A DNA stretch of 64,000 nt. It comes from Amazonocrinis nigriterrae CENA67 (GTDB lineage: Bacteria > Cyanobacteriota > Cyanobacteriia > Cyanobacteriales > Nostocaceae). Each line of letters begins with the position of its first letter. Position 1 is the stretch's first letter. The stretch covers positions 1 to 64,000 of the forward strand of contig NZ_JAECZC010000056.1 in assembly GCF_016056305.1 (NCBI RefSeq), in the 5' to 3' direction. Below the pieces are notes generated by a model, which was given only the letters and a program-made list of their open reading frames with translations, was not told the origin of the DNA and searched no databases. A program made the translations under genes and the position numbers. Below, in pieces: positions 1 through 64,000 of the stretch.

Positions 1-93
1 GGGCAGGGGGGCAGGGGAGCTGGGGAGATGGGGAATAACTATTGACTATTGACAACTGACAACTGACAACTGACCATTGACCATTGACTAATA
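1..93. repeat. G-rich tract and short tandem heptamer repeats
   Basis: The first 36 bases are a G-rich, near-repetitive tract built from GGGGAG/GGGGCA units. Bases 42-91 are tandem copies of TTGACAACTGAC-like heptamers (CAACTGA, CCATTGA). The same short tandem repeats recur in many gaps of this window and are typical of filamentous heterocystous cyanobacteria. No gene is visible here. Confidence 0.75.
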
Positions 94-164
94 TGTACAT
101 TTTATTGACTGGATTAATGCGATAGTACAGTGCGATCGCTACAATCTTAGGTAAACAATATTTA

Positions 165-881
165 ATGGTACAGCAAATGCTCAGGCGGCTAGTTCAGTGG
201 CTCAAAAGGTTATTCCAACGCTTGTTTGGTGGGCAAAAGACTCCTGCCAATGTGGGCACAGATGTACCAAAACAACCAGCACCACCTCTAACCGACACGG
301 ATCTAGAATTTCTGTTCTCCGAACTTCTTGAAGGCGTGCATCAGGCGCGAGGAGAAGCTTGGGCGTCAAAGTGGCTACAAAACATTGAACATCGTGTGTC
401 CAAAGAACGTTGGTTAGAATGGTTACACCGATTTGGTGAAAGACTGCTAGCATCATCGACACCTAATAATGAATTAGCTGCTCGCTTAGTGCAATTGGGT
501 GAGTTGGGTATCGGCGAAATCGGAGATACTGCTTATGATATTGGGATGCAAGTGTTGACACGCAATCAAGGCGAACCAATATGGGAATATGATGGGCCAG
601 ATGCGGCTAGCACGAGTTTATCGCTGGAAGATAGCTACCCAGTAACAGAACAACTAGGTGAGGGAGAAAACATCCCAGGCGAGGGAGAAAACATTCCAGT
701 AGAGGGAGAATATCAAACTGTCACCCTAGATCAGTTATTTGTGATGTTGCAGCAGGATCAAAACTTGCGCCAACAGATAGCTCAAGAGCTGGCGCTTGAG
801 ACAGACGATCCTGAAGTTATCGTGCAAGAATTGATTAATCAATATAATGCATCCAATCAATCGACTACAGAGCAACCGTAA
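165..881 (+). CDS. Stand-alone N-terminal module of a TPR-CHAT protein
   Basis: A 238-residue protein of unknown function. It opens with a strongly basic amphipathic helix (residues 5-22, LRRLVQWLKRLFQRLF). A helical module at about 42-132 closely matches residues 39-130 of the 1250-residue TPR-CHAT protein encoded next (shared ELLEGVHQ, SxERW, QLGEL and YDIG). A second short motif at 186-213 (TVTLDQLF..LRQQIAQELA) matches residues 308-338 of that protein. Between them is an acidic linker with an internal repeat, GEGENIP (165-178). It has no TPRs and no CHAT domain, so it looks like a tandem duplicate reduced to the N-terminal part, or an adaptor for its neighbour. There is no signal peptide. 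The start could also be the internal Met5, which aligns with the neighbour's start. The gene is certainly real given the paralogy; function is unknown. Confidence 0.85.
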   Translation: MVQQMLRRLVQWLKRLFQRLFGGQKTPANVGTDVPKQPAPPLTDTDLEFLFSELLEGVHQARGEAWASKWLQNIEHRVSKERWLEWLHRFGERLLASSTPNNELAARLVQLGELGIGEIGDTAYDIGMQVLTRNQGEPIWEYDGPDAASTSLSLEDSYPVTEQLGEGENIPGEGENIPVEGEYQTVTLDQLFVMLQQDQNLRQQIAQELALETDDPEVIVQELINQYNASNQSTTEQP

Positions 882-1127
882 TAGTTGTTAATTGTCAGTT
901 GTCAGTTGTCAGTTGTTAATTGTCAGTTGTCAAAAGGCTAAAAGTTAACTTCTTCACCAATTCCCAATTCCCCATGCCCCAACAATAACAACTGACAAAG
1001 TTTTGTATATTTTTTATAACCATACGGCTCTAAACCCTGCTAAATCCAGTAGGTTTTAGGTAATTGCTAATATTTTTAAGACAACGCCGCTACAATCTAG
1101 GAGAAATAAAATCCAAGAGTATGGCAA
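882..1127. repeat. Tandem heptamer repeats between the paralogous pair
   Basis: Bases 883-937 are repeated GTTGTCA/GTCAGTT heptamers, the reverse complement of the repeat at the window's left end. They are followed by CCCAATTCCCC-type sequence. The rest is the AT-rich leader of the TPR-CHAT gene, with AGGAG at 1099-1103. The presence of a leader suggests the two paralogues may have separate promoters. Confidence 0.65.
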
Positions 1128-4100
1128 ATGCTCACGCAGCTAGTGCAGTGGCTTAAAACGTTTTCAAAACGCCCCGTTGGTAGTCAGCAGACTCGCGATC
1201 TCAGGACTGTAAAAGACCAGCAGGTGGTAGAACCACCTCAACTGAGTAATGCGGATCTGGAACTTTTGTTTAACCAGCTGTTGGAAGGTGTACATCAAGG
1301 ACGAGGACAACAGTGGGCAATCAACTACCTACAGCGGATGGAAGATCGGATTAGCCTTGAGCGCTGGATAGATTGGCTGCTGAGCTTTGGTGAAAAATTG
1401 CTTCTATCACCTGCACCGAACCATCAATTAGCAATGCAGATGGTTCAGTTAGGTGAACTTGATATTGGCAAAGTTGGAGAACTTTCCTATGACATTGGCA
1501 TACGGTTGTTAACACTGAACTCAAGTGAATGGTACGAAGATAACGAGGAGCCACAAACTGAAACTAGTACCACTGAAGATTTTGAAGCATCTGAAACTCT
1601 GTTCAATTCTCCAGGACAAGAGTTGATACGTAATTTAGGTGAGCTGTTATGGGAGTCTGACGATTTAGAAGTCGAACCCACAAGTGCAGTACCTGAAATT
1701 TCTACTCCTGAAGAAATTTCAGCCGAGAACATAAAAGAGGTGATTTGGGAATATCAAGCAGAACCAATTGAAACTACAGCTGTACCCGATTTTGTTGCTG
1801 ATGAAGATGCAACGGAGAACTCACAGGAATGGGTGTATGAAGCAGCGGCTGAAACTGCGACTTCCATACCTCTGCTACCTCCTGCTGAGGAAGATGTGAT
1901 CACCAACTTAAGCGAATTGTCTTTTGAGTATGAAGTGAGAAAAACTGAAATTACACCAGCAGAGCTTTTCGCTCATACCTTGGAGGCTGGTGTAGCAAAC
2001 TTCTCAGGAGACGGAACTTGGGATCAGTCTTTGGCGAATTTAGAGCCAAATGTAGCTTACACCTTAGATGAATTGTTGGTGAGGTTAGATCAAAGTGCCC
2101 ATTTAGTTCAGCAGCTTGCTTCTAATTTGGCAACTCAAACCAGCCATACTTCACTCAATCAATCGAATGCAGCTATAGAAGCACAAGCTTGGTTTTATCA
2201 AGGTTTGCAACAAGCTAAAACTGGAGATTTGTTAAGAGCGATCGCATCTTACGACCAAGCTATAGAATTAAATCCTGATGCGTATGAATACTGGTTTAAT
2301 CGCGGGTTGACGCTGTTTCATTTAAAACATTTTACCGAGGCGATCGCATCTTATAACCAAGCCATAGAACTCAAACCCGATTACTACAAAGCTTGGTACA
2401 ATCGGGGCGGCACTTTGGGCGAATTAGGACTATTTGACGAAGCGATCGCTTCTTTTGAACAAGCCATAGAAATCCAGCCAGATCACCCAGAAGCTTGGGC
2501 TGGTAAGGGTTTGGCACTGTTGAAGTTAGGGCGGCTGTGGGAAGCAGTTGCTAGTTATGACCAAGCTTTGCTACTACAACCCCAAGACCAGGAAAATTGG
2601 TATTTCCGAGGTGTGGCTTTGGCTGTCAGCGAGCAACATGAAGAAGCGATCGCTTCTTACGACCAAGCGCTGGCAATTCAACCAGACTACCACGAAGTTT
2701 GGATTGACCGGGGTGTTGTGCTGTTTAATTTAAAACGCTGGTCAGATGCGATCGCTTCCTGGGATAAAGCACTTGCAAGTCAGCCTGATTTCTACTTAGC
2801 TTGGTACAACCGGGGTATAGCTTTGGATAATTTGGGACGGCGAACTGAAGCGATCACCTCTTATCACAAAGCTATAACTATTAAACCTGATTTTCACTTA
2901 GCTTGGTACAATCAGGCAGTAGCACTGTTTTATTTAAAACAATTTACCCAGGCGATCGTCTCTTACGACAACGCTTTACAAATCAAACTTGATTATTGGG
3001 AAGCTTGGATTGGTCGAGGTACTGCTGCGGGTCATTTAGATAATGTTGACCTCTCCTTATCCACTGACATAGCGCTAACAAATCCTGCATTGCAGCAGGG
3101 AGGCTATGAAGGTAGACTGGCCAGCTACGAGGAAGGATTGAAACACGTCCGTTCGGATACCCATCCTGAAGGTTGGGGTAGGTTACATTTAGCGATCGCT
3201 AATGCCTATTATGACCGAGGTAGGAAACATTACACATCCTATGATGATTGGTATCAAGCCCTAAATGAATATAATCAGGCATTATCAACCCTGACAAGTG
3301 AAGATTTTCCAGAGTTACATCTGGAGGTTGTGCAATCTATGATTAAAGTCCTTCTGAGTTTGGGAGAAATAGCACAAGCACAAGAATTACAGGAATACAG
3401 CGCAGATATATTGCAACAATTACTCAGTGAACCAACTCGCTCTCATGAAAGTAAAAAACAGTTGGCTCTTAAATTTGCAGGCATTAGGCAATTAGCAGTT
3501 GATTTATATGTAGAATACGGTGATTTAGTAGAAGCTTGGGAAATGGCAGAACTGGGCAAAAACTCATGTTTAACCTGGCTGCTAGATGATTGGAAGGAAG
3601 AAATTTACTCACCTAGATATGACTCAGTTCAACAATTACTTAATCCGACTACAGCAATTATTTATTGGCATATTAGCCCAGTCGGTTTAAACACTTTTAT
3701 TATTAAAGACCAAGCGCCATCACCCATTCTGGTTTTTATACCCATACAAAATGTAGGAACTATAGGAACCACTACCTATTTCAATGAATTGCCTTTACCT
3801 GAAGCAGTGAGACGCTTGATTAAATTTGAAGATTGGCTAGAAGATTGGAATCAGACCCACGAAGGATATCGTAGTCAAGCTCCAGATTATCACAATAAAA
3901 GCAGCCATTCCTGGCGATTAGAGATGGAACAGAGGCTACTAAAATTAAAAGATATCCTCCAAATTTCTACAATTGAACAGGAACTAGAAGGAATTACCCA
4001 ATTAATTTTAATTCCTCACCGGGAATTGCACAGATTACCTCTTCATGCACTTTTTTCTCTTTCTTCCTACCAAGAATATTTGCCAAATCTAGAATCAAAT

Positions 4101-4880
4101 TTTGCGATTTCTTATCTACCTAGTGTCCAAATAGGTTTATCGTTAAAGAATACAAATACAGGGCAATTTTTTGAACAGAAGTTACTCATTGTTGAATATC
4201 CAAATAACACAAGTTCTTCTACATTTAACTTTGCCAATTTAGAATCTGAAGTTGTTAGCCAAATGTTCAATAGCCGCCAACGCATCCAGGGAGAAAAAGC
4301 TAATAAAAATATTGTGGAAAGTGCTTTATTTAATAATTATTATAATATCTTTCATTTTACAGGACATGTTACCAACAATTGCCGTGAGCCTCAAAAATCA
4401 GAATTAGCTTTAGCAGGAGAAGATAAGCTCACTTTAGAAAATATTTACCAAGGCAATTTAGCTACTTATAGCTTGGTTACTCTCTCAGCTTGTGAAACAA
4501 CTAGCAACCAGACTATTACTACTGAATATGTCGGTTTAGTCAATGGTTTTCTCTGGCGGGGAATTCCCCATGTAGTAAGTACTCTTTGGACTGTAGAATC
4601 TTCTGCTAGTGCTTTGGTGATCATCGAATTTTATCGAAGATTACAGCAAGAGAATTCGCCAACCACTGCTTTGGCAAAAGCAACGCTATGGCTGAAAGAA
4701 TTAACTGCTGGAGAATTGGCGAAATGGTATGAAGAGTTATTAAATAATGTGCAGATTGAAGATTTAAAAGTTAGGGCTTATTTAGCAACACATCTGTATA
4801 AAAATAGTAAAATGCCGTCAAATAAAAAGCTTTATAGTCATCCTTACTATTGGGCTGCGTTTACCATATCGGGTAAATAG
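1128..4880 (+). CDS. TPR-CHAT (caspase-like) protein
   Basis: A 1250-residue multidomain protein. Residues 1-130 hold the N-terminal helical module shared with the preceding gene. Residues 130-305 are an acidic, low-complexity linker. The second shared motif is at 308-338. About eight TPR repeats run from 352 to 632 (W-x-G or W-x-N-R-G starts and AIASYDQAL-type helices). A helical stretch follows, then a C-terminal CHAT domain whose presumed catalytic dyad is His1080 (HFTGH) and Cys1122 (LSACET). CHAT domains are caspase/separase-type cysteine peptidases, and TPR-CHAT proteins are common in filamentous cyanobacteria; in other bacteria they act as triggered proteases. The TPRs probably bind a partner that controls the peptidase. 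There is no signal peptide, so it is likely cytoplasmic. The substrate is unknown; the adjacent short paralogue is an obvious candidate partner or target. Confidence 0.93.
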   Translation: MLTQLVQWLKTFSKRPVGSQQTRDLRTVKDQQVVEPPQLSNADLELLFNQLLEGVHQGRGQQWAINYLQRMEDRISLERWIDWLLSFGEKLLLSPAPNHQLAMQMVQLGELDIGKVGELSYDIGIRLLTLNSSEWYEDNEEPQTETSTTEDFEASETLFNSPGQELIRNLGELLWESDDLEVEPTSAVPEISTPEEISAENIKEVIWEYQAEPIETTAVPDFVADEDATENSQEWVYEAAAETATSIPLLPPAEEDVITNLSELSFEYEVRKTEITPAELFAHTLEAGVANFSGDGTWDQSLANLEPNVAYTLDELLVRLDQSAHLVQQLASNLATQTSHTSLNQSNAAIEAQAWFYQGLQQAKTGDLLRAIASYDQAIELNPDAYEYWFNRGLTLFHLKHFTEAIASYNQAIELKPDYYKAWYNRGGTLGELGLFDEAIASFEQAIEIQPDHPEAWAGKGLALLKLGRLWEAVASYDQALLLQPQDQENWYFRGVALAVSEQHEEAIASYDQALAIQPDYHEVWIDRGVVLFNLKRWSDAIASWDKALASQPDFYLAWYNRGIALDNLGRRTEAITSYHKAITIKPDFHLAWYNQAVALFYLKQFTQAIVSYDNALQIKLDYWEAWIGRGTAAGHLDNVDLSLSTDIALTNPALQQGGYEGRLASYEEGLKHVRSDTHPEGWGRLHLAIANAYYDRGRKHYTSYDDWYQALNEYNQALSTLTSEDFPELHLEVVQSMIKVLLSLGEIAQAQELQEYSADILQQLLSEPTRSHESKKQLALKFAGIRQLAVDLYVEYGDLVEAWEMAELGKNSCLTWLLDDWKEEIYSPRYDSVQQLLNPTTAIIYWHISPVGLNTFIIKDQAPSPILVFIPIQNVGTIGTTTYFNELPLPEAVRRLIKFEDWLEDWNQTHEGYRSQAPDYHNKSSHSWRLEMEQRLLKLKDILQISTIEQELEGITQLILIPHRELHRLPLHALFSLSSYQEYLPNLESNFAISYLPSVQIGLSLKNTNTGQFFEQKLLIVEYPNNTSSSTFNFANLESEVVSQMFNSRQRIQGEKANKNIVESALFNNYYNIFHFTGHVTNNCREPQKSELALAGEDKLTLENIYQGNLATYSLVTLSACETTSNQTITTEYVGLVNGFLWRGIPHVVSTLWTVESSASALVIIEFYRRLQQENSPTTALAKATLWLKELTAGELAKWYEELLNNVQIEDLKVRAYLATHLYKNSKMPSNKKLYSHPYYWAAFTISGK

Positions 4881-5438
4881 GAAACAAGAGGTTTGAAAGC
4901 CCTTTGGTATCTTTGTTTTATGCTTAGTCCTTGTCTTCAACTGTATGGAGCGTGTGGCATTTTGCGATCGCGCTTTTCTGGTTCCTTGGGGAATATATCT
5001 TTAAATAGTCTCCATTCTAGATTGCTTAATCCTTCAAATCGTCTAGTCATACCCTGATACAACTTACCGTTATCAACAGTAGATTATCATATTGCTGGTA
5101 TTAGTGGGATAGGTTCATTAACGCTGGTGGCTTATGTAATTTTGGGAGCTTTTGCAGGCGTTTTTTACTCATTCTGAAATAAACGCAGATTAGCCGGATT
5201 ACTCCAGGAAAACTAACCGTTATGAGTCAGCCACCCGTCAATCCAAAAAATTTTCTTTTCCATCGTTTATACACCAGCCTTGTGTCACGAAACAATAAGT
5301 CGCACATCGCATCAAGGCTACTATAAAAAAGTTCTGCCTAAATCATTCCATAAGTAGAAATTGTATAGCACGTATATCTTTTGCTCGACAGAGGTAAATT
5401 ATTTATCAAACTTTTACACTGGGGTATCGCCAACTCTA
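4881..5438. other. Gap with possible gene remnant
   Basis: No intact gene is seen. One frame (5058-5177) is open to a stop and reads as a hydrophobic tail (HIAGISGIGSLTLVAYVILG and on to FAGVFYSF), but it has no usable start after the stop at 5055, so it may be the end of a decayed membrane-protein gene. The rest is AT-rich without clear signals. Confidence 0.35.
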
Positions 5439-5645
5439 ATACCGTTTCTCTGTGAAGATGCACTTAATTTTATGAAACGAACCGCCCTTCGGGTTCAGCA
5501 GTGACGCTCCTGCGTCGCTAACGCTGCGCTAACGCAATCGACGCAAGGCCCCAAGATTGCGACTGCTTCACAAAGAACTCAAAGTACACAAAGAAAGAGA
5601 GAAGAAATTAGAAGAGTGCAAGCTTATAGAATAGAGAATTGGTAT
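5439..5645. mobile_element. MITE-like element, ends ATACCRWTTC (copy 1 of 3)
   Basis: A 207-bp non-coding element with terminal inverted repeats: it opens ATACCGTTTCTCTGTGAAG, and its right end reads ATACCAATTCTCTAT on the other strand. The inside carries the CACAAAGAAAGAGAG tract also found in the copy at 61457-61650. Relatives lie at 59578-59680 and 61457-61650. It contains a secondary hairpin insertion at 5497-5567. Confidence 0.6.
5497..5567. repeat. Small hairpin repeat inserted in the MITE
   Basis: A 71-bp GC-rich block bounded by AGCAGT and ACTGCT, lying in an AT-richer MITE. Its right boundary (GCGACTGCTTCACAAAG) resembles those of the blocks at 61523-61601 and 63651-63694 (GCGACTGYCGTCRCAAAG). 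It is probably a separate small dispersed palindromic element. Confidence 0.5.
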
Positions 5646-5756
5646 AAATCAGGAGAAAACCATTCATAGTTTAGTTGCAAAGACTTTTGGGTATGGAAAA
5701 ACTTCAAAATGCATAAATAAATCCTACTTTGCAAACATCGTAATCTCCTACTAATT

Positions 5757-7058
5757 ATGCATCCACCTATTACCCCATTAATTCCCCCAGAACATTTAGG
5801 ATTGAATGGAGAAGATAAGCAAAGTGGTTTAGCAAAACACAATCAATCCCTAACTTATGACTTATTTGCACCAGAAATAATTGCTAATCCCTATCCATTG
5901 TACAAACGTATCCGCGAAGAAGATCCAGTTCACTATGAAGCATCCTTGGGCTACTGGATTTTAACTCGGTATCAAGATGTAGAAGCTGCCTTGCGAGATG
6001 AACGGCTTAGTGCGAACCGACGGACTTTATTTATTCAGCAATTGGGCAATCTAGATGTCAGTTTGATTCAAAACTTTTTGCAACTGGCGGATAACTCGAT
6101 GATTGAAAAAGATCCACCTGATCACTCGCGGATGCGGAAACTAGCGAATCAAGGCTTTACAACCCGTGCTTTAGAAAGCTGGCGGGGCATTATTCAAAAA
6201 ACGACTGATACCTTATTAGATCAAGTGCAACATCAGGGTTATATGGATATTGTCTCTGACCTATCTGTACCCTTACCTAGCTTAATTATCGCCAAGATTT
6301 TTGGTGTACCAGAAAGCGATCGCGCTAACCTAATTCAGTGGGCAACGGATATCAGTTCTTTCTGGGGCGTTCCATCTGGTAACAATATAGAAGAATTGGC
6401 GCAAAAAGCTGATACTAGTGCTGCTCAATTCACGGCTTTCATTAACCAACTCGTAGCTGAACGCCGTCAAAAACCAGGAACAGATATGATTAGCTTGCTG
6501 ACAATGGCTTACACAGAGCAAAACCTGGATTTTGCAGAATTACCTTCCCTGTGCATTCTCATTCTCAATGCTGGCCGTTCAACTACTACTCATTTAATCC
6601 CCAATGGGGTATCAGCTTTGCTCAATCATCCCCAACAGCTACAGAAACTCAAGGATAATCCCGCCCTCATATCATCAGCTATTGAAGAAATCATCCGCTA
6701 TGACAGTTCGGTGTCCTTTGTATTTCGCATTGCCAAAGAAGATATAGAAATTGGTGGTCAAAAAATTCTCGCAGGTAGTGTGATTGCTTTGGGATTAGGA
6801 GCAGCTAATCACGACCCAGCAAAATTTACTCTAGCAGACAATTTTGATATTGAGCGATCGCCTAATGAACATTTAGGGTTTGGCCCTGGTATCCATTTCT
6901 GTCTAGGTGCAGTTTTGGCTCGGATGGAATTAAATATTTGTTTCTCTACTTTGTTGAAGCGGTTCCCAAATCTTCAGTTTGATTCGACAAGACCCGCTCT
7001 TCCCCGTCGTAATACCTTTGTTTTAAAGGGATTTGATGCTTTACATGTGCGGTTCTAG
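5757..7058 (+). CDS. Cytochrome P450
   Basis: A 433-residue soluble bacterial-type P450 with no membrane anchor. The heme-binding loop is FGPGIHFCLG with Cys382 as the axial thiolate ligand. The ExxR pair is Glu311-Arg314. The I-helix oxygen-activation motif is A272-G-R-S-T-T. It would hydroxylate or otherwise oxidise a small organic molecule using electrons from ferredoxin; the substrate cannot be read from sequence. It is a single gene with no redox partner or biosynthetic cluster nearby. Length is slightly above the usual 400-420 because of a Pro-rich N-terminal extension. The start is the first ATG after an upstream stop; no strong Shine-Dalgarno site is visible. Confidence 0.95.
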   Translation: MHPPITPLIPPEHLGLNGEDKQSGLAKHNQSLTYDLFAPEIIANPYPLYKRIREEDPVHYEASLGYWILTRYQDVEAALRDERLSANRRTLFIQQLGNLDVSLIQNFLQLADNSMIEKDPPDHSRMRKLANQGFTTRALESWRGIIQKTTDTLLDQVQHQGYMDIVSDLSVPLPSLIIAKIFGVPESDRANLIQWATDISSFWGVPSGNNIEELAQKADTSAAQFTAFINQLVAERRQKPGTDMISLLTMAYTEQNLDFAELPSLCILILNAGRSTTTHLIPNGVSALLNHPQQLQKLKDNPALISSAIEEIIRYDSSVSFVFRIAKEDIEIGGQKILAGSVIALGLGAANHDPAKFTLADNFDIERSPNEHLGFGPGIHFCLGAVLARMELNICFSTLLKRFPNLQFDSTRPALPRRNTFVLKGFDALHVRF

Positions 7059-7218
7059 TGAACAATGCGTCAAGAATTGAAGGTAAAAAACGTGAGTTCG
7101 ATGACCTCTCCCTCCCGGCCTCCCTCTCCTAAAAGGCGCTAAGGTGTACACACTTTGTCTGAATTTGAAATGGAATCAGGGTTTTACCCCACCCTAACCC
7201 TGCCCTTATCAAGGGGAG

Positions 7219-7259
7219 CCACTGCGTTGGGCGGCTTTGCCGACTTGAAGCAAGTGGCG
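7219..7259. repeat. Small hairpin repeat (GTTGGGCGGCTTTGCCGACTTG)
   Basis: A 41-bp block bounded by CCACT and AGTGG with the core GTTGGGCGGCTTTGCC then GACTTGAAG. The same core, with one base changed, occurs at 63661-63685, where it interrupts a MITE. It is therefore a dispersed mobile-like repeat rather than part of either host sequence. Confidence 0.6.
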
Positions 7260-7299
7260 TGAGGGAACTAGATTTTCAATTTTTCCCCCCTTGATAAGG

Positions 7300-7493
7300 C
7301 AGGGCTGTTTCGTTCCCTAAAATAGGTAAAATTGCAAGATTCAGACAGATAAAAATTGAGAGCAAGCGCACAATTTTAGTAAAAATCCTTGCGCCTTCAA
7401 CCCAAAATAGGCGATTTTTCTTTGCGTCTTTGCGCCTTTGCGTGAGATTATCCTCTTGACAAAATCCTAATCTGAGCGAATGAAACAGCCCTG
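7300..7493. mobile_element. MITE, family 1, copy A, with 10-bp target duplication
   Basis: A 194-bp element with ends CAGGGCTGTTTCGTTCCC and, on the other strand, CAGGGCTGTTTCATTCGC. It is flanked by a direct duplication CTTGATAAGG (7290-7299 and 7494-7503). It has no coding capacity. A second copy in opposite orientation is at 63591-63831. Duplications of 10-12 bp fit mobilisation by an IS4-type transposase supplied elsewhere; that is inference. Confidence 0.8.
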
Positions 7494-7661
7494 CTTGATA
7501 AGGGGGGATTAAGGGGGGTAATACGACAAAGTGTGTACACGGTAGGGCGTGTGTGGGAAAGGGAAAAAGGTGCAAGCGTTGCTCACACCCTTCCTCCTGT
7601 GCAAAGACATCAAGATATAGTTTTGCGTCTTTGCGTCTAATGGATGAAATCGTTTTGGGAT

Positions 7662-8300
7662 TTACTTGTTAGGTTGGGGAGTTAACCGTAAATATGGCTT
7701 GACTTCCTCATAACCTTTGGGGAATTTTTCTTTGAGGACTTCTGGATCTTTGAGAGAGGGGACAATTACTACATCATCGCCATCTTTCCAATCAGCTGGT
7801 GTAGCTACGCTGTAATTATCAGTTAATTGCAGCGAATCAATGACGCGCAAAAGTTCATCAAAGTTGCGTCCAGTGCTGGGGGGATAGGTGAAAGTGAGAC
7901 GCAGTTTTTTGTTGGGGTCAATAACAAAAACAGATCGCACTGTTACAGCGGCGTTAGCATTGGGATGAATCATGTCGTAAAGGTCAGAAACTTGACGATC
8001 CGCATCTGCCAAAATTGGGTAGTTGAGACTGGTGTTTTGAGTTTCTTCGATATCTCCCACCCATCCATTGTGGGATTCTACACTATCAACGCTCAGAGCG
8101 ATCGCTTTAACGTTACGCTTGTCAAATTCTGGTTTGAGTTTGGCAACTGTACCTAATTCTGTTGTGCAAACAGGTGTAAAGTCAGCAGGATGAGAAAACA
8201 GCACTACCCAGCTGTCACCCGCCCATTCGTAAAAATCTATGTCGCCATGTGTGGAGGCTTGCTTAAAGTTTGGTACTGTATCACCAAGACGGAGAGCCAT
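7662..8300 (-). CDS. 1-Cys peroxiredoxin (Prx6 type)
   Basis: A 212-residue peroxidase that reduces hydrogen peroxide and organic hydroperoxides. The peroxidatic Cys45 lies in PADFTPVCTTE, the Prx6-type active site, and it is the only cysteine in the protein, so recycling needs an outside thiol. The C-terminal extension (about 150-212, ADWKDGDDVVIVPSL..) is characteristic of the 1-Cys subfamily. The start at 8300 (MALRLGD) is chosen over the longer frame to 8366 because family members begin here and AGGGA lies 8 bases upstream. It is monocistronic, next to the nested repeats. Confidence 0.95.
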   Translation of the reverse strand: MALRLGDTVPNFKQASTHGDIDFYEWAGDSWVVLFSHPADFTPVCTTELGTVAKLKPEFDKRNVKAIALSVDSVESHNGWVGDIEETQNTSLNYPILADADRQVSDLYDMIHPNANAAVTVRSVFVIDPNKKLRLTFTYPPSTGRNFDELLRVIDSLQLTDNYSVATPADWKDGDDVVIVPSLKDPEVLKEKFPKGYEEVKPYLRLTPQPNK

Positions 8301-8715
8301 GAGAGATTCCCTGTAGTAAATAAGGCATGTGTCTTCTATTTTGCCATGATGACATAAAACCCTCATTCACCAATCGGGCATTAGCAGTTTGAAACAAAAT
8401 TTTAAGTTGTCAGCATATTTATTAGGGAGTGGGGAGTAGGGAATAGGGAGTGGGGGATATTCTTTTTTAAGTTTGGTTGTGGAATTTTTCCCTGAATGGC
8501 TGGGTTGAAAAGCCTACTTTGACAAATATCGATGTAGATAGGTCATGCCTAATGCCTGACGATGAAATTTTTTATTAGGACTTTGTTATAAGTATTAACA
8601 AATTTTTAACTGCCTATGATGATATTCATATTTCTCATTATTGTCAAAGCAACTCTAGCACCCATTTGGCAAAAGCTGCTGTTGTATGCGTTGAATTAGG
8701 CTAAAATTAGCAGGG
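8301..8715. other. Non-coding gap
   Basis: It contains a G-rich tandem repeat (8425-8455, GGGAGTGGGGAGTAGGGAATAGGGAG type). The remainder is AT-rich with no clear gene, hairpin or promoter that I can support. Confidence 0.4.
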
Positions 8716-9891
8716 TCAATGCTTTGCCAGTATTTCCTGGTAAGCTTGAATTATTCGGCGAGCGATCGCATCCCAACTGAAATTTTGCAATGCATATTTT
8801 TGGGCATTTAATCCCCTTTGCTGGCATTCTTGGGGATTTTGCAAAGCTTGTTGCACTAACTCAAATAGCGTTTGCACATCTGTTGTACCCACCCAGCCCG
8901 ACTGACTATCACGTACCTGCTGCCAAATATGCACTTGGTCAGAGATAACTACAGGTATGCCTGCTACCATTGCCTCAGCTACGGCAATGCCAAAGTTTTC
9001 ATAGTATGAAGGTAAAACGAATAAATTAGCAGCTTGTAGTAAACTAGCTTTTAACTCACCACTAACAAAGCCTGTGATTGTAGTGTGCGATCGCAATGGT
9101 GAATTCTCAATTTGGGATTTTATCTTTTGCTCGTAATCTGGGTCTTGAGGATTTATTCCAGCTAATACAAAATGAAAATTGTACCCTTCATATAGCAGTT
9201 TCTCTAAAGCTGGAATCAACAAATTCAAACCCTTTTTCGGGTCAATACGGGACATAAACAAAACCAAAGGCAAATCCTGTGGAATGCCTAACCGACCACG
9301 CACCAAACTCCCCTCATTTCTTCGAGGGGGAATTACACCCAAAGGAATCACTAAATCTTGGGTAATGACTCCAAATCTTTCTGATATTTTTGCTTCTTGT
9401 TCACTAGTAAAATGAATTGCTGCTGCACCAGCTAAATTACGACGTTCTATAATTTCCACATAAAGCTGTTTCAATTGCTTTTTCTTCTGCAAATCAGCTG
9501 GGTCAAGAGTACCTAAAGGACGCAAAATATAAGGTAACTTTTGCTGACGGCACACAATTGCAGCAGCACTACTTATAGGAGAAAATAAAGCATGAATATG
9601 TGCCAAGTCAAACTCACAAGCGTGAAGTTTTAGCCATTTTAGTAAATCTAGCGAAAATTTGTAGCGTCGAAACGGGGCACAACGAAAGTAAATTATTTCA
9701 TAGCCATCTTGTTGAATTGGGCTATTTAAAGGAACATCTAAAGGTTGTTGACCATTATCGCCATTACTATCTGTGGTGAGAATTGTAACTTTCACACCTT
9801 CTTTTGCTAAAGCGGGGGCTAGCCCTAGTACCATTTGACTAGGGCCGCCATAAATCAAGGAAATTGAGGGGACAATTTGTAAAATTTTCAT
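8716..9891 (-). CDS. hpsP: GT4 glycosyltransferase, HpsP-like
   Basis: A 391-residue GT-B fold glycosyltransferase (family GT4). The N-terminal acceptor domain opens MKILQIVPSISLIYGGPSQM with the Gly-rich loop. The C-terminal donor domain has the SRIDPKKGLNLLI motif and the nucleotide-sugar motif ENFGIAVAEAMVAGIPVV (EX7E). It would add a sugar from an NDP-sugar to a growing extracellular polysaccharide on the cytoplasmic side. It is the last gene of a minus-strand cluster with another GT4, a GT2 and an O-antigen-ligase-like protein, the set I recall as hpsL/N/O/P for hormogonium polysaccharide. The specific symbol rests on remembered resemblance and gene order and is less certain than the family. 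Confidence 0.9.
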   Translation of the reverse strand: MKILQIVPSISLIYGGPSQMVLGLAPALAKEGVKVTILTTDSNGDNGQQPLDVPLNSPIQQDGYEIIYFRCAPFRRYKFSLDLLKWLKLHACEFDLAHIHALFSPISSAAAIVCRQQKLPYILRPLGTLDPADLQKKKQLKQLYVEIIERRNLAGAAAIHFTSEQEAKISERFGVITQDLVIPLGVIPPRRNEGSLVRGRLGIPQDLPLVLFMSRIDPKKGLNLLIPALEKLLYEGYNFHFVLAGINPQDPDYEQKIKSQIENSPLRSHTTITGFVSGELKASLLQAANLFVLPSYYENFGIAVAEAMVAGIPVVISDQVHIWQQVRDSQSGWVGTTDVQTLFELVQQALQNPQECQQRGLNAQKYALQNFSWDAIARRIIQAYQEILAKH

Positions 9892-9894
9892 TTT

Positions 9895-9975
9895 CTTATT
9901 AGTTGTCAGTTGTTAGTTGCTATTGACCACTGACTACTGACCACTGACCACTGACTAATGACTAATGACTATTGA
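9895..9975. repeat. Tandem heptamer repeats reaching into a coding end
   Basis: Repeats of GTTGTCA, CACTGAC and TAATGAC heptamers fill the gap between the two GT4 genes. The repeat runs into the last codons of the upstream gene, so its C-terminal LVNSH and TAG stop are written in repeat sequence. Confidence 0.65.
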
Positions 9976-11137
9976 CTAATTCTTGATAAAACTCAAACTG
10001 CTGCTTTGCTAAAGCTTTATTCGTGTATTTTACCATTGCTTTTTGATAACCCCTTTCACCAAGAGTTTGGGCAAAATCGGGTTTTTCTATTAATTGAACT
10101 AAGCAATCAGCCAAGGCTTTAGCATCTCCTTCAGGAAAAATCAAACCATCATCACCAATTACATGAGGAATTTCACCAGAATTTGAACCAATTACAGGAA
10201 CTTGACAAGCCATTGCTTCAATGAGGACATGACCAAATTGTTCTTTCCAGCCAACAGAAGTTAAGGTTTTAAAGTTGTAAGTTGTTTCTGAAGGCAGTAC
10301 TAGAGTACTCATTAAATTTATATAACTGGCTACTTCGTTATGAGGAACGCTTTCTACTAAAATCAAACGTTCTTTGATATTGTTTTCTGTAGCAATTTTG
10401 ATTATTTCTGTTTGTAGCGGCCCGCGTCCCAATAGTAATAATTTCCAAGATTTATCTTGTAAGGTTACTAATGCTTGCAGCAGCGTTAACAACCCTTTTT
10501 CCTGAACAAAACGCCCCACAAATCCCACTACAAAATCATCTGATTTTATCCCCAGTTTAGCGGCTAATTCTGGCTGGGCTTTGGGAGTAAATAAAGTTTC
10601 ATCTACACCAAGCTGTGGCATAACTTTAATTGAACCTTGGTATCCCCTTTGCCGCAAAATTTCTGCACCGTCCTGATTACCAGAGATAATGCCGTGGCTA
10701 TGATTAAGGTTATATTTTTCTAATAATGCAATTGGCAATTTTAATTCATATGGCAAATTCCACCAAGTGAAAAATATATTTTTTGCTTTGAGATTTAATA
10801 GCTGATTTAAGACAATCATTTGAGTATATGCCAGTCCTCTTGAACCTTGTTCTACCTGGATTACTTGAGGACGGAATTCCTGGAACAAACTGATCAAATC
10901 TGCACCAAATGTCAAAAGTCCCTGATGATTTTGGCTGAAATTAGAAACAGGGACTATTTTAAATGCGCCTTCATCTCGGTATTGAGTTTCAATAATTTTG
11001 TTTTGTACACCACCAGGTTTCCAGCTTTTGGGAACTACAACTGTGACCTCAATTCCGGGTTCTAATTGAGATAAAGCGCGTAATTTTTCACAATTCAGGT
11101 CAACTATATAAGTGTGACTGGCAACTAAAATTTTCAT
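9962..11137 (-). CDS. hpsO: GT4 glycosyltransferase, HpsO-like
   Basis: A 391-residue GT-B glycosyltransferase. It opens MKILVASHTYIVDLNCEKLRAL, without the usual Gly-rich loop. The donor-binding half carries VGFVGRFVQEKGLLTLLQAL and the EX7E segment FGHVLIEAMACQVPVIGSNSGEIPHV. Between these is a stretch (LPSETTYNFKTLTSVGWKEQ) with the look of acceptor specificity. It sits between the HpsP-like and GT2 genes on one strand, each gap filled with heptamer repeats. It probably transfers one sugar in hormogonium-type polysaccharide assembly. Family is certain; the hps symbol is moderately supported. Confidence 0.9.
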   Translation of the reverse strand: MKILVASHTYIVDLNCEKLRALSQLEPGIEVTVVVPKSWKPGGVQNKIIETQYRDEGAFKIVPVSNFSQNHQGLLTFGADLISLFQEFRPQVIQVEQGSRGLAYTQMIVLNQLLNLKAKNIFFTWWNLPYELKLPIALLEKYNLNHSHGIISGNQDGAEILRQRGYQGSIKVMPQLGVDETLFTPKAQPELAAKLGIKSDDFVVGFVGRFVQEKGLLTLLQALVTLQDKSWKLLLLGRGPLQTEIIKIATENNIKERLILVESVPHNEVASYINLMSTLVLPSETTYNFKTLTSVGWKEQFGHVLIEAMACQVPVIGSNSGEIPHVIGDDGLIFPEGDAKALADCLVQLIEKPDFAQTLGERGYQKAMVKYTNKALAKQQFEFYQELVNSH

Positions 11138-11154
11138 GGATATTGGGTAGTGGA

Positions 11155-11227
11155 TAGTTGTTAGTTGTCAGTTGTCAGCTGTCAGTTGTTATTATTTGTT
11201 TTTTTCCTACTGATCACTGACTAATGA
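11155..11227. repeat. Tandem heptamer repeats
   Basis: GTTGTCA/GCTGTCA/GTTAGTT heptamers fill the short gap between the GT2 and GT4 genes. No terminator is seen, so read-through within the cluster is possible. Confidence 0.6.
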
Positions 11228-12208
11228 CTAAACTTGTTGATCAAGACGACTATAAATTTGTCCATCATTCCATGGTGATTGAATGACACTACCCAAGGCT
11301 TTGAGGAAACCCAAAGTATAGAAAAGGGCGCGAGTAGCTATTTTGATAGGCGAACCGCTTTTGTGACAAGGTGGACGCCCCAGGACGTGACAGTCAAATA
11401 AACGGGCGTATAGGCGTAAAGCTTGGCTAACGTTGAGGTTCTTTAGACCTAATAAGAAATGGTTGTGGTAAAAGGTGAGTTGATATTTGAGCGATCGCAT
11501 ACTAATATCATGACAACCCCCAGTTTCTTCGCCTAAATGTATTAAATGTGCCTCTGGGTCATACCAAATTTTATATCCCGTCTTTCGCACCCGCAAACAA
11601 AAGTCTGACTCTTCGCGTACTGCACTACCGCGAAATCTTTCGTCAAACTTTAGCCCATATTTAAAAAATATTTCGCGGCGAAAAGACATATTGCAACCCC
11701 TGGCTGTCAGGACTTGCTGGGGTTTAATGGTATGTACCAAGTCAATGTGATACCAAGCAATTCCTGGATCCATAGCTTGGGGGGGAAGATATTCAATCTC
11801 CAATTTTCCCCCAGAATCGCCCAATTTCATTCTGTCAAATACCCGCCCGGCAACAGCCCCCACTTCTGGATTTTGCAAGTAGTTTTTCACATGGGCAGCT
11901 AAAAAACCAGGTGGTAATTTTACATCATCATCAATAAATAAAATTATTTCACCAGCACAGCGCCGCACACCATAATTACGTGCCCCTGGTAAACTTGCCC
12001 AATCTAAATGAAACCATTTAATTTTACCTGCTGCTGCTTGTTCTTCTAGATAAGCTTGAATTTCTGGTTTATGTTTGGGAGATTGATCTACTACTAAAAC
12101 TTCAAAGTTGGCATAATCCTGATTGAGGACATCCACAATACTATCTTGTAATGTTTCGTCTCGCCCATAGGTTGGTATGATGACAGAAATTAAAGGCAGA
12201 TTATTCAT
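11228..12208 (-). CDS. hpsN: GT2 glycosyltransferase, HpsN-like
   Basis: A 326-residue GT-A fold family 2 glycosyltransferase. The N-terminus SVIIPTYGRDETLQDSI is the nucleotide-binding strand. The metal-binding signature is FIDDDVKLPPG. Downstream are GCNMSFRREIFFKYGLKFDE and an EESDFCLRVRKTGYKI segment with the ED-type catalytic base, as in the rhamnosyl- and galactosyltransferase branch. There are no transmembrane segments. It lies just downstream of the membrane ligase-like gene (100-bp gap) and upstream of two GT4 genes, fitting a polysaccharide operon. The acceptor and donor sugars cannot be told. Confidence 0.9.
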   Translation of the reverse strand: MNNLPLISVIIPTYGRDETLQDSIVDVLNQDYANFEVLVVDQSPKHKPEIQAYLEEQAAAGKIKWFHLDWASLPGARNYGVRRCAGEIILFIDDDVKLPPGFLAAHVKNYLQNPEVGAVAGRVFDRMKLGDSGGKLEIEYLPPQAMDPGIAWYHIDLVHTIKPQQVLTARGCNMSFRREIFFKYGLKFDERFRGSAVREESDFCLRVRKTGYKIWYDPEAHLIHLGEETGGCHDISMRSLKYQLTFYHNHFLLGLKNLNVSQALRLYARLFDCHVLGRPPCHKSGSPIKIATRALFYTLGFLKALGSVIQSPWNDGQIYSRLDQQV

Positions 12209-12307
12209 GTGCTTTAATATTCCAATACATTTGTGGCTTTGATCTGAGAATTGTCTGCTGTGATTAACTTTGTCATTAGATTTAGCTAATAATGATCGGG
12301 TAATTAA

Positions 12308-13966
12308 TTAAAATTTTGTGTTGAGACGTTTTTTCTTTTTTGCTTTTTCAGGGTTTGCATCTTCCTTATCTTGTTTATCCAATGCTGGTAATTTAAATAG
12401 TAACCCTGCACAAAACCAGTAGTAGACAGCTACCGGATCAACATCTAAAGGGTAGTAGTAGGTGTTGTAACTAATAAACAATATAAACACCCATAAAGCT
12501 GCTCCGTAACTGCGGAAATTACGGTTTTTTATGGAACGATAGGTTTTGAAAGCAGTGAATGTCAGGGTGGTGACTAAAGCGATAAAGCCCAGTAATCCTA
12601 AAATACCTACTTCATATAGTACTTTCGGGTAATAAGTTTCCACTAGCTTTGTTTCACCCAATGCACGGGCGGAGTTAGTGGCGCGACCTAAGCCACTTCC
12701 TAGCGGGCCCTGTACACTTTTCCAATTTTCCTCAAACTGACTAACAATAAACTCTTGGGGTGGTGAAGCTTCCCAGCGGCTAGTAAAACTATCTAATCTC
12801 TCTTGGACAACAGTAGGATTAGTTACTATTGCTATGCTGAGAATTAAGCCAAGCCCTACCCCTATGGGGATAAAGCGTTTCAGGTTGCCAATTTGACCAG
12901 TCAGCAATAGCAAAATTACAAAGCAGGTGGGTACTAAACCTAAAGCAATTCTTTGTCCAGAAACTACTGCATTGATAAAGACTGTAACTAAAGAACCTAA
13001 ACTGATAATCCGCCAAATAATCGCAGGATCAGTAAAGCCTGTAGCGAAGGTAAAAAAGGTACTAGAAATTAAAAACCATGCCCACTGCCAAGGGGCAACA
13101 AATGTTCCTGGCAGGCGAATGATTCCCTGGCTAGGACTATAGACTAAGGAACCACCAAAATAACACCTAGCTTCGAGTGTAGCTTTAAATAAAGCACTTC
13201 CTTCGGCATTTCTAGTACCTTCACATATTCCTGTGAGTAGTAATAAATATTGAATAATTCCTAGAATGCAGCAGATAAGTATGAGGACAACCTGTAGGCG
13301 GGCTAAAAATAGAAAATCCCGCTTATCACGGATGAGATAATAAGCACAACCAATGAGGGGAACATAGCCTAAAAATACTTTTAGTCCTAGAATACCCATA
13401 CCTATGGGAATTTCATTAGTTGGTTTTGCTAAAAGTCCTGGACTAGGTGGATTTAGCTGCTGCCCACCATTGACAAAAACTAATGTTAACAGACATAAAC
13501 CTAATAAAATAAATAGTGGTGTTTTAATTGCTTTGATAGGAATTAAAGGCAGCCCTCGCTGGCGACAACTTTGCCAAAGTGCAATCAAAACAGGAACATA
13601 AAAGGCATCTTTAGCTAATTGCAGAACCGGACTATTGCCAATGTAATATGTTATGGTACCCCCAAAGGGCACGTAAATTATAAAAGCAAAAAGTGCTTGA
13701 CGTGGGTATTTGTAAGAAAGACTTATAACCAAAATTCCCAAAACAGCCGGAAGTGCTACCTTAATTCCACCTACTAAAAAAAGCAGCAGACCAACGAATA
13801 AAGCAACAGATAGGGAAGTTGTTACTAAGCTAATGAGTTCTTTACGTGCTTGGACTGCTTTGCGCTTTTTGGCTAACTGTTCTTTGAGGCTAAGGGTGGG
13901 AGTTTCCTTTGTAACCTGTTTTTTGGAATTTTTAGATTTCTGAGATTTTGACTTGGTTTTCGGCAT
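12308..13966 (-). CDS. hpsL: O-antigen ligase/polymerase-like membrane protein, HpsL-like
   Basis: A 552-residue protein with a basic, Lys/Ser-rich N-terminal tail (1-25) and roughly a dozen hydrophobic segments. A large periplasmic loop at about 390-440 has the sequence EENWKSVQGPLGSGLGRATNSA, the position and type of loop that carries the active site in the WaaL/Wzy family. The C-terminal tail is again Lys-rich. Such proteins polymerise or ligate lipid-linked glycans at the outer face of the inner membrane. It heads the cluster of GT2 and two GT4 genes and is likely its polymerase or ligase. An ATG with no strong Shine-Dalgarno site was taken as start. Confidence 0.85.
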   Translation of the reverse strand: MPKTKSKSQKSKNSKKQVTKETPTLSLKEQLAKKRKAVQARKELISLVTTSLSVALFVGLLLFLVGGIKVALPAVLGILVISLSYKYPRQALFAFIIYVPFGGTITYYIGNSPVLQLAKDAFYVPVLIALWQSCRQRGLPLIPIKAIKTPLFILLGLCLLTLVFVNGGQQLNPPSPGLLAKPTNEIPIGMGILGLKVFLGYVPLIGCAYYLIRDKRDFLFLARLQVVLILICCILGIIQYLLLLTGICEGTRNAEGSALFKATLEARCYFGGSLVYSPSQGIIRLPGTFVAPWQWAWFLISSTFFTFATGFTDPAIIWRIISLGSLVTVFINAVVSGQRIALGLVPTCFVILLLLTGQIGNLKRFIPIGVGLGLILSIAIVTNPTVVQERLDSFTSRWEASPPQEFIVSQFEENWKSVQGPLGSGLGRATNSARALGETKLVETYYPKVLYEVGILGLLGFIALVTTLTFTAFKTYRSIKNRNFRSYGAALWVFILFISYNTYYYPLDVDPVAVYYWFCAGLLFKLPALDKQDKEDANPEKAKKKKRLNTKF

Positions 13967-14086
13967 GGCAAAGCTTTAGCCTATCAGCCTCGATAAATTA
14001 ATGGGAATTGCTACAGTTATCTTATTTAGGTCGTGAACATACATTTATCTCATGCAGACAGGCACAGAGGAGATTTAAGATAAATA

Positions 14087-14857
14087 TTAAGCGTTCACAA
14101 ACAATTTAGGATTGCTGTATAAGTTGTATAACCCAAATTCCTCTCTAATTGATTCATTTAATAATTGACGATTGAAGATACTAAATCCTAACCTTGTGGA
14201 ATCATAAAAAAGATGTTCACCTGTCTCTAGGATATAAACTGCACCTGCAAATGGTAGTGGTTTAATAGGTTGCCCTTGCTTTGCTAAAGTATCTTTGACT
14301 TTGCCATGATCTATATAATATTTATAGTAACCATAACCACGATTATATTCTGCTTTTTCGGGAAAATTATTCAAATCATAACGCAGAATGTTACAAGTAC
14401 CGCACATTTTATAAAAATTGCTTCTTTTACGATAAATGTGTTTACTACCTTCTTGATATTTATAACCTTTGTTAATAAACCATCCATGATGATGGGGATA
14501 TTGCTTAATAAAAGCGGCTAAGTTTTTACTCACACAATCATCAGCATCAACTGCCATTGTATGAGTAGGTGAAAATTCTTGAGCATAAATTAATCCTTTC
14601 AAGAGTTTTCGCCCTTTATCAGTGTGTCTTTGATTTATCAAGAATTTTTCGTTTGCAGACGGAAAATCAACTGTAATATATGTGATGTTAGGATGCGTAA
14701 ATTCGATTTTTGGCTTTTCGTTACAAACAACAACAGCATGAAAATCAGTTGAGGTTTGATTGCAAACTGATTTAATAGATCTCTCAAATAATTTGGAGAC
14801 ATGTTCCCAGGAATTGGAAGCTTGCGGACTTTTGAGTGGGATAACAAAAACAAGCAT
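14087..14857 (-). CDS. Putative GT-A glycosyltransferase
   Basis: A 256-residue protein opening MLVFVIPLKSPQASNSWEHV. It has a DADD metal-binding signature (residues about 103-106, MAVDADDCVSKNL) and a C-terminal aromatic-rich part, consistent with the GT2-like superfamily of sugar transferases. No transmembrane segment is seen. It lies 120 bp upstream of the ligase-like gene on the same strand and may belong to the same polysaccharide cluster, though a 53-base AT-rich stretch between them could hold a separate promoter. The donor is unknown; GT-A fold assignment rests mainly on the DxD motif and N-terminal strand. Confidence 0.75.
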   Translation of the reverse strand: MLVFVIPLKSPQASNSWEHVSKLFERSIKSVCNQTSTDFHAVVVCNEKPKIEFTHPNITYITVDFPSANEKFLINQRHTDKGRKLLKGLIYAQEFSPTHTMAVDADDCVSKNLAAFIKQYPHHHGWFINKGYKYQEGSKHIYRKRSNFYKMCGTCNILRYDLNNFPEKAEYNRGYGYYKYYIDHGKVKDTLAKQGQPIKPLPFAGAVYILETGEHLFYDSTRLGFSIFNRQLLNESIREEFGLYNLYSNPKLFVNA

Positions 14858-15165
14858 TTTTGAAGAATTATAGAATTTTAGATTTTAGATTGGGAATCGC
14901 CTTCTGGATTTAGGTTTTGTGAAGGTATCTGTTGCAATCATTTTTCAAATTCGTATTAGTTAGCGTATTAGTTAGAAAGGGTGCTGATTATACCAAAAAT
15001 ATGATATCAGGTAGCAGTAACAATGCAAATATAAATCAAGTGATACAATTTTGAATTTTAGATGGTTTGGCAGACCTCACCCCAAACCCCTCTCCTGCAA
15101 GGAGAGGGGCTTCAAACTCTGATTTTTTCACTTGACAGTAGGGGCGTACAGCTGTAAGCCCCTAC
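14858..15165. other. Gap with two hairpin repeats
   Basis: No gene is seen. At 15089-15111 is CCCCTCTCC-TGCA-GGAGAGGGG, a common cyanobacterial hairpin repeat. At 15138-15165, directly after the glmM stop, is the 28-bp palindrome GTAGGGGCGTAC..GCCCCTAC, which has a near-identical partner at 59614-59641 and may serve as the glmM terminator. Confidence 0.6.
15138..15165. repeat. GTAGGGGCGTACA palindrome, copy 1
   Basis: The arms GTAGGGGC..TACA and TGTA..GCCCCTAC form a long stem with a 2-base loop and one mismatch. It abuts the glmM stop codon and could end the glmM transcript. It matches 59614-59641 at all but about three positions, so it is a dispersed repeat. Confidence 0.6.
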
Positions 15166-16629
15166 TTAAACTACCAAGTGTTGTTGAACTTGTGATACCA
15201 ATTCATTTGTCCAGTAGTTAGCAAGTTCAGCGTCAGCGGCTTCCACCATGACTCTGACTACTGGTTCTGTACCAGAAGCGCGGACTAAGATTCTGCCAGC
15301 GTCACCCATTGCGGCTTCGGCTAAGGCGATCGCTTGTTGTAGGGGTTGACAATTTTGCCACCCCAAACGGCGATCGCGGTCTTCTACTCGCACGTTCCGC
15401 AACAGTTGTGGGTAGGTTTGAAAGCTTTGGTCTACCAGTTCGCTGAGGGAAACACCAGCTTGTTTGACCAAACTTGCTATGTGTAAGGCTGTTAATAAGC
15501 CATCTCCAGTAATGCCATAATGACGGCAAAGAATGTGCCCAGATTGTTCACCACCCAACATTCCGCCAGTCCGCAACATTTCGGCTTGCACATATTGATC
15601 GCCTACAGCGGTGCGAATCAAGTTACCGCCTTGTTGTTTCCACGCCCTTTCAAAGCCTAAGTTAGCCATGACGGTGGATACAATTAAGTTGTCTGGCAGT
15701 TGTTTTGTTGATTGCAGGTGGCGTCCCCAGAGGTAGAGAATGTAATCGCCATTAACTTGCCTACCAGTATTATCTACAGCTAAAACGCGATCGGCATCGC
15801 CATCAAAGGCAAAGCCCAAGTCGGCGTGATGTTCTTGTACTGTGGCTTGAAGAATTTCCAGGTGAGTAGAACCGCAGTCAACGTTGATGCGATCGCCATC
15901 TGCTTGGTTATGCAAACAAATGACTTCTGCACCCATTTCTTGAAATACTGATGGTGCCAAACCAACTGCTGCACCCCATGCTAAATCTAAAACAATTTTT
16001 AATCCCTGAAGATTTACCTGGGGCTGCAAAGGTTGTTTCAAGGCTTGGCTATACTCCCGAATCAATTCCAAACGCGAGTAATGCCTGCCGCAATTGCTGA
16101 CGCTATTAGTAATGGATATCTTACCGCGTAGTCCCGCTTCAATTTCTGCTTGCAACGCCTGAGATAACTTCCCACCATCGGCACCAAAAATTTTAATACC
16201 GTTGTCTTCTGGCGGGTTGTGGCTGGCAGAAATCATCACTCCACCTATGGCTTCACTGACACTTGTCAGATAGGCAACGCAAGGAGTAGGGCATAATCCC
16301 AAATGCCAAACTTCTACCCCCGCTGCTGTTAAACCTGCACTCAAAGCCATTGCCAGCATATCCCCGGAGTTTCTCGAATCTTGTCCGAGAATTACGGGGG
16401 CGATCGCCTTAGCATGGGTACGCAAAATCACACCTGCCCAAAAACCCACTTGCAACGCTAAAGGCGCACTCAATAAATCTCCCACTCGTCCACGAATGCC
16501 ATCTGTACCAAACAAAGGAGTCGCTGGCAGCGAGATTAAATTCCGCGTGAAATTGCCCTCAAGGCCTATTTCCGATTTATTAGCAGCCGGGCGAATGTCA
16601 CCTTGAATCCGAGTTATAGATGAAACCAT
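15166..16629 (-). CDS. glmM: Phosphoglucosamine mutase
   Basis: A 487-residue enzyme converting glucosamine-6-phosphate to glucosamine-1-phosphate for UDP-GlcNAc, feeding peptidoglycan and lipopolysaccharide synthesis. The phosphoserine loop [17 protein letters not shown] places the active Ser at 136, the metal-binding loop is FDGDADR, and the C-terminal phosphate-binding loop is [12 protein letters not shown]. The N-terminal sugar loop FGTDGIRG is present. The start at 16629 (MVSSITRIQ) is preferred over the frame opening at 16650, because cyanobacterial relatives as I recall them begin so; neither has a strong ribosome site. The 35-residue N-terminal extension before FGTDGIRG is typical of cyanobacterial GlmM. 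Confidence 0.95.
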
Positions 16630-17165
16630 AAGTTTAAACACCCCACACACTCACACAGGAAAATATCACTTTACACTCTATTTAACAATTTCAAATTAGA
16701 TAAGTGTTTATCTGTACTATATACTTGTTTTTTTCTGAGAATGAATTGCTGAAATGCATATTTCAGTAAAAATACTTAAAATATTCATCAGTTCTTGTCA
16801 AGATTTTAAAATAAACTTCTCTTCTTTGATACTCTAACTTGAAACAAACTCGCAATCAGAAATAATAATTGCAGTGTAGCGAAGCAAAGCTGAGTAATAG
16901 AGAGGAATTATCAAAAACCTTCTCCATATCTCAATTTCTAGGATGTAACGCTGCAAACACTACTGAGGCTGAAATGTCATTGTAGGTATAGAGTTTTTCA
17001 GCCTTAATCGCAAAATTGTGTAACAAAAATATAAATTCAGGCTACTTAAAGAATTTTAATATAAATTCTCATCAAATAGTTTTAAGGTAACGTTTTAATG
17101 GCCTTTTTTAGCCGTGTGTAAATCACATCTGTGGCAGTTAACCTTTTAAAGTTGAGAAATTTAGC
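16630..17165. other. Divergent intergenic region glmM/ho1
   Basis: A 536-bp AT-rich gap between divergent glmM and ho1, so both promoters should lie here. I see no confident -35/-10 pair or operator. No gene is visible on either strand. Confidence 0.4.
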
Positions 17166-17882
17166 ATGAGCAGCAATTTAGCAACCAAGTTACGTGTAGG
17201 CACGAAAAAAGCTCACACAATGGCAGAGAATGTAGGTTTTGTCAAGTGCTTTTTAAAAGGAGTGGTAGAGAAAAACTCTTACCGGAAGCTAGTTGCTAAC
17301 TTTTACTTCGTCTATTCGGCGATGGAAGAGGAGATGGAAAAGCACCGCCAGCACCCCATTGTTGCCAAAATTAACTTTCCCCAACTTAACCGCAAGCATA
17401 GCTTAGAGCAAGACCTGAGTTACTATTTTGGTGCGAATTGGCGGGAACACATCAAGCTGTCGCCAGCGGGTGAAGCTTATGTGCAACGTATCCGAGAAAT
17501 ATCTCAAACAGAACCGGAATTGTTAGTTGCCCATTCTTACACTCGTTATTTGGGTGATTTATCAGGCGGACAGATTCTCAAAGGCATTGCCCAAACAGCA
17601 ATGAACCTCTCTGATGGAGAAGGTACTGCTTTCTATGAATTTGCAGACATCCCTGATGAAAAAGGATTCAAAGCTAAATATCGTCAAGCTTTGGATGAAC
17701 TACCCATTGATGATGCAGCAGCCGATCGCATTGTTGATGAAGCTAACGATGCCTTCGGTATGAACATGAAGATGTTCCAAGAATTAGAAGGCAACTTGAT
17801 CAAAGCGATCGGTTTAATGCTATACAACACCCTCACACGGCGTCGTACACGCGGTAGTACCGAACTGGCTACTGCTGAGTAA
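17166..17882 (+). CDS. ho1: Heme oxygenase
   Basis: A 238-residue soluble, all-helical HO-1 type heme oxygenase that opens heme to biliverdin IX-alpha, CO and iron using ferredoxin electrons. Biliverdin feeds phycocyanobilin and phytochrome chromophore synthesis. The proximal heme ligand is His17 (KKAHTMAE). The distal-helix signature is YLGDLSGGQILKG. Length matches cyanobacterial HO1. No bilin reductase gene is adjacent. A stem-loop follows at 17946-17964. Confidence 0.96.
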   Translation: MSSNLATKLRVGTKKAHTMAENVGFVKCFLKGVVEKNSYRKLVANFYFVYSAMEEEMEKHRQHPIVAKINFPQLNRKHSLEQDLSYYFGANWREHIKLSPAGEAYVQRIREISQTEPELLVAHSYTRYLGDLSGGQILKGIAQTAMNLSDGEGTAFYEFADIPDEKGFKAKYRQALDELPIDDAAADRIVDEANDAFGMNMKMFQELEGNLIKAIGLMLYNTLTRRRTRGSTELATAE

Positions 17883-17945
17883 TAGTACTGAGTGAGGAGT
17901 AAGAAAAATACTTCTTACGATTTTCTGCAAAATCCAAAATTGGTA

Positions 17946-17964
17946 TGAGTGTTAACAACACTCA
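17946..17964. terminator. Hairpin after ho1
   Basis: TGAGTGTT-AAC-AACACTCA forms an 8-bp perfect stem with a 3-base loop 64 bp after the ho1 stop, followed by AAATATTT. The T-run is weak, so it is a possible rather than clear intrinsic terminator. A longer imperfect inverted repeat, AGGGGCAAT..ATTGCCCCT (17973-18033), follows before the convergent gene. Confidence 0.5.
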
Positions 17965-18042
17965 AAATATTTAGGGGCAATAGCCTCGTGATTGCTTTGT
18001 ATTCATCAAAGCCAGCATGGGGAGATTGCCCCTCAATTATGC

Positions 18043-19281
18043 TTAATTGCTTAGTAAATCTTTCAAGGCACTTTGAGCTTCAGTGTTGTTTGGATCTATT
18101 TCTAGCGCTTCTTGAATAACTGACATTGCCTCTTGTTTTGCTCCTCCATCGTATGCTAACTGTCTACTAAGTCTGATGTAAATTTCAGCTATTTGACGGC
18201 GAGGAATATCATGAGTAAATTGCTGATAAAAAGCCTTTACACCAGCCAATCCTTTTTCTTTGTGAAGTGGCAAACTGATATTGAAGCAAGTTTCATAACT
18301 GCCTTCACCAATCTTGATTACCTTCTGGCAGTTCTCTACTGCTTCATCGAGGTTTCCTTGTTTAATCAGTGCTTCGCTTAATTTATTGTAATAATAATCC
18401 TTGGGTTCTTTGGCTGCGGCTTGACGGTAAGCAGTGATCGCTTGTTGGTATTTGTTTTGTAATACCAGCGCATCGCCTAATTCTGCGTAATTTGAAGCAT
18501 CAGGCTCGATTTGAGTCAAATGGCGGTAAGCTGCGATCGCCTCGTTCACAAAGCCCCGTTCTAATGATAATTCAGCCAGTTTTTTATAAAAAAGCTTATT
18601 ATTGGGGTCATCTTTGCTGATTTGGCGATAGATAGCTACTGCTTGTGAATATTCCAGGATTTGACCCAGCTTATCATAAGCGTTCTCAGACCAAAGATAA
18701 CCATTCTCATCGAGTTTAATGGCTTCGCGGTAAGCTGCGATCGCTTCTTCTCGTTTGCCTATTGTGAAGAGGGTATCAGCTAAATAGTAGTAATTACTGG
18801 AATCGGGACTGAGTTTAACTGCTTGACGGTAAGCTACTAATGCTTCCTCTATGCTGCCAACTTCCTGCAACTTCTTGGCTAAAAGAACGTAGTTACTATC
18901 ATTTCCAGGATCGAGTTTGACGGCTTGACGGTAAGCAGCGATCGCTTCTTGGGTTCGTCCCTTTTCTGCTAGAAAATTCGCTAATTTGAGGTAAATTGCC
19001 GAATCGGGAGTTAATTGCAATGCTTGGTGATAGGTAGCGATCGTTTCTGCTATCTTGCCTTGGTTAGATAGAACATCTGCCAGTTTGACGTAAGCATAAC
19101 TGTTGTTGCGATCGCTTTTAATCAAACTCCGCCAAATATTAGCGGCTTCTTCATATTTTTTCACTTCTTCGGCAGCTGAGGCTTTTTGCTCCAAATCTTC
19201 CAGCGTTTGTGCAACACTGATTTGAGGAGTCAAAGTCAAACCTAAACTCACCAGCAACGCCAATATTTTGCAGCTTTGCAT
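18043..19281 (-). CDS. Secreted TPR-repeat protein
   Basis: A 412-residue protein with a signal peptide (residues 1-24, MQSCKILALLVSLGLTLTPQ then ISVAQ) and about ten TPR units of 34 residues, mostly of AIAAYRQAxxLxPDxxxYYxLAxxL type. No catalytic domain follows. TPR scaffolds bind protein partners; the signal peptide puts this one in the periplasm or the thylakoid lumen. It is convergent with ho1 and stands alone. The role is unknown. Confidence 0.9.
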   Translation of the reverse strand: MQSCKILALLVSLGLTLTPQISVAQTLEDLEQKASAAEEVKKYEEAANIWRSLIKSDRNNSYAYVKLADVLSNQGKIAETIATYHQALQLTPDSAIYLKLANFLAEKGRTQEAIAAYRQAVKLDPGNDSNYVLLAKKLQEVGSIEEALVAYRQAVKLSPDSSNYYYLADTLFTIGKREEAIAAYREAIKLDENGYLWSENAYDKLGQILEYSQAVAIYRQISKDDPNNKLFYKKLAELSLERGFVNEAIAAYRHLTQIEPDASNYAELGDALVLQNKYQQAITAYRQAAAKEPKDYYYNKLSEALIKQGNLDEAVENCQKVIKIGEGSYETCFNISLPLHKEKGLAGVKAFYQQFTHDIPRRQIAEIYIRLSRQLAYDGGAKQEAMSVIQEALEIDPNNTEAQSALKDLLSN

Positions 19282-19388
19282 AGAATTTCAGCTTAAAATA
19301 ACTAAGTCAATTTTCAAACTCAGCTTAACCTCAGTATGAAAGTTTGTAATCAGCGAAACTTCTCATACTGAGAAAATCCGGCAAAAAT

Positions 19389-20429
19389 ATGGCTACAAAA
19401 ATTCCTGTCACAGTAATCACAGGCTTTTTAGGCAGTGGTAAAACTAGCTTAATTCGCCACCTTCTACAAAATAACCAAGGACGCCGCATTGCAGTTTTAG
19501 TCAACGAATTTGGCGAACTCGGTATTGATGGCGAATTGTTGAAATCCTGTCAAATCTGCCCCGAAGATGATGATAGCGAAAGTAATATTTTTGAATTAAC
19601 CAATGGCTGCTTGTGTTGCACAGTCCAGGAAGAATTTTTCCCCACGATGCAGCAGTTACTCAAGCGGCGAGACAGTATTGACTGTATATTAATCGAAACC
19701 TCTGGTTTAGCCTTACCAAAACCCTTGGTGAAAGCTTTCCGCTGGCAAGAAATTCGTGCTGGTGCGACTGTAGATGCAGTGATTACTGTAGTAGATTGTG
19801 CAGCAGTAGCCGAGGGGACATTTGCTAGTGATTTAGAAGCGATCGCAGCCCAAAGGTTAGCAGATGGTAGCTTAGAACATGAAACACCATTGCAAGAATT
19901 ATTTGAAGACCAACTAGCTTGTGCAGACTTGGTGGTGTTGAGTAAAACTGATTTGGTTGATGGTGAAACCAAAGCCCAAGTTGAAGAATTAATTAAGCAA
20001 GAATTGCCCAGAGTGGTGAAAATTGTCGAGAGCGATCGCGGCACAATCGACCCAGCTATACTATTAGGATTACAAGCCGCCGTTGAAGACAATTTAGATA
20101 GCCGTCACAGTCATCACGACAGTGAAGAAGAACACGACCACGATGATGAAATTACTTCAACACACCTAATTTTAGACCGTACCTTTGACCCCGAAAAACT
20201 GCAACAACAACTGCAAACATTGGTACACCAACAAGAAATATACCGAATCAAGGGCTTTGTCGCAGTCCCTAACAAATCAATGCGCTTAGTAATGCAAGGT
20301 GTAGGCACAAGATTTGATAAATTTTATGACCGCCCTTGGCAACCCCAAGAAGCAAGGCAAACCCGTTTAGTTTTCATTGGACGTGATTTAAAATCAAGTG
20401 AAATAGAATCACAACTAATTGCTTTATAA
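19389..20429 (+). CDS. COG0523 (CobW-type) GTPase metallochaperone
   Basis: A 346-residue G3E P-loop GTPase. Walker A is G12FLGSGKT19. The metal-binding CxCC motif is C74-L-C-C77 in TNGCLCCTV. SKTDL is the base-specificity motif. A His/Asp/Glu-rich linker (238-254, SRHSHHDSEEEHDHDDE) precedes the CobW C-terminal domain (RIKGFVAVP..). Family members deliver Zn, Co or other metals to client enzymes; the His-rich loop suggests zinc or a similar metal. It overlaps the next frame slightly and the gap to its likely start is 16 bp, so the two are probably cotranscribed. No Zur box was recognised upstream. Confidence 0.93.
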   Translation: MATKIPVTVITGFLGSGKTSLIRHLLQNNQGRRIAVLVNEFGELGIDGELLKSCQICPEDDDSESNIFELTNGCLCCTVQEEFFPTMQQLLKRRDSIDCILIETSGLALPKPLVKAFRWQEIRAGATVDAVITVVDCAAVAEGTFASDLEAIAAQRLADGSLEHETPLQELFEDQLACADLVVLSKTDLVDGETKAQVEELIKQELPRVVKIVESDRGTIDPAILLGLQAAVEDNLDSRHSHHDSEEEHDHDDEITSTHLILDRTFDPEKLQQQLQTLVHQQEIYRIKGFVAVPNKSMRLVMQGVGTRFDKFYDRPWQPQEARQTRLVFIGRDLKSSEIESQLIAL

Positions 20430-20445
20430 GTTACTCTGCAAAACA

Positions 20446-20910
20446 ATGAATATTACTCAACTGTTTAATATTGCCAACCTTTTTGTTTTACCCTTTTGGG
20501 CTTTGATGATTCTCCTACCCAATTGGAAAATAACACGGCGGGTAATGGAGTCTTATTTGCCTTTTTTGGTTTTAGCTGGGGCGTATTTGTATTTGTTCAT
20601 CAGCAGTATTACACCAGAAAACGCCCAAGCTTTATCGAATCCTCAATTAGCTGATATTGCTCGATTTTTCTCCGATGAAACAGCTGCTGCTACAGGTTGG
20701 ATTCATTTTCTAGTAATGGATTTATTTGTCGGTCGCTGGATATATTGGGAAGGTCAAAAAACAGGGATTTGGACAATTCACTCGCTAAGTTTATGTTTAT
20801 TTGCTGGCCCGTTAGGATTGGTTTCTCATATTTTGACCTACTGGATTTCTAAGGCATTTTTTCCCAATTCTCTACACAACTCAACTGCAACGGTTGCAGA
20901 AGAAGCCTAA
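20446..20910 (+). CDS. ABA4-like membrane protein (DUF4281)
   Basis: A 154-residue protein with about four hydrophobic segments and the conserved GWIHFLVMDLFVGRWIYWEG and LCLFAGPLGLVSHILTYW stretches of the ABA4-like family. Plant ABA4 is needed for neoxanthin synthesis and has been linked to light-driven carotenoid chemistry; the cyanobacterial role is not established. The start at 20446 (MNITQLFN) is chosen because the longer frame opens inside the metallochaperone gene. Only 16 bp separate it from that gene, pointing to one transcript. Confidence 0.85.
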   Translation: MNITQLFNIANLFVLPFWALMILLPNWKITRRVMESYLPFLVLAGAYLYLFISSITPENAQALSNPQLADIARFFSDETAAATGWIHFLVMDLFVGRWIYWEGQKTGIWTIHSLSLCLFAGPLGLVSHILTYWISKAFFPNSLHNSTATVAEEA

Positions 20911-20932
20911 TTTAAAGAAATATAGTTTTAAG

Positions 20933-20968
20933 GTAGGGTGCGTTGTCGCATAGCGCAACGCACCCTAC
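20933..20968. terminator. Inverted repeat GTAGGGTGCGTTG, possible bidirectional terminator
   Basis: GTAGGGTGCGTTG (20933-20945) and its exact complement CAACGCACCCTAC (20956-20968) form a 13-bp stem with a 10-base loop between convergent genes. The GGGTGCGTTR..AACGCACC type is a dispersed cyanobacterial repeat, and a relative is at 47889-47920. Confidence 0.6.
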
Positions 20969-21093
20969 ATTTAAATTCTTGGTCGTTCTTTGTCATTTGT
21001 CATTCGGAATTTGTATTTACAAAGGACAAACGACTAATGACCAATGATGATGTCTACGAGTGGTTATGCAACTTAGATGCACATTAGCTTACA

Positions 21094-21312
21094 TTATGAA
21101 GCTTTGGCGTATCTATAGTTAGCATCTAACCAACAACGTGGTAGACTTTCGCCAGAAGGAAAAACAAGATTTTGTTTTTGAAAAGAATCAGGTTCCTGTT
21201 CTTCTTGACCTTCTTGGTCTTGTCCGTGAACAATATTAATATTCGGGTCAAGCAATTCTTGAATATCAAGAATTTTGATTAAATCGCTAGTACCTTTGAT
21301 TTGTAAAAACAT
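21094..21312 (-). CDS. Small conserved-looking protein, unknown
   Basis: A 72-residue protein starting MFLQIKGTSDLIKILDIQEL. It has a middle Gln/Glu-rich stretch (DQEGQEEQEPDSF) and a C-terminal FPSGESLPRCWLDANYR motif. The start at 21312 rather than 21336 is decided by GGAGG at 21321-21325, eight bases upstream. It is the last of three small same-strand genes, each with its own ribosome site. I recognise no domain. Confidence 0.75.
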   Translation of the reverse strand: MFLQIKGTSDLIKILDIQELLDPNINIVHGQDQEGQEEQEPDSFQKQNLVFPSGESLPRCWLDANYRYAKAS

Positions 21313-21395
21313 ATAATTAGCCTCCAGAAATTTCAATGAAAAATCTGCACGAGTCTCACTGTCAACTCGCGTGCGTTAATAATTACTCGCAATTC

Positions 21396-21614
21396 TTACT
21401 TAGCAGAATTTTCCACTAATTTCTTAAACCGCATATATGCCTGTTCTGGTGTCAGCGGTTCACATTCCTTTTCATTAGGAATGTAGTATTGCCTGCTATC
21501 AGGAAAATAACGTACAACAAAACTAGGTATCAAACCCAAATGCAAAGCTTTTTTACCAAGTTTTTCTGCGGTTTCTGCTAAGGTATATGCATCATGAAAC
21601 TGATATGTAGTCAT
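21396..21614 (-). CDS. Small protein, unknown
   Basis: A 72-residue acidic-to-neutral protein (MTTYQFHDAYTLAETAEKLG, later YYIPNEKECEPLTPEQAYMR). A perfect AGGAGG lies about 8 bases before the ATG. It has no signal peptide, membrane segment or known motif. Middle gene of a small-gene run (21094-21987). Confidence 0.75.
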   Translation of the reverse strand: MTTYQFHDAYTLAETAEKLGKKALHLGLIPSFVVRYFPDSRQYYIPNEKECEPLTPEQAYMRFKKLVENSAK

Positions 21615-21678
21615 GTCCTTGACCTCCTAAAAGAGGGTTGCCCTCAAAGCAAACTAATGGACATTCAAAACGCAGAAA

Positions 21679-21987
21679 TTACAATTCGCGTTGATATTTC
21701 TCTAAAATATCCACTAGATTGACTTGGCATTGTAGAGGCAGTAAATCAATTAAAGGCAGTTCTCGCCTGCCACCGCCAATTTTAACTGGTATGGATTCCA
21801 ATACTTCTATGACTCTATCCTCAGTGACAGTATTGGAAGTAATTAGGGGATAAAGTTGTTCAGCAACTACGGTATGTAGCTTGGCATCAGATAAATAAAG
21901 ATGCCACTTAGCAATGTCTATGTAAACATTTTCGCCAATTTCTGATGCTAGGGCTTCTAGTAGTTCTGTGGTGTTAGTCTTAGCCAT
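21679..21987 (-). CDS. DUF3181 family protein
   Basis: A 102-residue protein, MAKTNTTELLEALASEIGEN then VYIDIAKWHLYLSDAKLH, which I recognise as the cyanobacterial DUF3181 family; function is not known. The start at 21987 is preferred over the frame opening at 22050, since family members begin near here and AGGGG lies about 9 bases upstream. It is first in a run of three small same-strand genes. Confidence 0.8.
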   Translation of the reverse strand: MAKTNTTELLEALASEIGENVYIDIAKWHLYLSDAKLHTVVAEQLYPLITSNTVTEDRVIEVLESIPVKIGGGRRELPLIDLLPLQCQVNLVDILEKYQREL

Positions 21988-22109
21988 AAAAATAACCCCT
22001 ATATCAACACAAGAGAAAGAAACTCTCAAGTTACTAACATTATCGCTCAATTTATCAGACTGATTCTACCGCCACAGGTTACAGTTGCCCTAGCTTGTAC
22101 AGTCCATCT

Positions 22110-22367
22110 TCAGGTGGATTTGGGCGGTGTTTGTGAGTAGTTAGCGATCGCAGCAATATAAATCAGATGTCCCAATACTACTACTAGCCAACTTGCAGTC
22201 AACCACGGCAGCCATTCCCAGCTTGTTGCTTTCAGGTTATGGACAAACCACAACCCGGAATTAGTCACAGCCGCAACTGCCACATGTACGGCAAAATTCA
22301 TCCGGTCATCTAACTTACGGAATTCTGGGTCTTTGCGATCGGGTTTACGAGGCCAGCGAGGAGGCAT
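22110..22367 (-). CDS. 2TM-domain small membrane protein
   Basis: An 85-residue protein with a basic N-terminus (MPPRWPRKPDRKDPEFRKLD) followed by two hydrophobic helices (about 27-45 and 52-75) with a WEWLPWL turn, the pattern of the 2TM domain family. It is probably an inner or thylakoid membrane protein of unknown role. Its 3' end contains a HIP1 site. Confidence 0.75.
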   Translation of the reverse strand: MPPRWPRKPDRKDPEFRKLDDRMNFAVHVAVAAVTNSGLWFVHNLKATSWEWLPWLTASWLVVVLGHLIYIAAIANYSQTPPKST

Positions 22368-22699
22368 AAATATTTGTTACAGAATTGAATATACTGTGCT
22401 TATTTTAAGGTTTTTGGGGATGCAGTTGCTAGGGATTGGGGATTGGTGACTGGGAACTCCTTTAGAACTCAATACCCTTGGGTTAACTGATTGAGGATTC
22501 AGAGACTTACCAATAAAAAATGTCCTATTTTAATAGCTTTACCCCGAAGGATTCATCCGTCACCCGTCATCCGTCATCCGTCATCAACCTATCGAGTGAC
22601 CTTTTAATGATTTCGAGTAAAAAATGATTCATCTTCTTGATAGAGGGAAGCAATACATAGACTCGTGAATATGTAAATAACCTTGAGAGGTGAATGACA
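22368..22699. repeat. Gap with CATCCGT tandem repeats
   Basis: At 22552-22586 lie four tandem CATCCGT/CACCCGT heptamers. The rest is AT-rich, with the divergent promoters of the flanking small genes presumably here. The sequence GAGAGG at 22685-22690 is the ribosome site of the next gene. Confidence 0.55.
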
Positions 22700-22897
22700 A
22701 TGGCTAAAGCAAATCCAGTTGAAGTACAAAAACACTTGAAGGGTGTTGACTATCCTGCTGACAAGCAAGAATTGATCCAACATGCTAAACAGCACAAAGC
22801 TGATCAAGATGTCATCTCATTATTAGAACAATTGCCAGACAACCAGCAGTATAAGAATCCAGCAGATCTCAACAAAGCTTTAGGTGAAATTGAATAG
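22700..22897 (+). CDS. DUF2795 domain protein
   Basis: A 65-residue protein, MAKANPVEVQKHLKGVDYPA then DKQELIQHAKQHKADQDVIS, matching the DUF2795 pattern (small all-helical; often found near stress or DNA-related genes; function unknown). GAGAGG ends 9 bases before the ATG at 22700 and only 3 before the ATG at 22694, favouring the former. It ends two bases from the convergent moaC stop. Confidence 0.8.
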   Translation: MAKANPVEVQKHLKGVDYPADKQELIQHAKQHKADQDVISLLEQLPDNQQYKNPADLNKALGEIE

Positions 22898-22898
22898 G

Positions 22899-23405
22899 CT
22901 ATGGTTCTGGCAGGTAATAATCTCCTGATTTTCCGCCAGTTTTACTGACTAAACGAATCGATTCAATTTGCATCGACTTTTCTAAAGCTTTTGCCATATC
23001 GTATAAAGTCAAAGCCGCAATCGAAACGGCAGTTAAAGCTTCCATTTCTACACCAGTTTCAGCTTTGGTTTTGACTGTGGCATGAATTTGATAACCTGGT
23101 AGTTCCAAATCTGGTGTGATCTCGACTGTAATTTTTTGCAAAGGCAACGGATGACATAGGGGAATCAAAGCAGCCGTTTGTTTAGCTGCCATAATTCCAG
23201 CTAACCTGGCAGTTGCCAAGACATCCCCTTTGGGAGTATTGCCAGCTTGAATCGCGGCTAAGGTTTCTGGCAACATTCGTACCTTAGCTGCTGCTACAGC
23301 CTGGCGCACAGTAGCCGCTTTGCCAGATATATCTACCATCTGTGCTTGTCCTTGGGCATCTAGATGGGTTAAGTTCGTAAAATTAGATGGAATATTCTCT
23401 TGCAT
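22899..23405 (-). CDS. moaC: Cyclic pyranopterin monophosphate synthase MoaC
   Basis: A 168-residue enzyme for the second step of molybdenum cofactor synthesis, turning the MoaA product into cyclic pyranopterin monophosphate. Conserved blocks are [31 protein letters not shown] and [20 protein letters not shown]. Length is normal for the family. No other mo gene is nearby. The start lies about 40 bp from the divergent tRNA-Arg gene, so their promoters are close together. Confidence 0.96.
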
Positions 23406-23442
23406 TATTTTGCTAGGGCGTGTTATTATAAGTTTCTGGAAA

Positions 23443-23516
23443 GGGCGTGTAGCTCAGTGGACTAGAGCACGTGGCTACGGACCACGGTGTCGGGGGTTCG
23501 AATCCCTCCTCGCCCG
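23443..23516 (+). tRNA. trnR: tRNA-Arg (ACG)
   Basis: A cloverleaf can be drawn: acceptor GGGCGTG with CTCGCCC (one T-T mismatch), D arm GCTC..GAGC, anticodon stem CGTGG/CCACG around loop CTACGGA (anticodon ACG), and T arm GGGGG-TTCGAAT-CCCTC with discriminator G. The CCA end is not encoded. Anticodon ACG would be read as ICG for arginine CGN codons. Confidence 0.95.
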
Positions 23517-23563
23517 TTGATGAAAGTTAGGAGTTGTGAGTTAGGAGTGACTAGTTACTCAGC

Positions 23564-24796
23564 TCACAACTTATTTAATGAGTAGGAATCCTCACCTCGA
23601 CCCAACGCAAAACGCAGGGAACTTGATACATTTTTGTTGGACTGGGTGAGAAAAATCATCAATCCCAGGAAAGTTAAACAGGCAGTACCAGCAAACATGT
23701 TGGGGTAGCCGGCTTTTTCAGCAACAAAACCAAAAATCGGGGCTGCGATCGCTAGTCCAAAATCAAATCCAGCGATGCAGAGAGCAAAAATTTGCCCCCG
23801 TTCTTCTGGTAATGAACGGTCTGCCATTAAAGTGGTAATCATGGAAATTAATGTTCCACCGCCCAACCCTTCAGTGATTCCAGCTAGCAAAAATATACTA
23901 CTACTTCTAGCTTGCCATAACAGCAGCGTTGTTAGAGTGTAAGCCAGGATGCCAAAAGTAATAAACAAACCACGACCGAAGCGATCGCTGGCTCGACCTA
24001 CGAATATTCTCAGAGTAAAACTAGCGATCGCTGAAACTGTGAAAAACAAGCCTGCATTCAAATCGACGCCAGTTTCTTGAATAAATAACGGTAAAAAGGT
24101 GTGTACACTACCAAGGGCTAAACCCGCTAACAACATGACTATAGCCGGGACTCTCATCCGTGGGCTAATTAAAATTTGCCAGAAATTAGTCTTTTTGCTT
24201 GGGACTGATGATCGTCTCTGCACTGGTGGATTGATAACTTGTATAGATGCCAACACCCCAATAAAAGCTATTTCTGTGGCTAACAGAAATAACACACCGT
24301 AACCAGTTGTAGCTTGTAAATAGCCCCCCAAGGCAGGCCCAAATGCTAAACCAATGGGAGCTGCTAAACTCATATAACTAATAATTTCACCACGCTGTTT
24401 CAGCGGTGCTAAATCCGCTACCAAAGCACTGTATCCAGTCGTAAAAGCAGCCATACTAATGCCATGAAAGACACGCACCAGCATCAACAGCGGAATTGAT
24501 GTGAATGCCAAATAGCCAAGGGGTGCGATCGCGGCGATGATCGTACCAATTAACAACAGCAGTTTTCGACCATGTTGATCTGCTAATCGTCCCAGCATGG
24601 GACGAAACAACAACAGACCAATGGCAAAACCACCAATCACGATGCCAATTTGTTGCTTACTTGCACCTAAATCTTGGATATATAGCGGTAGAGTTGGCAA
24701 TAACAAACCCATACTCGACCAGAATACTAAACCTGCTGTAAATAATGTCAGCAAGTTTAGTCGCAAAGAAGTATCAAAGGTATCAAAAGCTTTCAA
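23564..24796 (-). CDS. MFS transporter
   Basis: A 410-residue major facilitator with about 12 membrane helices. The loop 2-3 signature is seen as GRLADQHGRKLLL and its counterpart in the second half as GRASDRFGRGL. It resembles the drug/sugar exporter branches (DHA-like), but the substrate is not inferable. It is a single gene, minus strand, with the C-terminus ending in a hydrophilic tail after TM12. Confidence 0.9.
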   Translation of the reverse strand: MKAFDTFDTSLRLNLLTLFTAGLVFWSSMGLLLPTLPLYIQDLGASKQQIGIVIGGFAIGLLLFRPMLGRLADQHGRKLLLLIGTIIAAIAPLGYLAFTSIPLLMLVRVFHGISMAAFTTGYSALVADLAPLKQRGEIISYMSLAAPIGLAFGPALGGYLQATTGYGVLFLLATEIAFIGVLASIQVINPPVQRRSSVPSKKTNFWQILISPRMRVPAIVMLLAGLALGSVHTFLPLFIQETGVDLNAGLFFTVSAIASFTLRIFVGRASDRFGRGLFITFGILAYTLTTLLLWQARSSSIFLLAGITEGLGGGTLISMITTLMADRSLPEERGQIFALCIAGFDFGLAIAAPIFGFVAEKAGYPNMFAGTACLTFLGLMIFLTQSNKNVSSSLRFALGRGEDSYSLNKL

Positions 24797-24892
24797 GGCA
24801 GATGCTGTTTAATAGAGTTTTTTGTCAAAAGTCAATAGTCCATAGTCAACAGTCAAAAGTAATTCCCTTGACTGTTGACTATTATTGTCACC

Positions 24893-25903
24893 TTAGTTAA
24901 CATTTTTTGCTATCACCTCCCGCACGCGATAGATGGGGCGACCTTGGGATTCATGGTAAGTACGCATGAGTAACTCTGCTAGAAGACCGAAGCAAAACAG
25001 CTGTACTCCGGTCACTAACAACAGTACTGCCAAAATCAGCAAAGGACGATTGCCAATGTCTTCGTGCAAAGCCAATTTTACAAAAGTTAGGTAAATACCA
25101 ATCACCGTCCCTGCCACCATTGAACTTAAGCCCAACAGCCCGAAAACATGCATTGGGCGTGTGAGGAACTTTTTCATAAATAAAATGGTTAGCAAATCCA
25201 TCAAAACGCGGAATGTGCGTGACAAACCATACTTACTCCGACCAAAGCGGCGGGCGTGATGTCGCACAGGCATTTCCGTAATTCTCGCACCTTCAATGTA
25301 AGCTAAAGCAGGTAAAAAACGGTGTAATTCTCCGTAGAGATTCATGTCTGCCACGAGTTCTGCACGATAGGCTTTCAAAGAACAGCCATAGTCATGAATA
25401 TATACGCTAGTAGTACGCCGAATTAGCCAGTTAGCAATTTTAGAAGGAAGTAACCGATTGACCGCTCCATCTTGACGTTTTTGCCGCCAACCGCTCACCA
25501 AATCGTAACCTTCTTCTAACTTTGCCAACAACATGGGAATATCCGCAGGATCATTCTGGAGGTCAGCATCTAAAGTGACGATCGCTTTGCCCAAAGCATA
25601 ATTAAACCCAGCCGCCATGGCCGCAGTTTGCCCATAATTACGACGTAAAATCACCGCTTTTAAATCATTGCGGATTTGCGCTTGGGCTTTGAGAAATTCC
25701 GCAGAACCATCTGTAGATCCATCATCCACACAAATAATTTCATAACTCAATTCACTTCCAGCTAAACTCGATGCGATCGCCTCCAATAAAAGCGGTAAAC
25801 TTTCCACTTCATCGCGCACCGGCACCACCACCGAAACATCTGGAACAATTGCTAAAATCGTCCCATTCTCTTGAGCAATTCCTCCAGAAAACCCACTCCT
25901 CAT
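24893..25903 (-). CDS. GT2 polyprenyl-phosphate glycosyltransferase
   Basis: A 336-residue inner-membrane enzyme. The N-terminal GT-A domain has VDDGSTDGS, LDADLQNDPADIP (DxD) and the RRNYGQTAAMAAGFN acceptor loop. The RRFGRSKYG motif and two C-terminal membrane helices (about 240-265 and 283-310) mark the DPMS/GtrB/ArnC-like branch. Such enzymes load a sugar onto undecaprenyl or dolichol phosphate for later transfer to envelope glycans. It ends near the NlpC/P60 gene (14-bp gap, same strand), so the two may be cotranscribed. Confidence 0.92.
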   Translation of the reverse strand: MRSGFSGGIAQENGTILAIVPDVSVVVPVRDEVESLPLLLEAIASSLAGSELSYEIICVDDGSTDGSAEFLKAQAQIRNDLKAVILRRNYGQTAAMAAGFNYALGKAIVTLDADLQNDPADIPMLLAKLEEGYDLVSGWRQKRQDGAVNRLLPSKIANWLIRRTTSVYIHDYGCSLKAYRAELVADMNLYGELHRFLPALAYIEGARITEMPVRHHARRFGRSKYGLSRTFRVLMDLLTILFMKKFLTRPMHVFGLLGLSSMVAGTVIGIYLTFVKLALHEDIGNRPLLILAVLLLVTGVQLFCFGLLAELLMRTYHESQGRPIYRVREVIAKNVN

Positions 25904-25917
25904 ATTCCTCAGCGTCC

Positions 25918-26622
25918 TCAGCGTCTCTGTGGTTCGTAACTCTTAATAACTCTGCCAGCACCTCGCAGTTGCTGATAGTATAACTGACTGACCGTATCTC
26001 CCTGTTCCGAGAGAATATCAATACCAATTCCATTTCGTCCTTGGGCTTGCCCGGAACTATGGATATAATAACCATCTGCCAAATAAAGACCTACATGGGT
26101 GGCTTTTTCGGGAGTGCCAAAAAACACTAAATCTCCTGCTGACAATTCAGCAATAGCAATTGCTTGAGTAAAACCTTCCTGCTGATAGGCATCTCTGGGT
26201 AACCAAACACCCACCGAGGCAAATGCTGCTTGCATCAAGCCAGAACAGTCATAATTTGGCCCCACTGTACCACCCCAAAGGTAATAATTTGACTGTTGCA
26301 TCGCTTTTTGAGTGAAAGAGATCACCTCTGGAAGCAGTTTCTGAATGTCATATTGAGAAAATGATTTAGCCTGATAAAGTACAGTAGCAGGTTGTATGAA
26401 ACCTAAATCAGAAAGGGATAGCCACCCTGGATAGTCATCCTCACATAAATACACCTCAACTGCTGAATCCTGATGATTTGATGTTACCTGTAAATGTCGC
26501 CCAGCAGCGGCTTGAGTTGCCAAACGCGTACATTCAGGAGAATCATATAAATTTAGGTCAGCAAGACACTGGTATTCTCCCAATTGGGGATTTGAGATTT
26601 GGGATTCAGGATGAGAAGGCAT
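25918..26622 (-). CDS. NlpC/P60 gamma-D-Glu-diamino acid endopeptidase
   Basis: A 234-residue peptidoglycan peptidase with an N-terminal bacterial SH3 region (about 15-75) and a C-terminal NlpC/P60 domain. The catalytic triad reads Cys126 (NYDCSGLM), His176 (ATHVGLY) and His188 (YIHSSG). These numbers and the 234-residue length coincide with my recollection of the structurally known Anabaena and Nostoc homologues, which cleave free L-Ala-gamma-D-Glu-diaminopimelate in wall recycling. The start at 26622 is chosen on that basis; the frame opening at 26706 would overlap the divergent gene. There is no signal peptide, so it is cytoplasmic. Confidence 0.95.
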   Translation of the reverse strand: MPSHPESQISNPQLGEYQCLADLNLYDSPECTRLATQAAAGRHLQVTSNHQDSAVEVYLCEDDYPGWLSLSDLGFIQPATVLYQAKSFSQYDIQKLLPEVISFTQKAMQQSNYYLWGGTVGPNYDCSGLMQAAFASVGVWLPRDAYQQEGFTQAIAIAELSAGDLVFFGTPEKATHVGLYLADGYYIHSSGQAQGRNGIGIDILSEQGDTVSQLYYQQLRGAGRVIKSYEPQRR

Positions 26623-26644
26623 TATTTTAGGTGAATAGCTAACA

Positions 26645-27583
26645 ATGGTTTTCTTTAGAAAAGACGAACAACTCGAAAATTTTGGTAATGGCATTTTAGA
26701 GGCCACTTGGGCAGCATTTCCAACCTTAGCTCGTAACCAAATTGCCCTGACTTGGATAGTTTACGATCCGCCAGTACCAGTCAACACTGGCGGCGCATTG
26801 ACTCCAGATGCTTTTTGGAATCACCCAGTCCGTGGTTTCAGTTATCGCGGTGTTGAGCGTATTTACCCTGCCAGTGTAGTCAAGCTATTTTACTTAGTGG
26901 CAGTCAACGAATGGTTAGAGAAAGGCATGAGCCAGACTTCCAAGGAGTTAGAGCGAGCCTTGCGCGATATGATTGTTGATTCTAGCAATGATGCCACCAG
27001 CTTGGTTGTAGATATTCTCAGTGGTACTACATCAGGACCGGAGTTACCTGTGGGCCCATTTGAAACTTGGAAATATCAGCGTCATATTGTCAACCGCTAT
27101 TACCAGTCTTTAGGTTGGGAGGAAATGCAGACAATTAACGTTTGCCAAAAAACTTGGGGTGATGGCCCCTATGGAAGAGAGCGGGCGTTTTATGGGGAAA
27201 TGTTAGAAAATCGCAATATGCTGACGACAAATGCGATCGCTCGCTTACTGCATAGCATAATTGGTGGGGTAGCGGTTTCAAGTGCGCGATCGCAAGCTAT
27301 GATGGCTTTACTCAAACGTAGTCTTAATCCTGACGATTTACCTACCGATGTAGAGGAAGACCAAATCACAGGTTTTTTAGGTGGTGGACTCACCCAAGAT
27401 GCTCAAATTTGGTCAAAAGCAGGTTGGACAAGTCAAGTTCGCCACGATGCGGCGTATATTGAGTTACCAGAACAGCGTCCTTACCTCTTGGTGGTATTCA
27501 CTGAAGGTAAAGCACAAGCCAAAAGCCGCGCTATTTTGCCTTTTGTCTCGAAGTTAGTTACCGAAGCAATTGCTAGTCTCTAA
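26645..27583 (+). CDS. Class A beta-lactamase-fold serine hydrolase
   Basis: A 312-residue protein of the penicillin-binding/beta-lactamase superfamily. The SxxK motif is S77VVK80 (YPASVVKLF), the SxN motif is S113-S-N115 and the third motif is K258AG (SKAGWTS). No signal peptide is seen, unlike true secreted beta-lactamases, so it could act on cytoplasmic substrates or be a cell-wall recycling hydrolase. The Glu of the Omega-loop deacylation site could not be placed, so beta-lactam resistance should not be assumed. It is divergent from the NlpC/P60 gene with only 22 bp between start codons. Confidence 0.85.
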   Translation: MVFFRKDEQLENFGNGILEATWAAFPTLARNQIALTWIVYDPPVPVNTGGALTPDAFWNHPVRGFSYRGVERIYPASVVKLFYLVAVNEWLEKGMSQTSKELERALRDMIVDSSNDATSLVVDILSGTTSGPELPVGPFETWKYQRHIVNRYYQSLGWEEMQTINVCQKTWGDGPYGRERAFYGEMLENRNMLTTNAIARLLHSIIGGVAVSSARSQAMMALLKRSLNPDDLPTDVEEDQITGFLGGGLTQDAQIWSKAGWTSQVRHDAAYIELPEQRPYLLVVFTEGKAQAKSRAILPFVSKLVTEAIASL

Positions 27584-28041
27584 GCAGCCTTTGCTAGTTA
27601 GTGCATATACTGGAGTGGAATTACAGGAGAACGAGAATAATTTTCCATGTAAAATTGTTGTTCTCCCTGTTTCCCTCCTATGATGGCAATTTTGTTGTTA
27701 CAGAATGATTTTGGATTGCGATATATTTTCTAATTGTTGAAAACCACAATAGCTATAGATATTATAGTAACCAGCGACGCAATTTTTTGATTATCTCTTC
27801 GAGAGAATAGCGGCTTTAGTCTCAAGCAAAAAAACACAAATGAAGGGTATAACCCAGTTGATTTTTATTCATCTTTAAACTCAGAGTATCTTATTTTATG
27901 AATTGACATAGAAACTTTGATAATTCTGTCCATATATGGATGTAATAATCAATTTTCTGGGTTAAAGTTTGAATATTGTCCAAATTCGTGGAATCAAAAC
28001 CACAGAATATATATTGTGGCAATATTCTGTTAGGAGTGAAT
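27584..28041. other. Leader region of the outer-membrane protein gene
   Basis: An AT-rich 458-bp gap with no gene. TAGGAG at 28031-28036 is the ribosome site of the next gene. I see no strong hairpin. Confidence 0.4.
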
Positions 28042-28908
28042 GTGAATACTATTTTTCTTCGTAAAGGTGTTTTGTTGCCAAGTTTAGCTGCTGTTGCAGT
28101 TCTGGGTGGTAGCTTATCTGCTGCTGCTCAGACAGTTGACAATATCAGCAGTGAGCAGCTAACTGAGCCTTCGGCAACTGTAGTGTCTCCCAACCAGTTG
28201 AATGCTCAACAACAGACCCCAAGTCAAAACTTCTCCACTGAAACAACTGCCAACTCTACTTTTTCAGTTGATAATCAAGCAATAGAATCTGATGCTACTG
28301 CGTTGCAGGAATTGCCTAGTACTACCACAGCAGAAACTGCCAGTCGAACATTTACGCCTGTTCCAGGAACAGTAGCAACTTCATCATCTGCACTGACGCC
28401 TAAGTATACAGAACCAGGTGTTGAAACTTCTCAAACGTTGGCTCCCAAGGTGGCACAATCGGATATTGATGTCGGCAGACCTACCCGTGGTGGCAGCAGC
28501 TATATTGGTGTTGCTGGAAACATTGGTTTGGATGGTGGTCAATCATCCTTGGGTGATGGCAACTTCGCAGCTGTTAGCAAAATTGGGCTAACAAATTCCA
28601 TCTCATTTAGACCTTCGGCGGTGTTTGGGGACAATACCACAATTCTCCTTCCTCTATCTTACGACTTTACCTTCCAGCAAGCAGATCCATTTAGTGAACC
28701 ATTAGCGATCGCACCTTACATCGGTGCTGGTGCAGCCATTTCAACTGGTAATGACTCGCAAGTAGGCTTTTTATTATCTGGTGGTATCGATGTGCCTCTA
28801 ACTACGCAATTTACAGCAACCGCTGCTGTAAACGCTGCATTTTTCGATGAAACCGATTTAGGTTTGTTGATAGGAGTTGGTTATAACTTCAATGGCTTTG
28901 GCTTTTAG
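28042..28908 (+). CDS. Exported outer-membrane beta-barrel protein
   Basis: A 288-residue protein starting with GTG at 28042, five bases after TAGGAG. Signal peptide 1-30 (NTIFLRKGVLLPSLAAVAVL to SAAAQ). A Ser/Thr/Pro-rich spacer (about 31-145) is followed by a C-terminal barrel-like domain of alternating strands (SYIGVAGNIGLDG, SKIGLTNSISFRPSAVFG, APYIGAGAAIS, GLLIGVGYNFNGFGF) ending in Phe, as outer-membrane barrels do. It is probably an OmpA-like or small porin-like envelope protein. A TTG-initiated longer frame from 27976 is unlikely. Confidence 0.8.
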   Translation: MNTIFLRKGVLLPSLAAVAVLGGSLSAAAQTVDNISSEQLTEPSATVVSPNQLNAQQQTPSQNFSTETTANSTFSVDNQAIESDATALQELPSTTTAETASRTFTPVPGTVATSSSALTPKYTEPGVETSQTLAPKVAQSDIDVGRPTRGGSSYIGVAGNIGLDGGQSSLGDGNFAAVSKIGLTNSISFRPSAVFGDNTTILLPLSYDFTFQQADPFSEPLAIAPYIGAGAAISTGNDSQVGFLLSGGIDVPLTTQFTATAAVNAAFFDETDLGLLIGVGYNFNGFGF

Positions 28909-29025
28909 AAGTTGAAAGTTGAGAGTTAGGAGTGACTAATTTAGTTAATAGTTGAGAGTTAGGAGTGACTAATTAGTCAATTTATAACTCCTAACTCCTA
29001 ACTCCTAACTTTTAACTCAGCACTC
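28909..29025. repeat. Tandem GAGTTAG/CTAACTC repeats in inverted arrangement
   Basis: TTGAGAGTTAGGAGTGACTAAT occurs as a direct repeat (from about 28917 and 28951), then the complementary CTCCTAACTCCTAACTC repeats run to 29025. The two halves can pair into a long hairpin between the converging genes and may act as a bidirectional terminator. Confidence 0.6.
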
Positions 29026-30360
29026 CTAACTCTTAGTTGGAGTCACTTTGTCAATGGCTTTAATTTTGCCATCTTCTCCTACTGTCCAGACATCGTAGAC
29101 GCCGATGACATCACCGTTAGCATCAATGTCTACGTTGCCGCTAGCTCCTTGGTAGTTAATCTTTTTACCTTCTTTAAGTAACTTCAAACCTTCACAGACA
29201 TCGGTCACTTCTGTACCAGGGCCAGCAGAAACTTCGCGGATTTTGCTAGATATGCCAACCCCTGTGTTATCCTTGGCAGATTGCGCCGCCAAAACCAATA
29301 ACGCCGCAGCATCCCAAGCTTGGGGAGCATATTCCCCAGGTGAACTACCATTTTTCTTGTCTTTCCACAGCTTGTTGAAAGCTTCTAATGCTTTACCATC
29401 GGAACCGGGCACTGTACCAAGCGCTCCAGTTAAAATATATTTGCCGTCAGGGCCTTTACCAACTTGTTCGGGGAAGGTGGGTGATTTTACCCCATCTGTC
29501 AGCAGAATTTGTACTCCCTTAGTCAAACCTTGTTGGTAGGCAGTTTTGAGGAGCAGACTACCTGTTTCAGCATAAAGAACAGCAACTACCGCATCTGGTT
29601 TACCAGCAAAAGCAGCAGCAGCTTCGGTGTCAAATGTTTGGGCTTTGGGGTCGTAGCGGACTGGATTGTTTTTATTTACTACTGTGCCGCCCAATTTCTC
29701 AAAAGTTTCTACAAATGCTTTTTCAAACCCAAGACCATAGTCGTTGTTAATTACAACTGTGGAAACTCGCTTGAAACCTTTTTTATTAGCTAATTGGGCT
29801 AAGGCTAGAGCTTGGTAGGTATCTGGGGGAGCTGTACGCGCCCAAAAACCTTTATAGTCCCCTTTTTGCGCCTTTTCAGTAAATTTGGGACTGGTGCTAC
29901 CAGGGGAAACTAGCATGACTTTGTTAGGAGTGGCAATAGAGATAGCAGCAGTGGAGACACTACTAGCAAAGGAGCCTACTACACCTGCTACTTTATCTAG
30001 AGTTGCCAGTTTGGTCATCCCAGCTGCACCAGATCTGGGATCGGTTTGGTCGTCTACTTGCACTAAGGTGACTGGTTTACCGTTTACTCCTCCGCAAGCG
30101 TTAACGGTATCGACGAGTAAAGGAACAGAACCGATCATTTGCTGTCCAATGGAGGCTAAGTCACCAGTGGTTGGTAGTAGAGTACCAATTTTTAGCCCTT
30201 CGGCACTACTGGTTGTAGACGTTGTGTTTGCTGCTGGGCTGGCGCTACTGCCAGGGGTGCTGTTAGCACTAGGCCCACCAGAATTCTCACAAGCCGCCAA
30301 CAGAAAACCAGATGCTATGGTAGTTAAACTTAGGGCTAGGGCAGCACTAATTTTTCGCAT
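29026..30360 (-). CDS. Branched-chain/neutral amino acid-type ABC binding lipoprotein
   Basis: A 444-residue periplasmic-binding protein (LivJ/type I fold) with a lipoprotein signal peptide and lipobox LLAAC (Cys24), then a Ser/Thr/Pro/Asn linker (25-54). The LKIGTLLPTTGDLASIGQQM opening and DDQTDPRSGAAGMTKL block are typical of the family. It would catch amino acids or related solutes for an ABC importer; no permease or ATPase gene is adjacent, as is usual for the dispersed Nat-type systems of Anabaena. Ligand unproven. Confidence 0.9.
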   Translation of the reverse strand: MRKISAALALSLTTIASGFLLAACENSGGPSANSTPGSSASPAANTTSTTSSAEGLKIGTLLPTTGDLASIGQQMIGSVPLLVDTVNACGGVNGKPVTLVQVDDQTDPRSGAAGMTKLATLDKVAGVVGSFASSVSTAAISIATPNKVMLVSPGSTSPKFTEKAQKGDYKGFWARTAPPDTYQALALAQLANKKGFKRVSTVVINNDYGLGFEKAFVETFEKLGGTVVNKNNPVRYDPKAQTFDTEAAAAFAGKPDAVVAVLYAETGSLLLKTAYQQGLTKGVQILLTDGVKSPTFPEQVGKGPDGKYILTGALGTVPGSDGKALEAFNKLWKDKKNGSSPGEYAPQAWDAAALLVLAAQSAKDNTGVGISSKIREVSAGPGTEVTDVCEGLKLLKEGKKINYQGASGNVDIDANGDVIGVYDVWTVGEDGKIKAIDKVTPTKS

Positions 30361-30532
30361 ACGTTACTCTCACTCCTCAGTTATAGGGGAGCCTGAAAGT
30401 AAGATTTAGACTAAATTTTCAGGTTAGTTCAATCTTAACAAGACTCCAAAGGTTAAATGATATCATCCCTATGGAGGTGTAAAAGTACTTGCTCTTAGAT
30501 TAGTACTTCTTCTACGTTTCTCAGCTTGAAAA

Positions 30533-30624
30533 CGGAGAGGGAGGGATTCGAACCCTCGGTACGGAGTTGCCTGCCGTACAACAGATTAGCAATCTGCCGC
30601 TTTCGACCACTCAGCCACCTCTCC
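30533..30624 (-). tRNA. trnS: tRNA-Ser (GCU)
   Basis: On the minus strand: acceptor GGAGAGG with CCTCTCC, D arm GGCTGAGTGGTCGAAAGC, anticodon stem around TTGCTAA (anticodon GCT), a long class II variable arm (TGTACGGCAGG..CCGTAC) and T arm GAGGG-TTCGAAT-CCCTC, discriminator G. It is 92 nt long, as expected for tRNA-Ser, with no encoded CCA. Confidence 0.96.
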
Positions 30625-30665
30625 TCGGTCACGAATATTAATGTTAGCAGATCTTTTCAGAAAAG

Positions 30666-30773
30666 TAAATAGTTAATTGTCAGTTGTCAGTTGTTGGTTG
30701 TCAGTTGTTAGTTTTTTCTTAGTCACCACTGACCACTGAACAAATGACAAATGACAAATGACAACTAACCTAA
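30666..30773. repeat. Tandem heptamer repeats after crtB
   Basis: GTTGTCA-type heptamers (30676-30712) and CACTGAC/ACAAATG units (30724-30768) form partly complementary arrays between crtB and tRNA-Ser. Confidence 0.55.
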
Positions 30774-33129
<2,356 letters not shown>

Positions 33130-33563
33130 TTAAACCTACTGTTCTTCAATATTTCTTAATCGTTTTGCCGTTCTCATTATACGTTGCAATCCGTTACATT
33201 TGGTATTCGTTGTGCGATCGGTTTCCCAAAAAAACTTATTTCAGGTATTTTACTTAGTACATACCGATAACAGCGGTCTACTAGCAGCATTGTTGATGAC
33301 AGTTATAGAAAATCCATATAGTAATTTTGTATATGTTATTTTTCTGACATTACCTGTTAGTTAGTAGATATATGTCTAAACAGATGATGCAGTCGATTAT
33401 AAATGAGGTCAGTAGCTTAATTTAATGAAATGTGAAATGAGCAAGTGCAACCCAGTGAAGAGAAATGATCAGAAAGACTCGATTTAACAGTTTTAAAGAT
33501 AAAACCCCATATTCATGATCGAATAAGGGGAAAAGAATTATTTTTTCCTTTTGATTACACGAG
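33130..33563. other. Non-coding gap upstream of crtP
   Basis: An AT-rich 434-bp region holding the crtP promoter and the 3' end of the convergently placed dioxygenase gene's transcript. No gene or clear hairpin was seen. Confidence 0.35.
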
Positions 33564-34523
33564 CTATTCAATACACTTTAATAGAGAAGTTTCTCTAATG
33601 TCGTGTTGCATATTATAGTCTGTCGTCGCAAATTCTATTTGTAAAATTAAGCGGTCTTGATGAGTTGGAGGAATGCCTTTATGAAAACAAAGTGGATCTT
33701 CTACAAACCCAAAACCAGCTTTGCCACAAATCTTTACTAAAGAATCTATACCATAATAATCAATAATATCTTTGTCTGTTTCTCGTTTACGTAAACAAAG
33801 GTGTGATAACTTTTTCTGATTATGACTTCCACGTACACAGACATGAGGGCCAGACGTTTCATCTACATCAGTCAAATAAAAGAAAAATTTAATAAATCGA
33901 TAATCATCCATGTCGTAGTGGAAAAACTGAGCCGCTTGACTTTGTTCGTGGTATGTTGTTTTTCCTGCAAAACTCCACCACAAATGATTTCCTTGGTGTA
34001 CTGGTTGAGTATCTAAATACCTAGCAGCTATTGCTAATAATAAAGGGTCATTTTGTAGTTTTTTAATAGCTGGACATAGCAGACCTGTGTTGAAATAATT
34101 GCCTGTAGTAAAATGCTTCCTTAAGTTTTTTTCTACTTGTTCTTTTTGGTGATAATAAAAGCCTAAATTAGATTTGCGATTTCCATAACAAGCTGTTGAT
34201 TTAGCAAATTCAATGATTTCTTGAACCATTTCTTGAGGAAGGTTAATACCTAAATATAAACCTTCAGTTTTTAATTTATTAACAACTCTATCTAAATGAA
34301 TTTCTGCAAAACAAGAATTACTTTCATTTATGAATGTTAAATATGATTGAGATGAGCGTTTGAAGAAAAATAACATTATGGCTCTTCCAATCTTAAATCG
34401 AGCAACTTTACGCATCAAAAGCCATCTGGGATTTTGAGTTAATCCCTTGTAATTTTCATATAAATTTTCATAAATTTTTGTAAAGATGTTCTCCAGACAG
34501 TTATTTAATAGACTAGTGGACAT
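33564..34523 (-). CDS. PhyH-type Fe(II)/2-oxoglutarate dioxygenase, putative
   Basis: A 319-residue protein whose second half carries the signature of phytanoyl-CoA hydroxylase-like oxygenases: iron ligands His202-x-Asp204 (FFHYDMDDY), distal His281 (CFHKGIPP) and the 2-oxoglutarate-binding Arg291 (DRLILQIEF), on strands resembling a double-stranded beta helix (KFFFYLTDVDETSGPHVCVR). The first 100 residues are basic, aromatic and unassigned. The substrate is unknown. AT-rich codon use and a lone position suggest an accessory gene, perhaps acquired. Confidence 0.8.
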   Translation of the reverse strand: MSTSLLNNCLENIFTKIYENLYENYKGLTQNPRWLLMRKVARFKIGRAIMLFFFKRSSQSYLTFINESNSCFAEIHLDRVVNKLKTEGLYLGINLPQEMVQEIIEFAKSTACYGNRKSNLGFYYHQKEQVEKNLRKHFTTGNYFNTGLLCPAIKKLQNDPLLLAIAARYLDTQPVHQGNHLWWSFAGKTTYHEQSQAAQFFHYDMDDYRFIKFFFYLTDVDETSGPHVCVRGSHNQKKLSHLCLRKRETDKDIIDYYGIDSLVKICGKAGFGFVEDPLCFHKGIPPTHQDRLILQIEFATTDYNMQHDIRETSLLKCIE

Positions 34524-35120
34524 AAGCTCCCTGAAATAAAAACAGCAACAAGCTATCGCACGAATATTTTTGTGAGTCTATACAATCGGTATTTATCTAA
34601 GTATTAATACGTAATGATTATATTTAAATGTTAATAGATAATGGTTAATTACGCTACAAAATTCCAGTCGGTTTATTATTTCTTTGTATAAAAAAGCAAT
34701 TTTGTAAAGAGTTACTGAAAGATGAGGCAAAATAGTGCTTTCAAGTTTGACAAGATGATATTAATCTTCAGAAAAATGAAAATTAAGAGGTACTCCTTTT
34801 AGGATTTACGCAAAACTACACGCTCTTTGCAAGAATTTATGAATTGCTGCTATAGGAGAATAAGGTTTTCGGCTATTGCTTGCGTAAGTCTTGTCTCTGC
34901 TAACAGCACATGAGTTCATTTCAACTGAGTTTGTAAAGGCTACTCAAGGAGCAAATTGAGAGATGAAGCACTATTTTGACAGGGAACAAAATATCAGTTA
35001 CACAAGTTAGTTCCCATTTACATTTATTTATAGAATGCTGCTTCAGGATGTAGGATCGGGGCTAATATCCTTAAGGTTGAAAATTTCAGTTGTTTGCTAC
35101 ACAACCGTAGGTAAAGCATT
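34524..35120. other. Gap with a possible MITE
   Basis: No gene. It holds the element at 34801-34892 and the nagZ-like gene's leader. The sequence is otherwise AT-rich. Confidence 0.4.
34801..34892. mobile_element. Short element with AGGAYTTACGCAA ends
   Basis: The left end AGGATTTACGCAA (34801-34813) and right end TTGCGTAAGTCTT (34880-34892) are inverted repeats (11 of 13). A single similar end, AGGACTTACGCAA, occurs at 56318-56330. The 92-bp body has no coding capacity. No target duplication was found. Confidence 0.5.
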
Positions 35121-36209
35121 ATGGCAGTATCACAGAAGTTACAGCGCTTTGGACACCACTTAATTTTAGGTATTTCTGGTACTACATTAAGTGATGAGGA
35201 TAAACGTGCCATCAACGAATTGAAACCAGTTGGCGTGATCTTTTTCGCTAAAAACTTTCTCGATGGCACCCCCTATGAAGTTTGGTTGGAAAGCTTCCAG
35301 CAGTTAAACCAGCAGATCCGACAGTACGCTGAACGTGACTTGATGTTCATAACTTTAGATCATGAAGGAGGACGTGTTGTTCGCACACCGTTACCAATTA
35401 CGCGATTTCCTTATGCTTTGTTGTGGCGATCGCACTCGCGCGAAGTAGCAAAAGCAACAGCTTTAGAACTAAAATCATTGGGGATAAATTTATCATGGGC
35501 GCCTGATGCAGATATTTTTTCTCATCCCCAAAACCCTGTTATTGGGCCTCGCGCCTTTGGTAACACTCCCGAAACTGCTGCACAAGGTGCGCTTGAATAT
35601 TACTTAGGACTGCAAGAATCGGGAATTTTGGGATGTGCTAAGCATTTCCCCGGACATGGAGACACCAGCCAAGACTCTCACATCGAGTTACCATCATTGA
35701 ATCTGAGTTTAGAAGATTTGCGAATTCGGGAACTAATACCTTTCAAAACTTTAATTCAAGCGCAGATTCCTTTGATTATGACAGCACATATCTTGTTTCC
35801 CAAGATAGATCCTGATGTGCCGGCGACGCTTTCCCAAGCTATTCTGAAAAACATACTCCGCCAAGAACTTGGCTTTGAAGGAGTGGTTGTATCTGACGAC
35901 TTAGATATGAAAGCTGTGTCAGATATGTTTATCCAAAGTGGTACTGTAGCGAGAGCATTTCAAGCTGGTTGTGATTTGTTTATTGTCTCACGCAACATCC
36001 ATTCAGCAACTTTGGAACGTACCTATAAAATGGCTGAAGATTTTGTAGATTCTCTAGAGAAAGGTAGCCTTGATGAATCTGTGGTGGAAGCAGCTAAAAA
36101 CAGAATTGAGAAATTACTGGCGGTGACACCGCAATATTCAGTGCATCCTCTTGATAAGGATACATTGTTGCGACATGCAGAACTAGCGATCGCTTGCACT
36201 TTTCAGTAA
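35121..36209 (+). CDS. nagZ: Glycoside hydrolase family 3, NagZ-like beta-N-acetylhexosaminidase
   Basis: A 362-residue single-domain GH3 enzyme. KHFPGHGDTSQDSH (174-187) is the NagZ His-Asp catalytic loop, and VVSDDLDMKAV (256-266) carries the Asp nucleophile. There is no signal peptide, as expected for a cytoplasmic enzyme removing GlcNAc from anhydro-muropeptides in cell-wall recycling. This links it by function to the NlpC/P60 and beta-lactamase-fold genes elsewhere in the window. Upstream stop codons and the ATG at 35121 define the start. Confidence 0.92.
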   Translation: MAVSQKLQRFGHHLILGISGTTLSDEDKRAINELKPVGVIFFAKNFLDGTPYEVWLESFQQLNQQIRQYAERDLMFITLDHEGGRVVRTPLPITRFPYALLWRSHSREVAKATALELKSLGINLSWAPDADIFSHPQNPVIGPRAFGNTPETAAQGALEYYLGLQESGILGCAKHFPGHGDTSQDSHIELPSLNLSLEDLRIRELIPFKTLIQAQIPLIMTAHILFPKIDPDVPATLSQAILKNILRQELGFEGVVVSDDLDMKAVSDMFIQSGTVARAFQAGCDLFIVSRNIHSATLERTYKMAEDFVDSLEKGSLDESVVEAAKNRIEKLLAVTPQYSVHPLDKDTLLRHAELAIACTFQ

Positions 36210-36388
36210 TTTTAGGCGGTTGGAGTGCGATCGCAGTTGCCAAAATCAACAGTGATATCGAAGCAACTGCGAATATTTGGTAATTTGGGCTTTTTAACGA
36301 AAGTTTACCAGTAACGTAGACCAGGGTTTACGCTTTGGTTGGCTTGTCTATTAATTGCGATCGTGAGCATTCCTGATCGTATACACAG

Positions 36389-36412
36389 TATCTACAAATG
36401 TAGATATTTTTT
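36389..36412 (+). terminator. Hairpin plus T6; also a TACAAATGTA palindrome
   Basis: TATCTACA-AA-TGTAGATA followed by TTTTTT (36407-36412) is a plausible intrinsic terminator 180 bp after the nagZ-like gene. The core TACAAATGTA (36393-36402) also fits the TACAnnTGTA operator of BlaI/CopY-family repressors and recurs at 36537-36546, so a regulatory role is an alternative. Confidence 0.5.
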
Positions 36413-36554
36413 AGTCTCTGTTAAAATTGATACGATTACTGAAGGTTTATTAGCAAGAGAGGCGTGTTGCAATATCTTTTGAGCAGGCTATCATCACTTT
36501 ACTCAAGATATCTAATTCTATTAAATGCAATCAATATACAAATGTAGAACGGAA

Positions 36555-36581
36555 TGAGTCATTGTGAGTCACTATGACTCA
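36555..36581. promoter_or_regulatory. Three phased TGASTCA heptamers
   Basis: TGAGTCA at 36555, TGAGTCA at 36565 and TGACTCA at 36575 start exactly one helical turn apart, and the outer two form the inverted repeat ATGAGTCAT..ATGACTCAT. This is the layout of a multi-site operator on one DNA face. A TTGACA lies 20 bp downstream. The binding protein is unknown. Confidence 0.5.
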
Positions 36582-36788
36582 TCTGATTTTAAATCAAATA
36601 CTTGACATTCAAAAAATAGTTAAAAACCTTAAAACCCAGATTGAGTAAAGGGTTTATCTGATTATGCTTTTTGTGTTTAAACGTAAGTTTGACTCAAAAA
36701 CTAAAGTAATGAAAATTTTTCACAATTAATAATGAAAATCGAAACATGCAATGTTAAAATATCTTCTTAGATACCTGCAAAATAAAAT

Positions 36789-36929
36789 ACAGTCTAAAGT
36801 CATTAACCTTTAGACTGTTTGAAATCGAAGTCCTTTACTAGCTGGTAACTAGTAAAGAGACAGGTATTTTTTTCACTGAATAAAAGTCATTTTTTGAGTG
36901 ATGCCGTCACTCAAAAACTGCATATGCAG
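36789..36929 (+). promoter_or_regulatory. Structured leader: three hairpins and a palindrome
   Basis: Hairpin 1: 36789-36818, an 11-bp stem (CAGTCTAAAG/CTTTAGACTG), 8-base loop. Hairpin 2: 36833-36857, a 9-bp stem (CTTTACTAG/CTAGTAAAG), followed at 36867-36873 by T7. Hairpin 3: 36891-36917, a 10-bp stem (TTTTTGAGTG/CACTCAAAAA). Palindrome CTGCATATGCAG at 36918-36929. All arms are perfect. They precede the Shine-Dalgarno of the 38-residue peptide. Confidence 0.6.
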
Positions 36930-36961
36930 CACAAAAAATTTATTTTCCTTAAGGAGGAAAA

Positions 36962-37078
36962 ATGAAAATAACTCAAAGCGTCCTTGAGAAAGGCGTAATT
37001 TTGACTGCATTACTATCTATTTTAGTATGTGATGCCCTAGGTTTTGCGATTATCGACCAAGAATTTTGTCCTGCCTAG
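36962..37078 (+). CDS. 38-residue hydrophobic peptide
   Basis: A short frame, MKITQSVLEKGVILTALLSI then LVCDALGFAIIDQEFCPA, with one hydrophobic segment (about 11-30), charged ends and two cysteines (23, 36). TTAAGGAGG directly upstream is among the best ribosome sites in the window, which is the main reason to believe it. Only 26 bp separate it from the next frame on the same strand. Unknown function: a small membrane protein, leader peptide or toxin-like peptide are all possible. Confidence 0.6.
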   Translation: MKITQSVLEKGVILTALLSILVCDALGFAIIDQEFCPA

Positions 37079-37104
37079 TATGACCTTGTTAAAACTGTGG
37101 TTAA

Positions 37105-37377
37105 ATGATTATTTTTCTAAAAATCAGTCCTAAAGCTTACAAACGCGCACAATCCTACACTAATGTAGTGGGATTATGGGAAGGAAAAGAAGATTGCTGG
37201 ATGTACGTAGAGCTAGGGGAAGAATTTGAATATATAAGTCACCCAAAAGATGACCCTAACACTGATTTTCGGATTTTTAGAGGTTGCACAGTATCAATCG
37301 CTGAAAGTAAAGAAGATTTGAAAGCGGGAATAGTAGCAACAACACTACTCAATCAAACAGTCAAAATCTACTACTAA
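37105..37377 (+). CDS. 90-residue protein, unknown
   Basis: A soluble acidic-to-neutral protein (MIIFLKISPKAYKRAQSYTN, then GLWEGKEDCWMYVELGEEFE and a GCTVSIAESKEDLKAGIVAT tail). No domain recognised and no strong ribosome site, so it may be translated by coupling to the 38-residue peptide just upstream. Its stop overlaps the convergent 53-residue frame by 4 bp. Confidence 0.6.
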   Translation: MIIFLKISPKAYKRAQSYTNVVGLWEGKEDCWMYVELGEEFEYISHPKDDPNTDFRIFRGCTVSIAESKEDLKAGIVATTLLNQTVKIYY

Positions 37378-37535
37378 ACCTTTACAGAATCAGGTACAAC
37401 TCCATCAAAATCCAAATCCCCACGTAGTTCTATGCGATGAGTTTCTAAGTTACCCTTGTTTTTTCTTAGAAACTCATCCAAATTTTTTAGCTCCACATGG
37501 ACAACTTCACCATTTTTTAGCTTAAAGGTCAACAT
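37374..37535 (-). CDS. 53-residue hydrophilic protein, putative
   Basis: A short minus-strand frame, MLTFKLKNGEVVHVELKNLD then EFLRKNKGNLETHRIELRGD and LDFDGVVPDSVKV. Composition and hydrophobic/charged alternation look protein-like, suggesting a small beta-rich protein. The ribosome site is weak (TTGGAAC). It ends 4 bp inside the convergent 90-residue gene, the tight packing usual of real gene ends. Function unknown. Confidence 0.45.
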   Translation of the reverse strand: MLTFKLKNGEVVHVELKNLDEFLRKNKGNLETHRIELRGDLDFDGVVPDSVKV

Positions 37536-37554
37536 AGTTTATTGTTCCAATGAA

Positions 37555-37671
37555 GTTCTAATCCCTAATAGGGATCAGATGAAATTACAATTACCGTCAT
37601 ACATAGCGTGGGCACAAACTATTGAAACCCTAGAGTTTCAATCCCTAATAGGGATTAAGTGCTATTATCAT
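37555..37671. CRISPR. Degenerate two-repeat CRISPR relic
   Basis: Two repeat-like units start at 37555 (GTTCTAATCCCTAATAGGGA) and 37635 (GTTTCAATCCCTAATAGGGA), 80 bp apart, leaving a 43-bp spacer-like stretch. GTTTCAATCCCTnATAGGGATT with its internal inverted repeat is the type of repeat used by many filamentous cyanobacterial CRISPR arrays. The 3' halves of the two units have drifted, no third unit follows and no cas gene is in the window, so it is probably a dead remnant. Confidence 0.5.
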
Positions 37672-37733
37672 TATATATCAAACAAAATTTAAGCTCCTTA
37701 AATTTTGCGATCGCCCCTTCACCTATAAATATC

Positions 37734-39458
37734 TCAAATCCCATGACTTTTACCAATCACCCAATTACGCCGGAAAAACCGCGCTAAGGCTGACTCTTCC
37801 AACGATAAATAAATCGGTCGTCCGTGGGGACAGGTGCGGGGGTTGCGAGTACGTTGCCAATCATCGAGTAATTTCTGCATTTCTTGCAGGTTCATTGGTG
37901 TACCATTACGAATAGCACTACGACAAGCAACAGCAACTTGCGCTGTTTGTAAATCGCCTCCTAAACTCAGTTCTAAAATTGCTTCGGCACAATCTTCTCG
38001 CTGTTGTAACATTGCAGGTAGATTACGAACTGCCCAAAGTTGTTCACCAAAGGTTTCAATATCTAAACCGATACGTTGCAGTTGAGAAACTTGGGCTGGC
38101 GATAATTGATAAAGAATAATTGCTGGTTCAACGGGAACAAATTGCCATTTATCACATAATTGTTCATACAAAATTCGCTCATGGGCAATGTGCTGTTCTA
38201 CTAACCACATTCCCCCAGGATATTCGGCAACAATATAAGTATTATTAACTTGGGCAATAGCTTTTAAGGAGTTAGGAGTTTTACTATCCTCGTTGGGATT
38301 TTGAGGATTAAAGTTGTAGTTGCCTTTTGCTTCTGCGGCTTTGAGTAGTTTGCTGACTCGTGATGTGTGAACAGATTCTTTTAAATTAGCAGAATTAATG
38401 CGGAGTGCTTGATCAATTCCTTGGGTAATTTGTTCTTGCCAATAATTGATTTCATTGAGGTAAATTTCGGTTTTTGCAGGATTGCGATTCCAGTTAATTT
38501 GTTCTGGGGAAATAGCAAGATGTAAAAAACAAACTGGATAGCGATCGCGTGGTAATGTTTTGTGAAATGCACTCAGAATAGTTTGCTCTAGTTCTGGTGA
38601 TTTTACCATCCGCCTGTTAATAGCTACTCGCACCCAATCTGGGCGGCGGCGATGACACCTGTCTGGTAATCCTACCACTAGTGAGAGTGAGGAGTTAGGA
38701 GTTAGGAGTGAGGAGTTAGGAGTGCTGAGTGAGGAGTTAGGAGTGCTGAGTGAGGAGTTGGGAGGGTTGGGGAGGTCTAATTTAACTTCTTCTAAGTCGC
38801 CTGGTCGCACTTGTGATAAAATCTGCGGTAGCAGTTTTCCGGCTGTGCAGGCAGGATAGATGGTAAACCATTGACGGTCATTTTGCCACACTTGCCAAGT
38901 AACTTGCGGATGACACAAAGCAATTTGCCCAATTGTTGCTTGCACGGCTTTCATTTGCTGTGCTGTTGTGGGTAAGCCTTGACGACGAGATGAACAATTG
39001 GCGAATAAATGCGAGACTGTGACTACTGTACCAGGTGCGATCGCTGTTGCTTCTACTTGTATAGCTTTGCCACCATCGCCATAAACAACCCGCCATCCTA
39101 ACTTTCCGTCTGTTGGACGACTCAAAATTTCCAATTCTGCCAGAGTCGTCAAACTGTGTAACGCTTCACCACGAAAACCCAAACTGTTGATTTTCCACAA
39201 ATCCTCACTCGAGCGAATTTTACTAGTACTATGGGCTGTAGCCGCTTGTTGCAAGTCGTCTAAGTTCATCCCGCAACCATTATCTGCAACACGGATGCGC
39301 CATTGCAAAGGCCATAGCGAAACGACAATTCGCGTTGCACCCGCATCAAGAGAATTTTCTACCAGTTCGCGCACTACAGATGCTAAAGAGTCGATTACCT
39401 CTCCAGCGGTAATGAGATACACGACTTCTGTGGGTAAAGCTTGAATAGTAGATGCCAT
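37734..39458 (-). CDS. mutL: DNA mismatch repair protein MutL
   Basis: A 574-residue MutL. GHKL ATPase motifs: ELVENSLDAGAT with Glu34, DNGCGM (59-64) and GFRGEAL (94-100). The C-terminal half keeps the endonuclease-type site: E421QHIAHERILYE432 (first Asp of the usual DQHAxxExxxxE replaced by Glu), ACRSAIRNG (511-519) and CPHGRP (543-548). Residues 231-260 are a four-fold PNSSLST repeat encoded by GAGTTAGGAGTGAG intergenic-type repeats, placed in the transducer domain. MutL links MutS mismatch recognition to strand nicking. No mutS is adjacent. Confidence 0.95.
   Translation of the reverse strand: MASTIQALPTEVVYLITAGEVIDSLASVVRELVENSLDAGATRIVVSLWPLQWRIRVADNGCGMNLDDLQQAATAHSTSKIRSSEDLWKINSLGFRGEALHSLTTLAELEILSRPTDGKLGWRVVYGDGGKAIQVEATAIAPGTVVTVSHLFANCSSRRQGLPTTAQQMKAVQATIGQIALCHPQVTWQVWQNDRQWFTIYPACTAGKLLPQILSQVRPGDLEEVKLDLPNPPNSSLSTPNSSLSTPNSSLLTPNSSLSLVVGLPDRCHRRRPDWVRVAINRRMVKSPELEQTILSAFHKTLPRDRYPVCFLHLAISPEQINWNRNPAKTEIYLNEINYWQEQITQGIDQALRINSANLKESVHTSRVSKLLKAAEAKGNYNFNPQNPNEDSKTPNSLKAIAQVNNTYIVAEYPGGMWLVEQHIAHERILYEQLCDKWQFVPVEPAIILYQLSPAQVSQLQRIGLDIETFGEQLWAVRNLPAMLQQREDCAEAILELSLGGDLQTAQVAVACRSAIRNGTPMNLQEMQKLLDDWQRTRNPRTCPHGRPIYLSLEESALARFFRRNWVIGKSHGI
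38683..38770. repeat. In-frame tandem repeat inside mutL
   Basis: GAGTGAGGAGTTAGGAGTGCT-type units, the same family that fills many gaps in this window, lie inside the mutL coding sequence and translate without a stop as PNSSLST repeats. Confidence 0.85.
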
Positions 39459-39601
39459 AAATTACAGTGTAGGCGATTAGCCAACCACTGAATAGAATAA
39501 GCAATTATATTTACACCTCAACAGAAATTTTTATTAATTGTAAAGAAAGCTCGTTTCAAAAGGGATTTTTGATAGATTGCTTTTAAAGTTCTAGGCGACA
39601 A

Positions 39602-39943
39602 ATGCTTATGAGTACTAATTTAGCCGTTGATGTTCATGATCTCAAGTCCCGTCTGCAATGGGGACAACCAGCTTTGACAATTGTTGATGTGCGCGATCGC
39701 GCGAGCTACAATCATGGTCATATCAGCGGGGCAATAACTCTCCCGTTGGACACCTTGGGATCTAGAGCCAAAACTGCTTTGCATACGGAACGCCATATCT
39801 ATGTTTATGGCGAAAATGACCAACAAACAGCCGAAGCGGCTAAGCTATTGCGTGATGCTGGCTATGGTGAGGTAGGTGAAATCGCAGGTGGTTTTGCTGC
39901 TTGGAAAACAGTTGGCGGTGCTATAGAGGGTTTAGAAGCGTAA
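39602..39943 (+). CDS. Rhodanese-like domain protein without catalytic Cys
   Basis: A 113-residue single rhodanese domain: LTIVDVRDRASYNHGHISGA and the C-terminal GGFAAWKTVGG are classical. At the place of the active-site loop (normally VYCxxGxRS) it reads IYVYGENDQQTA, with Tyr for Cys, so sulfurtransferase activity is unlikely and a binding or signalling role is more probable. ATG at 39602 or 39608 are both possible starts. A hairpin follows the gene at 39973-39993. Confidence 0.9.
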   Translation: MLMSTNLAVDVHDLKSRLQWGQPALTIVDVRDRASYNHGHISGAITLPLDTLGSRAKTALHTERHIYVYGENDQQTAEAAKLLRDAGYGEVGEIAGGFAAWKTVGGAIEGLEA

Positions 39944-39972
39944 ACTTGATTTAATTGAATATGGTTTTTTAT

Positions 39973-39993
39973 GTACTGCACAGTGTGCAGTAC
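39973..39993 (+). terminator. Terminator-like hairpin
   Basis: GTACTGCACA-G-TGTGCAGTAC is a 10-bp palindrome with minimal loop, followed by AGTTTATTTT. It lies 30 bp after the rhodanese-like gene and before the convergent deaminase gene. Confidence 0.6.
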
Positions 39994-40079
39994 AGTTTAT
40001 TTTACTGAATTAGAAAAATTTACGAGTTAGAAAATCAACATTTAGTCACTCTAGGTTGTTGCCACTTTTTAGTGGTTAA

Positions 40080-41123
40080 TTAATCTTTAGTTGCCAAAAC
40101 TTTTTCATGATCGGGTTTTAGCAATCTGTTTAACAAAGATACAGGGCGTTGACTATAAGGCCAAGCAAAAGCATGACGGAAAGCTGCATCTTGACAAGCT
40201 TGTAGTTGTTCAAAACTAATAATGTCGTAAGTCAAAAGATTTTCATACTCAAATGGCAAACGGACATTATGCAACCCAGCATTATCGGTGCAAATCGCAA
40301 TATCTACCCCAGCCTCAAAACAACGATCAAAAACTAATTTGAGTTGACGAATATCCTCTAAGGTACCAGTTTTCAAGTAAGTTGTGGGACAAACTTCTAA
40401 ACATTGTCCACGTCTAGCCACATCCTTAAGTAACTCTGAAGACAATAGGGGAATTTGGATACCATGACCAATCCGCATTAAATAAGGTAAAAGTTGGGGA
40501 TAGCAACCAGCTGTGGTTTCATATAGATGCCCTGTGGTTTTAATACCAAGCGATCGCGCATAATCATACAGGCGAATCCATTCTTCCATGCGATCAGCGT
40601 AGTAACTATCACCACCTGCAACATCTATTGCACAAACATATTCTCTGCTTTGCGCTGCTAAATCAACAATTGCCTTATTCACTTCGTAAGGTAGGCGCGA
40701 GTGCATACAAAGAATTTGGCTGGTGACAATTGGATATTCTGACAATTGGCTAGCTTGTCCCACTACTTTGACAATTTCTGCCATCTTGTCAATTCTCTCG
40801 GATTGACTTAGATGTTCAGGTGTCCGCAAATAGGGAGTGTAGCGCAGTTCCAGATAAGCCAAATTTTCAAAAATATAAGCACCCCGTACCAAGCGATAGA
40901 TAAAGTAAGGCAAAGTCTCGACAGTTTGCACACTTTCTACTAAGGTGTGCAATTCTAAATACTCATCTAGGGTATTGCGTGGTCGTGTATAAAAGTCTTC
41001 AAAGTCTGAATACTCAGCAAAGCCAGAAATCAACTCAGAAGAATGTCGTTCAAAATATCGCCACAAAACACGAGGTACAACCGAACCGCCTAGATGCCGA
41101 TGCAATTCAGCATACAAAGCCAT
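40080..41123 (-). CDS. Adenosine deaminase-family amidohydrolase
   Basis: A 347-residue TIM-barrel metal-dependent deaminase. The N-terminal zinc-binding HRHLGG gives His8 and His10. Later zinc and catalytic residues are expected at the TTGHLYET His, the RIGHGIQ His, and the CTDN Asp. It deaminates adenosine or a similar 6-aminopurine nucleoside; the AxxF-type aminodeoxyfutalosine deaminases and related enzymes share this fold, so the exact substrate is open. The start at 41123 (MALYAELHRHLGGS) is chosen over 41192 because the family starts shortly before HxHLxG. Confidence 0.88.
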   Translation of the reverse strand: MALYAELHRHLGGSVVPRVLWRYFERHSSELISGFAEYSDFEDFYTRPRNTLDEYLELHTLVESVQTVETLPYFIYRLVRGAYIFENLAYLELRYTPYLRTPEHLSQSERIDKMAEIVKVVGQASQLSEYPIVTSQILCMHSRLPYEVNKAIVDLAAQSREYVCAIDVAGGDSYYADRMEEWIRLYDYARSLGIKTTGHLYETTAGCYPQLLPYLMRIGHGIQIPLLSSELLKDVARRGQCLEVCPTTYLKTGTLEDIRQLKLVFDRCFEAGVDIAICTDNAGLHNVRLPFEYENLLTYDIISFEQLQACQDAAFRHAFAWPYSQRPVSLLNRLLKPDHEKVLATKD

Positions 41124-42871
<1,748 letters not shown>

Positions 42872-42875
42872 TATT

Positions 42876-43053
42876 GAGTCGGGGAGCTTTTGGTGCAGGG
42901 GTGCAGGGGAACTCGGGGCCCCCACGACCGAAGGGGAGTGGGGATTAGGGGCGATGGGGAGATGGGGAGACACAGAGAACAATTCTTAACTCCTAACTCC
43001 TAACTCCTAACTCCTAACTCCTGACAACTGACAACTAACAACTAACAACTAGT
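42876..43053. repeat. Tandem repeats upstream of rplY
   Basis: G-rich GGGGCGATGGGGAGATGGGG (about 42950) and CTAACTCCTAACTCC heptamers (42987-43022), then AACTGACAACTAACA units (43023-43050). A GC-rich inverted block GGGGCCCCCACGACCG lies at 42916-42931. No gene. Confidence 0.6.
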
Positions 43054-43350
43054 ATGCCTGTTACAGTCGAATCTCAAAAGCGACCAGAAGGTAGCAAGCC
43101 CAAAGCTTTGCGCCGTTCTGGACTGATACCTGCTAATTTATACGGTCACAACGGTGCCGAATCAATTTCTCTGGTAGTTGAAGCCAAAACTGTTGAGCGC
43201 CTGCTCAAACAAGCAGCTGTTAACAAAACAGAAATTGAACTTAACATCCCTGAACTTGAGTGGACTGGTAAAACCATACTGCGAGAAGTTCAAATCCATC
43301 CAGCTAAGGGTACACCTTATCACCTGAGCTTTTTTGCTTCTAAAGGCTAA
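43054..43350 (+). CDS. rplY: 50S ribosomal protein L25 (short form)
   Basis: A 98-residue L25 lacking the CTC C-terminal extension, [20 protein letters not shown] then [11 protein letters not shown] with the ELE.I..V-type 5S rRNA-binding core ([11 protein letters not shown]). The L25 family binds 5S rRNA in the large subunit. A textbook terminator follows at 43407-43432. Confidence 0.92.
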
Positions 43351-43406
43351 AGCTAGTGCAAATTTGGTCTGCTTGACTACTTAAAATTTGTGATAATTGC
43401 TAATGG

Positions 43407-43432
43407 AACCAGGGATTAAACCCTGGTTTTTT
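43407..43432 (+). terminator. Intrinsic terminator of rplY
   Basis: AACCAGGG-ATTAAA-CCCTGGTT forms an 8-bp perfect stem and 6-base loop, followed by TTTT (TTTTTT including two stem bases). It lies 57 bp after the rplY stop. Confidence 0.88.
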
Positions 43433-43534
43433 GTTCAGCTCACAGCTTTAGGGAAATCTTATAAATTATCTTGGTTAAATTTGATGACTGATGGCTGATG
43501 ACTGATATTTGGGTGCAGAGTCTTGCAGCCCTAT

Positions 43535-43617
43535 TGTTTCTTCCCCATTCCCCATTACCCATTCCCCATTCCCCATTCCTCATTCCCCATTCCCAATTCC
43601 CAATTCCCCATTCGCAA
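43535..43617. repeat. CCCCATTCC tandem repeats
   Basis: Degenerate CCCCATTC/CCCAATTC units reach to just before the ATG of the next gene. The open frame continues back through them, but this is repeat translation, not an N-terminal extension. Confidence 0.65.
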
Positions 43618-43619
43618 AT

Positions 43620-45134
43620 ATGACAGAAGCAACTCTTCCACCTTTAATTCAGCAGATGTTACAGCCTGGATTTTACCCCCATGCGGTGACAGAACCTATT
43701 GAATTAATTCAAACCCACATTTCTTATGTGCTGCTGACTGGAGATTACGTTTATAAGCTGAAGAAACCTGTGAATTTTGGCTTTTTGGACTTCTCTACTT
43801 TAGAAAAGCGGCAGCATTTTTGTCACGAGGAGTTGCGATTGAATCAACGGGGTGCAGCTGGACTGTATTTAGAAGTTTTGCCTGTGACTTTGGCAAACGA
43901 GCAATATCATCTCAATGGAACTGGTGAGCCTGTAGAATATGTGCTGAAGATGCGGCAGTTTCCCCAAGAGTTGTTGTTTAGCGCACTTTTTGAACAGGGT
44001 AAGCTAAATGAGACACACCTAGAGGAATTGGGACGGATAGTAGCTGAGTACCATGCCCAAGCACAGACTAATGATTATATTCGTAGTTTTGGTGAAGTGT
44101 CGCAAGTACGTGCTGCCTTTGATGAAAATTACGAGCAAACTAAAAAGTATATCGGTGGCCCCCAGACACAGGAACAGTTTACCCAAACACAACAATACAC
44201 AAATAAATTTTTTGCAGAACGTACAGAATTATTTGCTAGCAGAATTCAAAATAACTATATCCGTGAATGCCACGGGGATTTACACCTGAAAAATATTGCT
44301 CTGTGGCAGAATAAAATCACCCTGTTTGATTGTATTGAATTTAATGAACCGTTTCGCTTTGTCGATGTTATGTATGATGTAGCGTTTACGGTGATGGATT
44401 TGGAAGCACGGCAACGCCGAGATTTGGGTAATGCATTTTTAAATGCTTATATCGAGCAAACTGGAGATTGGGAAGGTTTGCAGGTGTTGCCTTTGTATTT
44501 AAGTCGTCAAGCTTACGTGAGAGCAAAGGTAACTTCATTTTTGTTGGATGATCCAAGCGTACCGCTGGCGGTGAAGGAAGAAGCCACAAAAACAGCATCT
44601 AACTATTACAGGCAGGCTTGGGAGTATACTCAACCTCAACAAGGACAACTGATTTTGATGTCGGGATTGTCTGGTTCTGGAAAAAGTACAACAGCGCGAC
44701 ATTTGGCTTTGCAATTGGGAGCAATTCAAATTCGTTCAGATGCAGTGCGTAAACATTTGGGAGGCATTTCCCTGTGGGAACGTGGTGGAGATGATTTATA
44801 TACACCTGAGATGACCCAAAAAACTTATGCACGATTGCTAAATTTGGGGATTATACTAGCTAATCAAGGTTTTTCAGTAATTTTAGATGCTAAGTATGAC
44901 AGACAACAACTACGGCTGGAAGCGATCGCTGAAGCCGAAAAACACCATCTTCCCCTGAAAATTATTCACTGCACAGCACCTCTAGAGGTTGTAAAAGAGC
45001 GTCTTGTCAACCGTACTGGTGATATTGCAGATGCTACTGTGGATTTATTGGAATCACAACTCAAGCAAGCTGAACCTTTCAGCGAAGCAGAAAAACCTTA
45101 CGTCCAAATTTGGGATACAACTCAACCACATTGA
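43620..45134 (+). CDS. APH-like kinase fused to P-loop kinase
   Basis: A 504-residue two-domain protein. The N-terminal half has the aminoglycoside phosphotransferase-type loop H218GDLHLKN225 with metal-binding FDCIEF and RFVDVMYDVAF downstream. The C-terminal half has Walker A G349LSGSGKST357 and IRSDAVRKHL, resembling gluconate/adenylylsulfate-type small-molecule kinases. The family (COG0645/COG2187) is widespread but uncharacterised. The start at 43620 (MTEATLPPLI) is chosen because the upstream part of the open frame (43509 on) is translated CCCCATTCC repeat. Confidence 0.88.
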   Translation: MTEATLPPLIQQMLQPGFYPHAVTEPIELIQTHISYVLLTGDYVYKLKKPVNFGFLDFSTLEKRQHFCHEELRLNQRGAAGLYLEVLPVTLANEQYHLNGTGEPVEYVLKMRQFPQELLFSALFEQGKLNETHLEELGRIVAEYHAQAQTNDYIRSFGEVSQVRAAFDENYEQTKKYIGGPQTQEQFTQTQQYTNKFFAERTELFASRIQNNYIRECHGDLHLKNIALWQNKITLFDCIEFNEPFRFVDVMYDVAFTVMDLEARQRRDLGNAFLNAYIEQTGDWEGLQVLPLYLSRQAYVRAKVTSFLLDDPSVPLAVKEEATKTASNYYRQAWEYTQPQQGQLILMSGLSGSGKSTTARHLALQLGAIQIRSDAVRKHLGGISLWERGGDDLYTPEMTQKTYARLLNLGIILANQGFSVILDAKYDRQQLRLEAIAEAEKHHLPLKIIHCTAPLEVVKERLVNRTGDIADATVDLLESQLKQAEPFSEAEKPYVQIWDTTQPH

Positions 45135-45310
45135 ACTAGGGATTGGGGACTGGTGATTAGGGACTGGGGACTGGGGATTAGAAAGATTTAAATAGGGAAT
45201 GAATCTCTATTCAAAATTCAAATCTTAAAATAATTTTTTCCCAATACCCAATACCCAGTCCCCAATCCCCAATACCCAATACCCAGTCCCCAGTACCCAA
45301 TAGTGAACTT
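45135..45310. repeat. GGGACTGG and CCCAATCCCC repeat gap
   Basis: GGGGATTGGGGACTGG-like units at 45143-45180 and complementary CCCAGTCCCCAATCCCC units at 45240-45300 can pair and bracket a short AT-rich segment. No gene. Confidence 0.55.
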
Positions 45311-45814
45311 ATGGCATCGAAAAAAAACGACTTCTTCACTATCTCTCCCAGTTTCTTTTCTCAACTAATATTTGGGTCATTTTTAATACTCATATTAACG
45401 TTGACAGGATCTCCACTATCCTTAAGTATATTTTTGGGTGTTCTCGGTGGCTTCACCTTAGGTTGGATCACCAATACCAGTAAAAATAGTCCCCAACCCC
45501 CAACAGTAGCTTCCTCTGATGGTATTGATGCAGGACTAAAATATTGGTTATTTTTCTTAGTTGGCTTTGTCTTTTTAGGCTATTCTGCACCGATGAGTAT
45601 CTTACTAGGCGGTATAGCTGCTATCGGTGGAGGCTGGATGATTTCTTGGTGGGGAAGCAAAGAAGCAGCTAAAACTCAGTTACCAGTTGAGACTTCAGAA
45701 GCAGTCGAAGGTGAACAGTCTAACGAGAGAATTACCAAACAGCAAAAAAGAAGACCCGTCCGCCGTTTCCGTCGTACTCGCGGAACTTTCAATCTTCAGT
45801 TTTGGAAGAAATAA
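45311..45814 (+). CDS. Small membrane protein, unknown
   Basis: A 167-residue protein with four hydrophobic segments (about 15-33, 36-54, 78-96, 98-114) and a basic C-terminal tail (RITKQQKRRPVRRFRRTRGT, 140-159). No family recognised. It lies between repeat-filled gaps, upstream of the YdcF-like gene and possibly in one transcript with it. Confidence 0.75.
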   Translation: MASKKNDFFTISPSFFSQLIFGSFLILILTLTGSPLSLSIFLGVLGGFTLGWITNTSKNSPQPPTVASSDGIDAGLKYWLFFLVGFVFLGYSAPMSILLGGIAAIGGGWMISWWGSKEAAKTQLPVETSEAVEGEQSNERITKQQKRRPVRRFRRTRGTFNLQFWKK

Positions 45815-45906
45815 TATTGGGAACTGGGGACTGGTGACTGGGTACTGGGTGTTAAGTACAACTCTTTCCCAATTCCCGGTTCCCAATTCCCTATTCCCCA
45901 ATCAAT

Positions 45907-46698
45907 ATGTTTTTATATTTTTCTAAATTACTACCACTGTTTTTCTACCCACTAGGGCTAGCTAGCGTCTGTCTTATAGTGGCTTTAGTGACATTGTGGA
46001 AGCGACCGCGCATTGCAGCAGGTGCGATCGCACTATCATTAATTTTATTACTTTTTTCTAGTAATGCTTGGGTTGCTAAATCTCTGGTGCGATCGCTGGA
46101 ATGGCAAAATCTCCCTCCTACCCAAATGCCTAATGCCCAAGCAATTGTGGTTTTGGGAGGTGCGACTAAATCAGCTTTACCTCCAAGACCAGGTGTCGAT
46201 TTAAGTGAATCAGGCGATCGCGTCATTTATGCTGCCCAACTCTATCGCCAAAAAAAAGCGCCTATAATCATTCTCAGTGGTGGTCGCATCGATTGGCGTG
46301 GTACTGGTTCGCCAGAGTCGGCAGATATGGCAAGTATACTCACTTCTATCGGTGTACCATCTCAAGCTATTATCCAAGAATCTGACTCACTCAACACATA
46401 TCAAAATGCCGTAAATGTCAAGAAAATTCTCAAAACTCGTGGTATTGGTAAAGTTTTGTTAGTGACTTCGGCTATGCATATGCCGCGATCGCTGAAAATT
46501 TTTCAACGTCAAGGTATTGATGTGATTGCTGCACCTACCGACTTTCTTGTGAGTCAGGCTGAAATTGAAGAACTCGGCAGCTCTCCCAAAGCCGCTATAC
46601 TAAATTTATTACCTGATACAGGCAACCTAAATCAATTTACTAGCGCTTTAAAAGAATATATTGGCAGTTTTGTATATCGCTTGCGTGGTTGGCTTTAA
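45907..46698 (+). CDS. YdcF/SanA-like protein (DUF218)
   Basis: A 263-residue envelope protein. Two membrane helices (about 5-27 and 36-54) are followed by a DUF218 domain: AIVVLGGATK, GDRVIYAAQLYRQKKAPIII, ESDSLNTYQNAVNVKKIL and LLVTSAMHMPRSLKIFQRQG. Family members such as ElyC and SanA act in envelope maintenance and glycan biosynthesis; the active chemistry is not settled. Confidence 0.9.
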   Translation: MFLYFSKLLPLFFYPLGLASVCLIVALVTLWKRPRIAAGAIALSLILLLFSSNAWVAKSLVRSLEWQNLPPTQMPNAQAIVVLGGATKSALPPRPGVDLSESGDRVIYAAQLYRQKKAPIIILSGGRIDWRGTGSPESADMASILTSIGVPSQAIIQESDSLNTYQNAVNVKKILKTRGIGKVLLVTSAMHMPRSLKIFQRQGIDVIAAPTDFLVSQAEIEELGSSPKAAILNLLPDTGNLNQFTSALKEYIGSFVYRLRGWL

Positions 46699-46874
46699 TC
46701 AAGTTAGGAGTTAGGAGTGAATAGTTAGGAATAGTCCTTTCAAAGTGTAATTTTCTGAGGATTTTTACAGCCTGGAAAGTTATAAAAGTTATCAAATATA
46801 CCAATTATTTAACTTTAAACTCCTAACTCCTAACTCTAAACTCCTAACTCCTAACTCTTCATTAATTTAAAATT
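46699..46874. repeat. GTTAGGAG and CTCCTAACT repeat gap
   Basis: GTTAGGAGTTAGGAG (46703-46725) and complementary CTCCTAACTCCTAAC units (46821-46856) form a broken inverted arrangement between two genes. No gene. Confidence 0.55.
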
Positions 46875-47096
46875 ATGTCTAAACACTTACCTTATATTAT
46901 TCCATCTCGTCAACCTGATGTTGAAGAGAGTTTTGCAGCTTATCAAACAACCCATCAGTTCTACCAGGAAGTTCAGACGCGTTTAGAGTTTCAGCGTCAT
47001 TGTGAATGGTATTACGTTACCGCAGAACGCAATCGCCAAGAGTTAAAAAGAATGCGCGGCGAACTGAATATTTTCCGATGGTTTCGCCGCCGATGA
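46875..47096 (+). CDS. 73-residue protein, unknown
   Basis: A small charged helical protein (MSKHLPYIIPSRQPDVEESF, then HQFYQEVQTRLEFQRHCEWY and a basic RMRGELNIFRWFRRR tail). Strong positive end suggests nucleic-acid or membrane-surface binding, but no domain is recognised. Stop lies 17 bp from the convergent ftrV stop. Confidence 0.65.
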   Translation: MSKHLPYIIPSRQPDVEESFAAYQTTHQFYQEVQTRLEFQRHCEWYYVTAERNRQELKRMRGELNIFRWFRRR

Positions 47097-47113
47097 ATGT
47101 TTGAAATAATTAT

Positions 47114-47338
47114 TTATTCAATTATTTCTAGCTCATTCTCACGCAAGTGGGCTTTAAATTTTTTATTAAACTGTACCAAATATGGTAAGTTTGCACTTAC
47201 AGGTCTACCTTGCCATTGAGTAGCAATACCTATGATTTCACCTTCTGTGCCTTTGATGTCAAAAGCCTGATTTCGATGCTCAGGATGATGGTAAACAACT
47301 ACCGATTCTTTAACGCGGACGTGATCGCCAATTTTCAT
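47114..47338 (-). CDS. ftrV: Ferredoxin:thioredoxin reductase variable subunit
   Basis: A 74-residue SH3-like protein, MKIGDHVRVKESVVVYHHPE, then FDIKGTEGEI and WQGRPVSANLPYLVQF and KFKAHLRENELEIIE, closely matching the small, structural subunit of ferredoxin:thioredoxin reductase. It clamps the catalytic FeS subunit so that photosynthetic electrons reach thioredoxin. The start at 47338 is preferred over 47377 because the family begins MKIGD. The catalytic ftrC is not adjacent. Confidence 0.93.
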   Translation of the reverse strand: MKIGDHVRVKESVVVYHHPEHRNQAFDIKGTEGEIIGIATQWQGRPVSANLPYLVQFNKKFKAHLRENELEIIE

Positions 47339-47377
47339 AACAACATTTACACCTAACTTTTGTTGTTCCACAAGCAT

Positions 47378-48155
47378 CTGTCACAAAATAAATTACTAAA
47401 CATTATTCAAACTTTTTACCATAATTACAGTGTAGTATTAGCAAATTTATCTGGTAGATTTGTGAAGCACATCTTTTCTGATATTAGTATGTCTTGGGTA
47501 ACTGAATAATTTGTAATTCGTAATTCAGTTACACAGAACAAAGCTTGAATAAGGCTGTTTTTGAGCGGCTAGTCTCTTAGTAAAACAATACATTCGGGAA
47601 CAATTTTGTATTGTTCGCAATTTTATACATTTTCTGTCACCTTGAATTTGACATTATATTTCAAGCATTTATACTTACTATATAAAGCCTGTATCAGCAG
47701 ACTTTTAATATTAATTAATAAAAGCCTTGATCGTCACTGTTGTTGTTTTACTCCAAAAATATGGCAACATCAGATGCGCTTGGTACTTTAGCGTGAAGTC
47801 TAACCCTTTTATCTTCACTCTAGAATGTTCCCAAGGTCAACTCTTTTATCGACAGTAAAAGGGACTGGGTACTGGGTATTAAGCTTAGGGTGCGTTATAG
47901 ACGGAACGTCCTAACGCACCGAGAATCTAGTACTCTGGCAAGTCATCTTTGCTGGGAATAGGTAAATGTCAGAAATAAAAAAAACCCTTTCCCCACTCCC
48001 TACTCCCCGCCTTCACCCGTTAAAATTGGGTTACTAAACCATTAGTGGCGTGGCAAGGCTAAAATAGTGCATTAACGAACCGCAGAGGCGCAGAGAACAC
48101 AGAGATATTAGAGAAACTCTATTGCAACATTTTAGGCTTGTCACGCCACTACTGG
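47378..48155. other. Non-coding gap with inverted repeat
   Basis: A 778-bp gap. It holds a GGTGCGTTA..TAACGCACC inverted repeat at 47889-47920 (9-bp arms, relative of 20933-20968) and an ACCGCAGAGGCGCAGAG repeat at about 48079. Other open frames are short and AT-rich, without ribosome sites. Confidence 0.45.
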
Positions 48156-48386
48156 TTAAGCCAAAATGTAACGGACTAAAATACTCATCACTTCATCAGG
48201 GTTCCCAGTTTGTTGTGGTTGACTCCAATCATTCACGTTTGCATAGCCAATCACTTGCAGGTAGTGAATTGTACTAGTAACGACTTTCGGGGAACCGATG
48301 AGTATATGTTTAATCGGTTTTCTGTTGGGTGTTGATTTATCAGAATCTTTACCTGGAACTTGGGGAAACTTTTGTTCTTGTGCCAT
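48156..48386 (-). CDS. 76-residue protein, unknown
   Basis: A small protein (MAQEQKFPQVPGKDSDKSTP, then HILIGSPKVVTSTIHYLQVI and GYANVNDWSQPQQTGNPDEV, MSILVRYILA). GGAGT lies 11 bases before the ATG. The leader contains a HIP1-based hairpin (48415-48456) and sits downstream of duplicated promoter sequence. No family recognised, though the even composition suggests a conserved cyanobacterial protein. Confidence 0.7.
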   Translation of the reverse strand: MAQEQKFPQVPGKDSDKSTPNRKPIKHILIGSPKVVTSTIHYLQVIGYANVNDWSQPQQTGNPDEVMSILVRYILA

Positions 48387-48413
48387 ATTATATTTGACTC
48401 CTGTTGAGGGGTT

Positions 48414-48457
48414 AAAGAAGGCGATCGCGGACTCTTCCCGGAGGCGATCGCCTTTCT
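48414..48457. terminator. HIP1-built hairpin
   Basis: AAAGAAGGCGATCGC and GCGATCGCCTTTCTT form a stem of about 13 bp around GGACTCTTCCCGGAG. On the minus strand it follows the RND operon and precedes the 76-residue gene, so it could end the operon's transcript or structure the small gene's leader. Confidence 0.5.
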
Positions 48458-48629
48458 TATGCTTTTATATTAAAGTATAATTTTATACTTGTCAATACAT
48501 TTTGCAATAAATTTTATGAAAAAATTACAAATTGTGTTATGGCTACAAGCCGTAACTGCACGCTGTCAAATCAGCCAATGAAAAATCAGCCCTCGTGGAA
48601 AATTCCCTCCAAGGCTGAATTTATTGGAT
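48444..48629 (+). repeat. Truncated copy of the GH116 promoter and 5' end
   Basis: From GCGATCG at 48444 to about 48610 the sequence parallels 53506-53670 in the same orientation: palindrome AAGTATAATTTTATACTT (48473-48490), TGCAATAAATTTTAT, GTAACTGCACGCTGTCAAAT and AATCAGCCCTCGTGG..AAAATTCCCTC. The start-proximal part encodes a 17-residue relic frame (48578-48631), MKNQPSWKIPSKAEFIG, against the real gene's MTNQPSSKIPSCTW. It is the broken 5' end of a second gene copy or a captured promoter. Confidence 0.8.
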
Positions 48630-48672
48630 AAATTTTGATAATGTCTTTTCTTAGTGTCTTAGTGCGCGATGG

Positions 48673-51600
48673 TTAAACTACCCCAGAATCAACTTTTGAG
48701 GGTTTGCGCCAATTGCGTTTTTTCAAAAATGATTGCCAAGATTCCATATAGGTGTAGAACACGGGTGTTAAATAAAGAGTGAGGAATTGTGAAAATAGTA
48801 ATCCTCCCACCACTGCTAAACCGAGGGGACGGCGTGTATCTGCACCAGCACCAAAACCAAGGGCAATTGGTAAAGTTCCCATCAATGCTGCCATTGTGGT
48901 CATCATAATCGGGCGAAACCTGACTAAGCAAGCTTCGTAGATAGCATCGTAGGGAGTTTTACCTTGTTGACGAGCAACAATTGCAAAGTCAACCATCATG
49001 ATGCCGTTTTTCTTCACAATCCCAATCAAGAGGATGATACCTACAAAGGCGTAGATATTCAGGTCAACATTAAATATTAATAGGGTTAGTAAGGCGCCGA
49101 AACCAGCGGAGGGCAAGCTAGAAAGGATAGTCAGGGGATGAATAAAGTTTTCGTAGAGAATCCCCAATACAATATAAATCACGAAAATAGCAACTAGTAG
49201 CAGCCATCCTAAACCCTGAATCGAAGACTGAAAGGCTTGGGCTGAACCTTGGAAGCCTGTACTGATGCTAGCTGGTAAGGTTTGTCTAGCAATTTGCTCA
49301 ATCTTAGCAGTGACATTACCTAATGAAACTCCTGGTTTTAAGTTAAAAGATATAGTGACAGAAGCTAGTTGTCCGGTGTGGTTAATAGTTAATGGCCCTA
49401 CACCTTTAGTGACAGTTGCTACAGCGTTGAGGGGTACTAGCTGTCCACTGGGGGCGCGAATTGAAAGCAAATCTAGGGCATTGGGATTTTCCTGATATTT
49501 GGGTTCGACACCCATAATTACCTGATATTGGCTATCAGAGGCGTAAATTGTGGAAACTTGGCGAGTACCATAAGCATTACTCAGGGCAGTTTCGATTTGA
49601 TTGGCAGTTAAACTCAATGATGATGCTAAATCACGGTTGATTTTGACTTGAAGTTGGGGATTTTTGATTTGCAAGTCACTATTAACATCTTGCAAATCTT
49701 CTAGTCCGCGGAGTTGCTTTTCTAAAGTGGGGGCGTATTGATAAAGCTCTTGGACGTTGGGACTTTGAAGTGTAAATTGATATTGGGCTTTGCTTTGTTG
49801 CCCACCGATGTTAATAGCTGGGGGATTTTGTAAGAAAACTTTCATCCCTGGAATGCGTGAGAGTTTCGGACGCAGTTCTTGTACAATCTCATCTGCACCT
49901 AGAGGGCGCTCATGACGAGGTTTGAGTTTGAGAAAAATTCGTCCAGTGTTGGCGGAAGCATTTGGCCCCCCAGCACCCACACTAGAGTTGACAGCTGCAA
50001 TATTGGGATCTTTATATGCGATCGCTGCCACTGCTTGTTGATGTTTTACCATTTCATCAAAGGAGATATCCTCTGCTGCTTGGGTATTGGCGGTAATTTG
50101 TCCCACGTCTGCACTAGGAATAAACCCCTTGGGAACAACCATGAATAAATATACTGTCGCTACCAAAATCGCACCAGAAATTACCATCGTTGTGCGATGA
50201 TATTTGAGTGACAGTTTTAAACTCCAATCGTAAGCACCAAGTAATTTATCAAAGAAGCTTTCTGAAAGGTTGTAGAGGCGAGTTTTCCAATCTTTCTTAC
50301 CCTCGCTATCTTCCTGTCCATGATGGGGTGGACGCAAGAAGCGCGAACACAGCATTGGTGTCAAGCTGAGAGAAATCATCCCAGAGATGAGAATGGCAAC
50401 GCTGATTGTAATGGCAAATTCTCGAAACAGTCGTCCCAAAATGCCACTCATGAACAGTACAGGAATGAAGACTGCTACTAGAGAAATGGTCATGGATAAA
50501 ATGGTGAAACCAATTTCTCTGGAAGCATTCAAAGCTGCTTCAAACCGACTTTCCCCCATTTCCATGTGACGGACGATGTTCTCTAACATCACTACAGCAT
50601 CATCCACCACGAAACCCACGGAAAGAGTCAACGCCATTAAAGATAGGTTATCTAAAGAAAAACCCAGCAATAGCATCACCCCAAAAGTCGCCACCAGCGA
50701 TAGAGGTACTGCCAAACTGGGAATAACTGTAGCCGAGAGGTTGCGGAGAAACAAAAAGATCACCAGTACTACCAAAGCAATAGTCAGCAACAAAGTAAAC
50801 TGGACATCATCAACCGATTCTCGAATCACCTGCGATCGGTCATACATAATATCCATGTTGACAGCCGCCGGGATTTGTTCGCGGAAAGAAGGTAAGATTT
50901 TCTTGATAGCATCCACCACGGCAACAGTATTAGTTCCGGGTTGCTTCTGAATTGCCAACACCATGGCCCTGACACCAGAATTTTTCTTTGGGGATTTCTC
51001 TCCCTTGTCAGGAAAAAACCAACTCGCTACTTTGTCATTCTCTACACTATCTAATACCTGACCTAGTTCGCCTAAGATTACTGGCGCACCATCTTGGTAA
51101 GTCACAACTAAAGAACGATAGCTGGCTGCATCATTTAGTTGTCCATTGGCTTGGATGGTAAAGTTCTGCTTTGTGCCGTAAAGTGTGCCAGTGGGCAGGT
51201 TAACATTTCCTTGGGAAATGGCTGTGGCTACTTCGTCCACACCGATACCTTTAGCACTCAGTGATTCCGGGTCTAATTGAATCCGTACCGCGTACTTTTG
51301 GGAACCGTACACTTGCACCTGAGCCACCCCATCCACCATTGACAAGCGTTGTGCTAAAAGGGTTTCGGCGTATTTATCTACAGTTGATAGAGGTAAAATT
51401 TCTGAGTTGAGGGAGATATAGAGAATTGGCTGGTCTGCCGGATTCACCTTGCGATAGGATGGAGGGCTGGGCATATTGGTAGGTAACTGCTTTGCAGCTT
51501 TGGATATAGCTGCCTGCACATCCTGTGCTGCCCCATCTATCTGCCGACTCAAGTCAAATTGTAAGGTGATTTGTGAGCTACCCAAGGAGCTAGTGGAGTT

Positions 51601-51840
51601 CATGGAACTCAAGCCTGCGATGCTGGAAAACTGTTGCTCTAGAGGAGTAGCCACAGAAGAAGCCATTGTCTCTGGGTTAGCCCCAGGCAGAGTAGCTGTC
51701 ACCTGAATCGTGGGAAAATCCACGTTGGGCAGATCACTGACTGGCAACATTCGGTAACTCATCAACCCGAATATCAAAACCCCAACCATGACTAAGACTG
51801 TCATCACTGGGCGACGGATGAATAATTCAGAAATGTTCAT
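48673..51840 (-). CDS. RND efflux pump, inner-membrane transporter
   Basis: A 1055-residue HAE1/AcrB-type proton-driven exporter with 12 membrane helices and two large periplasmic loops. It opens MNISELFIRRPVMTVLVMVG, and TM4 carries the proton-relay Asp pair (GFVVDDAVVMLENI). Such pumps export drugs, lipids or metabolites through a TolC-type channel, not encoded nearby. It overlaps the adaptor gene by 4 bp (ATGA), so the pair is translationally coupled; the adaptor comes first in the operon. Confidence 0.95.
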   Translation of the reverse strand: MNISELFIRRPVMTVLVMVGVLIFGLMSYRMLPVSDLPNVDFPTIQVTATLPGANPETMASSVATPLEQQFSSIAGLSSMNSTSSLGSSQITLQFDLSRQIDGAAQDVQAAISKAAKQLPTNMPSPPSYRKVNPADQPILYISLNSEILPLSTVDKYAETLLAQRLSMVDGVAQVQVYGSQKYAVRIQLDPESLSAKGIGVDEVATAISQGNVNLPTGTLYGTKQNFTIQANGQLNDAASYRSLVVTYQDGAPVILGELGQVLDSVENDKVASWFFPDKGEKSPKKNSGVRAMVLAIQKQPGTNTVAVVDAIKKILPSFREQIPAAVNMDIMYDRSQVIRESVDDVQFTLLLTIALVVLVIFLFLRNLSATVIPSLAVPLSLVATFGVMLLLGFSLDNLSLMALTLSVGFVVDDAVVMLENIVRHMEMGESRFEAALNASREIGFTILSMTISLVAVFIPVLFMSGILGRLFREFAITISVAILISGMISLSLTPMLCSRFLRPPHHGQEDSEGKKDWKTRLYNLSESFFDKLLGAYDWSLKLSLKYHRTTMVISGAILVATVYLFMVVPKGFIPSADVGQITANTQAAEDISFDEMVKHQQAVAAIAYKDPNIAAVNSSVGAGGPNASANTGRIFLKLKPRHERPLGADEIVQELRPKLSRIPGMKVFLQNPPAINIGGQQSKAQYQFTLQSPNVQELYQYAPTLEKQLRGLEDLQDVNSDLQIKNPQLQVKINRDLASSLSLTANQIETALSNAYGTRQVSTIYASDSQYQVIMGVEPKYQENPNALDLLSIRAPSGQLVPLNAVATVTKGVGPLTINHTGQLASVTISFNLKPGVSLGNVTAKIEQIARQTLPASISTGFQGSAQAFQSSIQGLGWLLLVAIFVIYIVLGILYENFIHPLTILSSLPSAGFGALLTLLIFNVDLNIYAFVGIILLIGIVKKNGIMMVDFAIVARQQGKTPYDAIYEACLVRFRPIMMTTMAALMGTLPIALGFGAGADTRRPLGLAVVGGLLFSQFLTLYLTPVFYTYMESWQSFLKKRNWRKPSKVDSGVV

Positions 51841-53309
51841 GATTGCTTTTTAGTTCCTACTGCTGGTTTTACCTGCACTGTGGCCCCTGGTGTGAGATTG
51901 AATTGCCCATCTACAACTACTTGTTCACCCGGTTGCAATCCTTCTTTAACTACTGTTTCGTTGTCAACAGTGTCACCTACAGTGACAGGACGCATTTCAG
52001 CTTTGTTGTCAGGTTTGACTACATACACAAACTGCCCTTTTTGTCCTGGTTGCACTGCTTGGGAAGGCACTGTAATGGCATTTGGTTGTTCAGTGAACTT
52101 CAGTAACACGTTGACAAATTGCCCTGGAACTAATCGCTCCTCAGTATTGGTAAATGTACCTTTGAGTTGAATGGTACCTGTTTGTGTATTCACGCCGCTA
52201 TCAACAAAGGTGAGTTCGCCCTTGACTGGAGTTCCCGTATCTTTAGCGGGTAAAGCATCTACTTCTAGTTTGTGGTCAGCACTGTATTTCTTCAGGTCAG
52301 GTAACAGCCTTTGGGGAATGGAGAATGTGACATAAATTGGATGAATCTGGCTGATGGTAATTAACGGCTCGTCCGCATCTGCTTTCACCAAGTTACCTTG
52401 ATTCAGCTTCAGGCTACCTGTGCGTCCGTTGATTGGAGAATAAATAGAAGCGTAGGAAAGTTGAACCTTGGCATTATCTATGGCTGCTTGATCTGCGGCG
52501 ACGGCAGCTTGAGCGTTTTGTACGTCTGCTTGGGCAGCAGTGACGGCGGCTTGAGCGTTTTGTACATCTGCTTGGGCAGCAGCGACGGCGGCTTGAGCAT
52601 TGGCTACCCCACCTTGGTCTGCTTTTACTGTTGCCTGTTGGGCTTGAGCAGTTGTTTGATACTCTTCTGCTTGTTGTTTGCTAATTGCCCCCTGTTTGAG
52701 TAAACTAGCATAGCGTTGAGCCTGGATGTTGGCATTTGTTGCTTGGGTTACATCCTTAGTAACATTAGCTCTTGCCTGGTTCACTTGCGCTTTGGCTTGC
52801 TCGACATTGGCTAGTGCTTGTTGTACCTGAGCTTTAGCTTTTTCGAGATTGGCTTTAGCTTGCTGCACTTGAGCCAAATCCTTGGCTTTGTTGGCTTGAG
52901 CTTGCATGAGCGAGGTTTCCAGGGCGCGAGAATCAATGGTAAATAGTAAATCGCCTTTTTTGACGTTCTGCCCTTGGCGAAAGTAGACACCAGTCAGTTG
53001 TCCACCTACTTTAGACTTGACAGATACGGTTGAATATGCTTCCACTGTCCCCGTCGCTTGTAAAAGCATGGGAACTGTTTTCTGATTGGCACTAGCAACT
53101 ACCACTGGTACTGGTCGCTTTTTGGCAGCGTCCTTTCCATTGGATTGAGCGTCAGAAGCTGCACAGGCAGTACAAAAGTAACCTAAACACAGCATAATTA
53201 GCCAGAATTTACCTCTAGAAAGCGGTTGATAAGCGCCTATAACAAAAGCCTTGCTCGTCTGCATAAAACTTAAATAGCTGATATTAATAATCTGGAACAA
53301 CGAGAACAT
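51837..53309 (-). CDS. RND periplasmic adaptor (membrane fusion protein)
   Basis: A 490-residue HlyD/AcrA-type adaptor: an N-terminal hydrophobic anchor (about 35-52, FWLIMLCLGYFCTACAAS), lipoyl halves (TGTVEAYSTVSVKSKVGGQL ... INGRTGSLKLNQGNLV) flanking an unusually long Ala/Gln-rich coiled-coil hairpin (about 150-285, repeated AQAAVAAAQADVQNAQA), then beta-barrel and membrane-proximal domains. It links the pump to an outer-membrane channel. CTAC is only a poor lipobox. Start may be 53309 or Met16 at 53264. Confidence 0.93.
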   Translation of the reverse strand: MFSLFQIINISYLSFMQTSKAFVIGAYQPLSRGKFWLIMLCLGYFCTACAASDAQSNGKDAAKKRPVPVVVASANQKTVPMLLQATGTVEAYSTVSVKSKVGGQLTGVYFRQGQNVKKGDLLFTIDSRALETSLMQAQANKAKDLAQVQQAKANLEKAKAQVQQALANVEQAKAQVNQARANVTKDVTQATNANIQAQRYASLLKQGAISKQQAEEYQTTAQAQQATVKADQGGVANAQAAVAAAQADVQNAQAAVTAAQADVQNAQAAVAADQAAIDNAKVQLSYASIYSPINGRTGSLKLNQGNLVKADADEPLITISQIHPIYVTFSIPQRLLPDLKKYSADHKLEVDALPAKDTGTPVKGELTFVDSGVNTQTGTIQLKGTFTNTEERLVPGQFVNVLLKFTEQPNAITVPSQAVQPGQKGQFVYVVKPDNKAEMRPVTVGDTVDNETVVKEGLQPGEQVVVDGQFNLTPGATVQVKPAVGTKKQS

Positions 53310-53636
53310 AAGCTGACCCCAGCCCAGGCGATCGCTTTTCTCTAAAGACTAATGTCATAAGTTATTTTTAGCCAAACACAATGTTAGCTATTCTAACAAT
53401 TAGGGTTCAAAAGATTTTGTACTTATAATACTACTGATGCAAAAAAATTGCTATTAAACTATTGAAATCAGTCAAAAGTTACATATATATAACCTTGAGT
53501 GAAATGCGATCGTCTTTTTCATTGTAATTTAAGTATAAAATTATACTTTGCATTACAAGTGCAATAATTTTTATTGATTAAAATTGCACATCGCGTTAAA
53601 CTTCCTTAGCGTAACCGCACGCTGTCAAATCAGGCG
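53310..53636. promoter_or_regulatory. Divergent promoter region, RND operon/GH116
   Basis: A 327-bp divergent gap. The palindrome AAGTATAAAATTATACTT (53531-53548) is the exact reverse complement of that at 48473-48490 and is a candidate operator; read on the minus strand it contains TATAAT. Its right part, 53506-53670, is the intact copy of the duplicated segment. No gene. Confidence 0.6.
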
Positions 53637-56081
53637 ATGACAAATCAGCCCTCCTCGAAAATTCCCTCTTGCACTTGGAATCGTCCCATCGGTTTAGGTT
53701 GGGATAAACCTTATACCGTCCGCTACGCTAGTAATATTGATGATGGTCCTTGGCACGGTATGCCTCTGGGTGGCTTTGGTGCAGGTTGCATTGGTCGTTC
53801 TTCACGAGGAGACTTTAATTTATGGCACATTGATGGCGGTGAACATCTCTTTAAAAGCGCCCCCGCCTGTCAATTCAGTGTGTTTGAATCAAATGGTACA
53901 TCTTCCCAAGCCTACGCTTTGTCTACTCAACTGCCTGATGATGGTAGTCTCAAGGCTTGGCAATGGTATGCAGCTAGTGGAGGAAGGGGAGCAGGGGAGC
54001 AGGGGGGAGGAAGTGGTTTTGAACAGCAAACGGGTACGTATCATGCTTTGTATCCTCGTAGCTGGTTTGTTTACGAGAATGTATTTCAAGCAAAGTTAAC
54101 TTGTGAACAGTTCTCTCCCATCTGGGCAAACAATTACCAAGAAACTAGTTATCCTGTAGCGGTGTTTCTCTGGAATGCTTACAATCCCACTGATACACCC
54201 ATCACTCTGAGCATTATGCTCACCTGGCAAAATATGGTGGGCTGGTTTACTAATGCCCAAAAATCTCCCGAAGTGCGGGTACGGGATGATGGTAGCCCAG
54301 TTTACGACTATCAGCCACGCTGGGGTGAAAGTCAAGGCAACTACAATTATTTAGTTGAAAGTCCCCAATACCTTGGTTGCTTTTTAGGCCGAGTTGACAT
54401 TGCTGAACCTGTACAAGAAGGAGACGGCAGTTGGTGCATTGCGACGCTACAAGATGCAAAAGTAGAAGTATTTCACCACACGAAATGGAATCCTGTAGGT
54501 GCTGGTGAAGAGATATGGTCAACTTTTGCTGACAATGGTTCTTTAGATAACTATATTAATGCAACTCCAGCGGCAGCAGATGAACAATTAGGGGCAGCCC
54601 TTGCGGTTCGTTTCACCCTCCAACCAGGTGAAACTCTCAAAATTCCCTTTGTGCTAGCTTGGGATTTACCTGTAACAGAATTCGCCGCCGGAATTAATTA
54701 TTACCGCAGATATACAGACTTCTTTGGCAAAAATGGACAAAATGCTTGGGCGATCGCAACCACCGCTTTAGCACAATACCATACTTGGCAACAAAAAATT
54801 GAAAGCTGGCAACAACCCATTATTAACCGCGAAGATTTACCTTCTTGGTTCAAAATGGCTTTATTTAATGAGCTTTACGACCTCACCAGCGGCGGAACTC
54901 TCTGGAGTGCCGCATCAGAACTTGACCCCATCGGTCAATTTGCCGTGTTAGAGTGCTTAGACTACCGCTGGTATGAAAGCTTAGATGTGCGGTTGTATGG
55001 TTCCTTTGGGCTGCTGCTACTGTTCCCAAAATTAGAAAAGTCAGTTATACGTGCCTTTGCACGGGCAATTCCCCACAGTGATCATACTCCCCGTGTAATT
55101 GGCTATTACTACACAATTAAGTCAGAAAGTCCAATCGCTGTTCGCAAAGTTGCAGGCGCAACACCCCACGATTTAGGCGCACCCAATGAGCATGTCTGGG
55201 AGAAAACCAACTATACCAGCTATCAAGACTGTAATTTGTGGAAAGACTTAGGTTGTGATTTTGTCTTGCAAGTATACCGAGATTATTTGCTCACAGGTGC
55301 TGATGATGTAGAATTTTTGGCAGACTGCTGGAGTGCAATTGTTCAAACCTTAGACTACCTCAAAACCTTTGACCTAGATGGTGATGGCATTCCCGAAAAC
55401 TCAGGCGCACCAGACCAAACCTTTGATGATTGGCGGTTACAAGGTGTCAGCGCTTATTGTGGCGGATTGTGGTTAGCAGCCTTAGAAGCAGCGATCGCCA
55501 TCAGCCAAATTCTATTAAATCATAACCTTGGCGACCTTGGCGTCTTGGCGGTGCAAAAATCCACCTATGAAACTTGGTTAAAACAATCTCGCCCAATTTA
55601 CCAAGAAAAACTTTGGAATGGTCAATATTACAGATTAGATAGTGAGAGTGGTTCCGATGTAGTAATGGCAGACCAATTGTGTGGACAATTCTACGCCCGT
55701 CTACTAGGATTACCGGATATTGTACCGAGCGATCGCGCCCTCTCTGCCTTAAAAACTGTTTATGAAGCTTGCTTTTTGAAATTTGGCGATGGCAAGTTTG
55801 GTGCAGCTAACGGGGTTCGTCCCGACGGTTCACCAGAAAATCCTCAAGCTACTCATCCTCTGGAAGTTTGGACAGGTATTAACTTTGGCTTGGCAGCTTT
55901 TCTAGTACAGATGGGAATGAAAGACGAAGGATTTCGGTTGACACAAGCTGTGGTAGAGCAAATCTACATAAATGGGCTACAATTCCGCACTCCTGAAGCT
56001 GTAACTGCTGCTGGCACATTCCGCGCTAGTACTTATTTACGGGCAATGGCGATTTGGGCAATTTACTTATTTATCCAGTAA
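53637..56081 (+). CDS. GH116 beta-glucosidase (GBA2/glucosylceramidase type)
   Basis: An 814-residue glycoside hydrolase family 116 protein: N-terminal beta domain (about 1-390) and C-terminal (alpha/alpha)6 barrel. The nucleophile is Glu412 in FNELYDLTSGGTLW and the acid/base is Asp597 in DQTFDDWRLQGVSAYCGGLW. The spacing between the two is longer than in known GH116 enzymes, through extra sequence near 430-540. No signal peptide, so probably cytoplasmic; substrate may be glucosyl lipids or glucosides. Residues 114-125 are a Gly-rich insertion encoded by GGGGAGCAGGGG repeats. Its 5' end is partly duplicated at 48444-48629. Confidence 0.92.
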   Translation: MTNQPSSKIPSCTWNRPIGLGWDKPYTVRYASNIDDGPWHGMPLGGFGAGCIGRSSRGDFNLWHIDGGEHLFKSAPACQFSVFESNGTSSQAYALSTQLPDDGSLKAWQWYAASGGRGAGEQGGGSGFEQQTGTYHALYPRSWFVYENVFQAKLTCEQFSPIWANNYQETSYPVAVFLWNAYNPTDTPITLSIMLTWQNMVGWFTNAQKSPEVRVRDDGSPVYDYQPRWGESQGNYNYLVESPQYLGCFLGRVDIAEPVQEGDGSWCIATLQDAKVEVFHHTKWNPVGAGEEIWSTFADNGSLDNYINATPAAADEQLGAALAVRFTLQPGETLKIPFVLAWDLPVTEFAAGINYYRRYTDFFGKNGQNAWAIATTALAQYHTWQQKIESWQQPIINREDLPSWFKMALFNELYDLTSGGTLWSAASELDPIGQFAVLECLDYRWYESLDVRLYGSFGLLLLFPKLEKSVIRAFARAIPHSDHTPRVIGYYYTIKSESPIAVRKVAGATPHDLGAPNEHVWEKTNYTSYQDCNLWKDLGCDFVLQVYRDYLLTGADDVEFLADCWSAIVQTLDYLKTFDLDGDGIPENSGAPDQTFDDWRLQGVSAYCGGLWLAALEAAIAISQILLNHNLGDLGVLAVQKSTYETWLKQSRPIYQEKLWNGQYYRLDSESGSDVVMADQLCGQFYARLLGLPDIVPSDRALSALKTVYEACFLKFGDGKFGAANGVRPDGSPENPQATHPLEVWTGINFGLAAFLVQMGMKDEGFRLTQAVVEQIYINGLQFRTPEAVTAAGTFRASTYLRAMAIWAIYLFIQ

Positions 56082-58458
56082 GTAGGGCGGTGCAATTAAA
56101 GATAACTGGCTAGGACTGTCATTTGTCATTTGTGAACCACTACGGTGAGGCAGTCCAGTCTTGGGTTCTCATACCACTCCCTTTGGCTGTCGGGAGACCC
56201 GCCTACGGGGGTGGCTCCCCAAGTGAAGCACGTGGCGTCATTTGTAAGGGTTTCAAGCCCATTTACGTTTCATAACATAGTTTGGTTTATTTCCACCGAC
56301 TTACTTAAACATCTTTCAGGACTTACGCAAGAGTGGCGGAAAAACGAACCGCACTCCACAGGAGAACCCATCCGCCATTGAGGGTTCCCGCAGGATAGCG
56401 ATACTAGAAAAACAGTGTTGCAGAACAGAGGGATGAATTAAGGCAAGCTGGGGGAGCAGGGGAAGAAATTTTTTATTTGCCAAATCATCCCGCAAATATG
56501 CAACGCTAGAAAAACAATTTGTATCTATAAATACATTTTAGCTTGTCAAAATGTTTTAATATCATGCTTTTGGAGGATATATTGCCTAATTAAAACAGTA
56601 AAATTTGACATTTTTTAATATTATTTTCCGGTTATTTTATTAATGAAAAGAAAATGTAAGTAGGTTTAATAAATAGTTTGCAGTGGCAAGTTTAGACTGC
56701 TTTCAACAAATATAAATATCTCCCACTCCCAATAACAGTGTTAATGATAATAGAGTTTTTGTATTTATTGTCTATTTTGTGCTGTCAAAGTATTAATTTT
56801 ACTGGTTTTTTGGTCACAGTAATGTCGATTATGTATCACAATCTTATCATAAAAATCTATGTAAAATTCCTGAATAATTACCAGTTTGATTTCAGGTCAT
56901 TAAATTTACCTTTAGTAAGAAATAAAAATTACATAATCAAAGTTAATACCACTGTGAAACTGAATGAAATAAAAAATATACCATTCTATACTATTAATTG
57001 CTAATTATTCGGCTGTTACTGTTAACACTCAACAGGTATCAGTTAAGAATTTATATAGTTTGGGTGTTGCTGCCATAAAGCGCGATCGCACCTCAACTAT
57101 ATCTTTACAAGTATACAAAACTCTATCCCCTTGCGGCTGGAGTTTTTGGCGATGAGGAATATCGATTTAAAAACATGCTCCTGACGATAAGTTAGGGGAA
57201 TAATAAGGCAGACGTTTATACAAAATTGGTATTAGACCTACCTATAGTTGTAGATTTTTTCTCGGATAACCTGAGCAATATCCTTTGTCAATTAATTTTT
57301 GATAAATTACTAAATTACATTGATGATGTTCAGGCTAAGCCAGCTAAATCTTTTTTTCAACAGTTACAAGTAAACCTTGTGCTACATACAAATTGTAACT
57401 GAAAACGAGTTTGTATATCATACCACACATTTGCAACTATTACAAGTTATTTATCGTGATTACTTGCTAACAATACACTAACATTTACACTCATTTTTAT
57501 TTTGTACTTGCTATGTAGGCTATAGCTATAAAGCTTACCAATCGCGGTATTCAGAGAATATACACATAAGTATTTTATTGTCAATATTAAAAAATTTTTT
57601 CAAGTACATCTAATAAGTATATTTTAGATTTTTTTAATAATATTTATGGTGCTATATTTATCAGTTGTTTGTAAATGTAATTGATGGTAGATTTTGCTGT
57701 ATACTCAAGCCAATGAAAGATTATAAATCATAGTCTCCGAGGGGTGTAACCCCTCATTACATAATAAATGTAGGACAAAAAACAAAGTTGCACAATACAC
57801 AAATGAATGTCAAAATATATTCAGTAAATTTAACGTAATTACAGCTAATATGAAAAATAACATCCTGTATATAAAGAGTATAAATACGTTTTTTGTTCTT
57901 AATATTCAAGAGCGATTTTTTTAAAGTTCTAACCTAAATCTATTGAATTTTTACAAAATCACTCATAAGTTTCGCGCAAAAAGTAATACAATAAAAGTGA
58001 CAGGCAAAGAAATTAAATTAAAAACACAGACATTAAAAGGGTGAAAAACGGCATCTACTGAGAGCTACACGGAGACTTTTTACTGCCGTTTAAATTACAT
58101 ATATGGGAAGAGGTAAAAATTTACCTGGGATTCACAGCTAAATAAAGGTTACATCTGAAAAACCAGCAGTGATAACTTTCATAGATTAGATCAGGGATAA
58201 TCTCAAAATTTAGGGCAAAACAGCAAATATACTTGATTGGAAACACTCAAGATTTGGACTAAAAGATCAGCTCATGGAAATAATCATCAGGCGAAATACA
58301 GGTAAAAAGGACTGGGGATTAAGTAGCAGCTAGAAAAATTATGGAATTTACTCTGAACGCTGCCAAACTTTGTCAACTTTTCCCAGTATCACCAGCGAAG
58401 TAACTCCTGCCACCAACATAAAAGAATTGCACTAGTTTCATCCAAGACAATTAACACT
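56082..58458. other. Long AT-rich gap before hetP
   Basis: 2.4 kb without a convincing gene. It contains a GC-rich repeat block (56140-56235), one AGGACTTACGCAA end (56318-56330) and, from about 57700, the hetP regulatory region with the HetR palindrome and a long AT-rich leader. An 88-codon frame at 56738-57004 has only AT-rich, low-information sequence and no ribosome site. An 8-bp stem AAACGGCA..TGCCGTTT lies at about 58066-58112. Confidence 0.5.
57739..57755. promoter_or_regulatory. HetR-binding palindrome upstream of hetP
   Basis: GAGGGGTGTAACCCCTC differs from the Anabaena hetP HetR target as I recall it (GAGGGGTCTAACCCCTC) by only the central base, and the flanking CATTAC is identical. 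It lies about 0.7 kb before the hetP start, similar to the long distance in Anabaena. HetR is the master regulator of heterocyst differentiation. Confidence 0.88.
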
Positions 58459-58842
58459 ATGAATCAACACATTGCCGGCATTAGTAACAACTTCAATCAA
58501 AAAATCAATCCTGAACAATTTGACCAAATAGTTGAGGCGATTTTGGCCGGAAAGTATTCCTGGGCATGTGTTTTAATACTACGTTTGGCTGGTTACAATC
58601 CTTTACACTACATCCCCTACCGCACCTATAACAGATTGCTCAAAGAAAACTCCCAAGGCAACAAATTCCCCCAACAGTGTGACGAAAGTATAAAAACCCC
58701 ACAGTTATCTCCGAATAAAAAATCTGATACCAATGTTGCAACAAGTTGCATAGATAAGATAAAAGACCTTGCTTATCTGGATGTAGTAGGTAAAAAAACA
58801 GAAATTCGCGGTAGTGGTTTGGATCAGTTGTTAGCAAAATAA
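58459..58842 (+). CDS. hetP: HetP-family heterocyst commitment protein
   Basis: A 127-residue protein. The N-terminal block [20 protein letters not shown] then [20 protein letters not shown] and TYNRLLKEN is the HetP signature. HetP and its paralogues set the timing of commitment to heterocyst fate in Anabaena. The paralogue issue is settled in favour of hetP itself by the HetR operator and the very long leader upstream. The C-terminus holds IRGSGL, sharing RGSG with the PatS/HetN inhibitory peptide RGSGR. A terminator follows (58980-59019). Confidence 0.92.
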
Positions 58843-58979
58843 ATTCATGAATCTCAACCGATCAAATCTGAACCACAACCTGAAAGCACTGAAGATTTTT
58901 CCTTAAAATTCTGTGAAATTAGCTAAAAAAGCTATTTATTCACTGGATTTGAGTTCAGATGCCATTGAGTGTTTCATAG

Positions 58980-59019
58980 CCTACCAGGCTGATGAAAAAT
59001 CATCGCCTGGCAGGTTTAT
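58980..59019 (+). terminator. Terminator of hetP
   Basis: CCTACCAGGCTGATGA and TCATCGCCTGGCAGG pair with one bulged T around an AAAA loop, followed by TTTATTT. It lies about 140 bp after the hetP stop. Confidence 0.72.
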
Positions 59020-59532
59020 TTCGTGTTCACTCTTGGAAAGAAGATAGGAATTATATTGCTAAAATATGCCAAAATGGCAATTCATTAATAATCAAATCCT
59101 ATAAATTATAGATAATTATTTAAACAGAGAAGACTAAGGAGTAAATTTGTTTTCAAAAATAACATCCATAATTAACTGACTATCAAACACATACAACTGG
59201 CTGTTATTGCTGAAGCAGTCAGTGTCTCTGGGAGTAAGTATTATACCCAGATTAACGATCTACCGTTGCTGCTGGTGGTTCTTTTTCCGATCAAGTCTGA
59301 GCAAAGAAAAGTTGGAATGGCGGCTGACTCCATTCTTAACTTTGAGTGCTTAAGATCGAGTTTCCTTGTGGTGGGGGAAATTAGATAAAACTTCTAAACT
59401 ACAGCTAATGTTGCTTGAGTTTAAAAAGCTCGTTAGCAGCATTGCCAAAAGCGGAAATAGAAAACGTTACGGTTAAATCGTTATTGTGGATGATAGGAAC
59501 TATAGCTCTTATGCTTCTCTTTTGATTAATTG

Positions 59533-59564
59533 TAATCCTAATTCTCCCAATTAGGATTATTTTT
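59533..59564 (+). terminator. Orphan intrinsic terminator
   Basis: TAATCCTAATT-CTCCC-AATTAGGATTA is an 11-bp perfect stem with 5-base loop followed by TTTTT. It lies 700 bp after hetP, beyond hetP's own terminator, so it should end another plus-strand transcript that is not a recognised gene. Confidence 0.75.
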
Positions 59565-59577
59565 GCTATGTAGACTT

Positions 59578-59680
59578 ATACCATTTCACGAAATACCTGA
59601 TACAAATACCCTAGTAGGGGCGTACATCTGTACGCCCCTACAGTCGATTCATATCTTGCAAATATTTTTGGAAATGGTAT
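59578..59680. mobile_element. MITE-like element, ends ATACCATTTC (copy 2 of 3)
   Basis: 103 bp between ATACCATTTC (59578-59587) and GAAATGGTAT (59671-59680), perfect 10-bp inverted ends. It encloses the GTAGGGGCGTACA palindrome (59614-59641), a second element nested inside. Relatives at 5439-5645 and 61457-61650. Confidence 0.6.
59614..59641. repeat. GTAGGGGCGTACA palindrome, copy 2
   Basis: A perfect 13-bp stem with a 2-base loop, almost the same as 15138-15165. It sits inside the MITE-like element. Confidence 0.65.
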
Positions 59681-59729
59681 GAACTTTGAAACTCTCCTTT
59701 CTTCAATCGATTCTCTAGACTGTCTGATT

Positions 59730-61220
59730 TCAAAAGCGATTAAACAATCTACTGTACTGATCTATCTGCTTTTGCAGTTGATTTAGCATTTTTTGAATAT
59801 CTGTATTGTTTTGATTATCATCATTTTTGTCATCATCATTGTTGCTTGTATTATTGTTGCTGCTGAGAGTGCTATCGTAGTATCGAAATTCTGACCAAAT
59901 TTCTGAACTCACTGGCATACTTTTGTTTTCATATGTGGAGTCAGCTTTAAAGATAGAATTTTCAGGGTTGCTCTCGGCTATGGAACTAGTATTGAAGTTA
60001 AGATTGGTAGTTAATGGATTGTTGACTGATATATCTGCAAACGCTTGCTGTACTAAAGAACTGATGTTGATTGAACTAATATCAATACCAGAGTTTGCCG
60101 ATTGTGTGCTACTTCCTGCTGTGTCTGTGATGATCTGACGTACTTCGGCATCAGTCAAGTTGCGGTTAGCGCTAAGCATCAGTGCAACTACACCAGCAAC
60201 GTGGGGAGTAGCCATAGATGTACCGCTGAGAGTGGCATACTGATTACCTGGTACTGTAGAGTAGACATCAACTCCTGGGGCTGTGACGTAGGCAAGTTCA
60301 TTCCTACCAGACCGATTAGAGAAGTCAGCCATGTTATTATTGCTATCCACTGCACCAACAGCAATTCCGTAGTTATTTGCATAACGGGCAGGATAATCTG
60401 GTGAGGATTCCCCATCATTACCTGCTGCCATGACCACAATTACTCCTTTGCTGCTGGCATATGCAATAGCTGATTTGAGAGTACTATTAGAATAATTGCC
60501 TCCGAGGCTGAGGTTAATTACATTAGCTTTATTGTCCGCTGCATAACGAATACCATCAGCGATCGCACTATAATACCCAGAGCCGGATTCATTCAAAACT
60601 TTTACAGGCATAATCTTAGCATTATAGGCAATGCCAGTCACACCATAGTCATTATTCTCGCCAGCGATCGTGCCAGAAACATGAGTACCATGACCGTTAT
60701 CATCTAGAGTGTTATTGTTGTTGCCATCAAAGTTCCAGCCTCGGACATCATCTACATAGCCATTGCCATCATCATCTATACCGTTATCAGGAATTTCCTT
60801 AGTATTAGTCCAAATATTATTCTTTAAATCCTCGTGATTGTAGTCAACTCCAGTGTCTACAACAGCAACAACAACACCCTGACCTGTATATCCATTTGCC
60901 CAAGCTTCTGGGGCGTTAACCAAGTCTGCTCCCCAATTATTACCACCAAGTTTAGGAACATCACTAAAAGTATTTTGACCAGCAGCTTTACTGACTGCTG
61001 CGCCTGCATTTACCAAGCCATAGCCGGAGGTCGAATTATAGTTTTTAGCGCTTGTAGCAGTAGCATTACTGGTAATTTCTGCCTTTTGATAAAAGCTACT
61101 ACGACCGCCCAGACCCAAGCTATGATTATCCTGGATATGAAAAGTATCTACTGAGGAGATAGAAGCAGAATTTAGCCCGTTATGAGAAAGTAATTGACTA
61201 CTAGTATCATTAATGGGCAT
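59730..61220 (-). CDS. Subtilisin-like serine protease (S8)
   Basis: A 496-residue S8 protease. Triad: Asp122 (VVDTGVD), His177 (NGHGTHVSG), Ser335 (SGTSMATPH), with oxyanion Asn268 (AAGNDG). An acidic insertion at 146-158 (NGIDDDGNGYVDD) looks like a calcium loop, as in the calcium-dependent protease group of Anabaena. Residues 1-100 are a propeptide-like region without a clear classical signal peptide. The C-terminus has an Asn/Asp-rich linker and a Gln-rich helix (about 465-493). No substrates known. Confidence 0.93.
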   Translation of the reverse strand: MPINDTSSQLLSHNGLNSASISSVDTFHIQDNHSLGLGGRSSFYQKAEITSNATATSAKNYNSTSGYGLVNAGAAVSKAAGQNTFSDVPKLGGNNWGADLVNAPEAWANGYTGQGVVVAVVDTGVDYNHEDLKNNIWTNTKEIPDNGIDDDGNGYVDDVRGWNFDGNNNNTLDDNGHGTHVSGTIAGENNDYGVTGIAYNAKIMPVKVLNESGSGYYSAIADGIRYAADNKANVINLSLGGNYSNSTLKSAIAYASSKGVIVVMAAGNDGESSPDYPARYANNYGIAVGAVDSNNNMADFSNRSGRNELAYVTAPGVDVYSTVPGNQYATLSGTSMATPHVAGVVALMLSANRNLTDAEVRQIITDTAGSSTQSANSGIDISSINISSLVQQAFADISVNNPLTTNLNFNTSSIAESNPENSIFKADSTYENKSMPVSSEIWSEFRYYDSTLSSNNNTSNNDDDKNDDNQNNTDIQKMLNQLQKQIDQYSRLFNRF

Positions 61221-61456
61221 AAGTATTTGATCCTCAAAGAGATTAATTATTATTTGTCAGCGTTAAATGTTAAAACCTATCCCTAGGCTCTCAAACATAA
61301 TTTTGCTTCCTTTGCCAATAATTACTATAGATATGAAGACTAAAATGCTATTTTTCTTACAAATCAAATGAGTAAAAATATGATTGTTATAGAACCAATA
61401 TTTTTACCAAATACAATTTAGATTTGTACTAAATTTGACAGCAAATAAAATGCATA

Positions 61457-61650
61457 ATACCAATTCTGTATGAAGATGCGCCAAACTATATGAGGAACAA
61501 ACCGCAAAGGGCGCAAAGGAGAGGCAGCGCGGTCTTGGGGGTTCCTCCCCCCCCTACTCCCTGCGGTCGTGGGGGCCCCGAGTCCCCCATGAGCGACTGC
61601 CGTCACAAAGAAAGAAAAAAATTTGGCGTAGCCTCACAAAGAAATGGTAT
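61457..61650. mobile_element. MITE-like element, ends ATACCAATTC (copy 3 of 3)
   Basis: 194 bp from ATACCAATTCTGTATGAAGA to CTTTGTGAGG's complement GCCTCACAAAGAAATGGTAT. Shares the AACCGC and CACAAAGAAAGA tracts with copy 1. Interrupted by a GC-rich hairpin block at 61523-61601. Confidence 0.6.
61523..61601. repeat. GC-rich hairpin insertion
   Basis: 79 bp bounded by GGCAG and CTGCC with inner pairing GGGGGTTCC..GGGGGCCCC, CATGAGCGACTGCC end. Its right junction GACTGCCGTCACAAAG matches that at 63694 (GACTGTCGTCGCAAAG). Confidence 0.5.
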
Positions 61651-61825
61651 GAGTATATGCTGCGATACCCTACTCTTATCCTACAAATACGCGCTCCGCG
61701 TAGCTTACTTCCCGATAGGGGAACTTCAGCCTAACGGCGAACGGGAAGCCACTAGCTTGCAGCAAAGCTTCGCTAATGTGTCTACGTTTTTCCGTTACCT
61801 GTGTGTAAGTCCTGTTTCAGTAATT

Positions 61826-62650
61826 CTAAGTAGAACGCAAAGCAGCTGCTTGATTTTCTTTGCGCCAAGTATCAGGAGGTAAGCCGTGATGCTGGCGAAA
61901 TTGACGTGAAAAATGAGACACATCTTGATAGCCTAATGCTTGAGCAATTTGCTCAACTGTGTGATGTTTATTTTGCAGTAAAAAACGGGCTTGTGCCATC
62001 CGACGTTTAATAATCCAGCTGTTAACAGTCTCTCCTGTCTGCTTGGCAACTCGGTTAGTTAAGTAAGCAGGTGAATAACCAACTGCAACAGCTACATCGC
62101 ACAAAGTAATTGCTTGGTGATAATTGGCTTCAATGAAATCGAAAACTTTTTGTAGTTGGGGAACGCAAGGGAAAAACGACTCTGTTGGGTCAGTTAGTAA
62201 AGCTTCCGCTGTGGGTAATGATTCTGAGGTTTGCTGAAATTTATTAGCGCACCAATGTTTGAGAGTAGCTTGCTTTTGTAGTCGAGTATTGATGGCTCGA
62301 ACTAATTCGTCTACTGTAGTGGGTTTAGTGAGATAGTCATCTGCTCCTAAGTCCATACCTTTGCGAATAGATGCTTTAGTGTCAAAGCCAGTGACAAAAA
62401 TAAAAGGAATAATTGCTGTCGTAGGTTCTTGGCGCAACTTTTTTAGAACACTATAACCATCCATATCAGGCATAACAATATCGCAAATTATCAAGTCAGG
62501 TAAATGCTCTTGTGCTTGCTGAATACCAACAAGACCATTTTTAGCAGTTATGACATGAAAACCTTTAATTTGAAGACCTTTCAAGAAAAGATTACAGGTG
62601 GCTGTATCATCTTCAATTATCAGAATTTTTTTCGATGATTCGTAAATCAT
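61826..62650 (-). CDS. Response regulator with AraC-type DNA-binding domain
   Basis: A 274-residue regulator. Receiver domain (8-125): acidic pocket E13-D14-D15, phospho-acceptor Asp57 (LIICDIVMPDMDG), Thr87 and Lys109. C-terminal AraC/XylS helix-turn-helix pair (about 165-268, CDVAVAVGYSPAYLTNRVAK and VEQIAQALGYQDVSHFSRQF). No sensor kinase is nearby. It could act on neighbouring genes, e.g. the protease upstream on the same strand, but that is inference. Confidence 0.95.
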   Translation of the reverse strand: MIYESSKKILIIEDDTATCNLFLKGLQIKGFHVITAKNGLVGIQQAQEHLPDLIICDIVMPDMDGYSVLKKLRQEPTTAIIPFIFVTGFDTKASIRKGMDLGADDYLTKPTTVDELVRAINTRLQKQATLKHWCANKFQQTSESLPTAEALLTDPTESFFPCVPQLQKVFDFIEANYHQAITLCDVAVAVGYSPAYLTNRVAKQTGETVNSWIIKRRMAQARFLLQNKHHTVEQIAQALGYQDVSHFSRQFRQHHGLPPDTWRKENQAAALRST

Positions 62651-63590
62651 TTTTCCACCACTGAAATATTTAGGTTTTAATAGTTACGCAAGCTTAGACT
62701 GTATATTAATTAAAAGTACTATTAATAGGTAAATACTTAAGTTTATATTTGTTAAATTTAATACAGTTTTTCAGTTAATCATAAATAGGCAGTAATTATT
62801 TTTTATAAGAATAAAAATTGAAGTTTTTTATGCTATTCCTGAAAAAATCTATTGTTTTTTTCAAAAATCTAGCATTAGCCCTACTGAAATATCAGTACAT
62901 CTAAAGGAGTAATTAATATAAAGCATTATTAAATTAAATGATTACATTGTCAATATTAAATTTGCTAATTTTGGCTTATTTGCTGTACTTTCATAAGCTA
63001 AAAATTTATAAATACCAAGCCTTGAATACTTGTGGCAAGAGCAAAATATCAATGAGTTCGTAGTGTATTTTCCTTACTTTCTCTACTGTTGCTACTTTTC
63101 CTACTTTTCTTACTTTTCACATTTTTAATTGTTATGCTAGATTTTTCAAATTTTAGCGACTTCAAAGTATTAATCTGAGGTTTATTCTCATTCGTAAGCA
63201 TCCTAAATTGCCTTGAATAAATAATCTTAATTAAAGTCATACAAAAGCTGTGGAGAAAAAACTGTCTGCTAATCTAAGTAAAAAAGTGGGAAAAGTGGAT
63301 TAATGTGTAAATTTAATTACAAAACTTTTCCTAGTTGTTGCCGACTTCTTTATTCACAGCCACCGTAACTTTCAAGAGAAACATTTCCTAAGCCACACCC
63401 AGTAAGGATTTGGCGTTTTTCATCATATAGCTGTAGTCACATTGGTTAGGACAATGTTTGCTCAAAGCCTTGAACCAAATGGGTTTCTACTCAGCAACGC
63501 CACATACGTGGCTGTCAGCAAAGCGCGATCGCGCAGTGGCTTCACCCTGCGGGTTCGCCGTTAGGCGTTCTCGTACCCCTACGCTTAAGC
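62651..63590. other. Long AT-rich gap
   Basis: No convincing gene. At 63063-63122 is a pyrimidine-rich tandem tract (TACTTTTCCTACTTTTC), and the Lys/Ser-rich 63-codon frame covering it is a repeat translation. At 63515-63590 starts GC-rich repeat DNA (CGCGATCGCGCAGTGGCTTC). Confidence 0.5.
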
Positions 63591-63831
63591 CAGGGCTGTT
63601 TCATTCACTGATGATGGGGATTTGTACTGAGGATAATCTCACGCAAAGACGAGGCAGCGCGTTGGGCGGCTCTGCCGACTTGAAGCGACTGTCGTCGCAA
63701 AGATGCAAAGAAAAATCGCGTATTTTTGGTTGAAGGCGCAAAAATTTTTTACTATAATTATGCGCTTGTTCTCAATTTTTATTTCTTTGAATCTTACTAT
63801 TTTACCTATTTTAGGGAACGAAACAGCCCTG
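63591..63831. mobile_element. MITE, family 1, copy B, with 12-bp target duplication
   Basis: 241 bp, ends CAGGGCTGTTTCATTCACTG and, on the other strand, CAGGGCTGTTTCGTTCCC. Direct duplication CTACGCTTAAGC flanks it (63579-63590, 63832-63843). In reverse orientation it aligns with 7300-7493 over its length, except for a 45-47 bp insertion (63651-63694). Confidence 0.82.
63651..63694. repeat. Small hairpin repeat nested in the MITE
   Basis: GGCAGCGCGTTGGGCGGCTC..GCCGACTTGAAGCGACTGTC interrupts the MITE between two CGCAAAG tracts. The empty site is seen in copy A (7300-7493). The same core is at 7219-7259. Confidence 0.7.
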
Positions 63832-63843
63832 CTACGCTTAAGC

Positions 63844-64000
63844 AAGCTACGCGGCCTTCGTCTTTGAAGGAGAACAATAGCCGCACCAAGCGTCTACAGC
63901 ACTTTGCTATACCAGCCGCAAAAACCGCCATAGTTTGAAAACCTATGACAAATAGCTCAAGTCCTCTTACAGCAGTTTTCAGATGAATAGACCACAGTGA
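63844..64000. other. Right end of window
   Basis: AT- and GC-mixed sequence after the MITE, with no gene or clear signal supported. Confidence 0.35.

Follow-up and report, generated by a model that had tools for sequence, protein, structure and literature searches.

Why should a gene for a large TPR-CHAT protein be preceded by a second gene that encodes a stand-alone copy of its N-terminal module? The question is raised by two neighbouring genes of the cyanobacterium Amazonocrinis nigriterrae CENA67. They lie in a stretch of 64,000 nucleotides, here called the window, that begins at the start of contig NZ_JAECZC010000056.1; the genome is 8.26 Mb in length and a genome search returned 30 CHAT matches. 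An initial annotation of the sequence had taken the large protein for a protease and suggested that its small neighbour could be a substrate, an inhibitor or an effector released by cleavage. Literature searches on TPR-CHAT proteins in cyanobacteria turned up mainly studies of HetF, and the pair was not described in what they returned.

Architecture of the gene pair

Both reading frames are intact, and the following features of the window are used in the analysis.

138–150, + strand: promoter-like element GCTACAATCTTAG, preceding the small gene (CTACAAT in 50 of 64 small genes)
165–881, + strand: small protein, 238 amino acids, with amphipathic helix, helical module, IWEYDGPD, linker and C-terminal helix pair (reading frame, relatives, AlphaFold model)
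171–227, + strand: N-terminal cationic amphipathic helix of the small protein, residues 3–21 (AlphaFold model at modest pLDDT; hydrophobic moment)
288–566, + strand: five-helix module of the small protein, residues 42–134 (pLDDT above 90 over most of its length; alignment)
579–602, + strand: short motif IWEYDGPD of the small protein, residues 139–146 (61 of the 62 small proteins of Nostocaceae type have it)
657–698, + strand: tandem repeat GEGENIPGEGENIP of the small protein, the GEGENIP linker (absent in 64 relatives)
726–869, + strand: TLDxL C-terminal helices of the small protein, residues 188–235 (AlphaFold model; match to residues 312–349 of the TPR-CHAT protein)
1089–1100, + strand: promoter-like element GCTACAATCTAG, preceding the TPR-CHAT gene (CTACAAT in 59 of 60 TPR-CHAT genes)
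1128–4880, + strand: TPR-CHAT protein, 1,250 amino acids (reading frame, family matches, structure model)
1239–1520, + strand: helical module of the TPR-CHAT protein, residues 38–131 (BLASTP, alignment)
1650–1931, + strand: four WEY-type motifs arrayed along a disordered linker, at residues 175, 207, 235 and 266 (motif counts; pLDDT about 25)
2061–2162, + strand: TLDxL helix of the TPR-CHAT protein, residues 312–345 (BLASTP, model)
2181–3047, + strand: TPR superhelix, residues 352–640, the most constrained domain (family match, model, conservation, w)
3945–4877, + strand: CHAT domain with separase/Csx29 fold, residues 940–1250 (family match, structure comparison)
4365–4367, + strand: His1080, catalytic His, present in the window copy (lost in 28 of 62 orthologues)
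4491–4493, + strand: Cys1122, catalytic Cys, present in the window copy (lost in 4 of 62 orthologues)

The common module and TLDxL motif that the initial annotation had reported were recovered by BLASTP. The module aligns between the two proteins with 46% identity over 171 amino acids (E = 6e-41), and for the TLDxL motif a further 44 amino acids align at 41% identity, starting at residue 187 of the small protein and residue 312 of the TPR-CHAT protein. In a search of the whole genome, the module was limited to these two genes. The large protein continues with TPR repeats (residues ~350–640) and a CHAT domain (PF12770, 151 bits; gathering cut-off, 24). The small protein has neither, as had been claimed, and gave zero matches over cut-off in Pfam, NCBIfam and PADLOC. 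As PADLOC returned a weak match alone for the TPR-CHAT protein (BovA, E = 0.00095) and nothing for the small one, the reading as a defence system was set aside.

Both proteins had also been said to start with a cationic amphipathic helix. Among the small and TPR-CHAT proteins of relatives this holds, with a hydrophobic moment around 3 s.d. above shuffled sequences and a net charge of about +4; of the window copies, the small protein has a strong moment (0.78) and the TPR-CHAT protein a weaker one (0.44). Comparison of the module with solved structures produced no convincing match (best Foldseek E = 0.55; best VIA-align Z = 5.3), a result that excludes no fold.

Further downstream in the window, the next long reading frame (5757–7058) resembles a cytochrome P450 by eye and is followed by a peroxiredoxin-like frame on the opposite strand (7662–8366). 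Elsewhere in the same genome, two equal-scoring CHAT genes (L001 and L002; G000:C6:43914-44897 and 49634-50617) lie inverted about 5 kb apart and are likely to represent an inverted duplication.

Conservation and synteny

Conservation of the small gene beside TPR-CHAT genes had been set beforehand as a refutation test of the pairing. With one partial-gene locus left out, 63 loci with the small gene were named; one is at a contig edge, leaving 62 assessable Nostocaceae-type loci, two of which (L103 and L104) are from the same assembly. The TPR-CHAT gene lies next to the small gene and on the same strand in 59 of them. Two of the three exceptions are Desmonostoc vinosum and Cyanocohniella. For these, loss of the TPR-CHAT gene was ruled out by finding it elsewhere in the genome, and another of the searched genomes (G350) also keeps both genes unlinked, making three unlinked genomes in total. 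In two small genomes the small gene has outlasted its neighbour: G142 (3.8 Mb) has a small gene without a TPR-CHAT orthologue, and Richelia intracellularis HH01 has an intact small gene with a broken TPR-CHAT remnant downstream. In G361 the TPR-CHAT gene is at a contig start, and the small gene was not found in the 998 bp between it and the contig start.

Compared with three relatives, dN/dS is ~0.17–0.2 for the small gene and ~0.19–0.24 for the TPR-CHAT gene. The pair is intact in relatives and under purifying selection, which rules out that the small gene is a decaying fragment. By conservation and w, the most constrained part of the TPR-CHAT protein is its TPR region. These observations support a genuine, conserved pair of proteins that look functionally linked, and the pairing withstands the refutation test set for it.

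Upstream of the small gene, and divergently transcribed, dnaX is present in 59 of 64 loci; we judge this to be conserved synteny and not a functional partnership, because dnaX is a housekeeping gene. In the TPR-CHAT gene, the stretch that encodes the module (window 1128–1520) has a lower synonymous divergence than the whole gene (0.18 versus 0.29, 0.29 versus 0.78 and 0.44 versus 0.84), which may reflect gene conversion with the adjoining small gene or codon constraint.

A module family and its duplication

Searches with the small protein found relatives in 334 of 389 Cyanobacteriales genomes and, in a phylum-wide sample, in three genomes only outside this order. The module family is widespread in Cyanobacteriales, and neither Pfam nor NCBIfam lists it. 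The relative found in most of the other families is a module-TPR protein of ~400 amino acids, which even two genomes with sizes of 1.44 and 1.49 Mb encode; stand-alone modules also occur in families without an adjoining CHAT gene. The dnaX-flanked position itself varies between families: it holds a module-TPR gene without CHAT in L107 and L113, one fused module-TPR-CHAT gene in L108 and a stand-alone small gene in L117. Variants at other loci include a second, more distant module-TPR-CHAT paralogue that lacks a small partner and is seen in some of the Nostocaceae (G330 and G363; L133:6206-9928 and L142:6487-9798), genes with tandem or neighbouring module copies in other Cyanobacteriales families (L125 and L144), and a module that leads into a long, proline-rich tail in place of TPRs (L132:4413-5711).

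In a tree of modules, the small and TPR-CHAT copies of Nostocaceae and relatives form sister clades (100/98). This topology means that one tandem duplication took place at the base of the Nostocaceae-type group, before Nostocaceae and their relatives spread. The promoter-like element GCTACAATCT(T)AG precedes both copies, ~25–40 nucleotides from the start, and is retained by two of the three unlinked TPR-CHAT genes.

The two genes could be tandem paralogues with separate jobs, adjacent merely by inheritance. Their separate promoter-like elements and intergenic gaps of 140–803 bp (median, 225 bp) fit such an account, as does the synteny with dnaX, by which the locus would be stable in any case. 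However, both genes were retained in the three genomes in which they are unlinked, and the two proteins have not only the N-terminus but also a WEY motif in common. We consider an absence of any functional link unlikely.

A short motif common to both proteins

The motif IWEY[D/E]GPD follows the module, once each, in all but one of the Nostocaceae-type small proteins, and also in many of the ~400-amino-acid relatives. Its specificity is high: in six genomes, the coding pattern for IWEYDGPD occurred once per genome and always in the small gene or its orthologue. WEY variants, counted with a fixed pattern, occur one to four times in the TPR-CHAT linker in 61 of 62 orthologues, with a mean of 2.31 compared to 0.05 in shuffled sequences; a looser pattern finds more copies in some linkers, up to seven. 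Part of this repetition is recent tandem duplication within the linker.

Tryptophan-acidic motifs of kinesin light chain offer a precedent for reading WEY as a ligand of TPRs. An intramolecular ligand of this kind is neither shown nor excluded by the monomer model of the TPR-CHAT protein, in which the linker stays disordered and gives no hint of a motif ligand. The linker of the small protein is likewise disordered in its model.

Repeated decay of the catalytic dyad

Cys1122 had been put forward as the catalytic residue, and it aligns with the Cys of the type III-E TPR-CHAT protease, as His1080 does with its His; the dyad of that enzyme is H585/C627 (PMC9729208), and the two residues are 42 positions apart in both proteins. 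The dyad is kept in the window copy and its nearest relatives. Across the 62 TPR-CHAT orthologues, both residues are intact in 31 and at least one is lost in the other 31 (HC 31, YC 9, RC 8, QC 6, HS 3, NC 2, RS 1, SC 1 and AC 1). With the local motif at the His position (HFTGR or HFTGY), the alignment is hardly in doubt. His1080 ranks 282nd of 310 positions in conservation within the CHAT domain. As a loose control, the His motif was present in 8 of 8 other CHAT proteins read in the same genome, these being the best-scoring ones. The unlinked TPR-CHAT copies follow the same trend: two have Arg (L157) or Gln (L159) at the His position, and a search of the third (L158) did not find the HF.G motif.

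On a quick tree of 65 proteins, the dyad switches at least 14 times between its intact and broken states, a count that cannot separate loss from regain. CHAT-domain w is 0.09–0.32 in dyad-lost pairs and 0.07–0.41 in dyad-kept pairs; dyad-lost domains are therefore maintained under purifying selection. Because 58 of 62 orthologues retain the Cys, some use of its pocket is possible, for example in ligand binding or a non-canonical mechanism. Proteolysis is possible in the dyad-intact half of the orthologues, A. nigriterrae included.

The small protein might instead be a module-only regulator that enters mixed oligomers together with the TPR-CHAT protein, setting protease activity, comparable to the CARD-only proteins that act on caspase-1. 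The N-terminal module common to both proteins would suit this arrangement, as would the intact half of the dyads and the presence of the small gene, even when unlinked, in nearly all genomes with a TPR-CHAT gene. However, the pair was kept through the repeated changes of dyad state, and the small gene was retained without a CHAT partner. We consider regulated proteolysis unlikely.

The proposal that CHAT cuts the small protein and so releases the amphipathic helix, in the manner of Csx29 acting on Csx30, can point to gene adjacency, to that helix and to the intact dyad of the window copy, but it is very unlikely and not supported, because there is no conserved site (the GEGENIP linker, in which cleavage had been placed, is a tandem repeat private to this genome and absent from all 64 relatives checked, and cleavage there was rejected for this reason), no conserved catalytic residue (the domain is kept where the dyad is lost, and the His is among its least conserved positions) and the small gene persists alone, with a CHAT remnant or without CHAT, as do stand-alone modules elsewhere without a CHAT neighbour.

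Comparison with known systems

Csx29, the type III-E CRISPR TPR-CHAT protease whose substrate is Csx30, resembles the large protein in joining TPRs to a separase-fold CHAT domain, and our model of residues 51–1250 matches it over 482 residues (7y9x_B; Z = 30.4, rmsd 11.3). However, the protein scores 43.9 bits against NCBIfam NF041237, for which the cut-off is 300, the recurrent syntenic neighbour here is dnaX and the dyad is often lost. The protease domain of separase is also matched (5fby_A; Z = 25.5, rmsd 3.1, 324 residues); unlike in separase, the catalytic His is not conserved among the orthologues and no cohesin-like partner is known here.

HetF of Anabaena is a membrane-bound TPR/CHAT divisome protein with CHAT at residues 1–555 and a transmembrane segment (PMC8406250). 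It is likewise cyanobacterial, combines CHAT with TPRs and is tied to the membrane, as the pair described here may be, whereas the order here is module, TPR and then CHAT (residues 940–1250), with an amphipathic N-terminal helix. Binding to FtsI is a further mark of HetF. Cyanobacterial pseudo-orthocaspases are caspase-fold proteins kept despite loss of their HC dyad (PMC6426788), as are many TPR-CHAT orthologues. They belong to another family (p20 domain), in which Tyr and Ser replace the His and Cys; the substitutions here vary (Y, R, Q, N, S and A) and recur within one orthologous group.

A proposed scaffold with an active site that is often lost

Homology, duplication, co-retention, purifying selection and repeated dyad loss are shown by the data above. 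We propose, with a probability of roughly 45%, that the two genes are a tandem-duplicated pair from a family of membrane-peripheral adaptors, in which the TPR-CHAT protein acts mainly as a TPR scaffold and is often a pseudoprotease. The small protein would be a stand-alone member of this cyanobacterial family, whose layout consists of an amphipathic helix, the five-helix module, a WEY linear motif and a C-terminal helix pair, with TPRs coming after these in most families. The gene was duplicated in tandem, by this account along with its promoter, in the common ancestor of Nostocaceae and their relatives; one copy is short and the other carries the TPR superhelix and the separase-fold CHAT domain. 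Both copies may sit on the same membrane through their amphipathic helices, and the WEY motif, present once in the small and several times in the large protein, may bind the same partner. The CHAT domain would then serve as a binding or structural domain, and proteolysis would be no more than an addition in particular lineages, which A. nigriterrae may have, as it keeps His1080 and Cys1122. Of the two, the small protein is probably basic and the TPR-CHAT protein dependent on it; this dependence rests on few exceptions, and G361, with a TPR-CHAT gene and no small gene found in its short upstream sequence, counts against it.

Implications

New here, and missing from the initial annotation, are the IWEY[D/E]GPD motif and its linker array, the duplicated promoter-like element and a widespread, unlisted module family. 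More tentatively, a core cyanobacterial membrane-scaffold family, marked by a novel helical module and by WEY as a docking motif, may have taken up a separase-fold protease as a non-catalytic scaffold, losing its active site many times while the domain and the small partner were kept. The usual reading of a CHAT domain is that of a protease, often one in cell death or defence, and this pair warns against it. Repeated decay of the site, with the domain under selection, provides a natural series for the transition from protease to scaffold. The module family spans Cyanobacteriales, even in genomes of 1.4–1.5 Mb, without a name or known role, and its single, highly specific linear motif should make it easier to fish out the partner.
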